Source of the DNA: Salinicola acroporae
GTDB taxonomy: Bacteria; Pseudomonadota; Gammaproteobacteria; Pseudomonadales; Halomonadaceae
Direction: 5' to 3'
Assembly: GCF_003206615.1 (NCBI RefSeq)
Contig: NZ_PZJW01000011.1
Location: forward strand, 62,001 to 126,000
DNA: 64,000 bases
Under the pieces are notes generated by a model, which was given only the letters and a program-made list of their open reading frames with translations, made no database searches and was not told where the DNA came from. A program made the position numbers and the translations under genes. Shown here in pieces: positions 1-64,000 of this stretch (position 1 is its first letter; the number at the start of each line of letters is the position of its first letter).

Positions 1-73
1 AACGTGACAACCGCCATGATTCGTTTCAACGAAAAGTTGAATTTTTAACCCGTGAGGCACGAATCTCGGCGGG

Positions 74-110
74 TGAACACACCGCCCGAGCTCACGTGAA
101 GGCGGTGTTC
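74..110. repeat. Imperfect inverted repeat upstream of the ImmA gene
   Basis: GAACACaCCGCC at 75-86 and GGCGGTGTTC at 101-110 are complementary apart from one extra base, with a 14-nt loop. The repeat lies 25 bp before the chosen start of the ImmA-like gene, so it could be an operator or a leader hairpin. No cognate regulator is visible in the window to its left. Confidence 0.4.
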
Positions 111-134
111 TGTTGGTATAGGGGAGGGTTCAGC

Positions 135-650
135 ATGACGACTGAAACCGCGATTCGGACAGCACAGAAAGCGCTCGATATAGCGTGGGATGGCAAGCTG
201 CCCATCGACCCGACTGCCATCGCACGGAGCCTGCAAGTCACCAATGGCGACTCTCGTCTTGCCATCATCATGGAAGGCGACCCTTCGCTCGGGCCCCACA
301 GCGGGCAAGCCGAGTATGTTATGGCACCCGGCGGGGACTACTATCGCTGCACGTATAACAGCCGCGAAGCATCCTATCGGCAGCAGTTCACCAAGGCTCA
401 CGAGCTCGGGCACGTGCTCATGGGTCATGTGGTACCGGGTAAAAGCCCTAAACGCGATACGACGTTCAACGCGCCCGCCGGTGATTGGGATGAGGTTGAT
501 GCCAACGCCTTCGCGGCCGAGCTGCTGATGCCCAAGGACTACGTGATCCAGATGGCGAACAAGGTCACTAACATTTCCAAATTGGCCGAGATATTTGGTG
601 TCTCGCCAACCGCCATTCGATATCGCCTGCAGAACCTTGGCTTGCTCTAA
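135..650 (+). CDS. ImmA/IrrE family metallo-endopeptidase
   Basis: A 171-residue zinc protease of the ImmA/IrrE family. Members cleave Cro/CI-type repressors to relieve repression, for example ImmA of ICEBs1 and IrrE of Deinococcus. The zinc motif HELGH lies at residues 89-93, with a downstream AAELLMP segment (about 127-133) typical of the family and likely to hold the third ligand. The ATG at 135 is chosen because GGGGAGGG precedes it; an ATG at 96 in the same frame lacks such a site. It lies 26 bp before a membrane protein gene. The partner XRE repressor usually encoded next to it is not visible to the right; the candidates are the S24 repressor at 4.7-5.4 kb or a gene beyond the window edge. 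Confidence 0.85.
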   Translation: MTTETAIRTAQKALDIAWDGKLPIDPTAIARSLQVTNGDSRLAIIMEGDPSLGPHSGQAEYVMAPGGDYYRCTYNSREASYRQQFTKAHELGHVLMGHVVPGKSPKRDTTFNAPAGDWDEVDANAFAAELLMPKDYVIQMANKVTNISKLAEIFGVSPTAIRYRLQNLGLL

Positions 651-676
651 CCCGGCCATTGGCTGATAGTTGACCC

Positions 677-1165
677 ATGTCTGTAGACTTTGAAGCCAGT
701 GACAGCGCGGAGCCGGGCAAGCGAGACCCGGCGGGCGACGACTCATACGATGGCGCCCCAACGCGCCAAGGCATCGACGCGGAAGTTCTCAAGCGAAGAA
801 GGGATGGGCGCCGAATGGCGCTCGTTTCCGTCATTGGCATGGGCATTTTCATTGCGATATTTTTTGGGATCGCCACGTGCTTTGCATGGCGATTTTTTCA
901 CCTCTATCTCAAGCACCTTCAACTGGTTGGTCACCGAGGTGGGCAACCAGCGCCAGGGCTGGATGGGCTATTGCCTTTCGTCGTCCCGATGATGCCCGCG
1001 TTCTTCTTCTCTCTGCTCGGATTGGTCACGCTCATCACCTGCACCCGCTTCATCACCTCCTATGTGAACTCGACGAACGACGACTCGGACGACGCCAACC
1101 TGATCGAGCGAATCGCGCGGAGCATCGCCGGTATTCTCCGGGAGCTAAAAGGCGGCGGATCCTAG
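677..1165 (+). CDS. Hypothetical inner-membrane protein
   Basis: A 162-residue protein of unrecognised family. The N-terminal 50 residues are charged and hydrophilic, followed by two hydrophobic segments (about 55-80 and 103-130), suggesting two membrane helices with a short loop. The last 30 residues are acidic then basic. It follows the ImmA-like gene by 26 bp on the same strand, so the two are probably cotranscribed. Its stop codon overlaps, tail to tail, the stop of the truncated SRAP gene on the other strand. Function unknown; a membrane component of a stress or defence pair is only a guess. Confidence 0.6.
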   Translation: MSVDFEASDSAEPGKRDPAGDDSYDGAPTRQGIDAEVLKRRRDGRRMALVSVIGMGIFIAIFFGIATCFAWRFFHLYLKHLQLVGHRGGQPAPGLDGLLPFVVPMMPAFFFSLLGLVTLITCTRFITSYVNSTNDDSDDANLIERIARSIAGILRELKGGGS

Positions 1166-1442
1166 GCCGGATTCGCCAACCCCTCATCATCCCCCTCGCC
1201 CGGCTTGTTAACGCGGGTTGAGACGGCCCAATGCGTAAACGCCTCCGCCGGCACGTGGCGCACGAAGCGCCGGATGGTGTCGCGATCGGTGAGCGCCGGA
1301 TCGAGCCAGGGCTCGATGCTTTCATTGGTGAGAATTAGCGGCATCCGGTCGTGAACGTCCACCGCTGAACCGCGAGCGGGTTCGGTCAGTATCGCGACGA
1401 CCCGCTTGCCGTCAGTGCAATTGATGAGATCAAATCGGTGTT
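1162..1442 (-). pseudogene. SRAP/YedK (HMCES-like) peptidase, C-terminal remnant
   Basis: An open frame on the minus strand from 1442 to the TAG at 1162 encodes about 92 residues matching the C-terminal part of SOS-response-associated peptidases. The HDRMPLIL signature, a following WLDP and the closing ST-RVNKPGEGDD segment are visible. The family normally has about 200-230 residues with catalytic Cys2 at the N-terminus; that half is missing and a TGA at 1443-1445 closes the frame upstream. A GTG at 1362 could start a 66-residue peptide, but it would lack the catalytic centre. The break coincides with the shift from GC-rich to AT-rich sequence, so the AT-rich block probably replaced its 5' half. 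Confidence 0.8.
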
Positions 1443-1578
1443 TTCATAGAAGAGGATCAGCAACATTTTCTACCGTGAGTTGCATAAAGAAATGGCTGGG
1501 GTTCTTAAGATAAAGCAAGCTTCAAAAATCAATCGGAAAGCTAAGACTACATATGACATTGGCAACAATGCTAATGGA

Positions 1579-3606
1579 TCACTGCAAATAATACTCACCT
1601 TCGGCAATGAGGGCCTTCCTATAATCGTCCAGCTCGTTAAAAAATCGTATTACGTCTTGCGTCCCTTTTTCATCATAGAAAATCTCTTTAGCCCTAACAA
1701 AAACCCCTTCGGCAATATATACATGCTCAATATGCGAAGAAAGATTTTGCATCTTCAATCTCAAACTAAACGGATTATTCAAAAGAAACATAAAATCTCC
1801 AACGCAAGGCTTGCCGCAAACCCATTGGCGATAAATAACTCTCTGCTGCGAACCCAAATGTAGCGTAATTTCGTTATCTGTAAAAAACCGCGAAACTGAA
1901 GATATATCGGTGACGTATACACCCCCAAGCTGTTTGTCAAACGATAACGGCAACCCATTGACCAAGCATGGAACAATCTTTGTTATACCATGATTGGAAC
2001 CAAAATACTTTTCCAGTATTTCAGGATGCTTTTCCAATCCTGAACAAAGCCTTTGAATTTGAATAACATGTTCTTGATAATCATCTGACATATTTCTTGA
2101 TGTGATGGGACTTCTGGGTATTGCCCTGTTTTTACATTCAAACACAAAAAGATGCGCGCCCCACTTTACAGCAAGATCAAACTGGTATTCTTCGCCTCGC
2201 CGATTTTCTTTTATCTTTTTCGGTTGAAAGCCTGATTCACTAAACAGCCTGAACAACCTATTTTCCAGTGCCTCACCTTTAGCTGATAACTTTTCTTTAT
2301 TTCTACCGACATTAGAGATGACCAATTCGTGCAAAAGGGCCTCCTTTAAGGAGGGGCCATAAAGCATATATTGATCTCCAAACTTTATTAATGGAGTGTC
2401 GTATAAATCAATGGAAGTCACCCCAAAGGTAATATTTTCTAGAAACATCTTTGCAATACCTGAAGGCAAGCCCCTTTCAACAAGTAATCTCTTGAAAAAA
2501 TCCTTGTCTTTGATAGGTAGCAGTGATAAAGCCTCTTCCTCAACATAGTTTTCTCTGATGAAATCCTGTAGCGTTGCGTAGCCCTCTAACCATTGTTCTA
2601 GGGTCAACCCTAAACACTTGTTCTTTTCATCATCTAAAGACAGAGAAAGCACCCTCTCAGTGACATACCTGCTGGAAAGTCTATTGAGGAGACCTTGATC
2701 GCCCCCCCGTTTTGTTGCTGACAGGTGCTCATAAGTAGTGAAATAAACTTCATTCGCGAGCTGACGCACTCTATGTTCCGCACTGACTTCGTAATATCTC
2801 AACACTGTTGGACTTTCAATATCTAAATGCTCTCTGACATGCTCCTTGAACTCGTCAGGCACTTTTTGATTGCTATCTGAATAATTCCATGCACGACCAC
2901 AATGCCTAATATCTTTTTGCATCGTATCAAAGGCTTTCCAGGTCATTGCATTTAAATTTAGCGCGCTTATTTTTACGACCTGATTTTCATCAGGGCTCTT
3001 AAACACTCCAAAGTCAAAAGCACTACCCCTCTTCAATTGTTCGATAAACCCTGTGCTCTTTAGCACAAGAAACACAGATCCAAAAACTACAGACATTGCA
3101 GAGTCAGGATGCACCTTATTACCTAGACTATCTTCAATTAAATGCGCTGAATTCATGTCGATAACATTCGACACAGAATTCTCTTCTAGGATGTGTCTTG
3201 CCTTCCTACCGATGGCCAAATAATCTTCCGCCGCTCTGACTAATGATGCAGAAACAAGCTCGACAGCAGTCATCTCCTTGACGGCCAGAGTATCTGCGCG
3301 CCAGTTGAAGAGGTGCAAAAAGTAGGCGTTAATTATAGGAATAATGCTAATTTTTTTGCATGCGTCAACATAGGATTCAGGATGGTTGACTTTTATCTCA
3401 TGATTTAAACCATCAATAAAAGATTTAACCCATGATGTTTTTTCAAAATCACCATCTTGCACAACTAGATTTTCATTTCGTAAAACCACGTCTACAAAAC
3501 TGTCTAAACTTAACTCCCGAAGCACCTCGCCACATAGCTTTACTGACTCCTGAAGATTTTCTGATGTCGAGATTTTTTTGAACTTTTTAAGTTTACGCTT
3601 AGTCAT
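1579..3606 (-). CDS. AT-rich cargo gene: large protein with PD-(D/E)xK nuclease-like core
   Basis: A 675-residue protein with no full-length family I recognise. Residues 440-495 look like a PD-(D/E)xK nuclease core: GEALE with E448, hydrophobic stretch, D477 in FDLAV, then E490-C-K492 in FVFECK. This fits the E...D...ExK arrangement of Mrr-like and restriction-type nucleases. The N-terminal 430 residues are mostly helical-looking and charged; the C-terminal 150 residues are mixed. ATG at 3606 follows GAGAG. Base use is strikingly AT-rich compared with all other genes in the window, a sign of recent transfer. It is flanked by two broken genes inside a mobile element's immunity region, a common place for anti-phage cargo. 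The defence role is inference; a DNA-processing role is possible. Confidence 0.7.
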   Translation of the reverse strand: MTKRKLKKFKKISTSENLQESVKLCGEVLRELSLDSFVDVVLRNENLVVQDGDFEKTSWVKSFIDGLNHEIKVNHPESYVDACKKISIIPIINAYFLHLFNWRADTLAVKEMTAVELVSASLVRAAEDYLAIGRKARHILEENSVSNVIDMNSAHLIEDSLGNKVHPDSAMSVVFGSVFLVLKSTGFIEQLKRGSAFDFGVFKSPDENQVVKISALNLNAMTWKAFDTMQKDIRHCGRAWNYSDSNQKVPDEFKEHVREHLDIESPTVLRYYEVSAEHRVRQLANEVYFTTYEHLSATKRGGDQGLLNRLSSRYVTERVLSLSLDDEKNKCLGLTLEQWLEGYATLQDFIRENYVEEEALSLLPIKDKDFFKRLLVERGLPSGIAKMFLENITFGVTSIDLYDTPLIKFGDQYMLYGPSLKEALLHELVISNVGRNKEKLSAKGEALENRLFRLFSESGFQPKKIKENRRGEEYQFDLAVKWGAHLFVFECKNRAIPRSPITSRNMSDDYQEHVIQIQRLCSGLEKHPEILEKYFGSNHGITKIVPCLVNGLPLSFDKQLGGVYVTDISSVSRFFTDNEITLHLGSQQRVIYRQWVCGKPCVGDFMFLLNNPFSLRLKMQNLSSHIEHVYIAEGVFVRAKEIFYDEKGTQDVIRFFNELDDYRKALIAEGEYYLQ

Positions 3607-3648
3607 TTTCTCTCAAAACCTGCCAGGTGCACCCATAAAAAAATATTA

Positions 3649-3665
3649 ATATTTCGAAGAAATAT
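3649..3665. promoter_or_regulatory. Inverted repeat in the AT-rich upstream region of the nuclease-like gene
   Basis: ATATTTC-GAA-GAAATAT is a perfect 7-bp inverted repeat 43-59 bp before the start codon. It is embedded in A/T runs that could hold a promoter reading leftward. It may be an operator or simply AT-rich palindromic DNA. The stretch 3607-3762 contains no gene that I can support. Confidence 0.35.
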
Positions 3666-3762
3666 CCTGCCCTCACAGGCCATAGCACCTCGTGCCACAT
3701 GTGTTGCTAGATTGCGTGTAACTAATAATACCCATGTGTCGAGCCAAGCGTCTTATTTATTA

Positions 3763-3918
3763 TTATAAAAGCCTTCCCACCTTCCGCCATGCCTGCCTGA
3801 TGATTTCCACTTCCTCCGGCTGCACCAGCTTCCGCTCGTAGGCCGGATTGTCACTGATCAGTATCCACGTGCCGCTGGCGACGCACTGCACCCTCTTTGG
3901 TCGTACGAGAAAGCCCAT
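3763..3918 (-). pseudogene. S24-type repressor, C-terminal remnant
   Basis: Reading the minus strand from an ATG at 3918 to the TAA at 3763 gives about 51 residues. The segment KRVQCVASGTWILISDN, followed by PAYERKLV, is clearly related to the C-terminal end of the intact repressor 1 kb away (KRLQRLAGGAMLLISDN followed by SYYEKEMI). It retains the region of the catalytic Lys (KRVQ) but lacks the helix-turn-helix and the Ser half. It is best read as the tail of a former or alternative CI-like repressor broken by insertion of the AT-rich cargo, or by recombination between immunity modules. Expression as a short peptide cannot be excluded. Confidence 0.7.
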
Positions 3919-3931
3919 ACAGGGTATGGGC
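3913..3931 (-). terminator. Probable terminator hairpin after the small secreted protein gene
   Basis: Perfect 8-bp stem GCCCATAC/GTATGGGC with a 3-nt loop, just downstream of the minus-strand stop at 3940. On the minus strand it is followed by TTTCTCG. The T-run is short, so termination may be weak. Confidence 0.5.
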
Positions 3932-3939
3932 GTATCTTC

Positions 3940-4278
3940 TCAATCAAAGCTGAACGACTTCTTGTTGCTGGCCGCCTGACTTTCCATCTGGACACAGCTC
4001 TCGAGCAAACTATAGCTACCAGAGCCACCGACGGTGGCCACATCATCGCAACCGCCACGGATGTTGGCAGGAATCGATGACCACGCGCCTTTCAGGTGGT
4101 CGTAGGAAGACTGCTCCATCTGAATGCAGCTGTTGTAAAGCGAATTGCTGAGATCCCCCGTAATACTCGCCACCTCCGTGCAGTGGCTCTCCACATCGTA
4201 GCGAGGGATTGAATCAGCGTTGGCCGCGCCCACGACCAACGAAAGGCATAACAACCCAGGTAGAATGAGGCGCTTCAT
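3940..4278 (-). CDS. Small secreted protein with two internal repeats, unknown function
   Basis: A 112-residue protein with a clear signal peptide (MKRLILPGLLCLSLVVGAANA, cleavage after about residue 21). The mature part contains two related units of roughly 35-40 residues: HCTEVASITGDLSNSLYNSC, then IQMEQSSYDHL, against GCDDVATVGGSGSYSLLESC, then VQMESQAA. Each unit has two cysteines, suggesting one disulfide per unit in the periplasm. I recognise the pattern from uncharacterised proteobacterial secreted proteins but know no function. It lies 9 bp downstream of a small membrane protein gene in the repressor-side region of the element, so it is a candidate lysogenic-conversion gene. Confidence 0.75.
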   Translation of the reverse strand: MKRLILPGLLCLSLVVGAANADSIPRYDVESHCTEVASITGDLSNSLYNSCIQMEQSSYDHLKGAWSSIPANIRGGCDDVATVGGSGSYSLLESCVQMESQAASNKKSFSFD

Positions 4279-4287
4279 GGAATCACC

Positions 4288-4635
4288 TCATGCAATGCTT
4301 TGGACGTAGGCCGGCGGAACCTGGCCGTAATCGAAAGATTCCTTTTCCTGCTGACCACTGTTCATCGCAGCACCGAAGATTGCCAAGCCGATGAAGTAGA
4401 TGATCGGCGAGACGACCAGGCTGACGATCAGTTGGGTAATCCCCATGCCAGTACGCCCGCGCGTGATGACCACGATCGCCACGATGAATGCGACGAAATT
4501 CAATGGGCAGCCCACGAACAGGCCAATACCTGGAACGGGTAAGAGAAAGCAGATCCAAGCAACGATCAGAAGCGCCCAGACAGCTTTGACGGGAGCCGAC
4601 TTGGTCGCATCGGCGGAGGTGGTAACGTCAGACAT
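4288..4635 (-). CDS. Small membrane protein next to the repressor
   Basis: A 115-residue protein with two strong hydrophobic segments (about 16-50 and 60-88), a short basic loop between them and a polar C-terminal tail of about 25 residues. ATG at 4635 is preceded by AAGGGAAA; an upstream in-frame start at 4674 lacks a comparable site. It lies between the repressor gene and the small secreted protein gene, all on the minus strand. In temperate phages this position often holds superinfection-exclusion membrane proteins, but no family signature supports that here. Confidence 0.7.
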   Translation of the reverse strand: MSDVTTSADATKSAPVKAVWALLIVAWICFLLPVPGIGLFVGCPLNFVAFIVAIVVITRGRTGMGITQLIVSLVVSPIIYFIGLAIFGAAMNSGQQEKESFDYGQVPPAYVQSIA

Positions 4636-4740
4636 TTGATTTCCCTTGCGTAATGGCGTGGCTCTATCGGCCACTTCTTTTGCCGTTTGAATATGGAGTC
4701 TATGACTCCTAGTTATCGGCAGATCCTTGGTATTTCTAAA

Positions 4741-5406
4741 TCAAGCAATCTCCCCCATCCGCGTCCGCACGCGGCCCATCACGTGGACCTCCTGCATCCT
4801 GTCCGGGGCGATCATCTCTTTCTCGTAGTAGCTGTTGTCGCTGATTAGCAGCATCGCGCCGCCGGCCAGGCGCTGCAGACGCTTGATGCGCAGCTCGCCG
4901 CTCACCCATACCAGGAACACCCCGGCCTGGGCGAAATTGGTGTCGTTGAGGTCAATGAACACCCAGTCGTCGTCGAACAGCGTCGGCTCCATGGAGTCCC
5001 CGCGAACGCGAATGCCGGCGAGGCGGGCACCAACGAGACCCATTTGAGTCAGCGTCTCGAAGTCGATCGTGAAGGTGCCGACAACGCTTTCGTTCTCAAG
5101 CGACCGCCCAGCTCCAGCGGCGCCCTCAACATCGTAGAGAGGCACGCCAGTTCCAGCCGAAGCCCGTGACGGAGCAAAGGGGATGGCTGATGCGGACTCA
5201 CCGCCGGCGCGAATCCCAGTCAGCACGTATTGGACGTCCACCCCAACGGAAGATGCAGCCTCTAGATACTCAGCTCTAGGGCTACGCTCGCCACTTTCGT
5301 AACTTGCCTGTGCACGTTTGGACACACCACAAGCGCGCGCAAACTCCTCTTGAGAAAGAGAAATTCGCAGCCTCTCATGTTTTAGGCGCTCATGAATGTG
5401 CACCAT
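4741..5406 (-). CDS. CI-like XRE/S24 transcriptional repressor
   Basis: A 221-residue lambda CI/LexA-type repressor. The N-terminal helix-turn-helix (about residues 10-65) contains SQEEFARACGVSKRAQASYE. The C-terminal S24 domain has the serine in GDSMEPTL and the catalytic lysine in ELRIKRLQ, so RecA-stimulated autocleavage and SOS induction are expected. A TTG at 5427 is possible, but the ATG at 5406 follows AGGAAG at good spacing and is chosen. It is divergent from the early operon, with an 18-bp palindrome between the two genes. It very likely keeps the replication/excision operon silent and controls its own expression. Confidence 0.92.
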   Translation of the reverse strand: MVHIHERLKHERLRISLSQEEFARACGVSKRAQASYESGERSPRAEYLEAASSVGVDVQYVLTGIRAGGESASAIPFAPSRASAGTGVPLYDVEGAAGAGRSLENESVVGTFTIDFETLTQMGLVGARLAGIRVRGDSMEPTLFDDDWVFIDLNDTNFAQAGVFLVWVSGELRIKRLQRLAGGAMLLISDNSYYEKEMIAPDRMQEVHVMGRVRTRMGEIA

Positions 5407-5420
5407 CTTGCATTCTTCCT

Positions 5421-5449
5421 TTGACAAATGCTCGTACGAGCATTAGGTT
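5421..5449 (+). promoter_or_regulatory. Early-operon promoter with an operator palindrome in its spacer
   Basis: TTGACA at 5421-5426 is a perfect -35 box. The perfect 18-bp palindrome AATGCTCGTACGAGCATT occupies 5427-5444, nearly the whole spacer. TAGGTT at 5444-5449 is a weak -10 candidate 17 bp after the -35 box. A repressor bound to the palindrome would block RNA polymerase, as in lambda PR. The site lies between the repressor start and the first early gene. Confidence 0.7.
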
Positions 5450-5454
5450 TCTCG

Positions 5455-5486
5455 TTAATGCACAAACGTGCACAAAGGAACGTTCC
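5455..5486. promoter_or_regulatory. Possible secondary operator sites in the divergent control region
   Basis: After the main palindrome the region holds TTAATGCACAAACGTGCAC-type half-site repeats (related to AATGCTCGT) and a 10-bp palindrome GGAACGTTCC at 5477-5486. These could be weaker operators or binding sites for the small RHH proteins. The assignment is by pattern only. Confidence 0.4.
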
Positions 5487-5545
5487 AGCATCTGGCTCGG
5501 TGCGAGCTCCACAGTTGCACACAACTCCACAAAGGAGATTAACAC

Positions 5546-5743
5546 ATGAACGTGCACTCACCGGTAACGCGATCACCCAACGGTTGTAGCTGCCAAGTCA
5601 TGACCCAGATCACTCCACAAGAAAGGGATCAGCTCAAAGAAGTGGCAACGTCCGAAAGCCGCTCCCTTGCAGCGACTGTCCGGCTCCTGACTCTGCGCGG
5701 TTTGGAGTTGTACCAGAAAGAACATATCAAAGCCGTCTCCTGA
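5546..5743 (+). CDS. Small ribbon-helix-helix-like protein, first gene of early operon
   Basis: A 65-residue protein, first gene after the divergent operator. An AAGGAG site precedes the ATG by 8 bases. From about residue 20 (TQITPQERDQLKEVATSESR) the pattern of a short strand followed by two helices resembles Arc/MetJ-type ribbon-helix-helix proteins; the first 18 residues are a variable extension. First-position early genes in phages are often Cro- or Cox-like regulators, so it may act as the antirepressor-side regulator. No direct family assignment can be made. Confidence 0.65.
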   Translation: MNVHSPVTRSPNGCSCQVMTQITPQERDQLKEVATSESRSLAATVRLLTLRGLELYQKEHIKAVS

Positions 5744-5764
5744 CCCGCACAAGGAATCGTCGCC

Positions 5765-5974
5765 ATGTACCAGGACCCGAAGCGTGTTCGTCAACGCGTC
5801 ACCGTCTATCTCGATCAGTACGAGGTCGATGTCATCCAGTCGTTCGCCAACCTCTACGGTCTCTCCCGAGCCGAGGTGATGCGCTCGATGATGATGAAGG
5901 AAGCGGCCGAGCTTCTCGGTATCGGCGACGTCCGGGATACCGGTGTGGGCAGTATCAGGGCAAAAGCAGGCTGA
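5765..5974 (+). CDS. Small ribbon-helix-helix-like protein
   Basis: A 69-residue protein with the classic ribbon-helix-helix layout: strand RQRVTVYLDQYEVD (about 9-22), helix VIQSFANLYG, then LSRAEVMRSMMMKEA as the second helix. Such proteins bind DNA as dimers through the paired strands and often act as copy-control or antitoxin-like repressors. It lies 21 bp after the first early gene. AAGGAATC precedes the start. The target is unknown; the operator region upstream is a natural candidate. Confidence 0.7.
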   Translation: MYQDPKRVRQRVTVYLDQYEVDVIQSFANLYGLSRAEVMRSMMMKEAAELLGIGDVRDTGVGSIRAKAG

Positions 5975-6025
5975 CCCAAGCACCACATCCGGCACCACAT
6001 CCACCGTGCAAAACGAGACGCCCCC

Positions 6026-6214
6026 ATGCCGCAGCAGACCTTCGACATTCATGAGTTCCAGGAAGAGACGCTCGAACGGGTGCGCCAGCAGGAGGGCCTG
6101 GAAACCCGCGATCAAGCAGCGGAACTCCTCGTGAAGCGGCGTTTGCGAAGGGGTGGCTTCGAGCTCACCGGCCGAGGCCGCGCACTTTACCCAATTCAAG
6201 GAGGTTCTCGGTGA
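6026..6214 (+). CDS. Small hypothetical protein, possible third RHH-like protein
   Basis: A 62-residue protein with the helical segment HEFQEETLERVRQQEGLETR followed by a basic helix DQAAELLVKRRLRR. This resembles the helix-helix part of ribbon-helix-helix proteins, but the N-terminal strand is short. Its stop overlaps the GTG start of the next gene (GTGA), implying translational coupling. No good ribosome-binding site is seen before its own ATG, so the start is uncertain. Confidence 0.55.
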   Translation: MPQQTFDIHEFQEETLERVRQQEGLETRDQAAELLVKRRLRRGGFELTGRGRALYPIQGGSR

Positions 6215-6456
6215 GGATCTGTTGCCCGCACTGCGGCGAAGCGTCGATCACCCGCACCAGCAAGCGCCCGTCGCCGACGCTCTACGAGGTCTACGCGCAG
6301 TGCATCAATCCGGCCTGCGGCTGGGGCGGCAAGATCTATGTCGAGTTCGCCAAGACGCTGACGCTGAGCCGCGACCCGAATACAGACATTCGCATCCCCA
6401 TGGAGCCCGGCCATCGCCGCGCCTGTATGGAGCAACTGGCCGCGCTGAACGGCTGA
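6211..6456 (+). CDS. Ogr/Delta-like zinc-finger transcriptional activator
   Basis: An 81-residue protein with GTG start after AAGGAGG. The N-terminal half matches the Ogr/Delta family: CPHCG at about 5-9, an RTSKR segment, YEVYAQC, then INPACG, giving a C-x2-C...C-x4-C zinc site. In phage P2, Ogr activates late promoters; in the satellite P4, Delta activates both P4 and helper late genes. Its presence in an element without visible structural genes is consistent with a satellite that manipulates a helper, or with a decayed P2-like prophage. The C-terminal 30 residues are unlike P2 Ogr. Confidence 0.85.
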   Translation: MRICCPHCGEASITRTSKRPSPTLYEVYAQCINPACGWGGKIYVEFAKTLTLSRDPNTDIRIPMEPGHRRACMEQLAALNG

Positions 6457-6500
6457 CCGCTAACGCAACGCCCCAAAGGGCTCATCTCAGGAACGACACC

Positions 6501-6887
6501 ATGACCATCACAACGCTCTCCGCCGGCCCCCGGGCCCGGCAGCTACCCCAACTCGACCCGAAAAACGCCGCGACCGGTTATCTCCTGCGCTATTGCCGGG
6601 GGCTGAACCGCCGCGAGGCGCTCGAGAACTGCACCCATTTTCTGATGAGCGAGCACGCCATGCCGGAAGCGAAAGCGGAGCTCGCCGCGATTCACGCCAG
6701 TGCCGAGCTGGAATCGCTCAATCATGTCGCGTGGCTAGATCTCGAATCCAGCACCGAGCATGTCGTCGTGCTGCGTACCGCCGGCGGCCTACCGATCTCG
6801 TTCACCGTTGGCGACCTGCTCGCCACCCGAGAGCAAGCCCGAGACCGGGGTGCGCTTCGCGTCGTTCGCAGCCGCCCCCTGCAGTAA
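6501..6887 (+). CDS. Hypothetical early-region protein
   Basis: A 128-residue protein of unknown family. A mostly helical first half (LDPKNAATGYLLRYCRGLNR onward) is followed by an extended C-terminal half (about residues 78-128) with VVVLRTAGGLPISF. ATG at 6501 is chosen because the longer frame upstream overlaps the Ogr-like gene in another reading frame and has no support. It sits in the rightward operon, 44 bp after the Ogr-like gene and 35 bp before the next. A role in replication control is possible only by position. Confidence 0.6.
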   Translation: MTITTLSAGPRARQLPQLDPKNAATGYLLRYCRGLNRREALENCTHFLMSEHAMPEAKAELAAIHASAELESLNHVAWLDLESSTEHVVVLRTAGGLPISFTVGDLLATREQARDRGALRVVRSRPLQ

Positions 6888-6922
6888 CCCCCACGCCCCC
6901 ATTCGGAACGCGAGGTCTCACC

Positions 6923-7342
6923 ATGGCAGCCGCGACTCAGACTCTCCCCACCGAGGCAAAACGTCACCTGTCGGTCGTCCAGCCGGATGGCCGTGCCGGC
7001 TTCGGCGCCCTGCGCGCCGAGCTGCATGCCCGCTGCGCGGACAAGGATCTGGCCGAACTGTGGGCGGACATGCCGACCAACGAGCGCAAGACGGTGCTGG
7101 CCAGCGCCCAGATGCAGGCCCGAGATTCACTGCGCGGCATCGGCGAGATGAGTCGGGCCGAGCGCGATGCGATTCGCGCCGCCATCGGTCGCATGAGCCG
7201 CTACGCCCAACGCCTGGGCGAGCGGCTCAAGGGCGAGAGCCCGAATCGGGAACTGGCCGCCAACGCCCGCCGGGCCCTCGCCGAGGGTGACACCAAAGCG
7301 GCACTGCACTGGATCGCTCTGATCGAAACGGGGGCGCAATGA
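6923..7342 (+). CDS. Hypothetical helical protein preceding the replication endonuclease
   Basis: A 139-residue, strongly helical and charged protein (for example ELHARCADKDLAELWADM and RDAIRAAIGRMSRYAQRLGE). Its stop overlaps the start of the gpA-like gene by 4 bp (ATGA), so the two are translationally coupled. In P2-type phages small genes immediately before A are poorly characterised. It may be an accessory replication protein; no domain is recognised. The start at 6923 is preceded by GAGGT. Confidence 0.65.
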   Translation: MAAATQTLPTEAKRHLSVVQPDGRAGFGALRAELHARCADKDLAELWADMPTNERKTVLASAQMQARDSLRGIGEMSRAERDAIRAAIGRMSRYAQRLGERLKGESPNRELAANARRALAEGDTKAALHWIALIETGAQ

Positions 7343-9708
7343 GCGCCATCGAACGCTCCCGCCAATGGGGCACGGTCGACTGTCTGCCGTGGCGCGAGGC
7401 GATCTTCGAGCGCTTCCCCTCGCTGGCCGAGGATCTGGCCGCCGGCTTCCTGCACGTCGCCAAACGCTACGGCAACGCAGCGGGCAACCGCTGGCTGGCC
7501 CGTCAGGCGTCCGATCTGATCGAGCCGGCGCACGTCTACAAGCGCTTCCCGGTCATCGCCGACGATCTGCAGCGTGCCTTCATTGGCCGGCGCAATGCCC
7601 AGCCCACCACCATCGAGGGCATCCGCGCCGGTTGCGACTGGCTGCGCGTGGTGGAATCCCGCCTCAAGATTGGCGGCCTCAACGCCACCCACGACGATGA
7701 CGCGCTGGTCGATTACGCCCGGGCGCAGGCCCGGGCCGTCGAGGACGAACGCAACAAGCTGATCGGTGGCATCGCAGAGCACAACCGCCGCCTACGTCTC
7801 GGCCTGCTGCCGCCACCCCGGCGCGTTCGCCAGCCGCGTGGCACTTCGCTCTCTGCCCAGTCGCGGTCCATGGCGCACCAGATCGCAGCGGCGCGCAATC
7901 CGCTGACGCCACCGCCGGGCGGTATCCCGCTGATGGCGGTGTTCCGTTGGGAGCGAGCGCCGGTCATGAGTCTGGCCGTGGCAGATGAGATGGCGGCCGC
8001 CGCCGCGCGCAAGCGCGCCACACTCCACGGTATCGCGCCGCCGCCGGTGAATCAGAAAGCCAGCGTGCAACTGGCCCGGCTGAGCTGCCCTAGCTTTTGG
8101 CGCCGCAAGCTGCGCCGGCTGGCCGGGCGACGTCTCGAGCAGGTCCAGCGCGAGGCGTACCGCGTCCACGCCCAGGCCGGCATCTACTGCAGCGACATGA
8201 CCATCGAGCGCCGCCGCGCCCAGCGTGTGCGCAACCGCACGCTGCTGGAGACGCTCGAGGCGATCAATCAGGAAGGCCAGACCTACACCCTTGCCGAGCT
8301 CGCCGAACTTGGGCTGGCCAATCCGGACCATCGCCGCGCGGAGCTGATGCTGCGCATTCGCGATACCGAGGTCGAGGCCCGCCGCCTCGGTCATGTCGGC
8401 ATGTTCTACACCGTCACCGCGCCCAGCCGCTTTCACCCGGTCAACGCTAACCGCTACACGGACCGCAAGGGCCGGGAGCGCTACCGCTGCCGCCGCAATC
8501 CGAAATACGACGGATCGAACCCACGTGAAGCGCAGCAACACATCCAGAAGGTATGGGCGAAGACTCGCGCCAGGTTGGCGCGCGCCAAGCGGGCCATCTA
8601 TGGCATCCGCGTGGTGGAGCCCCACCACGACGGCACGCCGCACTGGCATCTGCTGGTGTGGATGAAGCCGGAGGACGTGGAGGCCGTCAGCCAGACCCTG
8701 CGCGATTACGCCGAGGAAGAGTCGCCGGAAGAGCTGTTCAACCGGTTCGGCAAGACCACCGCCCGCTTCGATGCCAAGCGCATCGATTACTCGAAGGGCA
8801 CGGCCGCCGGCTACGTGGCCAAGTACATCTCGAAGAACATCAACGGCGAGCAGTTCGCCCGGGCCGGCATCGATGGCGACGAGTTGGACCGCTACGGTCA
8901 CGATCTCAACAGCGCCGCCCCGCGCATCGAGGCATGGGCCGCCTGCTGGGGCATTCGCCAGTTCCAGTTCGTGGGGCTGCCCAGCGTCACCGTCTGGCGC
9001 GAGATCCGCCGCCTCACCGAGAAGCAGGAAGGCGAGCTTCGCAAGTGGGAGGAAGCCACCAACCCGCTGCCCCGCGCGGCGGCCACCTTCCACCGCATCC
9101 GCGAAGCCGCCAACGCCGGCCAGTGGGACCGGTTCCTCCGCCTGATGGGCGGCCCCAATACGCCGCGCAAGCTGCAGCCGATCAAGCCGTGGTCGATCCC
9201 CGCCTTCCGCACCGGCAAGGGCGACGACGACTTCAGCCACGCCACCGGCGAGCAGCATCGGGAGTTCATAGAGCGCGGCCGCTACGGCGACGAGATCAAG
9301 GTGCCGAAGGGCCTCGCCGTCAGCGATGGCAAGGGCCGCGTTTCCGAGTACCTGACGCGCCTCTATCGCTGGAACGTGCGCCCGAAGCGTGCCGCCGCGT
9401 CGGGGTTTTTGGGAGGCGGCGAAGCCGCCGACCCTTGGACTTGTGTCACTAACTGTACGGACCCCGGCACGGGGGCCGGCCAAAGCCTCATCCCTCGGAG
9501 CCTGCTGACTCCGAAAGAACTCACCCCGGAGGAGTTGGAGGCCCAACTCCAACGCTATCGAGAGTGGCGCGCCAGCGAACACGTCCGCCAAGAGATGGAA
9601 GACGCCGACCTCGAGCACCGAATGATCCAGGCCGCCGTCCGGCGGCACAAAAACTACGCCCCGCCGGTGAGGCAGGGCACCCCCGAATATTTCCCGGAAG
9701 GGATCTGA
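7339..9708 (+). CDS. P2 gpA-like rolling-circle replication endonuclease
   Basis: A 789-residue replication initiator related to phage P2 gpA (about 760 residues), which nicks the origin and stays covalently bound to the 5' end during rolling-circle replication. The HUH metal motif is in TPHWHLLVW (His435 and His437), preceded by the family segment VEPHHDG. The catalytic pair is Tyr492 and Tyr496 in GYVAKYISKNI, the Y-x3-Y arrangement of gpA and phiX174 A. About 300 N-terminal residues are less conserved. Start overlaps the previous gene by 4 bp. P2 gpA nicks within its own gene, so the origin may be internal; I could not locate it. All catalytic residues are present, so it looks functional. 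Confidence 0.92.
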   Translation: MSAIERSRQWGTVDCLPWREAIFERFPSLAEDLAAGFLHVAKRYGNAAGNRWLARQASDLIEPAHVYKRFPVIADDLQRAFIGRRNAQPTTIEGIRAGCDWLRVVESRLKIGGLNATHDDDALVDYARAQARAVEDERNKLIGGIAEHNRRLRLGLLPPPRRVRQPRGTSLSAQSRSMAHQIAAARNPLTPPPGGIPLMAVFRWERAPVMSLAVADEMAAAAARKRATLHGIAPPPVNQKASVQLARLSCPSFWRRKLRRLAGRRLEQVQREAYRVHAQAGIYCSDMTIERRRAQRVRNRTLLETLEAINQEGQTYTLAELAELGLANPDHRRAELMLRIRDTEVEARRLGHVGMFYTVTAPSRFHPVNANRYTDRKGRERYRCRRNPKYDGSNPREAQQHIQKVWAKTRARLARAKRAIYGIRVVEPHHDGTPHWHLLVWMKPEDVEAVSQTLRDYAEEESPEELFNRFGKTTARFDAKRIDYSKGTAAGYVAKYISKNINGEQFARAGIDGDELDRYGHDLNSAAPRIEAWAACWGIRQFQFVGLPSVTVWREIRRLTEKQEGELRKWEEATNPLPRAAATFHRIREAANAGQWDRFLRLMGGPNTPRKLQPIKPWSIPAFRTGKGDDDFSHATGEQHREFIERGRYGDEIKVPKGLAVSDGKGRVSEYLTRLYRWNVRPKRAAASGFLGGGEAADPWTCVTNCTDPGTGAGQSLIPRSLLTPKELTPEELEAQLQRYREWRASEHVRQEMEDADLEHRMIQAAVRRHKNYAPPVRQGTPEYFPEGI

Positions 9709-9744
9709 CAACAACCGCGCCACGCAGGCGCTGAAGGAGAGAGG

Positions 9745-9960
9745 ATGCAAACCCAGCAACACACCGATCGCGCGGTACCGCGCGGCACCCTGCAGGACGC
9801 CGGCGAACTCGCCGTACTGGCACCCAATACAGGCGAAACCCGTCACCGCTACGCCATGGTGATCGCCTTCGACAGCGAGGAAGCGCTACGCCAGGCCGTC
9901 ACCAGTCACCGCTGCGCGTACCGCGACAGCCAAACCGTGGAGGAACTCAGCCATGGCTGA
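9745..9960 (+). CDS. Small hypothetical protein after gpA
   Basis: A 71-residue polar protein with no recognised domain; the middle has RHRYAMVIAFDSEEALRQAV, suggesting a strand-helix unit. GAAGGAGAGAGG precedes the ATG, a strong ribosome-binding site. It overlaps the next gene by 8 bp. It is probably a minor early gene of the element. Confidence 0.6.
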   Translation: MQTQQHTDRAVPRGTLQDAGELAVLAPNTGETRHRYAMVIAFDSEEALRQAVTSHRCAYRDSQTVEELSHG

Positions 9961-10174
9961 TATCGCCGACAACGCCGGTGAAATCATCGAGCGCCATCTC
10001 GCCCACTCGCTCGCTCGACACCAGCTACCGGTGACCGTCGCCGGCGCGATGGAGATCGACTGCGAGGAATGCGGCACCGAGATCCCGAAAGCCCGGCGCC
10101 AGGCCGCGCCCTGGGCCACCACCTGCATCGACTGCCAGTCGATCCGCGAAGCCAGGGGGCGCCATGTTCGGTGA
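9953..10174 (+). CDS. TraR/DksA-type C4 zinc-finger protein
   Basis: A 73-residue protein with a C4 zinc finger CEECG...CIDC (two CxxC pairs about 20 residues apart, residues 37-60) and an N-terminal helix, the layout of phage and plasmid TraR proteins. TraR binds the secondary channel of RNA polymerase and mimics DksA plus ppGpp. The helix before the finger contains D3 and D6 in MADIADNAGE, and TraR has its functional aspartates at its N-terminus. It likely reprogrammes host transcription during activation of the element. It overlaps both neighbours slightly. Confidence 0.8.
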   Translation: MADIADNAGEIIERHLAHSLARHQLPVTVAGAMEIDCEECGTEIPKARRQAAPWATTCIDCQSIREARGRHVR

Positions 10175-10379
10175 ACGTATCAAGGGGCCGGCGAAAGTCG
10201 CGGCCTTGCTGATCCTCGCGCTTGCGATCGGCGTCGCTCTTCAGCTCGGAACCGCGCTGGCTTCTCGCTTCATGCCACGCATCGAAGTGATCGAGATCCA
10301 CGCGACTGGTCGCGCCGAGACGGCGGACATGACCATTACCGATCCGCGCCCGGCGATGCCGGGCCGGTACCAGTACTGA
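10164..10379 (+). CDS. Small single-pass membrane protein
   Basis: A 71-residue protein with one hydrophobic helix (about residues 10-34) and a short extended tail. It overlaps the TraR-like gene by 11 bp. GGGGGCGCC lies before the ATG but no classic Shine-Dalgarno is seen, so coupling to upstream translation is likely. Function unknown. Confidence 0.5.
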   Translation: MFGERIKGPAKVAALLILALAIGVALQLGTALASRFMPRIEVIEIHATGRAETADMTITDPRPAMPGRYQY

Positions 10380-10390
10380 GAGGTCGAACG

Positions 10391-10660
10391 ATGGCTGGCA
10401 ATCACCATGCCCGCGCTGCGGGGATTCTCTGCCGGGATCCAGCTTTCAGGCGCTACCTGGATCAGCGAGCCCGCGCCAAGTTCGGCGCGGATGTGCCGGA
10501 CGGCACACACAGCGAACAGGACGCCGGCGACTGGATCCGGAAGGCGTGCCGCATCGCGAGCCGCGCCGAACTCGATACCAACCAGCAGGCCGGCGCGACG
10601 TTCCGGCTGATCCAGAACCGATTCAATCGCTGGAGAGCGAGAAACAAGGAGGCGTCATGA
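10391..10660 (+). CDS. Conserved phage-type hypothetical protein
   Basis: An 89-residue protein. The opening pattern ARAAGILCRDPAFRRYLDQ, followed by a C-x-I-x-SR-x-EL segment (CRIASRAELD) and ending in a basic IQNRFNRW helix, resembles short proteins seen in early regions of diverse temperate phages. Their function is unknown to me. It overlaps the next gene by 4 bp (ATGA). Confidence 0.65.
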   Translation: MAGNHHARAAGILCRDPAFRRYLDQRARAKFGADVPDGTHSEQDAGDWIRKACRIASRAELDTNQQAGATFRLIQNRFNRWRARNKEAS

Positions 10661-10968
10661 GAGCCACACAGCCTAACCCTGATCAGGCAATCGCCGACGC
10701 GCTGGCGCGCGTCAAAGCGGGCGTGGATCCGTCGATGATCGAGCTGCCCGACATCGTGGTGTTCCCGCGGCTGATCCCGGCCATGCCGGCGACGGCGAGA
10801 AAGGCGCGTGGTACCGGTACGCTGCTGGGCCGCCCCGGGCCGCGCTTCGTGAAGCGAGGCCACCAGGTCCGCTATCGTCTGTCGGACGTGTATGAGTGGC
10901 TGGAGTCGAGCGAGAGCTACGCCAGCACGGCAGAAGCGGCAATGCACCGTGCTGCCACTGCCTCATGA
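10657..10968 (+). CDS. AlpA-like DNA-binding protein / putative excisionase
   Basis: A 103-residue protein. ATG at 10657 overlaps the previous stop and follows AAGGAGG. The segment GRPGPRFVKRGHQVRYRLSDVYEWL (residues 54-78, key features GPRF-K-G, YR and DVYEWL) is the winged-helix pattern of AlpA/Xis-type proteins. Such proteins direct excision or activate integrase. It is the last gene of the rightward operon and its 3' end overlaps the convergent integrase stop by about 6 bp. It probably provides the excision function when the repressor is inactivated. Confidence 0.75.
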   Translation: MRATQPNPDQAIADALARVKAGVDPSMIELPDIVVFPRLIPAMPATARKARGTGTLLGRPGPRFVKRGHQVRYRLSDVYEWLESSESYASTAEAAMHRAATAS

Positions 10969-12306
10969 CTGCGGAGAACCATCCTTGCCACGCCCGATCT
11001 GAGCGAAGAGCTGCACCGCTTGACGCTTGTGATCGGGCTGGAGGTGAGCGTAATACTTGATGGTGGTCTGGATATCGGAATGCGCCATCAGCTTGCTCAC
11101 CGTCAGCAGATCAACGCCAGCCATCACCAACTGACTCGCGAAGTTGTGGCGCAACGTGTAGAGCGCCAGGTCTTCATGCAGCCGGCCCAGCTTTCGAACG
11201 TTCCTCCACGGGCCGCGCATGCCACTCTTGCCCAGTCGCTTCCCCGATGTCGGCGACGGGAACACATAGCCGCTCCGTGGCTTCCCCTGCTGCTCCCACC
11301 ACGCTTTCAACACGGCCAGCACGTCATCCGATAACGGGAACGTCTGCGGCTCCGGTGTCTGGTGCGCCGTCTTCTCGATGATCTTGCGAATCGTCCCGAA
11401 CTCGAAATTGATGTGCGGCCACCGTAGCCCCATCAGATCCCCAGGGCGAAAGCCGGTGTAATACATGGTGAGCAACCAGGGGGAGACGTGATCGACGTAG
11501 GCGACGCCGTCGAGATCCGGCAGGTAGCCTTTGCCGTGGGCTCGGCTGTTGCGGCGCCGACGACGCTTCTCTCCCTGATACGCTTCCAAGCCTGCGAAGA
11601 ACCGACCAACTTCGTCGGGCTCCAGGTAGCGCCGGGCTTCGTCCTCCTCGAGATCCTCCTCCGTGAGCGCTGGCTTCTGGAGGCGAACGCCGCTGATCGG
11701 GTTGGCGGGGATCACTCCACGGTGAGCGGCGTGATTCAGCAGCGTCTGCAACGCCCCGTAGGATCGGGAAAGCGTCGAATAAGCGAGACCCCGGACGGGT
11801 GGCTCGGCATTCAGGTCGCTTGTCTCCATCTTCGCTTGCCAGCGCTCGACATCGCCGCGGTCGAGCCCATCCATCGGACGGTTGAGCCAGTCGGGAAAGT
11901 CACGCTCGATCCGCCTGAGCGTGGCGTCGCCATCCTTGCGACGTCGCTGGTGATCGGCGTAATCGCCCCGCAGGTAGACGCCCAGCGTCTGCTGCTGTCG
12001 GTAAACCGCCTGGGCTTTCGCCTCCTCCAACACCGCCCGGGGGTCGCCACCACGTGCCACGATCCCAAGCGTCTCGCGGGCGGACTCACGTGCCTGGGCG
12101 GCGGTCAGCTCCCCATACCTGCCGAGCGTCAGAACCCGCCGCGTGTTTCCCGTGTTGTAGTAGGAGACACGCAACGCCAGGCCTCGCTGCCCAGCGCGCA
12201 CGTGATAGCCTCCCAGCTCGCTATCCCACACCTCATCGCCGTTCGGCAGCTCGCGCGTGAGGCGATCGAGCGCCCGCGTAGTCAGCTTTTCGGTGGTTTT
12301 ACCCAT
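10963..12306 (-). CDS. int: Tyrosine recombinase (integrase)
   Basis: A 447-residue phage-type tyrosine integrase. The catalytic pattern is R287 in TGFRPGD, R386/H387 in LRHNFAS, H409 in AHSD, and the nucleophile Y419 in KYYAH. The usual His two residues before the second Arg is replaced by Thr/Tyr, as in many P4-group integrases. The N-terminal part (1-95) is an arm-binding domain of the DUF4102-like type, followed by a core-binding SAM-like domain (about 105-205). ATG at 12306 is chosen although its ribosome-binding site is weak; an upstream in-frame start at 12369 is possible. It lies about 155 bp from the tRNA-Pro fragment and converges with the AlpA-like gene. Confidence 0.92.
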   Translation of the reverse strand: MGKTTEKLTTRALDRLTRELPNGDEVWDSELGGYHVRAGQRGLALRVSYYNTGNTRRVLTLGRYGELTAAQARESARETLGIVARGGDPRAVLEEAKAQAVYRQQQTLGVYLRGDYADHQRRRKDGDATLRRIERDFPDWLNRPMDGLDRGDVERWQAKMETSDLNAEPPVRGLAYSTLSRSYGALQTLLNHAAHRGVIPANPISGVRLQKPALTEEDLEEDEARRYLEPDEVGRFFAGLEAYQGEKRRRRRNSRAHGKGYLPDLDGVAYVDHVSPWLLTMYYTGFRPGDLMGLRWPHINFEFGTIRKIIEKTAHQTPEPQTFPLSDDVLAVLKAWWEQQGKPRSGYVFPSPTSGKRLGKSGMRGPWRNVRKLGRLHEDLALYTLRHNFASQLVMAGVDLLTVSKLMAHSDIQTTIKYYAHLQPDHKRQAVQLFAQIGRGKDGSPQS

Positions 12307-12423
12307 GGCCGTTTCTAGGTTCCATATAGGTTCTGAAAGGAGGATAAAACCGGATAAGTTCGGCAACAACCGGAAAAGACAGCATGCGCGTAACGCGTTG
12401 ATTTAAATTGTATAGAGTTTTCC

Positions 12424-12448
12424 ACTTGAGATTGTGGTTATCTCAAGT
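12424..12448. repeat. Perfect 9-bp inverted repeat between int and the att core
   Basis: ACTTGAGAT-TGTGGTT-ATCTCAAGT is a perfect inverted repeat 13-17 bp from the tRNA fragment, in an AT-rich stretch. Its place suits integrase or excisionase arm-type sites, or an operator over the int promoter. The assignment is by position. Confidence 0.55.
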
Positions 12449-12463
12449 TATCTTATCCACAGG

Positions 12464-12510
12464 CCTTCGGGAGGCAGAGGTCGTAGGTTCGAATCCTGCT
12501 ATTCCGACCA
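12464..12510 (+). other. Attachment site: 3' fragment of a tRNA-Pro(CGG) gene
   Basis: The sequence folds as the 3' part of a tRNA: anticodon loop TTCGGGA (12466-12472, anticodon CGG), 3' anticodon strand GGCAG, variable loop AGGTC, T-arm GTAGG-TTCGAAT-CCTGC, acceptor strand TATTCCG, discriminator A and CCA (12508-12510). The acceptor would pair with a 5' CGGAATA, matching the C1-G72 of tRNA-Pro. The D-arm and 5' half are absent; only GGCC precedes the loop. This is the duplicated 3' end left by site-specific integration into a tRNA gene. The intact copy should lie at the other element end, left of the window. Confidence 0.88.
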
Positions 12511-12518
12511 CCGTATTG

Positions 12519-12556
12519 CAAAACGCCCGCTCAGGCCCTGCCTGGCGGGCGTTTTT
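12519..12556 (+). terminator. Rho-independent terminator downstream of the tRNA fragment
   Basis: AAAACGCCCGC pairs with GCGGGCGTTTTT around a loop containing a smaller AGGCCCTGCCT hairpin. The T-run follows directly. It was presumably the terminator of the original tRNA-Pro gene. Confidence 0.85.
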
Positions 12557-12656
12557 ACGTCTGGCCGACGAAGTCGTCCTGCAATGCGCCGCGCATCGCC
12601 ACCCTGATGCCCGGACGTGCCTCGCGCTGACCTCGCCCGCCGGTCCCACCTAAGAA

Positions 12657-12873
12657 GCATGGGCAAGCGCGGCCACACTCCCTAAAGTGATAGAGGAGAG
12701 TGATGCCGGAGACTGGCTGGAGCGAATCAAGGCGTTCCAGCCCGGGTAGCACGACGCAGAGTCTACGAAGCCGGCGCCTTGTGAAGCCGCTCATCGGGCA
12801 GCATCCTCGCCTCTCGCCACCAGCGCTTGCCAGGAGCCCGTTCGCCACCGGCATGCCCGCCAGGAGAATCCTC
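12657..12873. other. Intergenic stretch without recognised gene
   Basis: About 220 bp between the tRNA terminator and the small secreted protein gene. Frames open through this stretch have no recognisable protein pattern. A promoter for the downstream gene should lie here but no convincing -35/-10 pair is visible. Confidence 0.4.
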
Positions 12874-13215
12874 ATGTCCACATGGCTTCGCACCACCACC
12901 ATCGCGCTCTGCCTTGCCTTGGCCAGCGCCGCGCAGGTCAGCGCACAGGACAGCGAGGCACCGCCCCCCTGGCCGGCGAAAGCCGTCGAGGCGTCCCAGG
13001 CGCAGTGCCGCGCCAACATCACCGCCAGTGGCATTGAGGGGCCCAAGGTCGAGCGCTACTGCGAATGCGCCACCAAGGCCCTGCAGGCGCGTTTTTCCGC
13101 AGCGGAGGTGCGCAAGATGCAACGCAACTACGATCCAGGCGATGGCGAAGACAGCCGCCCCCCCGAGCTCGACAAGACGCTCGACCAGTGCTCGCCGGTT
13201 CTCGAGTCCCAATAA
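12874..13215 (+). CDS. Small periplasmic cysteine-containing protein
   Basis: A 113-residue protein with a signal peptide (MSTWLRTTTIALCLALASAA, cleavage near VSA-QD at about residue 24). The mature part contains CRANI, then YCECATKAL, and a late DQCSP, giving four cysteines in a helical background, typical of small disulfide-bonded periplasmic proteins. ATG at 12874 follows CAGGAGAA; an ATG at 12853 would add seven residues. No function is known to me. It precedes the cytochrome-like fusion gene by about 170 bp on the same strand. Confidence 0.7.
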   Translation: MSTWLRTTTIALCLALASAAQVSAQDSEAPPPWPAKAVEASQAQCRANITASGIEGPKVERYCECATKALQARFSAAEVRKMQRNYDPGDGEDSRPPELDKTLDQCSPVLESQ

Positions 13216-13383
13216 CTCCTGGCGGCTGCACACGCCTTGCAGCCGCGACGCGATCGTCCTAGACAAGAGCATGAGCAGGTAAGCGCAGCGAGTCGCACCA
13301 CCGCAGCGGCCATCGTGGAACGCCTGGCCTGTCGGCACACCAAGGCAGGCGCCATCGACCGTCGATCTCGAGGATACGATTGC

Positions 13384-14193
13384 ATGACGCACGCCACCGC
13401 ACGCCGGGTTCGGCGCCATCGGCTTCCCGTCCGGCTCTGGCACTGGTTCAATCTTTGGTGCCTGATCGTACTGCTGATGAGCGGCCTGCAGATATTCAAC
13501 GCTCACCCCGCACTCTACTGGGGCAGCGCTTCGGATTTCTCCGACCCCTGGCTGGAGATGTACGCCATCCGCGGCGCCGGCGGCGAGATCCAGGGCCAGA
13601 CCGCACTCGGTCCCTGGGTCTTCGATACCACCGGCGTGCTCGGCTACTCCGGCCACGGCGACCAGGCCAGCTTTCGCGGATTCCCGGCCTGGCTGACCCT
13701 GCCGAGTCATCAGTACCTGACCATGGGGCGACTCTGGCACTTCTTCTTTGCCTGGCTATTCGCCGGCGCTGGCGCGATCTTCGCTCTCTACGTCCTGTTC
13801 AGCGGCCACCTGAGACGCGATCTCTGGCTACCGGCGGCGCAGTGGCGCGGCCCGGTGCTGGCCGATCTGCTCGACCGTGCCGGCGTCGGGCCGCGGGCCC
13901 GCTACGTGGTCTTCCACTGCATGGACCAGTTGGGGGGCGAGGACTATTACTACGAGAGCCTGGATCTGAACGAGGCGCGCCACCCGCAGACGATACTCGC
14001 CTACTCGCTCAACGACGAGCCGCTACCCATCGCCAACGGCGCACCGCTGCGACTGCGCGCGGAGCGCCAGCTAGGGTACAAGATGGCAAAGTATCTCTCC
14101 TCGATCACGCTGGTAGAGAGCTTCGAGTCCATCGCGGGAGGCGCGGGCGGCTACTGGGAGGACCGAGGCTACACCTGGTATGCCGGCATCTGA
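13384..14193 (+). CDS. Chimeric cytochrome b561-like / sulfite-oxidase-like C-terminal protein
   Basis: A 269-residue protein that joins two normally separate partners. Residues 15-145 are the N-terminal half of a cytochrome b/b6 (thiosulfate-reductase cytochrome-b like) subunit, with candidate haem ligands His20, His41 and His119 and two or three membrane helices. From about 155 (GPVLADLLDRAG, YVVFHC, ESLDLNEARHPQTILAY, LRLRAERQLGYKMAKY, GGYWEDRGYTWY) it is the C-terminal part of a sulfite-oxidase-type molybdopterin protein. The last helices of the cytochrome and the molybdenum-ligand Cys region of the oxidoreductase are missing. This fits an in-frame deletion across two adjacent genes. The product is probably not an active oxidoreductase. 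Confidence 0.8.
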   Translation: MTHATARRVRRHRLPVRLWHWFNLWCLIVLLMSGLQIFNAHPALYWGSASDFSDPWLEMYAIRGAGGEIQGQTALGPWVFDTTGVLGYSGHGDQASFRGFPAWLTLPSHQYLTMGRLWHFFFAWLFAGAGAIFALYVLFSGHLRRDLWLPAAQWRGPVLADLLDRAGVGPRARYVVFHCMDQLGGEDYYYESLDLNEARHPQTILAYSLNDEPLPIANGAPLRLRAERQLGYKMAKYLSSITLVESFESIAGGAGGYWEDRGYTWYAGI

Positions 14194-14327
14194 GGGCGGC
14201 GACACCGTCGTGCCGCGGCGGGAGCGATGCTTGACAATCTCGCGCGATCGACTGAACTCGAGATAGCGGCTTTCTCAGAAAACTTAGCCCGATGGCCGCC
14301 CCACGATTCGCAAGGAGAAGGATTCTC

Positions 14328-15077
14328 ATGCCAGCTATCCACGCCACTCGCGCGCTTCGCATGGTGCTGTTCGGGCTGACCGTCGGCTGCTTCGCCGCCA
14401 GCGCCCTTGCAGCGCAGAACGCTCCCAACCACCTGCGCGGCACCATCACGGCCGTCGACGACGACGGCATTACCGTCGAGTCCCTCACCGATGGCAGCAG
14501 CCACCGGGTGACGATCGGCGACGACACCCGACTCGCCGCCGTCAGCAAGAGCAGCCTAGACGAAATAGCAGAAGGAACGTTCATCGGCACCGCCAATATG
14601 CCCGGCGAGGATGGGCAGCCGGCGACAGCCCTGGAGATGGTGATCTTCCCGGAATCGATGAACGGCACCGGCGAGGGCGACTATCCCTGGGACATGCCGC
14701 GCGGCGCCACCGAGGGCGGATCCGGCGGTGAAAAACTGGGCGGCAGCGGCAGTGGCTCGACCATGACCAACGGCACCGTCAGCGCCACCGACAGCGGTGG
14801 CAAGATGGGCGGGGCCTCCAGTGGCTCGACCATGACCAACGGCACCGTGAACCGTGCCGCCGACGAAGACGGCATGATGACGCTGACCGTCGACTATGGC
14901 GATGGCAGCAAGCAGATCCGCGTGCCAAGCGATATTCCCACCGTGAAGGTCAGCAAGGGCTCCATGGACGATCTCAAGCAGGATGCGGCGGTCTTCGTCG
15001 CCGGAGACATCACCCAGGATCCGATCGAGGCCAAGGCGGTCATCGTCGGGCGCGATGGTACCGTGCCACCGATGTGA
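14328..15077 (+). CDS. Periplasmic DUF5666-like protein with internal repeat
   Basis: A 249-residue exported protein (signal peptide about residues 1-29, ending ALA-AQ). Two units resemble OB-like DUF5666 segments: LRGTITAVDDDGITVESLTD with a following IGDDTRL stretch, and a C-terminal half (about 170-245) with AVFVAGDIT and AKAVIVGRDG. Between them is a low-complexity Gly/Ser linker containing two copies of SGSTMTNGTV (about residues 143-174). ATG follows AAGGAG. It lies just downstream of the cytochrome/molybdoenzyme fusion, a location where small periplasmic proteins of redox clusters are common. Ligand unknown. Confidence 0.7.
   Translation: MPAIHATRALRMVLFGLTVGCFAASALAAQNAPNHLRGTITAVDDDGITVESLTDGSSHRVTIGDDTRLAAVSKSSLDEIAEGTFIGTANMPGEDGQPATALEMVIFPESMNGTGEGDYPWDMPRGATEGGSGGEKLGGSGSGSTMTNGTVSATDSGGKMGGASSGSTMTNGTVNRAADEDGMMTLTVDYGDGSKQIRVPSDIPTVKVSKGSMDDLKQDAAVFVAGDITQDPIEAKAVIVGRDGTVPPM
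14750..14848 (+). repeat. Two 30-bp direct repeats inside the DUF5666-like gene
   Basis: A 30-bp identical stretch (starting CAGTGGCTCGACC) occurs at 14750-14779 and 14819-14848, 69 bp apart. The spacing is 23 codons, so the frame is kept. It looks like a recent in-frame duplication in the Gly/Ser linker. Confidence 0.85.
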
Positions 15078-15129
15078 ATCACCGCCGCAGCCGGCCGCGC
15101 CCTCCCGCCTGGCCGCTGACGAGACCCGC

Positions 15130-15357
15130 TCAGGCGTCGTCGCGCATCCCTTGCCGGCGACGTGCCTTGTTGCGCCGATAGCGCCGTACCAGCGCCAGCC
15201 AGCCGGCAGCCACCAGCATCGCGGCAAGCGTCACCCCCTGCCAAGGTCTCGCCTCATCCCCCAGCACGGTTTCCAGCGTGATGATCAGGATGAAGCCCGC
15301 CGCCTGGCTGGCGATGGCCATTCGTCGCAGGCCGTCTCGTTGACTTGTTCCCGCCAT
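15130..15357 (-). CDS. Small membrane protein
   Basis: A 75-residue protein with two hydrophobic segments (about 12-32 and 40-58) flanked by basic residues, ending in a strongly basic RRYRRNKARRRQG tail. GAGGAGGAGG lies directly before the ATG, which supports it as a real gene despite its size. It lies between and opposite to the DUF5666-like gene and rapA. Function unknown. Confidence 0.65.
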   Translation of the reverse strand: MAGTSQRDGLRRMAIASQAAGFILIITLETVLGDEARPWQGVTLAAMLVAAGWLALVRRYRRNKARRRQGMRDDA

Positions 15358-15433
15358 GCCTCCTCCTCGAGCCCCGGAATGGACGCCGGCGCAGTGTAAC
15401 GCCGTTGACCAGGCATGCCGAACCCTTCAGTGC

Positions 15434-15462
15434 TTAAGGCCGCCCCCGGTTTAGGCTAGAAT
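15434..15462 (+). promoter_or_regulatory. Candidate rapA promoter
   Basis: TTAAGG (15434-15439) and TAGAAT (15457-15462) are spaced by 17 bp and lie 50 bp before the rapA start. The -10 box is one base from consensus; the -35 box is weak. Confidence 0.45.
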
Positions 15463-15511
15463 GCGTCGCCCATTCGATCCGTTCCCGCAGCGTACACACG
15501 ACCGAGGCACC

Positions 15512-18463
15512 ATGAGCGATTTCTCTCCCGGCCAGCGTTGGATCAGCGACGGCGAAACCGAGCTCGGACTCGGCACCATCCTCACCGTCGATGCACGCAG
15601 CGTTACCGTGCTGTTCACCGCCAGTCAGGAAACCCGCACCTACAGCGCCCGCCAAGCCCCCCTGACCCGCGTCGTATTCGGGCCTGGCGATCGCATCGAC
15701 ACCGCCGACGGCGGACAACTGGCCGTCGAGCGCATCGAGGAGCGCGATGGGTGCGTGATCTATCATGGCCAGACCGACGACGGCGAGACCGTCTCGCTCA
15801 GCGAAGCCAAGCTCTCCGATAGCATGCGTTTCCACCAGGCCCAGGACCGCTTGCTGACCGGGCAGGTCGATCGCAACGACTGGTTCGAATTGCGCTACCG
15901 CTCGCTGCACCACCACCAGCGCATCGCCCGCAGTCCGGCGCTGGGGCTCGCGGGACCCCGTATCGATCTGATCCCGCACCAGCTGTACATCGCCGACGAG
16001 GTGTCACGGCGTCACGCGCCGCGGGTGCTGCTTGCCGACGAAGTCGGATTGGGCAAGACCATCGAAGCGGGCTTGATCCTGCATCGCCTGCTGTTGACCG
16101 GTCGCGTCGATCGCGCCCTGATCCTGGTGCCCTCCAGCCTGACGCACCAATGGTTGATCGAATTGCTGCGCCGTTTCTCGCTGTCGGTCACCCTGCTCGA
16201 CGAGGCTCAGAGCGAGGCGTTCGACGAAGAGAACCCCTTCGAGAGCGGCCAGTGCATCCTGGCCAGCCAGGAGTGGCTGTTCGCCAACCCCCACCGGCAA
16301 CGCCAGATCGAGGAGTGCCAGTGGGACCTGCTGATCGTCGACGAGGCACATCACCTCGACTGGTCGCCGCAGGCGGAAGGGCCGGGGTATGCCTGCATCG
16401 AGAGGCTCTCGGCGCGTATCGCGGGCCTTCTGCTGCTGACCGCGACGCCGGAGCAGATGGGGCTTGAGAGCCATTTCGCCCGACTGCGTCTGCTCGACCC
16501 AGACCGCTATCACGATCTGGAGCGTTTCCGTGAAGAGGAGGCTGGTTACACGGCCGTGGCGGCGGCGATCGAGGCCCTCGAGCAGCTACCGGGAGACGCC
16601 GCTGCTCGCGATCGCATCGGCGCCATCATCGACGACGGCGACAGCCGCGCGCTGCTCGAAACGTTGCTGAATCCCGAAAGCGATATCGATCAGCAGCAGA
16701 GCGCCCGACGCCAGCTGCGCGAACAGCTACTGGATCGCCATGGCACCGGCCGCGTCATGTTCCGCAACAGTCGGCGTCATGTGGGAGGGTTCCCCGAGCG
16801 TCACCTCCATGTCGCGTCGCTGCCGATGCCCGCGGCCTACTGTGACCAGTTTCTAGAGCTGCGCGAGGGTAATGACCATTTTGCCGCCCGCCTGACCGCT
16901 GCCGATCTGGGCACCCACGACGCCCGCCTGTATCCCGAAGTGGCATACCGCGCCCTGCACGATGACGCGATCCACGCTGACACGCCATGGTGGCAGTTCG
17001 ACCCCAGGGTCGAATGGCTGATCGACCAGCTCGAAACACTGGGCAGCCAGCAGAAGGTTCTGGTGATCGCCCATCAACGTCAGACCGCGGTGAATCTGGC
17101 CGAGGCGATGCGAGTGCGAGCCGGCATCCAGGCGCCGGTCTTTCATGAAGAGATGAGTCTGGTCGAGCGCGACCGCGCGGCAGCCGCTTTCGCCGACGAC
17201 GATAGCGGCTGCCAACTGCTGATCTGCTCGGAGATCGGCTCGGAGGGGCGTAACTTCCAGTTCTGCCACCATCTGGTGATGTTCGATCTGCCGTGGCACC
17301 CCGATCTCCTCGAGCAGCGCATCGGACGGCTCGACCGCATCGGCCAGCTGCACCCCATCGATATCCATGTTCCGGTGATCGACGGCAGCCCCTCCGAGGT
17401 TTTGCTGCGCTGGTATCGGGATGGCCTCGCTGCATTCGAGGCCCCGCACGCCGCGGGCGGTGACGTGCTCGAGGCCTTCGGCGACGCCCTGCGCGAAAGC
17501 CTCGACGACGGTCATGAAGAGAGTAACGGCCTGGATTCCCTGATCGAGGAGACTCGCGCCTTCAACGACGCCCGCCTCGCCGAGCGCGAAGCCGGTCGCA
17601 ACCGTCTGCTGGAGTGGAATGCCTGCCGCCCCGAGCGGGCCGACGCGGTGATCAGCACGGTCGTGGAGCAGGACAACGACAGCGCCCTGCCGCGCTACGT
17701 CGACCAGGCGCTGGATGTGTTCGGCGTCGATGGGCGGGATCTCGGCAATGGGCTGATGCACCTCACCCCGGGGGCGCACATGATCGACAGCCTTCCCGGC
17801 CTGGCCCAGGGCGACGAGGGGTTCACCGTCACCTACTCGCGGACTAGAGCCCTGGCACGCGACGATATCCAGCGTCTTTCCTGGGAACACCCGCTGGTCA
17901 TGACCGTGATGGAGCGCGTGCTCGACTCCAGCCTCGGCAACACCGCGCTCGCCCTGCTCAAGCATCCCAGCATCCCCGGCGGCAGACTGATGCTCGAGCT
18001 GATCTATCGCACCCACTGCCCGGCGCCGCGCAGACTGCAGTTGGGGCGCTTCCTGCCGGATACCGGGATCCGCGTTCTGCTCGACGAGAGCGGTACCAAT
18101 CTGTCGGACAAGGTCACGTTCAGCGGACTCTCCCGCAACCTCCAGCGGGTCAAGAAAGGCGTTGCCAGGGAGCTGCTGAAGTCGCGCCATGATCAGCTCC
18201 GGGAACTGCTGGCGGAAGGAGAGCGGGAAGCACGACGCGAGCTGCCGACGCTCGTCGAGCGCGCACAGCGGGAGATGCGGGAGACGCTGGACCTGGAACT
18301 CTCGCGGCTCAAGGCACTGTCGCAGCACAACGGCGCCATCCGCGACGATGAGCTACGTGCGATGAGCGACGAGCGGCACGCACTCGACACCGTCATCGAG
18401 AGCGCAACGCTGCGTCTCGATGCGGTGCGCGTGATCGTCACCGTCGACAAGGATGCACGCTAG
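15512..18463 (+). CDS. rapA: RNA polymerase-associated ATPase RapA
   Basis: A 983-residue Swi2/Snf2 ATPase (E. coli RapA 968) that binds core RNA polymerase and promotes its recycling from posttermination complexes. The N-terminus GQRWISDGETELGLGTI is the RapA hallmark and fixes the start at 15512, 51 bp inside the longer open frame. Walker A is DEVGLGKT (about residue 173-180), Walker B DEAHHLDW, and the helicase C lobe has GSEGRNFQFCHHLVMFDLPW. The C-terminal RapA-specific regions are present to the end. It is convergent with the YfcH-like gene, 49 bp away. Confidence 0.96.
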   Translation: MSDFSPGQRWISDGETELGLGTILTVDARSVTVLFTASQETRTYSARQAPLTRVVFGPGDRIDTADGGQLAVERIEERDGCVIYHGQTDDGETVSLSEAKLSDSMRFHQAQDRLLTGQVDRNDWFELRYRSLHHHQRIARSPALGLAGPRIDLIPHQLYIADEVSRRHAPRVLLADEVGLGKTIEAGLILHRLLLTGRVDRALILVPSSLTHQWLIELLRRFSLSVTLLDEAQSEAFDEENPFESGQCILASQEWLFANPHRQRQIEECQWDLLIVDEAHHLDWSPQAEGPGYACIERLSARIAGLLLLTATPEQMGLESHFARLRLLDPDRYHDLERFREEEAGYTAVAAAIEALEQLPGDAAARDRIGAIIDDGDSRALLETLLNPESDIDQQQSARRQLREQLLDRHGTGRVMFRNSRRHVGGFPERHLHVASLPMPAAYCDQFLELREGNDHFAARLTAADLGTHDARLYPEVAYRALHDDAIHADTPWWQFDPRVEWLIDQLETLGSQQKVLVIAHQRQTAVNLAEAMRVRAGIQAPVFHEEMSLVERDRAAAAFADDDSGCQLLICSEIGSEGRNFQFCHHLVMFDLPWHPDLLEQRIGRLDRIGQLHPIDIHVPVIDGSPSEVLLRWYRDGLAAFEAPHAAGGDVLEAFGDALRESLDDGHEESNGLDSLIEETRAFNDARLAEREAGRNRLLEWNACRPERADAVISTVVEQDNDSALPRYVDQALDVFGVDGRDLGNGLMHLTPGAHMIDSLPGLAQGDEGFTVTYSRTRALARDDIQRLSWEHPLVMTVMERVLDSSLGNTALALLKHPSIPGGRLMLELIYRTHCPAPRRLQLGRFLPDTGIRVLLDESGTNLSDKVTFSGLSRNLQRVKKGVARELLKSRHDQLRELLAEGEREARRELPTLVERAQREMRETLDLELSRLKALSQHNGAIRDDELRAMSDERHALDTVIESATLRLDAVRVIVTVDKDAR

Positions 18464-18512
18464 GCGGCGCCCGCGACGCGCTGCCAGGAAAGCGGCAATC
18501 GCCACCCGCCGC

Positions 18513-19418
18513 TCAGCGGGAAACGATGGCCGCCAGCGCCTCGTCCAGGGTGGGATAGCGGAAGGTGAAACCGGCTTCCTGCAACCGTCGCGGCAGCATG
18601 CAGGCGCCGGTCAGCAGCAGTCGGGACATCTCTCCCAGCCCGAGCTTCAGGAGCGGGGCCGGAACGCATAGCGCTGCGGGGCGATGCAGATGGCGCCCCA
18701 TCGCACGGGTGAATTCGGCATTGGTCACCGGGTTGGGCGCCGAGCCGTTGAAAGCCCCACTTAACGCGGAGTCCTCGAGCAGGAATTCGATCGCGCCGAC
18801 CAGATCCTCGCGATGGATCCACGGCATGTACTGCCGCCCGCTGCCGAGACGTCCGCCCAACCCCGCCTTGAACGCCGGCATCATCTTGGCCAGCGTGCCG
18901 CCTCCGGCATCCAGCACCAGCCCGGTACGCAGGCAGACGACTCTCACCCCGAATGCTTCGGCCTTGACGGCTTCCGCTTCCCAGGCCCGACACAGGCGAT
19001 GGGCGAACTCATCGTGAGGCGGGGTGTCCTCGGTCACTTCGCGGTCGCCCTGGTCGCCGTAGAACCCCATGGCCGAACCGGAGACGAGCACCCGGGGTGC
19101 CTGCCCCTGCTGCGCCAGACGCTCGCACAGCGCGACGACATCCCGTGTGGCGTGTCGCCGCGATTCGACCAGCCGCGTCTTCTGGGGATCGCTCCAGCGC
19201 CGGTCGGCGATCGGTTCGCCGGCCAGATTGACGATGGCCTCGGGCGAGGAGGATGCGAAATCCGTGGCATCGTCGCCAATGCGGACGTCATGGGGAAGCC
19301 GCTGGCGAGCCCGCTCGGGATCTCGGGAAACCACCATCACCTCATGGCCGGCCACCAGGGCCCGCTCGATCAACCGTCGTCCGACGAACCCCGTACCACC
19401 CGTGATCAACAAGCGCAT
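18513..19418 (-). CDS. yfcH: YfcH-like NAD(P)-binding epimerase family protein (TIGR01777)
   Basis: A 301-residue extended-SDR protein. The Rossmann motif TGGTGFVGRRL is at residues 6-16, followed by NLAGEPIADRRWSD and SGSAMGFYGDQGD, both hallmarks of the TIGR01777/YfcH family (about 300 residues). The C-terminal part has the family DUF1731-like region. ATG at 19418 is chosen with GGGAG at good distance; a GTG at 19427 is alternative. The substrate is unknown. A TTGTACAA palindrome lies 27 bp upstream, which suggests control by the MerR/LitR-like regulator encoded divergently. Confidence 0.9.
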   Translation of the reverse strand: MRLLITGGTGFVGRRLIERALVAGHEVMVVSRDPERARQRLPHDVRIGDDATDFASSSPEAIVNLAGEPIADRRWSDPQKTRLVESRRHATRDVVALCERLAQQGQAPRVLVSGSAMGFYGDQGDREVTEDTPPHDEFAHRLCRAWEAEAVKAEAFGVRVVCLRTGLVLDAGGGTLAKMMPAFKAGLGGRLGSGRQYMPWIHREDLVGAIEFLLEDSALSGAFNGSAPNPVTNAEFTRAMGRHLHRPAALCVPAPLLKLGLGEMSRLLLTGACMLPRRLQEAGFTFRYPTLDEALAAIVSR

Positions 19419-19444
19419 GATCTTCACTCCCGGTCATACCGAAG

Positions 19445-19452
19445 TTGTACAA
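19445..19452. promoter_or_regulatory. TTGTACAA site at the yfcH promoter
   Basis: An 8-bp palindrome TTGTACAA 27 bp before the YfcH-like start. MerR/LitR-type regulators of light-response genes bind TGTACA-containing sites (established for LitR/CarH families). The same palindrome recurs at 19922. Its position suits the -10 to -35 interval of the leftward gene. Confidence 0.6.
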
Positions 19453-20231
19453 TATTCACAGGTTAGCAGCCGGGGCGCTGGCATGCGCTCGTCGATGCCA
19501 ATCTGCTCCCCTCCTGGACTGGAAGCGGCCTGACGCCATCCGCCCCGATGCTTCCGGCATGCGGTACCAGCGAAGTCCGCTGGCGAGCGACCTTCGAGGC
19601 GGCGGAGCAGGATCTCCCGCCGCAGGTCACCCAACCCGCCATGCTCGCCGCCCTGGAACCGAGCGAGCCCTGCCTCCCAACTCACTCGGAATCCGAACCG
19701 CCTAGCCGGCCCCCAAGGCATCGCCCGGCTCGTGCCCCTGCCGCCGTTCCTCGCAGCCTGCAGGAGCACGCTCCGGGCCAGCCCGAGCAGATCGCGCGGC
19801 GACATCCGACCTCTCTGGATTGGTCCGACTCGGCCGGCCAGCCTCCTGCGTAATTACGGCGCTCGACACCATCGACGAATCGCGAACATCGCTTGGTCAG
19901 CCGCCACGCATTGCATCGATGTTGTACAAAACACTTGAACCGTACAACATCTTCACCCATCCTTGGAACATCGAGACTACATCCATCGTCTCGTCACGAC
20001 TCGTCGAAGTCATCGGCTGCGTGGCGACCGGCGCCCAACCAGGGTGACGGTGACAAGGCATCAGGGCATCATTGCACGTTGAAACCACTGCAAATTGAGA
20101 GGGTGCGGCCCCGACAGATGACCGCACCGATGTTCTGGACCGCTCTAGCCCGCGATGATGACTCGCTATATTGATATGGACCAACCCATTCGACGAGACG
20201 GCGCACGCAGAGACCTCATGGGAGGACTTGC
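19453..20231. other. Long intergenic region before the photolyase operon
   Basis: About 780 bp without a gene I can support. Frames here (for example minus 19805-19434 and plus 19548-19853) lack any recognised domain and start-site support, and they overlap each other. The stretch holds the TTGTACAA-type operator cluster at 19921-19947 and a candidate -10 box (TATATT near 20165). Some of it could be a decayed gene of the light-response regulon. Confidence 0.5.
19921..19948. promoter_or_regulatory. Paired TTGTACAA/GTACAAC operator candidate
   Basis: TTGTACAA at 19922-19929 is followed by a second half-site GTACAAC at 19942-19948. The pair forms an inverted repeat GTTGTAC-N14-GTACAAC. Together with the site at 19445 it is the likely target of the MerR/LitR-like protein encoded 284 bp downstream. 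Confidence 0.6.
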
Positions 20232-21149
20232 ATGACTTATCAGGCAATGGATTCCAGTGCCGCGCCGCTCTACCCGATTCGTGAAGTATCGCGACTCACT
20301 GGAGTCAACTCCGTCACGCTACGCGCCTGGGAGCGACGCTACGGCTTGATTCGCCCCCAGCGGACGCCGAAGGGCCATCGCCTTTACGGACGCAACGACA
20401 TCGAGCGCGTGGAGCGCATTCTGCAATGGCTCAACCGGGGCGTCCCGGTCAGCCAGGTGCGCGAGCTGCTCGACCAGCCCGAGACCGTGGAGACGCCCGC
20501 TCCCCAGATGGGAGATTGGGCCAGCCAGCGTCAGCATGTGATTCAGGCCGTCGAAGCGCTGGACACCGGCCGACTGGAGGTGCTGTTCAATCAGAGCTTG
20601 TCGCTCTACCCGGTCGGCCTGTGCATCGCCGAGCTATGGCAGCCCGTCGTTTCCCAGCTCGAGGAACGCTGGGGAGACCAGTACGGCGCCACACTACAGC
20701 GCCGCCTGCTGGAATCCTTCTTGCGCACCCGCATCGGGACGCGAATCTACCATGCCAACCAGTTGAGCAACGCAGGTACGGTATTGGTAGCGCGGCTGCC
20801 GGATGACGATAGCGGATTCTGGTCCCTGTTGATGGGCCTGACGGCGTCGGCCTCGGGCTATCGCGTTCAGTTGATCGATGGAGAGATGCCGTTGAGCGAG
20901 TTTCCGCTCGCCGTCGAACGCCTCGACACCGAGGCGCTTCTGCTTGCCAGCGGCCACGCCGAGCGCAGCGACGTCATCCGCCGCCAGCTGCCGCGTCTGG
21001 CGGAACAGTGCGAGGCACCGGTGTGCCTGGTGGGCCCGGTGGCCCGCATTCGCGCCAGCGATCTCGAGAACACCGCCGTCGCCGTGCTGGGCGAAGACAT
21101 GAGTCAGGCGTTGAGCCGGATGCGAGCGATGATCGACTCCCGCACCTGA
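20232..21149 (+). CDS. MerR family regulator, LitR-like with degenerate cobalamin-binding region
   Basis: A 305-residue regulator with an N-terminal MerR DNA-binding domain (YPIREVSRLTGVNSVTLRAW, about 14-80). The C-terminal half has the layout of the LitR/CarH helical and B12-binding domains. However, the E-x-H cobalamin motif is replaced by DDDSGFW (191-197), and the helical-domain E-H pair is replaced by LQRR (155-158). Cobalamin binding is therefore unlikely, as in the class II LitR proteins known from Pseudomonas putida, whose light input comes from another protein. GGGAGG precedes the ATG. It heads the photolyase/lipid operon and probably represses it and the YfcH-like gene through TTGTACAA sites. 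Confidence 0.85.
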   Translation: MTYQAMDSSAAPLYPIREVSRLTGVNSVTLRAWERRYGLIRPQRTPKGHRLYGRNDIERVERILQWLNRGVPVSQVRELLDQPETVETPAPQMGDWASQRQHVIQAVEALDTGRLEVLFNQSLSLYPVGLCIAELWQPVVSQLEERWGDQYGATLQRRLLESFLRTRIGTRIYHANQLSNAGTVLVARLPDDDSGFWSLLMGLTASASGYRVQLIDGEMPLSEFPLAVERLDTEALLLASGHAERSDVIRRQLPRLAEQCEAPVCLVGPVARIRASDLENTAVAVLGEDMSQALSRMRAMIDSRT

Positions 21150-21275
21150 CTGGTAGCGCCGGCCGGGAGCTCGCCGACATGACCGGTACCGGGGGTGGCG
21201 GTGCCATTGCCACGCGGGCGGGCAGCACACGGCGCATGGATGCGCCGTCCATTTACCGGTAACAGGGAAGTGCCC

Positions 21276-22712
21276 ATGTCAGCGACGCAACTGGTCTGGT
21301 TCCGCAATGACCTCAGGACTCTCGATCACACGGCGTTGAGCGCGGCGGCCATGAAAGGACCCGTGGTCGGCATCTATCTTGCCTGCAGGCAACAGTGGCG
21401 AAGCCATGGCCATGGCGCCAACAAGATATCGTTTCTGCATCGTGGCGTCATCGCGCTGGCGGAGGAGTTGAAAGCGCTCAACATTCCGCTGCTGTATCGC
21501 GATATCGATGATTTCGATGCCGCCCCCGGGACACTGCTGGAGGCGGCTCGTCGAGTCGACGCCCAGGCGCTCCATTTCAATCGTGAGTATCCCCTCGACG
21601 AGCAGCGACGTGACGAACGGGTAACCGACGAGTTCACCCAGGCAGGTCTTGCCCTCTTCGACTACACCGACCACATCGCCTTCGAGCCAGGCGAGCTGCT
21701 GACCGGTCAGGATGAGTACTACAAGGTCTTCACGCCGTTCTCCAGAGCCTGGCATCAGCGCGTCGGTGCCGATCAACTGGCGCTGCGCGACACGCCCCGG
21801 CGTCAGGCCAAGCTGGCCATCGCCAGTGACCGGATTCCGGCGCTCGCCGAGCGGGACCGCTCCAACATCGTCTCCCCTGCACCGTCGAAGATCCAGGAGG
21901 CACCCTGGCCGGCGGGCCAGGAAGCGGCCGCCGATCGTCTGGCCGATTTTTTGCGGCAGCGGGCGCGCCGCTACAACGACGATCGCGACTTTCCCGCCAT
22001 TGCCGGTACCAGTGAACTCTCCGCCTACCTCGCTACCGGCATGATCTCTCACCGCCAGTGCCTGCAAGCGGTGATGGCCAACAACGGTGGCCACCTGGCC
22101 GATGGGGACGCCGGCCTGGCGAGCTGGACCAATGAACTGGTCTGGCGCGAGTTCTATCAGCATATCGCGGTAGGTTTTCCCCGCGTCTGCCGCCACCGGC
22201 CCTTCAAGCTCGAGACCGACAAGTTGAACTGGCGCCACAGCGACAAGGATTTCGCAGCGTGGTGCGAAGGCCGTACCGGCTTTCCGCTGGTCGATGCCGC
22301 GATGCGCCAACTGGTCGCCACCGGCTGGATGCACAACCGGCTACGCATGGTGACGGCGATGTTCCTGAGCAAGCACCTGCTGCTCGACTGGCGCCGCGGC
22401 GAGGCCTTCTTCATGGAGCATCTGGTGGATGGCGATTTCGCTTCCAACAACGGCGGCTGGCAGTGGGCCGCATCGACCGGTACCGATGCTTCGCCCTACT
22501 TCCGGATCTTCAACCCGACGACGCAGTCGCGGCGCTTCGATCCGGAGGCGACATTCATCGCCCAATGGCTTCCGGAGCTGGCCGATCTGCCGGCCAAGAA
22601 CCGCCACGAACCCAGCGCGGAACAGCGCCACAAGACAGGCTATCCCCCGGCCATCGTCGACCACAAGTTCGCCAGAGAGCGGGCGCTCGAAGCGTTCAAG
22701 AATCTAGGCTGA
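21276..22712 (+). CDS. phrB: Deoxyribodipyrimidine photolyase (class I CPD)
   Basis: A 478-residue FAD photolyase (E. coli PhrB 472), which repairs cyclobutane pyrimidine dimers using blue light. The N-terminal antenna domain begins TQLVWFRNDLR; the FAD domain contains WTNELVWREFYQH, MHNRLRMVTAMFLSKHLL and the hallmark NNGGWQWAASTGTDA with YFRIFNP. ATG at 21276 follows CAGGGAAG. It is second in the regulator-led operon, 126 bp after the MerR gene. All expected motifs are present. Confidence 0.95.
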   Translation: MSATQLVWFRNDLRTLDHTALSAAAMKGPVVGIYLACRQQWRSHGHGANKISFLHRGVIALAEELKALNIPLLYRDIDDFDAAPGTLLEAARRVDAQALHFNREYPLDEQRRDERVTDEFTQAGLALFDYTDHIAFEPGELLTGQDEYYKVFTPFSRAWHQRVGADQLALRDTPRRQAKLAIASDRIPALAERDRSNIVSPAPSKIQEAPWPAGQEAAADRLADFLRQRARRYNDDRDFPAIAGTSELSAYLATGMISHRQCLQAVMANNGGHLADGDAGLASWTNELVWREFYQHIAVGFPRVCRHRPFKLETDKLNWRHSDKDFAAWCEGRTGFPLVDAAMRQLVATGWMHNRLRMVTAMFLSKHLLLDWRRGEAFFMEHLVDGDFASNNGGWQWAASTGTDASPYFRIFNPTTQSRRFDPEATFIAQWLPELADLPAKNRHEPSAEQRHKTGYPPAIVDHKFARERALEAFKNLG

Positions 22713-22750
22713 TACCGACACGACGCCAATCACGATTCAGGAAGCCTCCA

Positions 22751-23191
22751 ATGACAGCACCCGAAGCGCCCACCATCGAATCGTTGACGCATTTCTGCAC
22801 CCTCTTCCAGCCCCTGACGTCCAGCGGCTTGCCCGCCCTCGAAGAGTGCTACAGCGACGATGTCGATTTCGCCGACCCCCTGCATCGCCACGTCGGCCGC
22901 GACAACCTGATGGCCTATTACGCCGACCTGATGGAAGGCGTCCGCCACTGCCATTTCGAATTCCATGACCGCCAACTCCTCGGTGCCACCAGTTTTTTGA
23001 CCTGGACCATGGAGTTGGCGCATCCAAGGTTGCGTGGCGGACGTAACATCAGCGTGGCTGGCTGCTCCCACCTGCAGTGGCAGGGTCAACGGGTCTGCCG
23101 TCATCGCGATTACTTCGACGTCGGGGCCATGCTCTACGAACACCTGCCCGTGGTGGGATGGATGGTCAAGGGCGTCAAGAAGCGGCTCTGA
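22751..23191 (+). CDS. Nuclear transport factor 2-like (SnoaL-type) protein
   Basis: A 146-residue protein of the NTF2-like fold. The signature is LEECYSDDVDFADPLHRHVG, then GRDNLMAYYADLMEG and ISVAGCSHLQW, ending in HRDYFDVGAMLYEHLPVVGW. Such proteins occur next to photolyase, SDR and FAD genes in LitR-type clusters of marine bacteria. The activity is unknown; it may bind a small hydrophobic ligand or lipid intermediate. It starts 38 bp after phrB. Confidence 0.85.
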   Translation: MTAPEAPTIESLTHFCTLFQPLTSSGLPALEECYSDDVDFADPLHRHVGRDNLMAYYADLMEGVRHCHFEFHDRQLLGATSFLTWTMELAHPRLRGGRNISVAGCSHLQWQGQRVCRHRDYFDVGAMLYEHLPVVGWMVKGVKKRL

Positions 23192-23245
23192 AGCATCGGC
23201 CACCACGACAGGCGATCGGTTTTTTCAAACCAAAGAGGAAGGGGC

Positions 23246-24034
23246 ATGGCGAGTCTCTCGGGAACCCGGCGAATCTGGCTGACGGGGGCGACTTCGGGCA
23301 TCGGCGAAGCCCTGGCCAAGCGGCTGCTCGCCGACGGTCATCGCGTCGCGTTGACCGCGCGCCGGGAAGAGGCGCTACGGCAGTTGGCGGAGGGATATGA
23401 CAATGCGCTGGTGGTACCGGCCGATCTCACCGACCGTGACGCCACGCGTCGCGCCGGCAACGCCATCGACGATGCTTTCGGGGGTCTCGATATCGCCCTG
23501 CTCAATGCCGGCACCTGTGAATACCTCGATGTCGCCCGCTTCGATGTCGAGCTGGTCGGTAGAGTGTTCGCGACCAACTTCCACGGCACGCTCCATGCCA
23601 TCGATGCTGCGCTACCCTTGCTGCGGCAAGCCAGGGGCGGCCAGCGGCGACCGATACTGGCGGGCGTTTCCAGCGCAGCCGCCTACCTGCCGCTGCCGCG
23701 TGCGGAAGCCTATGGCGCCTCCAAGGCAGCGGTATCCCATTTCCTCGAATCCCTGCGCCTCGACCTCGACGCCGAATCGATCGATGTCAGCGTGATTCAT
23801 CCGGGCTTCGTCAAAACACCGCTGACCGAGCGCAACGACTTCTCGATGCCGATGCAGATCGAGGTGGATCAGGCCGCCGACTACATCATCGACGGTCTCG
23901 AGCGAGGTCGGTTGGACATCCACTTTCCGCGTCGCTTCACGTTTCTGGTCAAGACGCTGGGCATTCTGCCGCCGGCACTACGGCGACGCGTCGGCCTGCG
24001 CATCGCCAACCGCCGCCGGGGAGAGTCGGCATGA
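23246..24034 (+). CDS. Short-chain dehydrogenase/reductase
   Basis: A 262-residue classical SDR. The cofactor motif TGATSGIGEAL lies at about 12-22, the NAG motif in LLNAGTCEY, the catalytic serine in VSSAAAYLPLP and the Y-x3-K in YGASKAA. It likely oxidises or reduces a lipid-derived alcohol or ketone within the operon's membrane-modification pathway (inference from neighbours). Its end overlaps the FAD protein start by 4 bp. Confidence 0.92.
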   Translation: MASLSGTRRIWLTGATSGIGEALAKRLLADGHRVALTARREEALRQLAEGYDNALVVPADLTDRDATRRAGNAIDDAFGGLDIALLNAGTCEYLDVARFDVELVGRVFATNFHGTLHAIDAALPLLRQARGGQRRPILAGVSSAAAYLPLPRAEAYGASKAAVSHFLESLRLDLDAESIDVSVIHPGFVKTPLTERNDFSMPMQIEVDQAADYIIDGLERGRLDIHFPRRFTFLVKTLGILPPALRRRVGLRIANRRRGESA

Positions 24035-25359
24035 CCCCGCCTCCGCAGTGGATCGCCGTGGTCGGCAGCGGCATCGCCGGCATGACCGCCGCCCACTATC
24101 TCTCCCGTCGCCATCACGTCTCGCTGTTCGAAGCCGACTCACGCCTGGGCGGCCACACAGCGACCTTCGATATCGATACCGGTGCCGAACGGCACGCCAT
24201 CGATACCGGCTTCATCGTCTACAACGATCGTACCTATCCGCTCTTCGAGGCGCTAATGGCTTCGCTGGGCGTCCCGGGCCAGGCGACCGAGATGAGCTTC
24301 TCGGTCCACGAGAGCGACCGCGACTTCGAGTACAACGGCCACACCCTGACCAGCCTGTTCGCCCAGCGCCGCAACCTGTTGCGCCCGCGGTTCTATCGCC
24401 TGCTCAACGACATCGTCCGTTTCAACCGCCGGGCGACCCGTGATTTCCTGGCCGACCGCCTGTCGCCTTCACTGACCCTGGGCGACTATCTGGCCGGCGA
24501 GGATTACGGTGAAGATTTCCAGCGTCGCTACCTGCTGCCCATGGGCGGCGCCATCTGGTCCGCCAGCGAAGCTGGCATGCGTGACTTCCCGGCCCGCTTC
24601 TTCGTGCGTTTCTTCCATCATCACGGTCTGCTGTCGCTGACCGACCGCCCCCAGTGGCACACCATCAAGGGAGGCTCGCGAGCCTACATCGCCCCGCTCA
24701 CCGAGCCCTATCGCGAACGCATCCATCTCTCGACCCCCATCGTCGGCCTGGCCCGGAACGACGACGGTATCAGCCTCCACACGACGGCCGGTGAACGGCG
24801 TTTCGACCAGGTCGTGCTCGCCTGCCACAGCGACCAGGCACTTTCCATTCTGGGCAACCAGGCGAGCCGTGCCGAGCGGGAGGTGTTGGGAGCCATCGGT
24901 TACCGTCGCAACAGCGTCGTGTTGCACACCGACACCGGCATGCTGCCGCGCCGCCGCCGGGCCTGGGCGAGCTGGAATTACCGCCTCGACGGCCGCGATG
25001 CAAAGGCGTGCGTACCCGTCACCTACAATATGAACATTCTCCAGCGGTTGAAAAGCGACACCACCTTCTGCGTAACGCTCAACGACGAGCAGAGCATCGA
25101 CCCGGCCCGCGTGCTGGGCCGCTACGAGTACGCCCATCCTCAGTTCACGCTCGCCGCGCAGCAGGCCCAGGCTCGCCACGGCGAGATATCTGGTGCTTCC
25201 CGACGCACCCATTTCTGCGGCGCCTACTGGCGCAACGGTTTCCACGAAGACGGCGTGTGGAGCGCGCTGCGCGTGGTCGAAGCGATCAACGGCAGCCGAC
25301 CGTCACCCGCAGCGACAGCGCCCGCGGCAGATCACCAGGAAGGGATGCCATGCCATTGA
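24031..25359 (+). CDS. FAD-dependent amine-oxidase-like oxidoreductase
   Basis: A 442-residue flavoprotein of the amine oxidase/phytoene desaturase-like type found next to DUF1365 and cyclopropane synthase genes. The dinucleotide motif GSGIAGMTAAHYLS is at about residues 10-23, followed by E34 and the LGGHT motif. The region DRTYPLFEALM and the C-terminal FCGAYWRNGFHEDG are family hallmarks. It is translationally coupled to the SDR upstream (ATGA) and overlaps DUF1365 downstream. The substrate is probably an unsaturated or cyclopropane acyl lipid (inference). Confidence 0.9.
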   Translation: MTPPPQWIAVVGSGIAGMTAAHYLSRRHHVSLFEADSRLGGHTATFDIDTGAERHAIDTGFIVYNDRTYPLFEALMASLGVPGQATEMSFSVHESDRDFEYNGHTLTSLFAQRRNLLRPRFYRLLNDIVRFNRRATRDFLADRLSPSLTLGDYLAGEDYGEDFQRRYLLPMGGAIWSASEAGMRDFPARFFVRFFHHHGLLSLTDRPQWHTIKGGSRAYIAPLTEPYRERIHLSTPIVGLARNDDGISLHTTAGERRFDQVVLACHSDQALSILGNQASRAEREVLGAIGYRRNSVVLHTDTGMLPRRRRAWASWNYRLDGRDAKACVPVTYNMNILQRLKSDTTFCVTLNDEQSIDPARVLGRYEYAHPQFTLAAQQAQARHGEISGASRRTHFCGAYWRNGFHEDGVWSALRVVEAINGSRPSPAATAPAADHQEGMPCH

Positions 25360-26120
25360 ACGATGCCTGTCCCCACAGTCGTCTCGCCGTGGGCCATCTG
25401 CGCCACCGGCGCTTCCTGCCGCGCTGGCACGCCTTCGATTATCGCGTGTGGATGCTGTGGCTGGATCTCGATGAGCTGCCGGCGCTGCTGGCGCGAACGC
25501 CAGGTTTCGGCACTCGGCGTGGCGCGCTGGCCCGCTTTCGTCGCGAGGACTATCTGGCGCCGCATGACCTGCCGCTCGCCGACGCTGTCCGGGCGCGCCT
25601 CAGGGAGGAACTGGGCAGCGCTCCGACCGGCCCGATCCGCATGCTCAGCCAGGTCCGGCTGTTCGGCATGCTGTTCAATCCGTTGACGCTCTATTACGCC
25701 TACGATGACGAGGAGAGGCTTCAGGCGGTTCTCGGTGAAGTCACCAACACGCCATGGCGCGAGCGCCAGGTCTACGCCTGCCGGGTCGACCCGACGCGCC
25801 ACACGCAGCAGGCCGCATTCGACAAGCGCCTGCACGTCTCGCCCTTCAATCCGATGCAAATGCGTTACCACTGGCGCTTCAACTCGCCGGACGCGCGCCT
25901 GCTGATGCACATGGAGACATGGCACCAGGACGCGCGCCATTTCGATGCCACGCTGACACTCACGCTCCAGCCAGCGACGCAAGGCGCGCTGGTGATGGAG
26001 CTGGTCAAGCATCCCGGCATGACGCTCAAGACCATCGTCACCATTCACTGGCAGGCGCTCAGACTCTGGCTCAAGCGCACGCCGATCCACGACCATCCCG
26101 GACGGGAGACTTCGTCATGA
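25350..26120 (+). CDS. DUF1365 family protein
   Basis: A 256-residue DUF1365 protein. Recognisable segments are VGHLRHRRFLPRWHAFDYRVWML near the start, then QVRLFGMLFNPLTLYYAYD, EVTNTPWRERQVY and KRLHVSPFNPM. ATG at 25350 follows AGGAAGGG and lies inside the end of the preceding gene. The family is nearly always linked to the FAD oxidoreductase and cyclopropane synthase-like methyltransferase, so it is thought to act with them on membrane lipids. The biochemical role is not established. Confidence 0.93.
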   Translation: MPLNDACPHSRLAVGHLRHRRFLPRWHAFDYRVWMLWLDLDELPALLARTPGFGTRRGALARFRREDYLAPHDLPLADAVRARLREELGSAPTGPIRMLSQVRLFGMLFNPLTLYYAYDDEERLQAVLGEVTNTPWRERQVYACRVDPTRHTQQAAFDKRLHVSPFNPMQMRYHWRFNSPDARLLMHMETWHQDARHFDATLTLTLQPATQGALVMELVKHPGMTLKTIVTIHWQALRLWLKRTPIHDHPGRETSS

Positions 26121-27394
26121 CAGCCGCCCGATCACCCTCCACTCACCCCGCCGCGGACGCACCGAGGCTGTCACGCTGGCTGCGCCTCCGCATGCTCAAG
26201 GCGCTGGAAGACCTGGAGGGCGGCAGGCTGACGCTGCGCGAACGAGATAGCGTCCACCACTTGGGGCGTGGCGATACTGGCTCATCGACGGTCCATGTCG
26301 ATATCACCATCCATGATCCGAACGTGTGGCGCCGCTTCGCCCTGGGCGGCACCGTCGGCGTCGCGGAAGCCTATATGGATGGCGCCTGGGAGGTCGACGA
26401 TCTGGTCGGCCTGGTTCGTCTGTTCGCGCGCAACATCGAGCGCGTCAACGATGGCATGGAAAACGGCACCGCACGCCTGCGCCGCTGGGCCTTGACGGCG
26501 CTTCACGCTCTCCAGCGCAATACCACGCGGCGCTCTCGGCGCCATATCGCGGCCCACTACGATCTGGGCAACGAGCTGTTCGCGACGTTCCTGGATCGGG
26601 AGCACTGGATGTACTCGAGCGCGGTGTTTCCGCGCGCGGAGGCCACGCTGGAGGAGGCGTCGACACATAAGCTCGATCTCATTCTCGACAAGCTCGCGAT
26701 CGAACCGCACCACCATCTGCTGGAGATCGGCACCGGGTGGGGCGGACTGGCGATCCACGCGGCCAGGACGCGAGGTTGCCGCGTCACCACCACCACCATC
26801 TCGGAAGAGCAGTACGCCTTTACCGCCGAACGTGTCCGCGAGGCCGGACTGGCGGACCGCGTCACTCTGCTGAAGGACGATTACCGGGACCTGGAGGGTC
26901 GCTTCGATCGGCTGGTCTCAGTGGAGATGGTGGAAGCCGTCGGTCATCAGTACCTGGGGACTTATTTCGCCTGCATCGACCGACTGCTGAAGCCGGACGG
27001 CCTGGCGCTGCTCCAGTGCATCACCATTCGCGATCAACGCTTCGAAACCGCCAAGCGCGAGATGGACTTCATCAAGCGCTATATCTTTCCGGGCGGCTTC
27101 CTGCCTTCCCATACGGCGCTGCTCAACGGACTGAGCCGGCACACCCAGCTCAATCTGCTCGACCTGGACGAGATCGGACTGCACTACGCCCGCACGCTGC
27201 GGGAATGGCGCCTGCGCTTCGAATCCCGTCTCGACGAGGTGCGTGCACTGGGCTACGACGAGCGCTTCATTCGCATGTGGCGCTACTATCTCTGTTACTG
27301 CGAAGGTGGCTTCCTGGAACGAACCATCGGCACCAGTCATCTGCTGCTGGCCAAACCGGAAGCCAGGCGCGCGCCCCTCACCGGTAGCGTGTAG
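26117..27394 (+). CDS. cfa: Cyclopropane-fatty-acyl-phospholipid synthase-like methyltransferase
   Basis: A 425-residue SAM-dependent lipid methyltransferase of the CFA synthase family. The N-terminal domain precedes the methyltransferase core: AHYDLGNELFATFLDREHWMYSS, the SAM loop LEIGTGWGGLA (about 203-213), VEMVEAVGHQY and DFIKRYIFPGG, all conserved in CFA synthases. It likely adds methylene or methyl groups to acyl chains of phospholipids in the inner membrane. Start overlaps DUF1365 by 4 bp. The longer frame upstream is not used. Confidence 0.92.
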   Translation: MTAARSPSTHPAADAPRLSRWLRLRMLKALEDLEGGRLTLRERDSVHHLGRGDTGSSTVHVDITIHDPNVWRRFALGGTVGVAEAYMDGAWEVDDLVGLVRLFARNIERVNDGMENGTARLRRWALTALHALQRNTTRRSRRHIAAHYDLGNELFATFLDREHWMYSSAVFPRAEATLEEASTHKLDLILDKLAIEPHHHLLEIGTGWGGLAIHAARTRGCRVTTTTISEEQYAFTAERVREAGLADRVTLLKDDYRDLEGRFDRLVSVEMVEAVGHQYLGTYFACIDRLLKPDGLALLQCITIRDQRFETAKREMDFIKRYIFPGGFLPSHTALLNGLSRHTQLNLLDLDEIGLHYARTLREWRLRFESRLDEVRALGYDERFIRMWRYYLCYCEGGFLERTIGTSHLLLAKPEARRAPLTGSV

Positions 27395-27404
27395 CCGTCG
27401 ACCG

Positions 27405-27947
27405 ATGAGGGTCATGACCCGCGGTGGAGCGCTCGCCGTCAATACCCTGCTGTTCCAGGGCGGCTGGTTTCTCTGCGTGCTCGGCGGCTCGCCCTGGGCC
27501 ATCGTCGCGACCCCACTCATCCTTCTCGTTCACTGGCGCTGGCTGGCACGGCCGGGCGAGTGGCGTTGGTGGCTGGGGTTGCTGCTGGTCGGCATCGTCG
27601 TCGATGGCAGCCTGGTCGTCGCCGGCGGCATCGAGATGGAAGGGAGTCTTCCCATCTGGCTATGGGCGCTCTGGCCGCTCTTCGCCACGACACTCCATCA
27701 CTGCCTGTCCTGGCTGTGGCGCTACCGAATCCTGGCTATCACCTGCGGGGCCCTGGGCGGGCCGCTGAGCTATCTCTCGGGGGCGGCGCTGGCCGGAGTC
27801 GAGATTCGTTCCTGGGCGCTCGCTATCGAAGCGATCGTCTGGGCCGGTCTCTGCGCTGGCCTGGCTCAGCATCTCGGCAGTCGACGAGCGCCCGGGCACC
27901 GCCGACCGGCAGCCGGCTTGAGCCGGGACGACGCCGATCAGGAATAG
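27405..27947 (+). CDS. DUF2878 membrane protein
   Basis: A 180-residue protein with four or five hydrophobic segments. The opening LAVNTLLFQGGWFLCVLGG is characteristic of DUF2878. Family members accompany the cyclopropane synthase/FAD/DUF1365 group. It starts 10 bp after the cfa stop and overlaps tail to tail with the GGDEF/EAL gene by 10 bp. It is likely the last gene of the operon; function unknown. Confidence 0.85.
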   Translation: MRVMTRGGALAVNTLLFQGGWFLCVLGGSPWAIVATPLILLVHWRWLARPGEWRWWLGLLLVGIVVDGSLVVAGGIEMEGSLPIWLWALWPLFATTLHHCLSWLWRYRILAITCGALGGPLSYLSGAALAGVEIRSWALAIEAIVWAGLCAGLAQHLGSRRAPGHRRPAAGLSRDDADQE

Positions 27948-29773
27948 ACGCTGGTGACCGATTGGCGTAGTCGCGTTTCGACCTCGCCGGCAGGCTGCGG
28001 CCGCGCGTAGAGATATCCCTGCACATGGCGACATCCTCTTGCCAGCAGGAAATCGCGCTGCTCGGCGGTTTCCACGCCCTCGGCAATGACATCCAGGTTC
28101 AGGCCCTGCGCCATCGCCAGCACCGCCGAGGTGATCGCCGCGTCGGCGTGGTCGTGGGGCAGCGCACGAATGAACTCCCGGTCGAGCTTGAGCTTATCGA
28201 CCGGTAGACGCTTGAGATAGGCCATCGACGAGTAGCCGGTACCAAAATCGTCGATGGCGATCTGCAGCCCTTCACGCCGCAGCGCTTCCAGCCGCGGCGA
28301 AATGTCGCCGGCGCGCTCGTCGAGAAGCACCGACTCGGTCAGCTCGAGGCCGAGCAGCCGCGCCGGCACCCGGTACTGGTTCAGCGTCGAGATCAAGTGG
28401 GCCTCGAGGTCGCCCTGAATCAGTTGCAGCGCCGACAGATTGACCCACACGGGCAGCACGCTCAGCCCCTGGCTTCGCCAGGTCGCCAGTTGGGCCACAG
28501 CCTGCTCGATGACCCAACTGCCCAGCGCGGGCATCAGCCCGTGGCGCTCGGCCAGCGGAATGAATTCGTTGGGCAGGATCAGGCCGTGTTCGGGATGGTG
28601 CCAGCGCAGCAACGCTTCCATTCCCACCATGCCGCCATCGTCGAGACGATGCTGGGTCTGGTAGTAGAGTTCGAGTTGCGCCCCCTGGGCCAGGGCCTGG
28701 CGCAGCTCATTGAGGATGATCAGGTGGCGGTCGGACTCGATCTCGAGGGAGGGGCGGAAACGCCGGTCATGGTTGCGCCCGTGTCGCTTGGCGCTGTAGA
28801 GGGCGGACTCGAGCCGCTGGAACAGGACGTTGGGGTCATTGCCGTCCTCGGGGGCGCGACAGCTGCCGATGGTCAAGCCCAGGTGCAGCGAGTTGTCGTC
28901 GATCTCGAAGGGTTCGCTCAGGTGATGGCGCAGGCTGGCAACCCACTTTTCGTGGTCGTCGAAGGTGGTGGTGCGGATGACCATGAACTCATCACCCCCC
29001 AGCCGCCCGACGATGCCACCGGCCACCTGCGCCGCCAAGCGCTGGCCGAAGCGCGACAGCAGACGATCCCCGCTATCGACGCCGAGACTGTCGTTGATCG
29101 CCTTGAAGGCGTCGATATCGACCAGTGCCAGATCCAGACCTTCTCCCGCGCGCAAGTGGCGCAGGCGCGAGGCCAGCAGATCGTGCAGGCGCCGCCGGTT
29201 GGGCAGGCCGGTCAGCGGATCTTCGAAGCCGATGCGACGAAGATCCTGTTCGCGCGCCTTGTGTCGGCTGATATCGGTGAACAGGCCGACGTAGTGGGAC
29301 ACCCGTCCCTTGCGATCATGGCAAGCCTGGACCCGCAGCCACTCGGGGTACTGGTCGCCATGCTTGCGCTGGTTCCAGACCTCGCCTTCCCAGCGACCGG
29401 TGGTCTTCAACGTCTGCCAATAGCGGTCGTAGAAGGCCTTGTCGTGGCGCCCGGAGGAGAGCGAAGAGGGGTTGAGCCCGCGAACCTCCTCGGGGGTATA
29501 GCCTGTGATCTGGGTAAAGGCAGGATTGACGGTGACAATGCGGTTGGCGGTGTCGGTGATCATCACGCCATCCGGCGACAGCTCGAGGGCCTGCTCGCTG
29601 AGGCGGCGACGCTGATGCTCCAGCCGAATCTGGCGCCAGACGTCGGCGACCCCCACCATGACCAGGGCCAGCGCCACCAGCCGCAGCGTCAGCAACGGCA
29701 ATACGCTAGCGGCAGCCAGTGCCGCTAGGCCCAACCAGGTCAGCGGTCGATTCAGCGTGAAGGAAGGCCACAT
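27938..29773 (-). CDS. PAS-GGDEF-EAL cyclic-di-GMP signalling protein
   Basis: A 611-residue protein. A hydrophobic N-terminal segment (about 8-38) is followed by a PAS domain (LSPDGVMITDTANRIVTVNPAF, about 55-160). A GGDEF domain has intact RLGGDEFMVI, and an EAL domain has EALLRW, ELTESVLL and DDFGTGYSSMAYLKRL. Both catalytic signatures are intact, so it may both make and degrade c-di-GMP. ATG at 29773 is chosen as the first start before the hydrophobic segment; the frame remains open to 29902. C-di-GMP could influence the pga exopolysaccharide operon 7 kb away (inference). It converges with the DUF2878 gene. Confidence 0.92.
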   Translation of the reverse strand: MWPSFTLNRPLTWLGLAALAAASVLPLLTLRLVALALVMVGVADVWRQIRLEHQRRRLSEQALELSPDGVMITDTANRIVTVNPAFTQITGYTPEEVRGLNPSSLSSGRHDKAFYDRYWQTLKTTGRWEGEVWNQRKHGDQYPEWLRVQACHDRKGRVSHYVGLFTDISRHKAREQDLRRIGFEDPLTGLPNRRRLHDLLASRLRHLRAGEGLDLALVDIDAFKAINDSLGVDSGDRLLSRFGQRLAAQVAGGIVGRLGGDEFMVIRTTTFDDHEKWVASLRHHLSEPFEIDDNSLHLGLTIGSCRAPEDGNDPNVLFQRLESALYSAKRHGRNHDRRFRPSLEIESDRHLIILNELRQALAQGAQLELYYQTQHRLDDGGMVGMEALLRWHHPEHGLILPNEFIPLAERHGLMPALGSWVIEQAVAQLATWRSQGLSVLPVWVNLSALQLIQGDLEAHLISTLNQYRVPARLLGLELTESVLLDERAGDISPRLEALRREGLQIAIDDFGTGYSSMAYLKRLPVDKLKLDREFIRALPHDHADAAITSAVLAMAQGLNLDVIAEGVETAEQRDFLLARGCRHVQGYLYARPQPAGEVETRLRQSVTSVYS

Positions 29774-30005
29774 AAGATGTCGTTTATCGTCGTTATGGTT
29801 TGCCTGGCGGCTATCGGATAGATTCCGTTCCCGTCCCGCATCATGCCCCGGCGACGTTCGCCAGGGCAAGCGCCGCGGGGCCCATTGCACCCTGGTTCGC
29901 ACGAGACTAGGCTTTGGCCGGCGTGCATTCAGCGTCCGCAGCCTTTAGACTGGCCGCGCCTCGGGATGACGAGGCAAACTCTTCTTCGATTCTCGGAACG
30001 ATCCA

Positions 30006-30521
30006 GTGACCAGACAGCACTCTTTCAGCCAAGACGATCTGCTGAGATGCAGCCGGGGGGAACTGTTCGGCCCCGGCAACGCCCAACTGCCAGCGCCCAA
30101 CATGCTGATGCTCGACCGCATCACGCAGATCAACGAGGATGGCGGCAAGTACCACAAGGGCGAGATCATCGCCGAGCTGGATATCCATCCCGACCTGTGG
30201 TTCTTCCAGTGCCATTTCCCGGGCGATCCGGTGATGCCGGGCTGCCTGGGCCTGGACGCCATGTGGCAGCTGGTGGGTTTTCACCTCGGCTGGCTGGGGA
30301 ATCCCGGTCGCGGCCGGGCACTGGGCTGCGGCGAGGTCAAGTTCTCCGGACAGATCCTGCCGAGCGCCGGTCAGGTGTCGTACCACATCGAGATCAAGCG
30401 CGTGATCACGCGTCGCCTAGTGCTCGGCATCGCCGACGGCACGCTGTCGGTCGACGGCCAGGATATCTACCAGGCCAAGGACTTGCGCGTCGGTCTGTTC
30501 ACTAACACTGAGAAATTCTGA
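30006..30521 (+). CDS. fabA: 3-hydroxydecanoyl-ACP dehydratase/isomerase
   Basis: A 171-residue FabA (E. coli 172), which introduces the cis double bond of unsaturated fatty acids by dehydrating and isomerising 3-hydroxydecanoyl-ACP. The active-site His is in [11 protein letters not shown], and the catalytic Asp is in [20 protein letters not shown] near residue 30 is also diagnostic. The start is a GTG at 30006. It is followed by fabB after 13 bp, the classic fabAB operon. Confidence 0.97.
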
Positions 30522-30534
30522 GCGGGAGGCTTCC

Positions 30535-31752
30535 ATGAAACGAGTGGTAGTCACCGGCCTGGGTATCGTTTCCTGTCTGGGCAACGACGCCCAACAGGTG
30601 CTCGACTCTCTGCGCCAGGGGCGTTCCGGCATTCGCTTCAAGCCGGAATATGCCGAACTCGGCTTTCGTAGCCAGGTCGCCGGTGTCGTCGACATCGACA
30701 TCGAGTCTCTTGTCGATCGCAAGCAACTGCGCTTCATGGGGGACGCGGCGGCCTATGCCTATATCGCCATGCAGCAGGCGATCGACGATGCCGGGCTCGA
30801 CGCCAGCGATATCTCCAATCCTCGCACCGGCCTGATCGCCGGCTCCGGCGGCGCATCCAGCGCCAACCAGGTCGAAGCGGCCGATGTGATGCGCGAGAAG
30901 GGCCTGCGCCGCGTCGGCCCTTACCGGGTCACCCGGACCATGGGCAGCACGGTTTCCGCCTGCCTGGCGACACCGTTCCAGATCAAGGGCGTCAACTACT
31001 CCATCTCCTCCGCCTGCGCCACCTCGGCGCACTGTATCGGCAGCGCCGTCGAGCAGATCCAGCTCGGTAAGCAGGATGTCGTGTTCGCCGGTGGCGGCGA
31101 AGAGGAGCACTGGACGCTGTCGTGCCTGTTCGATGCCATGGGCGCCTTGACCACGCACTACAACGACACGCCGGAAAAGGCCTCGCGTCCCTACGACGTG
31201 GACCGCGACGGATTCATCATCGCCGGCGGGGGGGGCATGCTGGTGATCGAGGAACTGGAGCACGCCAAGGCCCGCGGCGCCAGGATCTACGCAGAGGTCA
31301 CCGGCTACGGTGCGACATCCGACGGTCACGACATGGTCGCCCCCTCCGGCGAAGGCGCGGCACGCTGCATGCGTCAGGCGCTCGCCGGGCTGGAAGGCAA
31401 GGTCGACTACGTCAACACCCACGGCACCTCGACGCCGGTGGGCGATGTCGCCGAACTCAAGGCGATCCGTGAGGTCTTCGGCGACAGCACGCCGGCAATG
31501 AGCTCGACCAAGTCGCTGACCGGTCACTCGCTGGGCGCCACCGGCGTCCAGGAAGCGATCTATTCGTTGCTGATGATGGAGAACCGCTTCATCTGCGCCT
31601 CGGCCAACATCGATACGCTCGACGAACAGGCCAGCGGGTTCGACATCGTCCGCCAGCGTCGTGACGACGTCGACATCCGGCGCGTGCTCTCCAACAGCTT
31701 CGGCTTCGGCGGCACCAATGCCTGCCTGGTGCTGGATCGCTACGAGAGCTGA
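30535..31752 (+). CDS. fabB: 3-oxoacyl-ACP synthase I
   Basis: A 405-residue KAS I (E. coli 406), which elongates cis-3-decenoyl-ACP for unsaturated fatty acid synthesis. Catalytic Cys is in [12 protein letters not shown], and the two His residues are in [11 protein letters not shown] and [18 protein letters not shown] precedes the ATG. It forms an operon with fabA and ends before a strong bidirectional terminator. Confidence 0.97.
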
Positions 31753-31777
31753 CCGCCGGCACGCTCGCTGTCGACGT

Positions 31778-31805
31778 AAAAGGCGCCCCGCGGGGCGCCT
31801 TTTTC
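31778..31805 (+). terminator. Terminator between fabB and plsC
   Basis: AAAAGGCGCCCC-GC-GGGGCGCCTTTTT is a near-perfect hairpin with A-run and T-run on both sides. It can stop transcripts from fabB and from the convergent acyltransferase gene. Confidence 0.92.
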
Positions 31806-31822
31806 ATGGCCGGATTCACCGT

Positions 31823-32581
31823 TCAGGAGGGCAGTTCCGCCGGTGCGGCCTTGTCCGGCGAGGCTGGACGCGGCACCTCGGAAATCTCGTTCAGGGTGCT
31901 CTCGATCCACGCCTCCATTTCGGCCATTACCTCTTCGGGCTTGCGCCCCACCGTCTCGATCGGCTCACCCACCACGACATTGAGCACCCCCGGCTGCTTG
32001 ACCCAGTGTCGTCCCCATCGCTCGCCGGCATTGTGCGCCACCGGCAATACCGGCACACCAGTGCGGCAGGCGATGACCGCACCGCTCTTGTTGAAACGGC
32101 GCCGCTGCCCTGGCGGGACCCGGGTCCCCTCGGGGAAGATCAGCACCGACAACCCCTCCTCCAGGCGCTGCTTGCCGTGGGAGAGCACCTGGCGCATGGC
32201 GGCCGACGGCTTCGAGCGATCCAGCGGGATCGGCCGCAGCAGTCGCACCCCCCAGCCAAACAGCGGGATGTTGAGCAGCTCTTTCTTGAGTACGGTGCAG
32301 ATCGGCGTCTTGAGCAGTTGCAGGTAGACGGTTTCCCACTCGCTCTGGTGGTTGGCCAGCACCACACAGGGCCCTTCCGGCACACGTTCCCGCCCTGTCA
32401 CCTGATAGCGAATGCCACAGGTCAGGGAGAGCCAGCCGACGATGAAACGGTTGTGCCAGTTGAACAGCCGAAAGCGCGAGCGTATCGGCAAGGCAAAGCC
32501 CACCGGCAGCATCAGCAATCCCGAGACCAGGATTGCCAGGAAGTAACCGATATAGAAGATGATGCTACGAAAGACTTTCAT
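31823..32581 (-). CDS. plsC: 1-acyl-sn-glycerol-3-phosphate acyltransferase family protein
   Basis: A 252-residue membrane acyltransferase. An N-terminal hydrophobic segment (about 4-30) is followed by the catalytic motif NHQSEWETV, with H-x4-E instead of the usual H-x4-D as in a known clade. FPEGTRVPPGQRRRF is the glycerolipid binding motif, and LPVAHNAG is conserved. It probably makes phosphatidic acid from lysophosphatidic acid. Its start overlaps the stop of the RmlD-like gene by 4 bp, so the two are cotranscribed. Confidence 0.88.
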   Translation of the reverse strand: MKVFRSIIFYIGYFLAILVSGLLMLPVGFALPIRSRFRLFNWHNRFIVGWLSLTCGIRYQVTGRERVPEGPCVVLANHQSEWETVYLQLLKTPICTVLKKELLNIPLFGWGVRLLRPIPLDRSKPSAAMRQVLSHGKQRLEEGLSVLIFPEGTRVPPGQRRRFNKSGAVIACRTGVPVLPVAHNAGERWGRHWVKQPGVLNVVVGEPIETVGRKPEEVMAEMEAWIESTLNEISEVPRPASPDKAAPAELPS

Positions 32582-33489
32582 GTGCCGGCCGCTTCCTCTC
32601 TGCTGCGACGTTGATCGCCAGTGTCGACCTCATCGTGATCGGGATAGCGCTCCTGACACCACGCATCCAGCATCAGCCCGAGCTCCAGGCGCCAGGACTT
32701 CTGATGGATGCCGAAGACATCGAGTAGCCGACGACAGTTGAGTACACGCCGCAGCGGCGTGTCATGATGCTGGTCGAGCCCTTCCAGCCGGCCCAGCGTC
32801 GGCGACTCCCCCACGCCCGCCAGTCGCGTCTCCAGCTGTGTCCGTACCACCGAGCAGAAGGTGAAGACGCTGACCGGTTCCGTGCCGCAGAGGTGATAGG
32901 TACCCCAGGCGTTGGCGCCACTCTCGAGCTGCAGCAACACGCCCGTCAGGGCGCGGGCCACGGCCACGACGGAGGTCGGACAAACCACCAGGTCCCTGGC
33001 CGCCCTGACCGACTCGCCACGCATCAGCGCGTCGATCAATTCGCTCAGCCAGGCATCATCGCCCTCGCGTCCGAACAGCGGCCCCAGTCGCCATATCAGA
33101 TGCCGCGGATGGCGGCGCACGAGCTCACCGACGGCGACCAGACGGCGCATCGCCTCGTCCCGTGGCCGGGGCAGGACATCCTCGTCGATGGGGACGTCGG
33201 CGCCATCCTCATACAGCGCATCGGAGACACACCAGACCAGCGGAATCTGCCGCGCTCGGCAGGCCGCCAGCAACGCCTCCACCCGGTCGGCATGGGCGTA
33301 GACCACCGCCGGCTCGCAGCGTCCCGGATCCGCCAACGGGGGCACGATCACGGCATCGGGCTCGACCACCGCCAGCGCCTCGACATCTCCCGTCGGCCAC
33401 GAGACATAGTCGATATCACCGCGCTGTGCGGAGACGGCGTGCAACGCCCGGCTCAGGCAGTGCTCCGCCTGCAACACCAAACACTTCAC
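32578..33489 (-). CDS. RmlD-like sugar-nucleotide/NAD-binding family protein
   Basis: A 303-residue protein related to dTDP-4-dehydrorhamnose reductase (RmlD) substrate-binding family. LVWCVSDALYEDG and WRLGPLFGREGDDAW resemble the SSDYVFDG and RLSWVYG regions. The N-terminal GxxGxxG cofactor loop is not clear (MKCLVLQAEHCLSRAL), so a redox activity is doubtful. In Halomonas-type genomes such genes often precede plsC. The role is unknown. Upstream, 33490-33699 holds only a possible promoter (TATGAT at 33567) for the divergent gene. Confidence 0.75.
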   Translation of the reverse strand: MKCLVLQAEHCLSRALHAVSAQRGDIDYVSWPTGDVEALAVVEPDAVIVPPLADPGRCEPAVVYAHADRVEALLAACRARQIPLVWCVSDALYEDGADVPIDEDVLPRPRDEAMRRLVAVGELVRRHPRHLIWRLGPLFGREGDDAWLSELIDALMRGESVRAARDLVVCPTSVVAVARALTGVLLQLESGANAWGTYHLCGTEPVSVFTFCSVVRTQLETRLAGVGESPTLGRLEGLDQHHDTPLRRVLNCRRLLDVFGIHQKSWRLELGLMLDAWCQERYPDHDEVDTGDQRRSREEAAGT

Positions 33490-33699
33490 GATGGCACCTC
33501 GGAACGCCTCATCGCTCTGGAATCCTTACTCTGCTGAGAACTACACTGCCCTGGCCGGTCCCGGACTATGATAGAAGACGCCTTGTCCGCTCGAAGCTCG
33601 ATGACGGGGAAGTGCCGATCGTGACGGACACCGATAGTGGCAGACATCGATGCCCGCAGGAACCGCTCGACCATTCGCTCACCCATGGAGAGAGTCACC

Positions 33700-34581
33700 A
33701 TGAACCAGGATGTCGCCGTCGCCTGGGAGATCGGCGCCGAACTCGGCGAAGGCCCCATCTGGTCCGACACCCTTCGCGCCCTGGTGTTCGTCGATATTCG
33801 ACGGGCCAGGCTACACGTCTATCATCCCGAAGACGGCGAGCGTCGGAGCTGGGATCTCGAGGAGGCGTGCTGCTGGCTACTGCCTCGAGAAGGGGGCGGC
33901 TTCGTTGCCGGCCTGCGCTCCGGGGTTGTCGGACTCGAACTCGACGAGCGAGGGCCTCGCATCGGCAAGCGCCTGACGCCGATCGAATGGCTGCCGGCAG
34001 GCGACCGCCTCAACGACGCCGGCAGCGATACGCGCGGCCGCCTCTGGTTCGGCTCCATGGATGACGCCGAAAACGAGATCCGCGGCCATCTATTCCGCCT
34101 CGACAGCCGTGGCGTCACCCTGATGGACAGTAAGTATCATGTCACCAATGGCCCCGCCATCAGCCCGCACGGCGACACACTCTACCATAACGACAGCGCG
34201 CGCCAGACCGTGTTTGCCTTCGATCTCGACGCCGACGGCGAACTGTCGAACCGTCGCGAGCACATACGGTTGGCCCCGGGCGCAGGTTACCCGGACGGCA
34301 TGACCTGCGATCGCGAGGGCGGGCTGTGGATCGCGCTGTGGGACGGCGGCCGTGTCGCCCGATTCCACGCCGATGGCTCGCTGGACCGGGAGATAGCCCT
34401 CCCCGTCTCACGCCCCACTTCCTGTATCTTCGGCGGCGACGCACTGGACCGGATGTTCGTCACCTCGGCGGCGACCGGCTGCCATGACGAGCCGCTGGCC
34501 GGTGCGCTGTTCGAGGTCGCCGTCGATATCGGCGGCATCGCCATCACACCGGTGATCCTGCCCAACGACCCGGCGCTGTAG
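33700..34581 (+). CDS. SMP-30/gluconolactonase family protein
   Basis: A 293-residue six-bladed beta-propeller lactonase of the SMP-30/gluconolaconase/LRE family. The metal-binding Glu is in GAELGEGPIW, followed by FVDIRRARLHVYHP. The Asn/Asp ligands are in DRLNDAGSDTRGRLWFGSM, VTNGPAISPHGDTLYHNDS and YPDGMTCDREGGLW. It probably hydrolyses a sugar lactone. ATG at 33700 follows GAGAG; an ATG at 33685 is alternative. It is a single gene. Confidence 0.9.
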   Translation: MNQDVAVAWEIGAELGEGPIWSDTLRALVFVDIRRARLHVYHPEDGERRSWDLEEACCWLLPREGGGFVAGLRSGVVGLELDERGPRIGKRLTPIEWLPAGDRLNDAGSDTRGRLWFGSMDDAENEIRGHLFRLDSRGVTLMDSKYHVTNGPAISPHGDTLYHNDSARQTVFAFDLDADGELSNRREHIRLAPGAGYPDGMTCDREGGLWIALWDGGRVARFHADGSLDREIALPVSRPTSCIFGGDALDRMFVTSAATGCHDEPLAGALFEVAVDIGGIAITPVILPNDPAL

Positions 34582-34591
34582 CACGCCGGGG

Positions 34592-36679
34592 TCACCCGGC
34601 CGCGGGCGCCGCCAGCACGCGGCGGTAGAAGCCGAGGCAGACGACAACGAACACTGCCAGCCCCAGCCACCGGGCGAGACCGGCGAAACCGTCTCCGACC
34701 AGCGCTAACGGTGCCGGCGCCCCGCTCAGGCCGATGACACCGGCCAGCAGCACGCCGACCAGGCTCTCGCCGACGATCAGCCCGGAGGCGAGCAGCACGC
34801 CACGTCGACGCGGCCGCTCCGAGGTACGTTCGACGTCATCGCCCCGTGCCAGCGCACGGGCGCGGAGCCGGCGGTCGATCAGCCAGCCAAGCATGGCGCC
34901 GATCACCAGCGGCATGTTGATGCTCGGCGGCAGGTAGATGCCGATTCCCACCGCCAGCACCGGTAGGCGTGCCTTGCCCCCCCGCCGGCGCAGCCACTCG
35001 TCGACACCGATCAGGACGGCGCCGATCGCCAGGCCGATGACGATCATCGTCCATTCGAGGTCGTGGGAGAACACCCCACGCACGATGGCGGTCATCAGCG
35101 AGGCCTGGGGCGCCCCCAGGGCCTGTCCGGGGTCCATTCCTTCCCGTGGCATTGCCCCGGCGAAGCCGTAGGCGTTGTAGAGCAGCGAGAGCACAGGCGG
35201 GATGACCAGCGCCCCAACCACGCAACCGATGATCAGCGCGACCTGCTGCCGCCATGGCGTGGCCCCCACCAGATAACCGGTCTTGAGATCCTGCAGGTTG
35301 TCGTTGGATATCGCCGCCACGGCGAGGATGACAGAGGTCACGAACAGTGCCAGCGCCGTCGGCAGCATGCGCGCCACCGCCGGGTCCAGCACGTCGAACG
35401 CATCGCTGACGGCAGTGAAGCCCAGCAATAGCAGTGACACCAGGATGACCGCCACGATACCGATGCCGGAGATCGGGCTGCTGGAAGAGCCGACCAGCCC
35501 GGCCATGTAACCGCAGGCGGCCGCGATCAGGAAGCCGAACACGCCCGCGAACAGCACGCTGCCCAGGGTCAGCGTCCAGAACGCGGCGCCGGCCAGCTGC
35601 GGTGCCGCACCGTGGAGGAAGATCGCGAAGACCACGGTCAACAGCACCAGCAGCGCTACCGTCAACGCCAGGATGATGCCCGCCGGCAGGTCGCGCTCGG
35701 TTCGCGCCTGGTCACGGAACGCGCCCTGGTCGCCGCGCATCGCCCCCAGTGACGTGCGAATGCCGATCAGCATCGGTTTGAACAGCGTCGCCAATGTCCA
35801 GACCGCGGCGATCCCGATGGTGCCGGCGCCGATGAAGCGGACCTTGTCGGACCACAGCACCATGCCGGCATCGGCCAGCGACTGGCCTGCCTCCGCCGGG
35901 GTGATGCTGGTCAGCCAGGGGACCGCGATCCCCCAGGCGATCAGCGTCCCGATCAGCATTGCCACGCCGCCGACGATGCCGACCAGGTAGCCGGCGCCGA
36001 CCAGCGCCAGCGAAAATCCGGTCGAGAGCTGGAACGCCGCGCGGCCGACCGAGAACCACACGCTGATGCTATCCGCCAGCACCCGCAAGCCGCCGCTGGC
36101 GATCGAGAAGCCGGCCGCAACGATGCCACCCAGCAGAATCTCCCGGGCACCGGGCTCATCCTTGGCGCCACCGGCGCCACGCTGACCGTCATCGGCGGCA
36201 CGGGCCGCGTCCGGCGTGGTCGCATCGCGGCTGCCGACCTCGAGAATCTCGGCTGCGGCGATCCCCTCCGGATAGGGCAGATCGCTCTGTACCACCATCA
36301 CCCGGCGCAGCGGGATCGTATAGAGCACCCCGAGGATGCCGCCGATGGCGCAGATCGCCGTGGTCTGCCAGAAAGGAAAGCCCTGCCAATAGCCGATCAT
36401 CAAGAGCCCCGGCAGCACGAAGATGATCGCGGAGAGCGTTCCCGCCGCCGAGGCCTGGGTCTGGACCATGTTGTTTTCGAGCTTGTTGGCGCCGGCCACG
36501 CGTCGCAGCACGGCCATGGAGATGACCGCGGCGGGAATCGCCGAGGCGAAGGTAAGCCCGACCTTGAGCCCCAGGTAGACGTTGGAGGCGGTGAACAGCA
36601 GGGTGATGACGGCGCCCAGCACCACGCCTCGCAGCGTCAGCTCGGGCAGACCGGCGTCATCGGGGATACGTTGTGGCAT
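34592..36679 (-). CDS. OPT family oligopeptide transporter
   Basis: A 695-residue inner-membrane transporter of the OPT superfamily. The start LPELTLRGVVLGAVITLLFTASNVYLGLKVGLTFASAIPA is typical, as are the NNMVQTQASAAG motif and SNDNLQDLKTGYLVGATPW. About 14-16 hydrophobic segments run through it. OPT proteins import oligopeptides or metal-siderophore-like ligands by proton symport; the substrate here cannot be told. It converges with the SMP-30 gene 10 bp away. Confidence 0.92.
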   Translation of the reverse strand: MPQRIPDDAGLPELTLRGVVLGAVITLLFTASNVYLGLKVGLTFASAIPAAVISMAVLRRVAGANKLENNMVQTQASAAGTLSAIIFVLPGLLMIGYWQGFPFWQTTAICAIGGILGVLYTIPLRRVMVVQSDLPYPEGIAAAEILEVGSRDATTPDAARAADDGQRGAGGAKDEPGAREILLGGIVAAGFSIASGGLRVLADSISVWFSVGRAAFQLSTGFSLALVGAGYLVGIVGGVAMLIGTLIAWGIAVPWLTSITPAEAGQSLADAGMVLWSDKVRFIGAGTIGIAAVWTLATLFKPMLIGIRTSLGAMRGDQGAFRDQARTERDLPAGIILALTVALLVLLTVVFAIFLHGAAPQLAGAAFWTLTLGSVLFAGVFGFLIAAACGYMAGLVGSSSSPISGIGIVAVILVSLLLLGFTAVSDAFDVLDPAVARMLPTALALFVTSVILAVAAISNDNLQDLKTGYLVGATPWRQQVALIIGCVVGALVIPPVLSLLYNAYGFAGAMPREGMDPGQALGAPQASLMTAIVRGVFSHDLEWTMIVIGLAIGAVLIGVDEWLRRRGGKARLPVLAVGIGIYLPPSINMPLVIGAMLGWLIDRRLRARALARGDDVERTSERPRRRGVLLASGLIVGESLVGVLLAGVIGLSGAPAPLALVGDGFAGLARWLGLAVFVVVCLGFYRRVLAAPAAG

Positions 36680-36870
36680 GGAGACACTCTTGAGGTGGAA
36701 GGCCGGCCCAGGATCGAGGCGCCACCGTGGTCATCGGGGCAACCTTCATCCGTGGAAACTGGCAGCACAGGCGAATCGTTAGATGGCTATCTAGATGGCC
36801 ATTCTAGAAGTCCCGCGCTTTTGCGTCGAGGCTGCCGGGCTCACCCGGGCGGGGATCTAGAGCCCCCCTC

Positions 36871-37332
36871 TTACCGCGCCTCGGTGATGTTGCCCTGGGC
36901 ATCATGGGTGAGTGTCACCCGGCGATGGCGCTGGAGCTCGGTCACCTGGTCCGAATTCATGCCGAACGAGAGCGCCAGCCGCTCGGAAGTCAGCGGCAGC
37001 GCTGGCTGGCGCCGATCGGCGTGCCGGAAGCGGCGGTAGTTGTAGAACGCCCATACCAGCAGCGTGGCCCCCGCGAGCACCGTGATGAACGCGTAGAGTG
37101 TCAGCGACGCCCAGCTATGGTCATGGCTGTCGATCACATAGGACTCGAACCGCCCGGCCCCGAAGATCCAGCCGCCAACCGTCGCCAGCGGTAGCAGCAG
37201 ATAGAGCCACAGCAACCAGCCGATGCCCGCCAGCAGCGCGAATACACTGCGCTGGCGCCGTGATTGCAGGTCGGGACGGTGGATGATTCGAGGCAGCCCG
37301 GCGGCCCCTCGCTGGCTGTTCGCCTTCGCCAT
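36871..37332 (-). CDS. pgaD: PgaD, poly-GlcNAc synthase subunit
   Basis: A 153-residue membrane protein with two hydrophobic helices (about 30-58 and 77-100) and cytoplasmic ends. IIHRPDLQSRRQRSVFALLAGIGW and ALTFYAFITVL-like LTLYAFITVLAGATLLVWAFYNYRRFR match PgaD. It works with PgaC to polymerise poly-beta-1,6-GlcNAc, and in E. coli the pair binds c-di-GMP. ATG at 37332 follows GGAGAG, 14 bp after the pgaC stop. It is the last gene of pgaABCD. Confidence 0.88.
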   Translation of the reverse strand: MAKANSQRGAAGLPRIIHRPDLQSRRQRSVFALLAGIGWLLWLYLLLPLATVGGWIFGAGRFESYVIDSHDHSWASLTLYAFITVLAGATLLVWAFYNYRRFRHADRRQPALPLTSERLALSFGMNSDQVTELQRHRRVTLTHDAQGNITEAR

Positions 37333-37346
37333 ATCGAGCTCTCCTG

Positions 37347-38633
37347 TCAGGGTTGGATACCGCGGTCCGGGCTGTTCCAGCGCGCCCGCTGACGCCGAGA
37401 GGCCAGCAGGGTCCTGGGCACGGCGACCACTGCCGTGAGCGTCGATAGCACCCAGTAGAGCAGCGGATACCAGATGACCCAGAAGTAGTGGCGGAGAAAG
37501 CCCGCACGTTCGTAGCGCTGGTCGATGCTCAGACTGACCAGGAACTGGATCAGGCAGGTGGCACCCAGCAGCAGGCCGTTCCACTGCGGCAACAGCGTTG
37601 CGATCTGCCAGCGTGGCGGCAGCGGCACGAACCAGCCGATACAGAACAGCACGGCGATGGCCAGCATGACGTAGGCCCACACCAGGCTGGTGAGATACTC
37701 CAGCGCAACCCCCCAGAAGCGGCGCTGGCGCCAGGCCAGCAGTCGCCCGCCGTAACGTAGCATCACCTCGACACCACCCTGGGCCCAGCGCAGGCGCTGC
37801 TGCCACAGCCCCTTGAGGGTTTCCGGCATATAGATGTAGCAGAGCGCCTCTGGCTCGAAGCGGATGTCCCAGTGATGGATCTGGAGACGCCACGAGACAT
37901 CGATGTCCTCGGTGACCATATCGGCACGCCAGTAGCCGATGCTGTCCAGCGCCGCCCGGTTGAAGCCCGTGATCACGCCGGAGACGGTGAAGATGCGCCC
38001 GTAGGTGCGCTGCGCCCGCTTGATCAGGCCGATGATCGAGGAGAACTCGCCCACCTGGATCTTGCCCAGCAGCGTCGAGCGGTTGAGGATTCGCGGGTTG
38101 CCGGTCACTGCGCCGACGCGCGGTCCCCCGGTCAGATGCTGCATCATCCAGTAGACGGCGAAGGGATGGAGGAGCGCATCACCATCGATGCAGACGAGAT
38201 AATCCGAAGGCGCCGCCAGCGCACCGGCGCGCAGCGCCACCGCCTTGCCTTGATTGGTCGCGAAATGGATCACACGCAGCCGCTCGTACTTCTCGGCCAG
38301 GCGATCGAGGATCTCGCCGGTCTCATCGTGGCTACCGTCGTTGATGGCGATGACGTCGAACCGCGGGTAGCGCGTCGCCAAGGCGTAGCGAATCGTCTGC
38401 TCGACCTGATCCGCTTCGTCGAAACAGGGCACCACGATGCTGACGTGAGGGGAATCGGGGCCCAAGGTCTCGAGTCTTGGCGTCATGTCCTTGCCCCGCT
38501 CGCGGCGAAGATAGAACCAGAGGCCACCGATGATCCACATCCAGGCCATGAAGATCGGGTAGTAAAAGGCAAAACCGAACATCACGTCCCGCCAATCGAT
38601 GGCCGAGACCCAGGCTTCGATATCGACGATCAT
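37347..38633 (-). CDS. pgaC: PgaC, poly-beta-1,6-N-acetylglucosamine synthase
   Basis: A 428-residue family-2 glycosyltransferase. Membrane segments flank the catalytic domain: VSIVVPCFDEADQVEQTIRYAL, INDGSHDET, the DxD in CIDGDALLH, VTEDIDVSWRLQ and QQRLRWAQGG (QxxRW). It polymerises GlcNAc from UDP-GlcNAc and pushes the chain across the inner membrane. Start overlaps pgaB by 4 bp. It should be c-di-GMP dependent, as in E. coli (family knowledge). Confidence 0.95.
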   Translation of the reverse strand: MIVDIEAWVSAIDWRDVMFGFAFYYPIFMAWMWIIGGLWFYLRRERGKDMTPRLETLGPDSPHVSIVVPCFDEADQVEQTIRYALATRYPRFDVIAINDGSHDETGEILDRLAEKYERLRVIHFATNQGKAVALRAGALAAPSDYLVCIDGDALLHPFAVYWMMQHLTGGPRVGAVTGNPRILNRSTLLGKIQVGEFSSIIGLIKRAQRTYGRIFTVSGVITGFNRAALDSIGYWRADMVTEDIDVSWRLQIHHWDIRFEPEALCYIYMPETLKGLWQQRLRWAQGGVEVMLRYGGRLLAWRQRRFWGVALEYLTSLVWAYVMLAIAVLFCIGWFVPLPPRWQIATLLPQWNGLLLGATCLIQFLVSLSIDQRYERAGFLRHYFWVIWYPLLYWVLSTLTAVVAVPRTLLASRRQRARWNSPDRGIQP

Positions 38634-40774
38634 GGTTGACTCCGAAGACGAGAGGTCGAGTAGGGGAATTCGTTGAGGCTCATGCCCTCGAACGTGGGCT
38701 GGAAGGCCGGCATGCCGGTGATGAAGTCGTCCGGGTAGTAGGCGAGGTTCAGCCCGCCCCGGCGCACCAACTGATGCATCCACGCCTTGAAGCGCCCAGG
38801 CTCGATCCAGCGATCCCGTGCCCAGTCGTAGGCCTGCAGCTCGAATACCGTCTTCCTGAGCCCCATGGGCTGGCGCATCACCTGGTCGACCAGGTCATCC
38901 AGCCAGCGGCTGGCGGAGCGGTCATCGCGTGCCATGTCCGCGTCGTCGAGGTAGGGCATCGCCATCAGCGCCACCTCGTCGTAGTTGTCGAGGAAAGGAC
39001 CCAGCGCCTGGGCAAAGCGCGACTCGGCAGTGGGGTCGAGCACGACCCGCGCGTAGATATTGCGCGCCACCCGGAAACGGTTGCTGAGATTGGCGTACTC
39101 GCGCGCGGCGGCGACCGCCTGATGACTGAAGTCGATCAGCGCCCGGGTCTTGTCACGCGCACTCAGGTCGCAGTCGGTAAGCGCCCGCTGACCGCCGGGC
39201 CAGCGCGCCGCGGGATCGCAGGCCTGAGCATCTTCGTTTGCGGCGAGATAGGCGTCATCGTGAATCAGGATGCCGTCGATCCCCGGGGTGTTGCGGGCCA
39301 GATCGCCATAGATCCCGCGAACGAGCGCCAGTACAGCCGGGCGGAACGGACTCAGCCGGCGGTAGTCGCGATCGGCGATCCGGCTCTTGCCGTCGCTCCC
39401 CCTGGCTCGCACCGCCAGTTGCTGCTGACGTTCGGCGTCGGGCAGGTCGAAGGCGAGCAGCGGTAACCAGGCGTAGACATCGACCCCGGCCCGGGTCTTG
39501 AGCTGCCAGGCGACACGGTTGAACAGATCGGCGCGCATCGGCAGGTAGTCGTTGGGGAAGTAAAGTGCCGAAGCGGTGCCATCGCCATCCGGATCGGCAA
39601 AGGCCTGCAGATAGACCGTGCGCACCTGCATGGCCTGAATCCGGTCCAGCAACGCGCCGAGATTGGCATTGACCTGTTCGGGGTCGGGATCATAGAGATA
39701 GTCGAGGTCGACCTGCACGGCCCGTTGAATGCGCCTGGGCGGATCGACGGTCTGCGCGACCTGGGATTCTACGGCCACCGGATCGGGATCATCCATCACC
39801 AGGAAGCGACCGAAATCGGGTCCGCTCGATGGGGTCGAGAGACGCTGATCACCGAGACTGAAGGTGAACCGGTAGCCCGCCTCTCTCGCTATCTTTTCGG
39901 TAACGGGGTTGGTCGCGCCGTAGGGCCAGACCAGGGTGCGTGGCCGAACCCCGGTGTGCCGCTCGATGATCTCGGCGCTGCGGACCAGGTCGGCGTGAAC
40001 GCGCCGCCGGTAATCGGCCTCGCTCTCGTACGCGCCACTGGCGGCATCGTAGCGTCGTGTCAGCGCCGCGGGTTCGACGTTACCCTGCGGATTGGCGAGG
40101 ATGCCGTGGTGGAGGTCATCGGTGTGCGAAGCCACTTCCACCAGCCCCGAGGCCTGCATCTCGCGGACCTGGTCCCAACCCACGAAACCCTCTGCCCCTC
40201 TCTCGCGACCGTTGTAGAGAACTTCGTCCGCGGCCCCGCCGCCGTCGCCGCCGATGACCGCCCCCTCCTCGAGCTGCGAGGCCACCGGATCGGTAGCGGC
40301 AGCCGCCACCCTGTCGCCACGCCCGACCCGCTCGATCCAGTCGGTCTCCACCGCGAACAGCGCCGGATAGCCGAAAGCCCGTAGCAGCGGGAAGACGCGG
40401 CTGTAGAAGCTCGCCAGCCCGTCGTCGAAGCTCAGCAGCACCGCGTTGGGAGGCAGCGGCCGCCTGCCTTCCCGAGCCGCCTCGATGTCGTCCAGGGAGA
40501 TCGAGTGCCAATCGTTGGCCGCCAGCCAGTCGAACAGCGACGCCAGACGCTCGGTGCTGATGGCGTAAGGGTCACGATCCACGGCGGGCCGGGTATCGTC
40601 CCGAACATCATGAAACCCGAGCGTCACGAAATGACCGGCGGGGATCTGCAGCGTCGTCACGTCCCCTGGCAGGCTGGCCAGCGGCTGAGATGACGGCGCT
40701 CCCTGGGCCTGCGCTGCCGTCGACAGCGTGCCCAGTAGCGCAACCAGCGCGAAATGGAGCAGGGTCGATCGCAT
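38630..40774 (-). CDS. pgaB: PgaB, poly-GlcNAc N-deacetylase
   Basis: A 714-residue periplasmic two-domain protein (E. coli 672). The N-terminal NodB-like deacetylase has FDDGLASFYSRVFPLL and the metal His pair in VASHTDDLHHG. The C-terminal glycoside-hydrolase-like domain starts near residue 340 (VDLDYLYDPDPEQVNANLGAL). The signal peptide ends AQA-QG and has no lipobox cysteine, unlike E. coli PgaB, so it is probably soluble in the periplasm. It partly deacetylates the polymer for export through PgaA. Start overlaps the pgaA stop by one base. Confidence 0.94.
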   Translation of the reverse strand: MRSTLLHFALVALLGTLSTAAQAQGAPSSQPLASLPGDVTTLQIPAGHFVTLGFHDVRDDTRPAVDRDPYAISTERLASLFDWLAANDWHSISLDDIEAAREGRRPLPPNAVLLSFDDGLASFYSRVFPLLRAFGYPALFAVETDWIERVGRGDRVAAAATDPVASQLEEGAVIGGDGGGAADEVLYNGRERGAEGFVGWDQVREMQASGLVEVASHTDDLHHGILANPQGNVEPAALTRRYDAASGAYESEADYRRRVHADLVRSAEIIERHTGVRPRTLVWPYGATNPVTEKIAREAGYRFTFSLGDQRLSTPSSGPDFGRFLVMDDPDPVAVESQVAQTVDPPRRIQRAVQVDLDYLYDPDPEQVNANLGALLDRIQAMQVRTVYLQAFADPDGDGTASALYFPNDYLPMRADLFNRVAWQLKTRAGVDVYAWLPLLAFDLPDAERQQQLAVRARGSDGKSRIADRDYRRLSPFRPAVLALVRGIYGDLARNTPGIDGILIHDDAYLAANEDAQACDPAARWPGGQRALTDCDLSARDKTRALIDFSHQAVAAAREYANLSNRFRVARNIYARVVLDPTAESRFAQALGPFLDNYDEVALMAMPYLDDADMARDDRSASRWLDDLVDQVMRQPMGLRKTVFELQAYDWARDRWIEPGRFKAWMHQLVRRGGLNLAYYPDDFITGMPAFQPTFEGMSLNEFPYSTSRLRSQP

Positions 40775-42990
40775 CACAGCACTCCCTCGAAACCTAGCTG
40801 TCCGAACCAGCGCGCTTCGCGCTCGCCCTCGTACTCATGACTGCCCCAGCCGACGCCGTAGTTGATCGACCAGGTCCGCGTCAGTTGCCAGACGTGGCCG
40901 TAGCGGGCGTCGTAGCCCGGCGCGCTACCGTAGCCGCGTTCCCACTCGGAGGCCGTGCCAAGCGAGACGTTCTGGGTGAAGGCGTGGTCGTAGCGCCGCC
41001 AGGTCAGCCAGTCGTGTTCGAGAGTCACTCCGGCGGAGCGGGTATCCGCGGGGCTGTAGTAATCCGTTTCGCTCTGGCTGTTGTGCTCGGCGGAGAGCGA
41101 GCCGCGCAGTCGGGTCCGATGATGCGCACTAGCCTGCACGCGCTGGGACAGCCCGGCGGTGACGTCGCTGCGCAGGTTGCCGTCGCTGATGTCCAGTGCG
41201 CCCAGCGTCAGCGTCGCCTGACGCGACTCGTTCTGGCGCCAGGTCACCTGCGCCTGGTAGAGGCGTCCCTCTCGATCGCTGCGCTCAGCGCGTAGCGGGG
41301 TCTCCGGCGACTGGAACTGGGTCAGCAACTGGTACTGCCAACGATCGTCGAGCCACTGCGACCAGCCGAGCTCGACGCCGGGATCGTCGCTGGCGTTCTC
41401 GCCACTCACGCCGGCCCACCAGTGCCGGCGCAACCATCGGCGTTCGATGCCGACACCCCAGCGACTCCGGCGCTCGGCGCCACCGTCGTAATCGCCCCAG
41501 CGCCAGGATTGTTCGATGTAGGCGCGGTAGCCATCCTCGTGCCAGGGCGAATTGAGGCGCAGCCGGTATTCACCGTCGCGGCTGCCGTTGACGGCGCTCC
41601 CGCCGCGAGAGCGACCGAAGCTGCCCTCCCCCTCGAGGGAGAAGTGCTGACGATCCTGCCATTCGAGATGGTTGCGCCGAATCGCGCTGTCGGTGGGAAA
41701 CTGCGACACCAAGGGTTCGATAGTGCGGTGCCAGCGCGGGAAGTTCTCGAGGTCCTGGGCATTCTCGGCAATATTGAGCCGCGTGGCCTGATCCCTGGGC
41801 GCATAGGCCGCTGCCAGTTCGGCGGTCGACTGCGCCTGTTCGTACCAGCCTCTCGAACGCTGTGCGGTGGACAGCCCATTGATCACGTCGGTGTTGCGCG
41901 GCGCCTGCCGATAAAGCGCACGGGCCCGGTCGAGAGCCTCTCCATCATGACGACGATAGGTGGCATCCAGCACCCGCAGGCGGTCGACCTCGCTGCGCTC
42001 CCAATTGGGCACCGGAGGCGTCTTGGGATTCGGCCGCGAGCGCCAGATCGGAGTGTCGGCGTCCAACCGGGCGAGCACCTTGGCCGCGGCGTCGTACTCT
42101 TCGCTCTCGATCAGGGCGTAGTAGTAGCCGGTCCGCACTGCCAACGGTGGCTGTGCGCCCGACTCGATCACCTCGCGATAGAGGCGTGCGGCCTGCACCG
42201 GCTGCCGGCGAGCCAGATAGGCATCGGCAACGGCGGCCCTGGCGTAGACCGGCACATCGACCGATTCACGCTGCAGCGCCTGATAATCGGCAACCACCGC
42301 CTCGAAGCGGTTCAACTGGCGCAGCACCACCAGTCGATCGACGCGGGTCCGGTGGCCGGCGTCGCTGCCGAGAGGGAAGCGTTCCAGATTGGCATTCAGG
42401 GTATCGAGCGACGCGGTCAGGGCCGCATTACGCGCTCCGTAGCGCTGCCGCCGCTCGTGACGCGCCTGCTCCTGCACCCCATTGCGGATCCGGGCCGTCG
42501 CGACATCGGCCCGAAACCGATTCTGCGTGGCCTGCGGCCACTCGGGCCGATAGCGCTTGCGTAACCGCTCGGCGCGGCGATAGGCCCCAAGATTGGACAG
42601 GCTGGAGATCATCGTCTGGAGGGCCTGGCGATTGTCCGGGGCATACGTCAGCACTCGCTGCGCCAGTTGCAGCGCAATGGCCGGATGCCCCTGCTGACGC
42701 TGGCGTTCCGCAATACCGGCCAGATCGTCGGCATTGGGCCGCCCCGACGGCCCTGGCCGCACGTCTTCGCCATAGGCCGACGCCGGCGCCTCGGCGGGCG
42801 GCAAGCGCCCATCCGGAAAGCGCTCGGCTGCCTGGGCTGAATAGACGAAGAGCGACAGCAGGCAGAGTGCGAGCGGTAATCGAGTTGAACAGGCGCGGCA
42901 GCGACCGCTGCCGGCGGCGTTCGGCCTCGTCGAGAAGCCAAAGCCTTCGCCGGCCTTCGCGACTCGGCCGCGGAAGCGAGATATTCGCAT
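40774..42990 (-). CDS. pgaA: PgaA, poly-GlcNAc outer membrane export porin
   Basis: A 738-residue outer-membrane protein (E. coli PgaA 807). A signal peptide lies in the first 54 residues (long basic n-region, then LPLALCLLSLFVYSAQA). TPR helical repeats follow (about 70-430), and a 16-strand beta-barrel forms the C-terminal part, ending in a typical aromatic strand (EREARWFGQLGFEGVL). It exports deacetylated polymer. It heads the operon. ATG at 42990 lies at the edge of an AT-rich upstream region. The basic n-region is long, so a start at an internal codon is possible. Confidence 0.92.
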   Translation of the reverse strand: MRISRFRGRVAKAGEGFGFSTRPNAAGSGRCRACSTRLPLALCLLSLFVYSAQAAERFPDGRLPPAEAPASAYGEDVRPGPSGRPNADDLAGIAERQRQQGHPAIALQLAQRVLTYAPDNRQALQTMISSLSNLGAYRRAERLRKRYRPEWPQATQNRFRADVATARIRNGVQEQARHERRQRYGARNAALTASLDTLNANLERFPLGSDAGHRTRVDRLVVLRQLNRFEAVVADYQALQRESVDVPVYARAAVADAYLARRQPVQAARLYREVIESGAQPPLAVRTGYYYALIESEEYDAAAKVLARLDADTPIWRSRPNPKTPPVPNWERSEVDRLRVLDATYRRHDGEALDRARALYRQAPRNTDVINGLSTAQRSRGWYEQAQSTAELAAAYAPRDQATRLNIAENAQDLENFPRWHRTIEPLVSQFPTDSAIRRNHLEWQDRQHFSLEGEGSFGRSRGGSAVNGSRDGEYRLRLNSPWHEDGYRAYIEQSWRWGDYDGGAERRSRWGVGIERRWLRRHWWAGVSGENASDDPGVELGWSQWLDDRWQYQLLTQFQSPETPLRAERSDREGRLYQAQVTWRQNESRQATLTLGALDISDGNLRSDVTAGLSQRVQASAHHRTRLRGSLSAEHNSQSETDYYSPADTRSAGVTLEHDWLTWRRYDHAFTQNVSLGTASEWERGYGSAPGYDARYGHVWQLTRTWSINYGVGWGSHEYEGEREARWFGQLGFEGVL

Positions 42991-43507
42991 TACAGGACAG
43001 GACCACCGTTATTTCCGTTAACACTCTGTTGCGAGAGCACTCAAATCCGTTGAGTGGGTGCTAAAAAGCCAGGCCAAACTAGAGCTAAAATGGCGGTCTT
43101 ACAAATTAGTAAATATTGATATATCTGATTCTTTCATTGGCTTGCAAGATCGGCAAAAGCCAACCTGCCAGGACAATGCCTTAGTAGAAAAGATGAAAAT
43201 TATTTTTAGGCAATTGATTTACAAGACAATTTATCGTCCGCTCAAGTCATGGGCGCTGGGTCATGGCGAGGAAAGCGCCCGCCAGCGCGCCGAGCGACGG
43301 GACCAGATTGGACGATAGCGCTCGCTGTCACACCGGTACCCGGCCGAAAGGTCGTTTTTCACCTACAGGTTTTTCCGCGATGGCTTACACCCATAACGCA
43401 AGCGCCCCGCAAGGCGGGGCGCTCTGATGACGGCCGGTGCGGCGCGCCAGGGGATCACTGGCTCGATACCCGCAAGGGCGAGCCGTTGGACGCTGGTACC
43501 CGAGCCC
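42991..43507. other. AT-rich pga upstream region without supported gene
   Basis: The first 220 bp are AT-rich (unlike neighbours) and should contain the pga promoter; no clean -35/-10 pair is certain. A frame at 43058-43318 (86 codons) has no recognised domain or ribosome-binding site. A strong hairpin lies at 43402-43422. No NhaR-like regulator gene is present nearby. Confidence 0.45.
43402..43422 (-). terminator. GC-rich hairpin downstream of ssb
   Basis: GCGCCCCGC-AAG-GCGGGGCGC is a perfect 9-bp stem about 210 bp past the ssb stop. The T-run is poor (TTGCGTT on the minus strand), so it may be a weak or Rho-assisted terminator. Confidence 0.5.
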
Positions 43508-43637
43508 TAGGTGCTGTCTGACAAGTCGACGAGCGAAGGCCAGGCAAGGCGAAAATCGGCGAAAACGGACCAGGCTGGCGCTCCAGCCGATTTTTGACGC
43601 CACATGGACGAGCACAGCACTTTTCAGACGGTGCCTA
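43508..43637. repeat. 130-bp inverted-repeat element abutting ssb
   Basis: The 19-bp ends TAGGTGCTGTCTGACAAGT and (reverse complement) TAGGCACCGTCTGAAAAGT match at 15 of 19 positions. Inner arms AAAATCGGC/GCCGATTTT and GGCTGG/CCAGCC extend the palindrome, so the whole unit can fold into a long imperfect hairpin. The right end provides the ssb stop codon. It has the look of a dispersed palindromic intergenic repeat or MITE. No coding capacity. Confidence 0.65.
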
Positions 43638-44228
43638 GAACGGAATCTCGTCATCGAAATCGTCGAAGCTACCGGGGTTCGGCGCACCGTAGTTCGGATT
43701 CTGGTTCGGTTGCGGGGCCGGCTGGCTCTGCTGCGGCGGGCGCTGCCCTTGGGGCGGGCGCTGCTGCGGCTGTTGCGGGTTGCCACCGTAACCACCACCC
43801 TGCTGCGGCGGCTGGTCGTAGCCGCCATTCTGCGGCGCACCGCCATACTGTCCCTGGGGCTGGGCGTAATCTCCGCCGCCTTGGCCGCCGCCACGAGAGT
43901 CCAGCATCTGCATGTCATTGCCGACGATTTCGGTCGAGTAGCGATCCTGACCGTCCTGGCCTTGCCATTTGCGAGTCTGCAGGCGGCCCTCGATATAGAT
44001 CCGCGAACCTTTCTTGACGTACTGCTGGGCGATCTCCGCCAGCTTGTTGAACAGCACCACACTGTGCCATTCCGTGCGTTCCTGGCGCTGGCCGCTCTGG
44101 CGATCGGTCCAGCTATCGGTAGTCGCGATGCGCAGGTTGCACACCGGATTCCCCGAGGGCAGGAAGCGCACTTCCGGATCCTGTCCCAGGTTGCCGATCA
44201 GGATGACTTTATTTACACCTCGGGCCAT
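43635..44228 (-). CDS. ssb: Single-stranded DNA-binding protein
   Basis: A 197-residue SSB. The OB fold (about 1-110) begins [20 protein letters not shown] and contains [19 protein letters not shown] and [13 protein letters not shown] Gly/Gln/Pro-rich linker follows (112-185), and the acidic interaction tip DDFDDEIPF ends it. ATG at 44228 follows GGAGACA. It is 34 bp after the YajR-like gene on the same strand. No LexA box is seen upstream. Confidence 0.96.
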
Positions 44229-44262
44229 CGTTGTCTCCTCGCATTCCTGCGTTGCGACGCTA

Positions 44263-45645
44263 TCATGCGTCGGTTCGTTGCCATTGGTTGCCTGCGATAC
44301 GGGCCAACGCCTCCACATCCAGGCGCTGCCGGTCGACCTTGAGATAGGCGACCTGTTCTTCGGGTACGACCACGGCGTCCTCGACCCCGGTCACCGCGAC
44401 GAAACGCTCGAGTAGTGTATCGAGCATGCCCATGGATTGCTCGTCGAGTGCGATGATCTCGCTGGAGAGATGGCGGGGCGCCGGCATCTTCCAGACCACG
44501 GCCAGCCAGATCGCCCCGACCACTGCCGTGCCCAGGAAGACACTCTGGACGCCGAAGCCCTGGGACAGGGCACCGCCCAGCGTCCCGCCAAGAAAGGCGC
44601 CGAAGAACTGACTGGTGGAGTAGACGCCCATGGCGGTGCCCTTGGACCCGGCCGGTGCCAGTTTGCTGATCATCGACGGCAGCGTCGCCTCCAGTAGATT
44701 GAAGACGACGAAAAAGCCCCAAAGTAGGGTCAGCAGGGCGATGCGATCATTCGCCAGCTCGCCGAAGCCAAGCAGAATCAATGTCATCGCCGCGACGGCG
44801 CCGACGAAGACCGGCTTCATCTTGCGATACTTCTCGGCCACGATGACCAGCGGGATCATGCCGACGAAGGCCAGTGCCATCACCGGCAGATAGACCCAGC
44901 CATGGTCTGCCGGGGCAAATCCCAGGGCCTCGAGCCGAAACGGCAGCGCCGTGAAGCACGCCGTCAGAATCAGGTGGAGGGCGAAGATCGAGAAATCGAG
45001 TCGCAGCAGGTCGCCCTGGCCCAGCGTGGCACGCAATTGACGGCGATCGATGCCGACATCTCGATGGGGCATTCGCTTCGGCGCTCGCGGGACCAGTTTC
45101 CACAGGATCAGCAGGCCGCAGGCGGAGAGCGCCGCGGTGAACCAGAACACGCCGGCGAGCCCGCCGACATCCGCGATCAGCGGCCCCACCACCATGGCAA
45201 TGGCGAACGCGACGCCGATGGAGAGCCCGATGGTCGCCATCGCGGCGGTGCGGATCTCTTCACGGGTCTGATCCGCCAGCAGGGCCATGATGGCGCCGGC
45301 GACGGCGCCGCTCCCCTGCAGGCAGCGCCCGATGATGATGCCGGTGATGGACGTGGCACTGGCGGCGACGATACTGCCGATGATGAACAGCAGCAGGCCC
45401 CCGGCAATGACCGCCTTGCGACCGACTCGGTCGGAGAGCAGGCCGAAGGGAATTTGAAGAATGGCCTGGGTCAGGCCGTAGCCGCCCAGCGCCATGCCGA
45501 CAAGCAAGGGGGTGGCGCCGTCGAGATGGTCGGCATACAGCGCCAGCACTGGCAGGACCATGAATAGCCCCAGCATTCGCGAGGCGTACAGGCTGGCCAG
45601 CCCGACGATGGCGCGTCGTTCGGTAACGAGAAAACGAGAAGTCAT
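44263..45645 (-). CDS. YajR-type major facilitator transporter
   Basis: A 460-residue MFS protein with 12 hydrophobic segments and a C-terminal cytosolic extension of about 70 residues ([20 protein letters not shown]), as in E. coli YajR, which carries a ferredoxin-like YAM domain there. Motif [13 protein letters not shown] follows TM2 and [14 protein letters not shown] lies in TM5. The substrate is unknown. Genes of this type between ssb and uvrA are common in Halomonas-like and Pseudomonas genomes. It is divergent from uvrA. Confidence 0.88.
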
Positions 45646-45744
45646 GGAGGTCGCAACGTTGGGTGAACTCGGCGCGAGCCGAGGATGATTCGGGATGAAC
45701 GGTGCATTTTACCGTTCGCCCTTCTCCAGTGAAAGCAGCCGGCT

Positions 45745-45774
45745 TTGCCGGGCCTTTGATCCGCGACCTATAAT
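45745..45774 (+). promoter_or_regulatory. uvrA promoter
   Basis: TTGCCG (45745-45750), 18-bp spacer, and a consensus TATAAT (45769-45774), 32 bp before the uvrA start. No CTGT-N8-ACAG LexA box overlaps it. Confidence 0.75.
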
Positions 45775-45806
45775 GGTCGTTTCCCGCGTCGCAGCACGAG
45801 GTAGTC

Positions 45807-48659
<2,853 letters not shown>

Positions 48660-48662
48660 GCC

Positions 48663-48691
48663 CCGCCATATAGGCGAGCGCCATATGGCGG
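48663..48691 (+). terminator. Hairpin immediately after uvrA
   Basis: CCGCCATAT/ATATGGCGG pair, and the inner GGCG/CGCC extends the stem with one bulged A and a two-base loop. The 3' side is CTCTGCTC, so the T-run is poor. It is probably the end of the uvrA transcript. Confidence 0.6.
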
Positions 48692-49026
48692 CTCTGCTCA
48701 ACGTTGCAGGTAGATTTTGCCGGCAAGCCGTGGCGAACCAGAGTTGGGACCAGCCCCCAATAGCGCGACAGAGCGCTGGGCCCGCTATATCGCGCCTTGA
48801 GCTGCTGGAGGCGGCCGTTGCTGTTCCGCCATGCTCAGCAACGCGTCAGAGACGATCGGCTACGGTGAATGGCCGGCTCCTCTGGCCGTGAGCGCTGGGC
48901 GCTCTCAGGTGTTGTGAGCGCGCGCTGCCGCTGGGGCGACTTGCTGCCCTGGACTTGCCAGGTCGCTTGCATGGGCCCACAGAAGCCGCTCCGCAGTGGG
49001 GCCCCGGGCCTGACCTTCGCGCCAAA
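48692..49026. other. Intergenic stretch without recognised gene
   Basis: About 335 bp between the uvrA hairpin and the ribosomal-operon terminator. Several GC-rich short palindromes occur (for example GAGCGC...GCGCTC near 48891-48904), but no gene or RNA is recognised. Confidence 0.4.
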
Positions 49027-49066
49027 AGAAAACCGGCTGCCCAATCACTTGGGCAGCCGGTTTTTA
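49027..49066. terminator. Bidirectional terminator at the end of the alpha operon
   Basis: AACCGGCTGCCCA/TGGGCAGCCGGTTTTT forms a long stem with 6-nt loop. On the minus strand the stem is followed by TTTTCTTTT, ending the rplQ transcript. Confidence 0.93.
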
Positions 49067-49086
49067 TCGTGCAAGAAGCGTGGGAC

Positions 49087-49473
49087 TTATTCGTCGCCAG
49101 CGGCTTCTTCAACGACCGGACGATCGACCAGCTCGATGTAGGCCATCGGTGCGTTGTCGCCAGTGCGGTAGCCGCACTTCAGCACCCGGACATAACCGCC
49201 CGGGCGATTGACGTAACGCGGACCAAGCTCGTTGAAGAGCTTGCCGACGGCTTCCTTGGAGCGGGTGCGGCTGAACGCCAGACGGCGGTTTGCCACGCTA
49301 TCCTGCTTGGCCAGGGTGATCAGCGGCTCGATATGACGACGCAGCTCCTTGGCTTTGGGCAGGGTAGTCTTGATCACTTCATGCTCGACCAGCGAGATGC
49401 ACATGTTCTTGAACATGGCGTGCCGATGCGAGCTGGTCCGATTCAGATGACGACCACTCTTACGATGACGCAT
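49087..49473 (-). CDS. rplQ: 50S ribosomal protein L17
   Basis: A 128-residue L17 (E. coli 127). [21 protein letters not shown] is the diagnostic N-terminus; [20 protein letters not shown] closes the conserved domain, followed by an acidic tail. It is the last gene of the alpha operon, 95 bp after rpoA. Confidence 0.97.
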
Positions 49474-49568
49474 GATTGCTATTCCTTACCAAACTGGTGA
49501 TTCGAGTCGGCACACTGGGTTCGACGCTGACACGAAGGCAGACACCTGGGCGTCTGCACGCGTCGTCG

Positions 49569-50567
49569 TTAGGCGGAAGCCTTGTCGTCTTTCAAGCTCG
49601 CCGGCGGCCAGTTCTCCAACCGCATACCGAGCGAAAGACCGCGCGAAGCCAGCACGTCCTTGATCTCGTTCAAGGACTTCTTGCCAAGGTTCGGCGTCTT
49701 GAGCAGCTCGACTTCTGTGCGCTGAATCAAATCGCCAATGTAGTAAATATTCTCGGCCTTCAGGCAGTTGGCGCTGCGAACCGTGAGTTCGAGATCATCC
49801 ACGGGGCGCAGAAGAATCGGATCGATCTGATCTTCTTCCTCTTCGATTTCCTGCTCTCTGTCGGCCTCGAGATCGACGAAGGCGGCCAGCTGTTCCTGAA
49901 GAATGGTCGCACTGCGGCGAATCGCTTCTTCCGGATCCAGAGTGCCGTCGGTTTCGAGATCGATGACCAGCTTATCGAGATCGGTGCGCTGTTCGACACG
50001 AGCCGCTTCGACCGCATAGGACACGCGGCGAACTGGGCTGAACGTCGCATCCAGCTGCAGACGACCGATGGCACGGGATTCGTCCTCGTCGGAGAGACGC
50101 GCATCGGCGGGCTCGTAACCGCGACCCCGAACGATCTTCAGCTGCATTTTCAGCTCGCTGCCATCGTTGAGGTGGGCAATCACGTGATCCGGGTTGACGA
50201 TCTCGACGTCATGGCCGACGGCAATATCGCCTGCGGTCATGACACCAGGGCCCTGCTTGTTCAAGGTGAGGACGGCTTCGTCGCGACCATGCATCTTGAT
50301 GGCCACGTCCTTGAGATTCAGCAGAATCTCGATGACGTCTTCCTGAACACCCTCGATGGCGCTGTATTCGTGCAACACGCCTTCGATTTCCGCTTCGACA
50401 ACGGCACAGCCGGGCATCGAAGAGAGCAGGATGCGACGCAGCGCATTCCCCAGGGTATGGCCGAAACCACGTTCGAAGGGTTCCAGCACGATCTTGGCGT
50501 GATGTGCACTGACCTCTTCGACCTTGATGTCGCGGGGACGGAGAAACTCTGTCACTGAACGCTGCAT
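49569..50567 (-). CDS. rpoA: RNA polymerase alpha subunit
   Basis: A 332-residue alpha subunit (E. coli 329). The N-terminal dimerisation domain has [21 protein letters not shown]. The C-terminal domain (from about 250) contains [21 protein letters not shown] and [19 protein letters not shown], including the residues that contact UP elements. The linker is acidic. The start is the ATG at 50567 (MQRSVTEFL), not the upstream in-frame codon at 50645. Confidence 0.97.
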
Positions 50568-50648
50568 ATGAACACCTTCCCAGGCTGCCAAACGAATATC
50601 GGTACTCCAGGCGGAAACCGGGCCGCCTGAACGGCCCGGCTCCAAGCC

Positions 50649-51269
50649 TTACTTGGAGTACAGCTCGACGATCAGGTTTTCGTTGATGTCGGCAGACAGG
50701 TCGCCGCGTTCCGGGACAGCCTTGAAAGTGCCTTCCATCTTCTTCGAGTCGATGTCGATCCAGGTCACGTCGCCGCGGTTGGCAGCGATGGACAGGGCCT
50801 GCTGGATACGGGCCTGGTTCTTGGCCTTCTCACGAACAGAAACGACGTCGCCGGGGCGCACCTGATAGGACGCCACGTTGACGGTACGGCCGTTGACCGA
50901 AATCGCCTTGTGGCTGACCAACTGACGTGATTCGTTACGCGTGGAGCCGAAGCCCATGCGGTAGACCACGTTGTCCAGTCGGCATTCCAGCAACTGCAGC
51001 AAGACTTCACCGGTCGCGCCTTTCAGGCGAGCGGCTTCCTTGTAGTAGTTGCGGAACTGGTTTTCGAGCACGCCGTAGATACGACGCACTTTCTGCTTCT
51101 CGCGAAGCTGCAAGCCGTAGTCGGAAAGACGCTGACGGCGCTGGCCGTGCACACCCGGGATCTGCTCGGATTTGCACTTCTTCTCGAAGGGAGTGACACC
51201 GCTCTTGAGAAAGAGGTCGGTACCCTCACGACGAGACAGTTTACACTTGGGACCTAGATAACGAGCCAT
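50649..51269 (-). CDS. rpsD: 30S ribosomal protein S4
   Basis: A 206-residue S4, exactly the E. coli length. [20 protein letters not shown] at the start and the S4 RNA-binding domain [20 protein letters not shown] (about 95-115) are clear. In E. coli, S4 is the translational repressor of the alpha operon. It lies between rpsK and rpoA. Confidence 0.97.
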
Positions 51270-51281
51270 GAGTCTGTCTCC

Positions 51282-51668
51282 TTAAACGCGGCGTTTCTTC
51301 GGCGGACGGCATCCGTTGTGCGGAATCGGCGTCGCGTCAGTGATGCTCTGTACACGGAAGCCGGCGGCATTCAATGCACGCACGGCAGACTCACGGCCAG
51401 GACCGGGGCCCTTGACCAGCACGTCGACGTTTTTCACACCATACTCGGCTGCAGCAGTCGCTGCACGTTCACTCGCCACTTGAGCTGCGAACGGGGTGCT
51501 CTTGCGAGAACCACGAAAACCCGAACCACCGGCAGTTGCCCAAGAAAGCGCATTGCCCTGGCGGTCTGTGATCGTCACGATCGTATTGTTAAAAGAGGCA
51601 TGGATGTGTGCGACCGCATCCACGACCTGCTTTTTAACCTTTTTACGGTTACTACGCGGGTTAGCCAT
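51282..51668 (-). CDS. rpsK: 30S ribosomal protein S11
   Basis: A 128-residue S11 (E. coli 129). [20 protein letters not shown] and [20 protein letters not shown] are conserved, and the basic end [12 protein letters not shown] is intact. It follows rpsM by 36 bp. Confidence 0.97.
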
Positions 51669-51704
51669 GTTGATGTATCCTGATCTTAAACGCCGGAACG
51701 TTAA

Positions 51705-52061
51705 TTACTTACGAATCGGTTTACGCGGTCCCTTACGGGTACGCGCATTGGTCTTGGTACGCTGACCACGCAGCGGTAGACCACGACGATGGCGCAGACC
51801 ACGGTAGCAACCCAAGTCCATGAGACGCTTGATATTCAGCGTCACATCACGGCGAAGGTCGCCTTCTACGGTGTACTTACCCACTTCGGTACGCAGGGTG
51901 TCGAGCTCTTCGCCTGACAGTTCCTGAACCTTGGCGTTCGGTGCGATGCCGGCAGCGACACAGATACTCTGTGCACGCGTGCGGCCAATCCCGTAGATGT
52001 AGGTCAGCGAGATCGCCGCATGCTTGTTGTCCGGGATATTGACGCCTGCAATACGGGCCAT
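51705..52061 (-). CDS. rpsM: 30S ribosomal protein S13
   Basis: A 118-residue S13 (E. coli 118), contacting the 50S subunit and P-site t[23 protein letters not shown] starts it, and [20 protein letters not shown] (about 89-108) is the C-terminal signature. It is the first alpha-operon gene, 131 bp after rpmJ. That gap could contain the S4-binding pseudoknot leader, which I could not verify by eye. Confidence 0.97.
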
Positions 52062-52192
52062 CAGCTTACTCCGAATGTTGAGCGGCTTGCTCGTTTAGTC
52101 GTCCACAAAGGGCGCAATAGCATACCCCTTAACCTCTCTCAAGGCAAGGGATATGCCACGGCCCGCTTTTTACTCGCAGCGCTAGGGTCAAA

Positions 52193-52306
52193 TCAGCCCT
52201 GGCGTTGCTTGTGACGCGGCTCGGTACAAATCACGCGAACCGCACCGTTGCGCCGAATGATCTTGCAGTTACGGCACATTTTCTTTACAGAAGCTCGAAC
52301 TTTCAT
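52193..52306 (-). CDS. rpmJ: 50S ribosomal protein L36
   Basis: A 37-residue L36 recognised by direct reading of the minus strand. [20 protein letters not shown] is followed by [15 protein letters not shown], with the C-x2-C...C-x4-H zinc site intact. Frame from ATG at 52306 to TGA at 52193. It lies between secY and rpsM, as in E. coli. Confidence 0.95.
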
Positions 52307-52336
52307 CGTTCTCTCCAAATGCTCTCTGGCGGAGGC

Positions 52337-53671
52337 TCAGCGCGTCAGACCACCGCTACCGTAGCCTTTCAGGTTCGATTTCTTCATCACCGACTCATAC
52401 TGATGAGACATCAGATGCGATTGAACCTGGGCCATGAAGTCCATGATTACCACGACCACGATCAGCAGCGACGTCCCGCCGAAGTAGAACGGCACCTGCC
52501 AGGCCACCACCAGGAACTGCGGCATCAACGAAACCAGCGTGATGTAGAGCGCCCCGAACAGGGTCAGCCGTGTCATCACCTTGTCGACGTAGCGCGCGGT
52601 CTGCTCACCCGGGCGGATCCCCGGCAGGAAAGCCCCTGACTTCTTCAGGTTGTCGGCGACATCCTTCGGATTGAACACCAGCGCCGTGTAGAAGAAGCAG
52701 AAGAACAGCACTGCCGCGGCAAACAGGATGATGTACAACGGCGCACCGGGGGCGAGTTGCTGCGATGCCACCTGCAGCCACTCGAATCCGTCGCCCTGGC
52801 CCAGCCACTGACCGATGGAACCCGGGAACAGCAAGATACTCGACGCGAAGATCGGCGGAATCACACCCGCCATGTTGACCTTCAGCGGCAGGTAACTGCT
52901 CTGCCCCGCATACATCTTGTTGCCGACCTGACGCCGCGGATAGTTCACCGTGATACGGCGCTGGCCGCGCTCGATGAACACCACGAAGGCGACCGTTGCG
53001 ATACCCAGGATCGAGAGCGCCAGCAGCGGCAACACGTTCCACGCACCGTCATTGCGAGCCAGCTCGAACGATTGACCGATCGCGCTGGGCAGGCCAGCCA
53101 CGATGCCGGAAAAGATGATCAACGAGATACCGTTGCCGATCCCCTTCTCGGTAATCTGCTCGCCCAGCCACATCAGGAATACCGCACCGGCCACGAACGT
53201 CACGATGGCCGTGAAGTAGAAGCTGACATCACCCGAATAAGCGACGCCCTGACCGACCAGACCAACTGACATCCCGGTCGCCTGGATCAGGGCCAGCAAC
53301 ACCGTGCCGTAGCGGGTGTACTGGTTGATCTTGCGGCGGCCGGCCTCGCCCTCTTTCTTCAGCGCTTCAAGCTGAGGCGATACCGCGGTCAGAAGCTGCA
53401 TGATGATCGACGCGGAGATATACGGCATGATCCCCAGCGCGAAGATACTCATGCGCTGCAGCGCACCCCCCGAAAACATGTTGAACATGCCCAGGATGGT
53501 GCCCTGGTTCTCCCGAAACAGGGCAGCCAGCTGGTCAGGATCGATGCCGGGGACGGGGATGTGGGCACCGATGCGGTACACCACGATCGCGATGAAGACG
53601 AAACGCAGGCGCGCCCACAGCTCGCTGAGACCGCTACCCATGTTCGCCGGCATTTTTCCTGACTTAGCCAT
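52337..53671 (-). CDS. secY: Protein translocase subunit SecY
   Basis: A 444-residue SecY (E. coli 443) with ten membrane helices, forming the protein-conducting channel with SecE and Sec[17 protein letters not shown] and NIVKKNL-like [20 protein letters not shown] are diagnostic; [20 protein letters not shown] is the loop before TM7. Start follows the rplO stop directly. Confidence 0.97.
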
Positions 53672-54106
53672 TTAGTCCTCTACCTTGCCACCGGCCGCTT
53701 CGATCGCAGCGCGTGCACCTTTGGTGACCTTGAGGCCACGCACGGTAACCGCCTTGCTCAACTCGCCGGACAGAACGACCTTGGCGTACTCGGTAGCATT
53801 CTTGAGCACGTTGGCCTTCTTCAGGCTGGCGAGGTCAGCAACGTCGCCCTCGACCTTGGCCAGCTCGGCCAGACGGACTTCTTCGGACACCAGCGACTTG
53901 GCCGAGGTGAAACCGAACTTCGGCAAGCGGCGCTGCAAGGGCATTTGACCGCCCTCGAAACCCGGCTTGACCGAACCGCCGGAACGGGACTTCAGACCCT
54001 TGTGGCCACGGCCACCGGTCTTGCCCAGGCCAGAGCCGATACCGCGGCCAAGACGCTTTTCAGCGTGCTTGGAACCCGGCGCCGGGCTTAAGCTATTGAG
54101 TTTCAT
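53672..54106 (-). CDS. rplO: 50S ribosomal protein L15
   Basis: A 144-residue L15, the E. coli length. The glycine-rich [22 protein letters not shown] start and [14 protein letters not shown] near the end are characteristic. It lies 3 bp after rpmD and ends exactly before secY. Confidence 0.97.
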
Positions 54107-54109
54107 GGA

Positions 54110-54292
54110 TTACTCTCCCTCGACTCGAACAAGGTAGTTGACCTTGTTGATCATGCCGCGAACGGCGGGGGTGTCTTCCAGCTCGACCGAGTGCCCAATG
54201 CGACGCAGACCGAGACCGGTCATGGTCGCCTTGTGCTTCTGCAGGACACCGATGGTGCTGCGGGTCTGGGTGATTTTGATCGTCTGTGCCAT
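54110..54292 (-). CDS. rpmD: 50S ribosomal protein L30
   Basis: A 60-residue L30 (E. coli 59). [20 protein letters not shown] and [20 protein letters not shown] are diagnostic. ATG at 54292 is used; an in-frame GTG two codons upstream at 54298 is alternative. Confidence 0.96.
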
Positions 54293-54298
54293 GGTCAC

Positions 54299-54799
54299 TT
54301 ACCCCGCCAGCTCTTCGACAGACAGGCCACGCTTGGCGGCGATGTCTTCCGGAGATTGCATGGATTCGAGCCCCTTGATGGTGGCACGAACCACGTTCAC
54401 CGGGTTGGTGGAACCGTAGCACTTGGCCAGAACGTCATGCACACCGGCCAGTTCGAGGACGGAGCGCATGGCACCGCCGGCGATGATACCGGTACCCTCG
54501 GAAGCGGGCTGCATGAACACCTTGGAAGCGCCGTGACGGGCGCGAACCGGGTACTGCAGCGTGCTGCCACTGAGACTGACCTTGACCATATTTCGGCGTG
54601 CCTGGTCCATGGCTTTCTGGATCGCGACCGGCACTTCACGTGCCTTGCCGCGACCGAAGCCAACCCGGCCGTTGCCATCGCCAACGACGGTCAGCGCGGT
54701 GAAACCGAAGATACGGCCACCTTTGACCACCTTGGCGACGCGGTTGACCTGCACCAACTTCTCTTGCAGGTCTCCGCCCTTCTGTTCGTTATTCGCCAT
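54299..54799 (-). CDS. rpsE: 30S ribosomal protein S5
   Basis: A 166-residue S5 (E. coli 167). [20 protein letters not shown] and [20 protein letters not shown] form the double-stranded-RNA-binding domain. [20 protein letters not shown] lies in the C-terminal domain. It starts 11 bp after rplR. Confidence 0.97.
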
Positions 54800-54810
54800 C
54801 GTTAAACCCT

Positions 54811-55161
54811 TTAGAATTGCAGACCGCCTTCGCGTGCGGCATCAGCCAACGCCTTGACACGCCCGTGGTACTGGAACCCTGCGCGGTCGAAGGCAACCTG
54901 AGAGATGCCGGCATCCTTGGCGCGCTCGGCAATCAGAGCACCCACCTTGGCAGCCGCGTCAGCGTTGCCCGTGGCACCTTCGCGCAGGCTCTTGTCCAGC
55001 GTGGAAGCGCTGGCAAGGACCTTGCCGCCGTCCGGTGAGATGATCTGCGCGTAGATGTGACGCGGTGTGCGGTTGACGCACAAGCGGTTCACACCCAGAT
55101 CGCGGATCTTGGCACGGGCGCGGCGGGCACGACGGAGACGAGATTCTTTCTTCGCGTTCAT
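54811..55161 (-). CDS. rplR: 50S ribosomal protein L18
   Basis: A 116-residue L18 (E. coli 117), a 5S rRNA-binding protein. [20 protein letters not shown] starts it, and [25 protein letters not shown] ends it (about 90-114). It follows rplF by 9 bp. Confidence 0.97.
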
Positions 55162-55170
55162 AACCCTGCC

Positions 55171-55701
55171 TTACTTCTTCTTGGCTTCTTTGCGGCGGAC
55201 ACGTTCGTCGCTGTAACGAACGCCTTTGCCCTTGTAGGGCTCCGGCGGACGGAAAGCGCGAATTTCCGCGGCCACCTGACCGAGTTTCTGCTTGTCCGCG
55301 CTTTTCAGCACGATCACGGTATTCTTCGGCGTTTCCGCCGTGACACCTTCGGGCAGCGTGTAGTCGATCGGGTGTGAGAAACCGAGTGTTAGGTTCAGCG
55401 TCTTGCCACTAGCCTGGGCACGATAGCCGACGCCATTGATTTCCAGCGACCGAGTGAAACCCTCGGAGGCGCCGGTGACCATGTTCTGGACCAGGGCACG
55501 CGTGGTGCCGACCATGGCCCAGGACTTCGCCTGTTCGCTCGGGGCGAAAACCAGCTGACCATCTTCCTGAGTGATCTTCACGTCGGGATGCACGGTCAGT
55601 TCAAGCGTGCCCTGGCCGCCCTTGACGGACAGCTGGTCGCCGTCGAACTTCACGTCGACGCCGCTGGGCAGTTTAACCGGATACTTGGCTACGCGAGACA
55701 T
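55171..55701 (-). CDS. rplF: 50S ribosomal protein L6
   Basis: A 176-residue L6, close to E. coli (177). [16 protein letters not shown] at the start, [21 protein letters not shown] and the C-terminal [24 protein letters not shown] region are typical. It binds near the sarcin-ricin loop. Confidence 0.97.
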
Positions 55702-55710
55702 TACTCACTC

Positions 55711-56103
55711 CTAGAATACGGTGCAGATGACTTCACCACCGACACCCGCCTGGCGTGCGGCACGATCGGTCATGACACCTTGGGAGGTGGTGACGATCGC
55801 CACACCCAGACCGTCCGCGACCTTGGGCAGTTCACTCTTGCCCTTGTAGATCCGCAGTGACGGCTTGGACATACGCTGGAGGTGCTCGATGACCGGCTTA
55901 CCCTCGAAATACTTGAGGGTCACGGTCAGCTCGGGCTTGGTGCCCTCGGAGACCGTCGCGTCGGTGATGTAGCCTTCCTGCTTGAGTACGCGGGCCACTT
56001 CAACCTTGAGCTTGGAAGACGGCATGGTAACCGTCTCCTTGGTGGCCATCTGCGCATTGCGGATACGGGTAAACATATCCGCCAGAGTATCTTGCATGCT
56101 CAT
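55711..56103 (-). CDS. rpsH: 30S ribosomal protein S8
   Basis: A 130-residue S8, the E. coli length. [19 protein letters not shown] starts it and [15 protein letters not shown]-like [20 protein letters not shown] lies near the end. In E. coli S8 represses the spc operon by binding mRNA at the rplE start. The ATG at 56103 fits MSMQD. Confidence 0.97.
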
Positions 56104-56134
56104 TACATTGCGCTCCTGAATTCCTCGACGTGGC

Positions 56135-56440
56135 TTACCAGCTGGACTTCTTCAGTCCAGGGACATCGCCACGCATGGCAGCTTCGCGCAGCTTGTTACG
56201 GGCCAGTCCGAACTTGTTGTAGTAACCGTGCGGACGGCCGGTAACGCGGCAGCGGTTGCGCTGACGGACCTGACTGGAGTCCCGCGGCAACTGTTGCAGC
56301 TTCAGCTGAGCGTCGAAGCGCTCTTCGTCAGAAGCGTTGACGTCATAGATGACGGTCTTGAGCGCGGCACGCTTGGCGGCGTATTTGTCGACCAGCTTTG
56401 CGCGCTTGAGCTCACGCTCAATCATGCTTTTCTTTGCCAT
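56135..56440 (-). CDS. rpsN: 30S ribosomal protein S14
   Basis: A 101-residue S14 of the long, zinc-free type (E. coli 101). [20 protein letters not shown] begins it, and [20 protein letters not shown] (about 63-82) contacts 16S rRNA. It follows rplE by 10 bp. Confidence 0.97.
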
Positions 56441-56450
56441 GAATCCACCC

Positions 56451-56990
56451 TTATTGCTTGAACGGGAAGTTCAGCGCGCTAAGCAGCGCACGACCTTCTT
56501 CGTCGGTGATGGCGCTGGTCGTAATGGTGACATCCAGACCACGAATCCGGTCGATCTTATCATATTCGATCTCCGGAAAGATGATCTGCTCCCGTACGCC
56601 CATGGAGTAGTTGCCACGCCCGTCGAAGGATTTCGGGTTCAGACCGCGGAAGTCACGTACGCGAGGAATCGCGATGTTGACCAGACGATCCAAAAAGTCC
56701 CACATCCGTTCGCGGCGCAGCGTCACCTTGACGCCAATCGGCCAGCCTTCGCGGACCTTGAAGCCAGCGATGGACTTGCGCGCCTTGGTCACTACCGGCT
56801 TCTGACCGGAGAGCTTCTCCAGGTCGCCGACAGCATTGTCGATCAGCTTCTTGTCGCTGGTCGCTTCGCCGATGCCCATGTTCAGGGTCACTTTGGTGAT
56901 CCGGGGCACCTGCATAACGTTGGCATAGCTGAACTGCTCTTTGAGCTGAGCCATGACCTCGTTCTGATAACGTTCTTTCAAGTTCGCCAT
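56451..56990 (-). CDS. rplE: 50S ribosomal protein L5
   Basis: A 179-residue L5, the E. coli length, a 5S rRNA-binding protein. [20 protein letters not shown] and [20 protein letters not shown] are diagnostic. It begins 18 bp after rplX. Confidence 0.97.
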
Positions 56991-57008
56991 TTTGCTACCC
57001 GACTCGCG

Positions 57009-57326
57009 TTAGGCGTCGATCTGCTTTTGCGTCGACTTGTAGATACGTACCTTGGTACCGTCTTCCTGCAGTTGGAAGCCGACGCGATCCGCCTTGCCGG
57101 TCTCCGCATTGAAGATGGCCACGTTGGACGCATGGATCGGAGCCTCACGCTCGACGATACCCCCCGGGTTGCCAACCATAGGATTGGGCTTGGTGTGGCG
57201 CTTGATCATGTTGACGCCCGAAACGACGTAACGGTCGTTCTCGAGGACGCGCTTGATCGTGCCACGCTTGCCCTTATCCTTGCCGGCGATGACGATGACT
57301 TCGTCGTCACGTTTGATCTTGTGCAT
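57009..57326 (-). CDS. rplX: 50S ribosomal protein L24
   Basis: A 105-residue L24 (E. coli 104), an assembly-initiator protein. The KOW motif is in [20 protein letters not shown] (residues 3-22). [20 protein letters not shown] follows. It lies 14 bp after rplN. Confidence 0.97.
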
Positions 57327-57340
57327 ATCCGCCTCGCTCC

Positions 57341-57712
57341 TTACAGCACTTCGGGCGCCAAGGAAATGATCTTCATGAACTTCTCGTTACGAAGTTCACG
57401 AGTTACCGGTCCGAAGATACGGGTGCCGATCGGCTGTTCGTTGGTGTTATTCAACAGAACCGCCGCATTTCCGTCGAAGCGGATCAGCGAACCGTCGTTA
57501 CGACGGACACCGCTGCGCGTACGCACGACCACCGCCTTGAGGACCTGGCCTTTCTTGACCTTGCCCCGCGGGATGGCTTCCTTGACCGTCACTTTGATGA
57601 TGTCGCCAACGCGGGCATAACGACGGTGTGAACCGCCCAGCACCTTGATGCACTGCACCCGGCGCGCGCCGCTGTTGTCGGCGACATCCAGCATTGTCTG
57701 CGTCTGAATCAT
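57341..57712 (-). CDS. rplN: 50S ribosomal protein L14
   Basis: A 123-residue L14 (E. coli 123). [20 protein letters not shown] and [20 protein letters not shown] are conserved; [20 protein letters not shown] ends it. It opens the spc operon, 54 bp after rpsQ. Confidence 0.97.
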
Positions 57713-57766
57713 TGGTTTTCTCCAAACCTAATCTGACTGCACTGGTTCAGAAGGCGCCTGTCGGGC

Positions 57767-58027
57767 TCAGCCCTTGGCCTGCTCGACCACCTCGACCAAC
57801 GTCCAGGCCTTCTTCTTGGACAGCGGACGGCATTCCTGAATGGAAACCGTGTCGCCGAACTTGGCCTGGTTCGTCTCGTCGTGGGCGTGCAGCTTGGTGG
57901 AGCGCTTCATGTACTTGCCGTAGATCGGATGACGCTCGCGGCGCTCGATCAATACGACAATCGACTTTTCCATCTTGTCGCTCACGACCTTGCCGGTGAG
58001 CGTCCGAGCTTTGCTTGCTTCAGCCAT
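57767..58027 (-). CDS. rpsQ: 30S ribosomal protein S17
   Basis: An 86-residue S17 (E. coli 84). [20 protein letters not shown] and [19 protein letters not shown] are diagnostic. Its start overlaps the rpmC stop by one base, so translation is coupled. Last gene of the S10 operon. Confidence 0.97.
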
Positions 58028-58224
58028 TATTGGTCACCTGCCTTCTGGTTGAGCACAGTCTTGACGCGAGCGATGTCGCGACGAACCTGCTTGAGCAGGT
58101 GCGTCTGGCTCAGCTGGCCGGTGGCCTTCTGCATGCGCAGGTTGAACTGCTCGCGGAGCAGTTCGAACAGCTGCTCCTGCAGCGCATCGACTGACTTTTC
58201 ACGCATTTCGTTGGCTTTCATCAC
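58027..58224 (-). CDS. rpmC: 50S ribosomal protein L29
   Basis: A 65-residue two-helix L29 (E. coli 63). [21 protein letters not shown] and [14 protein letters not shown] are typical, lying near the peptide tunnel exit where trigger factor docks. It overlaps rplP by 4 bp and rpsQ by 1. Confidence 0.97.
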
Positions 58225-58634
58225 ATCACCGTCCGTTTCACAAAGGTGGTGGAGATGGGCATTTTCTGGGCCGCCAGAGAGAAGGCTTCACGCGCCAGCT
58301 CTTCGGAAACACCCTCGATTTCGTAGAGCACCTTGCCCGGCTGAATCTGGGCCACCCAGTACTCGACGGAACCCTTACCTTTACCCATACGAACCTCGAG
58401 AGGCTTGTTGGTAATCGGCTTGTCCGGGAATACGCGGATCCAGATCTTGCCACCACGCTTGACGTGACGGGTGATTGCACGACGACCCGCTTCGATCTGA
58501 CGTGCGGTGATACGACCGCGATCGGTGGCCTTGAGACCGAAGTCCCCGAAGCTCACCTTGCTGCCGCGATGTGCCAGGCCGCGGTTACGACCTTTCTGCA
58601 CCTTGCGGAACTTTGTACGCTTGGGTTGCAACAT
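58221..58634 (-). CDS. rplP: 50S ribosomal protein L16
   Basis: A 137-residue L16 (E. coli 136). [19 protein letters not shown] begins it, and [20 protein letters not shown] lies near residue 70-90. It sits close to the A-site tRNA. It starts 14 bp after rpsC. Confidence 0.97.
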
Positions 58635-58648
58635 CGATCAGTCTCCCC

Positions 58649-59350
58649 TTACCTGGAACCTTTCTTCTTCGATGCGGGCGCCTGAGCTTGCTGCTTCTGC
58701 TTGGCACGCACCTCTTCGATGCCCCCGAGGATCTCGCCCTTGAAGACCCAGACCTTGACGCCGATGACGCCGTAGGTGGTGTGGGCTTCATAGGTGGCGT
58801 AATCGATATCGGCACGCAGCGTATGAAGCGGCACGCGGCCTTCGCGATACCATTCGGTACGCGCGATTTCGGCACCACCGAGACGACCGGAGAGCTGCAC
58901 CTTGATGCCGCCGGCACCCAGACGCATGGCGTTCTGGACGGAGCGTTTCATGGCGCGACGGAACATCACGCGACGCTCGAGCTGACCGGCGATGTTCTGC
59001 GCGACCAGAGCGGCATCCAGTTCCGGCTTGCGGACTTCTTCGATGTTGACGTGCACCGGCACACCCATCATGCGGGTGACATCCTGGCGCAGACGATCGA
59101 CGTCCTCGCCCTTCTTGCCAATCACGATGCCCGGACGGGCAGTGTGAATGGTGATACGGGCGTTGTTAGCCGGACGTTCAATGGTAATGCGGCTCACGGA
59201 GGCGTTCTTCAGACGCTCTTCGAGGAAGCGACGCACTTCCAGATCGTTGTTCAGCTTGTCGGCATAGGCACCGCGCTCGGCATACCAGACCGAGGTGTGA
59301 TCCTTGACGATGCCCAGTCGGATACCGACTGGATTGACTTTCTGACCCAT
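58649..59350 (-). CDS. rpsC: 30S ribosomal protein S3
   Basis: A 233-residue S3, the E. coli length. [20 protein letters not shown] at the start, the KH domain with [20 protein letters not shown] (about 53-72), and the C-terminal domain with [20 protein letters not shown]. It lines the mRNA entry channel. Confidence 0.97.
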
Positions 59351-59361
59351 CTGGTCGACTC

Positions 59362-59694
59362 CTACTTCTCGGCTACCTTGACGGTGATGTGGCAGGTGCG
59401 CTTCAGAATGCGATCCGCCCGGCCTTTGGCGCGCGGTTGAATGCGCTTGAGCGTCATGCCCTCATCGACACAGATGGTCGAGACACGCAGCTCGTCGATG
59501 TCCATGCCGTTGTTTTCTTCCGCATTGGCAATCGCGGACTGCAGCACCTTCTTGACCAATTTCGCGGCTTTCTTCGGCGAGAAGGTCAGCACGTCGAGCG
59601 CTTCGGCGACCGGCTTACCGCGCACCTGGTCAGCCACCAAACGGGCCTTCTGGGCGGATAAGCTCGCGCCACGCAACTTAGCAGCGACTTCCAT
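59362..59694 (-). CDS. rplV: 50S ribosomal protein L22
   Basis: A 110-residue L22, the E. coli length. [20 protein letters not shown] and the extended loop [20 protein letters not shown] (about 82-101) that lines the exit tunnel near macrolide sites are present. It starts 17 bp after rpsS. Confidence 0.97.
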
Positions 59695-59711
59695 CTCTTA
59701 ATCCTCTTGGC

Positions 59712-59987
59712 TTACCGTTTGGCTTTCTTGTCCGCTGCATGACCGCGATAAGTGCGGGTAGCGGCGAACTCGCCCAACTTGTGGCCGACCATCTCCTCGG
59801 AAACATGCACCGGGACATGCTGGCGACCGTTATGTACCGCAATGGTGAGCCCGACCATGTTGGGCAGGATCATCGAACGACGCGACCAGGTCTTGATCGG
59901 TTTGCGATCGTTCTTTTCCGTTGCGACGTCGACCTTCTTCAACAGATGAAGGTCGATAAAAGGACCTTTCTTCAGTGAACGTGGCAC
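59712..59987 (-). CDS. rpsS: 30S ribosomal protein S19
   Basis: A 91-residue S19 (E. coli 92). [20 protein letters not shown] starts it, and [20 protein letters not shown] is the conserved C-terminal signature. It forms a pair with S13 at the 30S head. Confidence 0.97.
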
Positions 59988-60009
59988 AGCCGTTACCTCT
60001 TAATGTCTG

Positions 60010-60837
60010 TTACTTGGACTTGCGGCGACGAACGATGAGTTTGTCGGTACGCTTGTTCTTGCGGGTCTTGTGGCCCTTGGTGGGAATCCCCCACGGGCTG
60101 ACCGGATGACGACCGCCACTGGTACGGCCTTCACCGCCACCGTGCGGGTGGTCCACCGGGTTCATTGCGACACCGCGAACAGTCGGGCGCACCCCTCTCC
60201 AACGTTTCGCACCAGCCTTGCCCAATTGACGCAGGCTGTGCTCTGAGTTACCGACTTCACCCAAGGTAGCGCGGCACTCGGACAGCACGCGACGCATCTC
60301 GCCGGAGCGCAGACGCAAGGTTGCGTAGTTGCCTTCACGAGCCACCAGCTGAGCGCTGGCTCCGGCACTACGCGCGATCTGCGCACCCTTGCCCGGCTTC
60401 AATTCGATGCAGTGCACCGTGGAGCCGACCGGAATGTTGCGCAGCGGCAGCGCGTTGCCACGCTTGATGGCGGCGTTGACACCGGACTCCACCACGTCGC
60501 CGGCTTTGAGAGCCTTGGGCGCGATGATGTAGCGGCGCTCGCCGTCCATGTACTTCAGCAGCGCGATGTTGGCGCTACGGTTCGGATCGTATTCGATACG
60601 CTCGACGGCGGCCTTGATGCCATCCTTCGTGCGCTTGAAATCGATCAAACGATAGTGCTGACGATGACCACCACCGACGTGACGCGTGGTGATGCGGCCA
60701 TTGTTGTTACGACCACCCGACTTCGACTGCTTCTCGACAAGCGCACCGTAGGCGCGACCCTTGTAGAGCTCGTCGTTGACGACTTTGACGACGTGACGAC
60801 GACCGGCGGAAGTGGGTTTTGTCTTGACTACTGCCAT
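60010..60837 (-). CDS. rplB: 50S ribosomal protein L2
   Basis: A 275-residue L2 (E. coli 273), needed for subunit association and peptidyl-transferase function. The signature [20 protein letters not shown] contains the critical histidine. [18 protein letters not shown] is conserved near residue 53-70. Confidence 0.97.
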
Positions 60838-60853
60838 GATCCGTACTCCTGCC

Positions 60854-61150
60854 TTACTCGGCGCCAGAGAAGTCTTCGAGCGTCTCGCCCGCAGCCAGGG
60901 TCACGTACGCCTTGCGGTAACCCTTGCGCAGACCAGTGCCGAAGCGAGTGCGTTTGGTCTTGCCCTTGACGTTGAGCACGGAAACACCGGCGACTTTCTT
61001 GCCGAACAGCGCTTCGACGGCTTTCTTGATCTCGGGCTTGGTCGCGTCCTGGGCCACCTTGAACACGTACTGATTGTTCTCGGCGGCGAGCGCGGCCTTC
61101 TCGGTCATGTGAGGTCCGAGCAGAACCTTGTATACGCGTTCCTGGTTCAT
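60854..61150 (-). CDS. rplW: 50S ribosomal protein L23
   Basis: A 98-residue L23 (E. coli 100), the tunnel-exit docking site for trigger factor and [23 protein letters not shown] and [20 protein letters not shown] are typical. It overlaps rplD by 4 bp. Confidence 0.97.
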
Positions 61151-61752
61151 CCCAGCTTCTCCTCGAATTTACGCAGAGCGGAGACGGTCATCAGCACCTT
61201 GTCGAAGGCGATCAGGCTGACCGGATCGGCTGCCGCAGCATCAACCACATCGACGTTGGGGATGTTGCGCGCGGCCAGATAGAGCTTCTCGTCGATCTCT
61301 TCGGTAACGATCAGCACTTTCTCGAGCTTCAGCTCGTTGAGCTTGCCGACCAACTCCTTGGTACGGGGCGCTTCGACGGCGAACTCTTCGACCAGCACCA
61401 GACGCTCCTGGCGAACCAGCTCGGACAGGATCGAACGCATCGCCGCACGGTACATCTTGCGGTTGACCTTCTGCGTGTAATCCTGCGGACGAGCGGCGAA
61501 GGTGACACCACCACTGCGCCACAGCGGCGAGCGGATGGTGCCGGCGCGCGCACGGCCGGTGCCTTTCTGGCGCCACGGCTTCTTGCCGCCGCCACGCACG
61601 TCGGAACGGTTTTTCTGGGCACGGGTACCCTGGCGGCCTGCCGCCAGGTAGGCGGTGACGACCTGGTGCACCAACGCTTCGTTGAAGTCTTTGCCAAAGG
61701 TCTCTTCGGACACTTCGACGGTGCCTGCGGCACCTACGAGATTCAGATTCAT
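61147..61752 (-). CDS. rplD: 50S ribosomal protein L4
   Basis: A 201-residue L4, the E. coli length, which lines the exit tunnel. [20 protein letters not shown] and [22 protein letters not shown] form the extended loop (about 40-85). In E. coli L4 represses its operon through the S10 leader; such a leader is not apparent here. Confidence 0.97.
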
Positions 61753-61766
61753 CGGTCTCAGTCCCC

Positions 61767-62405
61767 TCAGCGAGCTTTCACGGCACTGCGCACGACGACA
61801 TCGCTGCCGGGTGCACCGGGCACGGCGCCCTTGATCAACAGAAGATTACGCTCGGTATCGATACGCACCACTTCCAGGGTCTGGACGGTGACGCGTTCGT
61901 TGCCCAGCTGACCAGCCATCTTCTTGCCTTTGAAAACGCGGCCTGGGGTCTGGCACTGACCGATGGAACCCGGCGCACGGTGGGACAGCGAGTTGCCGTG
62001 GGTGTTGTCCTGGGTACGGAAGTTCCAGCGCTTGACAGCGCCCTGGAAGCCCTTGCCCTTGGACGTACCGGTCACATCGACCTTCTGACCAGCTTCGAAG
62101 AGGGATACGGTGAAGGAACCGCCCAGCTCGGGAGTCTCATCGTCTTCGGAGAGACGGAACTCCATCAGGGAACGGCCTGCCTCGACACCCGCCTTGGCGT
62201 ATTGACCAGCAATCGCCTTGGAGAGGTGCTTGGCTTTGCGGGAGCCAGTTGTAACCTGCACCGCACGATAGCCGTCAGACTCTACGGTCTTGACGCTCGT
62301 GATGCGGTTGGGCTCAACCTCGATAACGGTTACGGGCACGGATGCGCCATCTTCGGTGAAGACACGGGTCATGCCCGCTTTCTTACCGACCAAACCGATA
62401 GTCAT
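61767..62405 (-). CDS. rplC: 50S ribosomal protein L3
   Basis: A 212-residue L3 (E. coli 209). [20 protein letters not shown] starts it; [20 protein letters not shown] and [20 protein letters not shown] are the conserved loop. This gene lies 138 bp after rpsJ, a wide gap compared with the rest of the operon. Confidence 0.97.
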
Positions 62406-62543
62406 GTTCAGTCTCCTTTAGTGTACGGGGCTATCACCCGCTATGGCTGCCCTTTCCAGAGCATTCCACTAGCACATTGTGTGGCGTCTCACGACGCGGC
62501 GGATGCTGTCGAACTCAGCGCCCGCTAGTGTCTAGTGTTGGTT
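62406..62543 (-). other. Structured gap between rpsJ and rplC
   Basis: A 138-bp non-coding gap inside an otherwise tight operon. On the minus strand, CACTAG-type motifs recur (ACACTAGACACTAGC, then TGTGCTAGTGG), allowing competing pairings. AAGGAGA before rplC is the ribosome-binding site. A regulatory RNA structure, for instance for L4 or L3 control, is possible but not shown. Confidence 0.4.
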
Positions 62544-62855
62544 TCAGTCGAGTTTAATCTGCACGTCAACGCCGGCGGCGAGATCGAGCTTCATCAGCGC
62601 GTCGACGGTCTTTTCCGTCGGCTCGACGATATCGAGAACGCGCTTGTGCGTGCGAATCTCATACTGATCACGCGCATCCTTGTTGACGTGCGGAGAGATC
62701 AGGATGGTGTAACGCTCGCGATTCGTCGGCAGTGGGATCGGACCACGTACCTGGGCGCCAGTGCGCTTGGCCGTATCCACGATCTCCTGAGCCGACTGAT
62801 CGATCAGCCGATGGTCAAACGCTTTCAGCCGAATGCGAATCTTCTGGTTCTGCAT
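62544..62855 (-). CDS. rpsJ: 30S ribosomal protein S10
   Basis: A 103-residue S10, the E. coli length, also NusE of the antitermination complex. [20 protein letters not shown] and [20 protein letters not shown] are diagnostic. It is the first gene of the S10 operon, with its own promoter just upstream. Confidence 0.97.
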
Positions 62856-62919
62856 TTACCTTATGCTCCACTGGATGCTGACGGCGCGAGCCGTCGACCC
62901 ACGCGTTCAAAGGACGCGC

Positions 62920-62948
62920 ATTATAGGAGAGCCCCGATCGAGAGTCAA
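62920..62948 (-). promoter_or_regulatory. S10 operon promoter
   Basis: On the minus strand TTGACT (62948-62943), 17-bp spacer, and TATAAT (62925-62920), a near-consensus sigma-70 promoter. A GC-rich discriminator follows (GCGCGTCC), typical of stringently controlled ribosomal promoters. The leader to rpsJ is only about 60 nt, with a GACGGC/GCCGTC hairpin. Confidence 0.9.
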
Positions 62949-62985
62949 ACACCCTCTCCACCAAAGGCTACCGAATCCACATAGA

Positions 62986-63010
62986 AAAAGGGGCGCGTCA
63001 GCGCCCCTTC
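62986..63010 (-). terminator. tuf terminator
   Basis: On the minus strand GGGGCGC-TGA-CGCGCCCC-type hairpin followed by TTTTTC, 20 bp after the tuf stop. It separates tuf from the S10 promoter. Confidence 0.9.
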
Positions 63011-63030
63011 CTTGGCAATCACCGAAAGTG

Positions 63031-64000
<970 letters not shown>

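Follow-up and report, generated by a model that had tools for sequence, protein, structure and literature searches.

Upx consists of a single protein, as does the product of the 675-codon gene described here, and it is said to belong to the set of systems in Gao et al. 2020. Can2, Cdn1 and Card1 are signal-activated, non-specific nucleases, and SduA of the Shedu system is a single-protein defence nuclease. One phage paper puts Upx under nucleic acid degradation (PMC10855318), and two others mention it (PMC13367071; PMC12629846). Among the literature matches listed, from a collection in which subscription journals are mostly outside, there was no short Upx-like family and no paper on the Upx structure 9wuf.

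The window, i.e., the whole stretch of 64,000 nucleotides of Salinicola acroporae analysed in this study, contains close to its start an open reading frame that runs through 675 codons from ATG to stop without interruption (Table 1). We consider it likely that its product is an anti-phage (or anti-mobile-element) nuclease, a compact single-protein prophage cargo with kinship to the Upx C-terminal half. This reading is based on three observations: the gene is intact and looks foreign in a slot used for cargo, the nuclease active site is conserved, and the predicted fold is shared with a known defence protein. The GC content of the gene is 0.398 and its GC3 is 0.388, and the corresponding values in the seven other window genes compared are 0.549–0.680 and 0.667–0.852 (GC of the whole window, 0.625). 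The first-pass annotation, which had described an AT-rich frame of 675 residues with base use unlike its surroundings, was therefore correct on both points.

From its gene content (in the window, integrase, gpA-type initiator and S24 repressor), the prophage around the gene is judged to be P2-related. To the left of the window on the same contig, nine proteins of this prophage were compared with PHROGs, which recognised a terminase, a scaffold/protease, the major head protein, baseplate proteins, a connector and, of the tail, the sheath, the tape measure and a tail protein. The gene had been placed beside the repressor of a mobile element: an S24/HTH repressor is indeed nearby, but it is not directly adjacent, with a pair of small genes and some 1.1 kb in between. 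Upstream of the gene, a 42-codon remnant aligns with residues 184–227 of the intact repressor (32% identity over 44 columns, E = 2e-7), and it suggests that the gene may have come in by recombination. Two further observations concern this region. The M78 metallopeptidase matches PADLOC capP at 4.9e-19. At contig positions 58260–61327, in the stretch separating the late tail genes from the start of the window, there are a type II restriction enzyme (PADLOC), which we take to be Eco29kI-like, a cytosine methylase and Vsr, together with a membrane-type protein of 265 aa; the restriction-modification set with Vsr lies 0.7–2.9 kb to the left of the window.

Table 1. Features of the window around the gene of the 675-aa protein (P0001); residue numbers refer to this protein.
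Feature	Position	Strand	Basis
M78 (ImmA/IrrE-type) metallopeptidase, convergent with the 675-codon gene and in the same variable region	3..650	+	
Small membrane-type protein, 162 aa, adjoining the M78 gene	677..1165	+	by eye
Gene of the 675-aa Upx-like PD-(D/E)XK protein (P0001)	1579..3606	-	ORF, alignment, predicted structure
Codons of the C-terminal residues 577-675, with helices and strands in the model and confidence falling toward the end	1582..1878	-	model
Codons of residues 443-576: predicted PD-(D/E)XK nuclease core	1879..2280	-	model, 16-row alignment
Codons of residues 88-442: mostly helical; residues 88-423 paired by VIA-align with Upx 765-1087	2281..3345	-	model, alignment
Remnant like the C-terminus of an S24-type repressor, upstream of the 675-codon gene	3763..3891	-	frame by eye
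Small exported-looking protein, 112 aa	3940..4278	-	by eye
Small membrane-type protein, 128 aa	4288..4674	-	by eye
Prophage S24/HTH repressor	4741..5427	-	Pfam, PHROGs
gpA-type replication initiator (Phage_GPA)	7339..9708	+	
Prophage integrase (tyrosine recombinase)	10963..12369	-	

The residues E448, D477, E490 and K492, from which a nuclease core had been proposed, stand in the protein as claimed. Their spacing, written as E-x(24-33)-D-x(8-16)-[DE]xK, occurs at four places in the real protein and in 1,586 of the 2,000 shuffled versions of the same protein; since it is expected by chance, the spacing by itself is no evidence, and we rejected it as proof of a nuclease. The motif is significant because the four residues are invariant in all 16 rows of an alignment of the 675-aa protein with 15 relatives, called group A here, which are 13–23% identical to it and include some near-duplicate pairs. 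A second set of relatives (group B), the split relative L022, near-duplicate loci and the weak matches L029–L031 lie outside this alignment. The group A alignment thus carries the catalytic residues of PD-(D/E)XK enzymes (the alphaA Glu, the Asp and the ExK). In the core (residues 443–576), the invariant positions are G444, E448, D477, E490, K492, Q516, R519 and D567, and in the helical region (88–442) they are R279, W339, G379, D400, D403, P405 and S431. In a 13-row alignment that included four group B proteins, the invariant positions were D400, P405, D477, F487, E490, C491, K492, N493, Q516 and D604; the E448 column is not conserved in group B and is not invariant in this alignment.

These results bear on whether the gene might be an inactive or decaying piece of cargo without present function, which we regard as very improbable: the only other identical copy found (L002) is probably the same provirus and a Halomonas relative is split into two frames, as decay would allow, but the frame here is open over 675 codons, its catalytic set is intact and the catalytic residues are conserved throughout the family.

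Searches with the 675-aa protein returned no Pfam or NCBIfam family at E ≤ 1, so the idea of plain homology to a named family was dropped, and for these two collections the description "otherwise unrecognised" was upheld. PADLOC and the PHROGs gave one weak match each, namely CARF4--CARF_PDDEXK as the only PADLOC model at E ≤ 1 (E = 0.003, residues 426–496) and PHROG 29467 (E = 0.0059). A sequence search of the PDB found no match at E ≤ 10. When a family profile was compared with PDB chains, alignment A11 matched AF1548 (E = 0.0015) and Can2 (E = 0.15); profiles A3, A7 and A8 gave comparable weak matches (for A7, AF1548 only), profile A9 gave no match of interest, and Upx was absent from all sequence and profile searches of PDB chains. 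Pfam NERD matched nine of the 13 members of the 13-row alignment at E ≤ 0.1 (best, 3.7e-4), and the PADLOC viperin-associated NERD model matched three of the 13 (best, 6.3e-9). NERD (PF08378) did not match the 675-aa protein itself at E ≤ 1, and three relatives compared singly with it scored 16.6–18.9 bits, below the gathering cut-off of 22.1. Mrr_cat matched weakly in two relatives. Taken together, the profiles give a weak indication of nuclease families (AF1548, Can2 and NERD).

The AlphaFold2 model of the protein, built from 15 sequences, had a pLDDT of 78.4 and a pTM of 0.75. The predicted elements (H445–457, E463–469, E472–482, E485–492, H500–526 and E543–550) form, over residues 445–550 of the model, the alpha-beta-beta-beta-alpha-beta core of PD-(D/E)XK enzymes, and in the fold searches this core was found at about residues 443–576, where the first-pass annotation had expected a nuclease. 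In Foldseek against the PDB, the sole match of the full model with E ≤ 0.001 was Upx 9wuf (E = 5.9e-6, 641 columns), with low TM-scores of 0.29 and 0.19. VIA-align paired residues 85–571 of the full model with 759–1269 of Upx (Z = 11.5, rmsd 6.8, 373 residues). The next matches of the nuclease region were Cdn1 (9.6), AF1548 (9.2), Can2 (8.4), VC1899 (8.3), McrC (7.7) and SduA (7.2), and those to Cdn1, AF1548, Can2 and VC1899 (Z = 8.3–9.6) extended over 109–114 residues of the nuclease core. The same list also holds FokI, McrC and R2-type nuclease domains, Card1 and resolvases such as Hjc. A search of the BFVD with the model gave no match at E ≤ 0.001.

To learn whether the likeness to Upx exceeds the nuclease, residues 1–425 were folded alone. 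The resulting model (eight sequences) was of middling confidence (pLDDT 65.4, pTM 0.66). VIA-align, in which helical models may reach a Z of 13 without meaning, placed Upx first (Z = 11.9, rmsd 4.9, 255 residues, 88–423 to 765–1087; next match, 7.2), and in Foldseek alone Upx ranked sixth (E = 1.1). After this result the notion of an N-terminal half without a known fold was set aside: the approximately 430 N-terminal residues, reported initially as having no recognised domain, are not without relatives, and their predicted fold is most like that of Upx.

Sequence profiles gave a third placement on Upx. Of 398 genomes searched in the phylum, two were matched by the PADLOC model of Upx (PDLC02221, 1,271 positions) at E ≤ 0.01; the model had no match in the window's genome at E ≤ 0.001, and Upx models did not match the 675-aa protein in PADLOC at E ≤ 1. 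The profile comparison used a set of five Upx proteins (L041–L045), one of which (L044) is shorter, with a frame of 787 aa. With hhalign, residues 332–558 were aligned with Upx 976–1250 (score 69.9, E = 3.8e-7, probability 92.9), and the best score in 60 column shuffles was 23.6. When only two Upx sequences were used, the score fell to 50.7 (best of 60 shuffles, 24.6; reversed, 14.8); against the N-terminal half of Upx it was 24.8, which is about the shuffle maximum of 24.6, and the pairwise tool gave an E-value of 8.1e-5 and a probability of 61. The hhalign placement and the two VIA-align placements follow one common order along both proteins. The other PD-(D/E)XK proteins compared as single sequences scored 54.7 (L031), 50.0 (L029) and 44.2 (the Can2-like L030), single Upx proteins scored 24.6–41.3, and ZorD, Avs2, Vsr and HsdR scored 13–19. 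By sequence, Upx does not stand out, because other PD-(D/E)XK proteins score as high or higher; it indicates kinship with a wider nuclease group, and it is the match of the predicted fold that singles out Upx. On these models, the 675-aa protein is a relative of the Upx C-terminal half and probably works like it.

We also analyzed the distribution of the relatives, which are sparse and are spread over prophages, plasmids and chromosomes. The profile search of the phylum found seven of 398 genomes, including the window's own, and three of the seven matches were weak and lay within positions 358–525; the protein search of the class found one of 369 genomes, the window's own. Eight of 72,556 plasmid records, from Proteobacteria and Firmicutes, contained relatives, none of which spanned 80% of the query. 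Further relatives were found on viral contigs and at nine loci of a genome-contig collection, a lower bound because the collection was scanned with a single pattern that is bound to miss many relatives. There were no matches to the 675-aa protein in 50,697 phage records, and the DNA of a Klebsiella relative had no match in the E. coli genomes searched. One genome (G645) contains both a group A protein (L027) and a full-length Upx (L041), on different contigs.

In the first PADLOC survey of the neighbourhoods, 20 neighbour proteins were chosen by eye as promising, and loci L026–L031, with 3–4 kb of sequence each, were outside it. Near group A genes, this eye-picked set included ZorB/C/D of Zorya type I (L018), PDC-S20 (L017), Hp1/Hp2 (L021), Avs2 (L022) and PDC-M48B with E1-E2/JAB (L019), as well as the restriction-modification genes with Vsr in the window's own prophage; near group B genes it included PtuA/PtuB (L012) and, at L013, a subunit of type I restriction. 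For an unselected test, all mechanical non-overlapping ORFs of ≥ 120 aa were taken at seven of the nine genome-contig loci (six of group A and one of group B, L023), with the gene itself excluded, and one 16-kb region of each of the same seven contigs, picked by distance, served as the control; the contigs of L021 and L024 were too short for a control region. At E ≤ 1e-20, 38 PADLOC families were matched among the 73 neighbour proteins and two among the 86 control proteins, and the families are not independent, since several models match one protein and each family listed (25 of the 38) has one member. Those listed include Avs2, ZorB/C/D, DpdE-type helicase models, PDC-S20, PDC-M48B and "Hydrolase." The control families were SspA and DndA, with one member each, which resemble housekeeping cysteine desulfurases. 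These figures favour a defence setting, and at most of the loci closely examined the relatives are on mobile elements or near defence genes, as would be expected if the gene is defence cargo. By eye, no known defence system was recognised at loci L016, L020, L024, L037 and L038, and the annotation of seven plasmid regions (of the eight matches) names none; toxin-antitoxin genes and one HEPN protein occur in neighbourhoods without a named defence system. Near Avs2, the Halomonas relative is broken into two overlapping frames (L022:6949-9074).

By eye and in the annotation, the relatives have no regular companion gene, methylase or other, which argues against classical restriction. Pairing of the gene with a restriction-modification system had been considered because of the Eco29kI-like set nearby, and it was set aside for the same reason. 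A nuclease of a restriction or modification-sensing type, reading phage DNA directly by its sequence or base modification, is unlikely in our judgement. It would fit the FokI, McrC and R2-type nuclease domains in the VIA-align list, the weak Mrr_cat matches in two relatives and the presence of the Eco29kI-like set with Vsr in the same prophage, but a DNA-recognition domain was not found in the protein, and its relatives are not regularly paired with a methylase.

The gene occupies the repressor side of the prophage, and we compared this position with that in related prophages. At E ≤ 1e-50, the gpA of this prophage group was found in 30 of 121 genomes in the family, including the window's own. 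For the eight best-scoring other copies, mechanical ORFs were compared over the stretch that begins with the tail gene and ends with gpA. In six of these eight prophages, the next substantial gene or genes past the repressor are AT-rich (GC 0.37–0.45) and on the same strand as the 675-codon gene, so that such genes occupy the slot in seven of the nine prophages compared, including that of the window. They differ in kind between most copies: there are two in L056, three in L057, one in L058 (by eye, it starts like one of those in L057), two in L059 (one of YejK type, E = 2e-18, L059:6380-7480, and a neighbour of 409 aa), a match to an OLD-family endonuclease in L061, and in L062, about 1.3 kb from the repressor, a KAP-type NTPase that shares 32% identity with the protein of L017 that matched PDC-S20. 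In L055 the AT-rich genes are farther off, and in L060 there are none. The slot is not the sole variable place, because L056 and L061 have AT-rich genes elsewhere in the region. The 675-codon gene itself was absent from the slot in all eight related prophages, which hold other cargo or are empty there. Variable genes of foreign composition thus occur at one position, with known defence types among them (OLD and KAP), as in a prophage defence hotspot, and the suggestion that the gene sits in such a hotspot of a mobile element is supported. The slot is of the kind treated by Rousset et al., at a different junction, and is worth searching for more defence genes. Unrecognised AT-rich slot proteins of about 295 aa in L056 (12268-13161, minus strand), L057 (11558-12442) and L058 (11906-12796; the last two in reversed numbering), of which those of L057 and L058 start alike by eye, are candidates for another defence family. 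L057:7719-8651 encodes an AT-rich slot protein of 310 aa that had no PDB sequence match at E ≤ 0.01.

The variability of the slot also bears on the possibility that the gene serves the life cycle of the prophage itself, as a phage fitness or replication/recombination gene. Relatives do lie inside phage genomes, in L010 with tail genes (by eye) on one side and the tail sheath on the other, and with structural or lysis genes on either side in L037 and L038 (by eye); resolvases such as Hjc also have PD-(D/E)XK folds. Relatives are also found, however, on plasmids of Proteobacteria and Firmicutes and at chromosomal loci near Avs2 and Zorya, and eight related prophages have other cargo or none at the slot, so that we regard a role in the prophage's own cycle as improbable. 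L010 contains a second gene between tail genes whose strand is opposite to that of its phage neighbours (L010:1512-2708, minus strand, 398 aa); it had no PADLOC match at 1e-5.

If the product is an anti-phage nuclease, as we prefer, it would be made in the lysogen, where its helical N-terminal part of about 330 residues, with the segment containing W339, D400, D403 and P405, would keep the nuclease inactive. The same helical part may sense an invading phage or a disturbance caused by it, and the freed nuclease would then cut nucleic acid, most likely DNA, so that a second phage would be stopped either by destruction of its DNA or by death of the cell. The protein may instead be an abortive-infection toxin, a triggered nuclease that cuts host DNA or RNA indiscriminately so that the cell dies. 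This possibility, which is plausible if not quite what we would expect, overlaps with the preferred explanation because it describes the same effector acting suicidally. It is consistent with the single-gene architecture, in which by eye no methylase or immunity partner regularly adjoins, and with the presence of the signal-activated, non-specific nucleases Can2, Cdn1 and Card1 among the nearest nuclease folds; against it, no CARF domain was recognised outside the nuclease core by Pfam or PADLOC. If the anti-phage nuclease reading is right, the family is a single-gene defence that is compact and simple to clone, and that goes unrecognised by the PADLOC models applied in this study.

Compared with known systems, the likeness to NERD, AF1548, VC1899, Can2 and Cdn1 lies in the PD-(D/E)XK nuclease core of the predicted model, but the 675-aa protein differs from NERD and Can2-type proteins in having no NERD match and no recognised CARF or other accessory domain. 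The match to SduA covers residues 442–576 of the model (Z = 7.2), and the SduA model was not among the PADLOC matches at E ≤ 1, in contrast to what is expected of a Shedu protein. Group B proteins are about 715 aa in length and occur in Rhizorhabdus, Sphingobium, Shewanella, Massilia and viral contigs (L008, L009, L012, L013, L023, L024, L037 and L038). They share the C-terminal part with the 675-aa protein (281 columns, hhalign E = 1e-17), with D477, E490, K492, N493 and Q516 in common, but the N-terminal half was not aligned by hhalign and the residue at E448 is not kept. On two sphingomonad plasmids, the group B gene is near a gene for an error-prone DNA polymerase.

The closest comparison is with Upx. 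The helical region, a PL-type segment preceding the nuclease and the PD-(D/E)XK core follow in the same order in both, so that in the predicted models the protein has the fold of the Upx C-terminal half; among the positions that do not vary across five Upx proteins are D1049, P1065, D1161, E1176 and K1178. It differs from Upx, which has about 1,270 residues, in its length of 675 residues, in the absence of the Upx N-terminal half (about 760 residues) and in its low identity (17% in the hhalign alignment). We do not file the protein as Upx, because it neither matches the Upx model (PDLC02221) nor has the length of Upx. The first-pass annotation had proposed an undescribed single-gene defence system; computational checks of the kinds that it suggested favour this proposal, and "undescribed" should be taken to mean a short family related to Upx, because the predicted fold of the N-terminal region is most like that of Upx. 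We lean slightly toward the view that the relatives form an unnamed family of "mini-Upx" immune nucleases, in which the C-terminal half of Upx is free-standing as a single-gene defence of prophages and plasmids, and in which group B carries another N-terminal half. If this is so, Upx would have gained its additional 760 residues as a separate module, and infection would be sensed in the shared helical region. Such a natural short form would show which half of Upx may suffice for immunity, and it would therefore make the mechanism of Upx directly testable.
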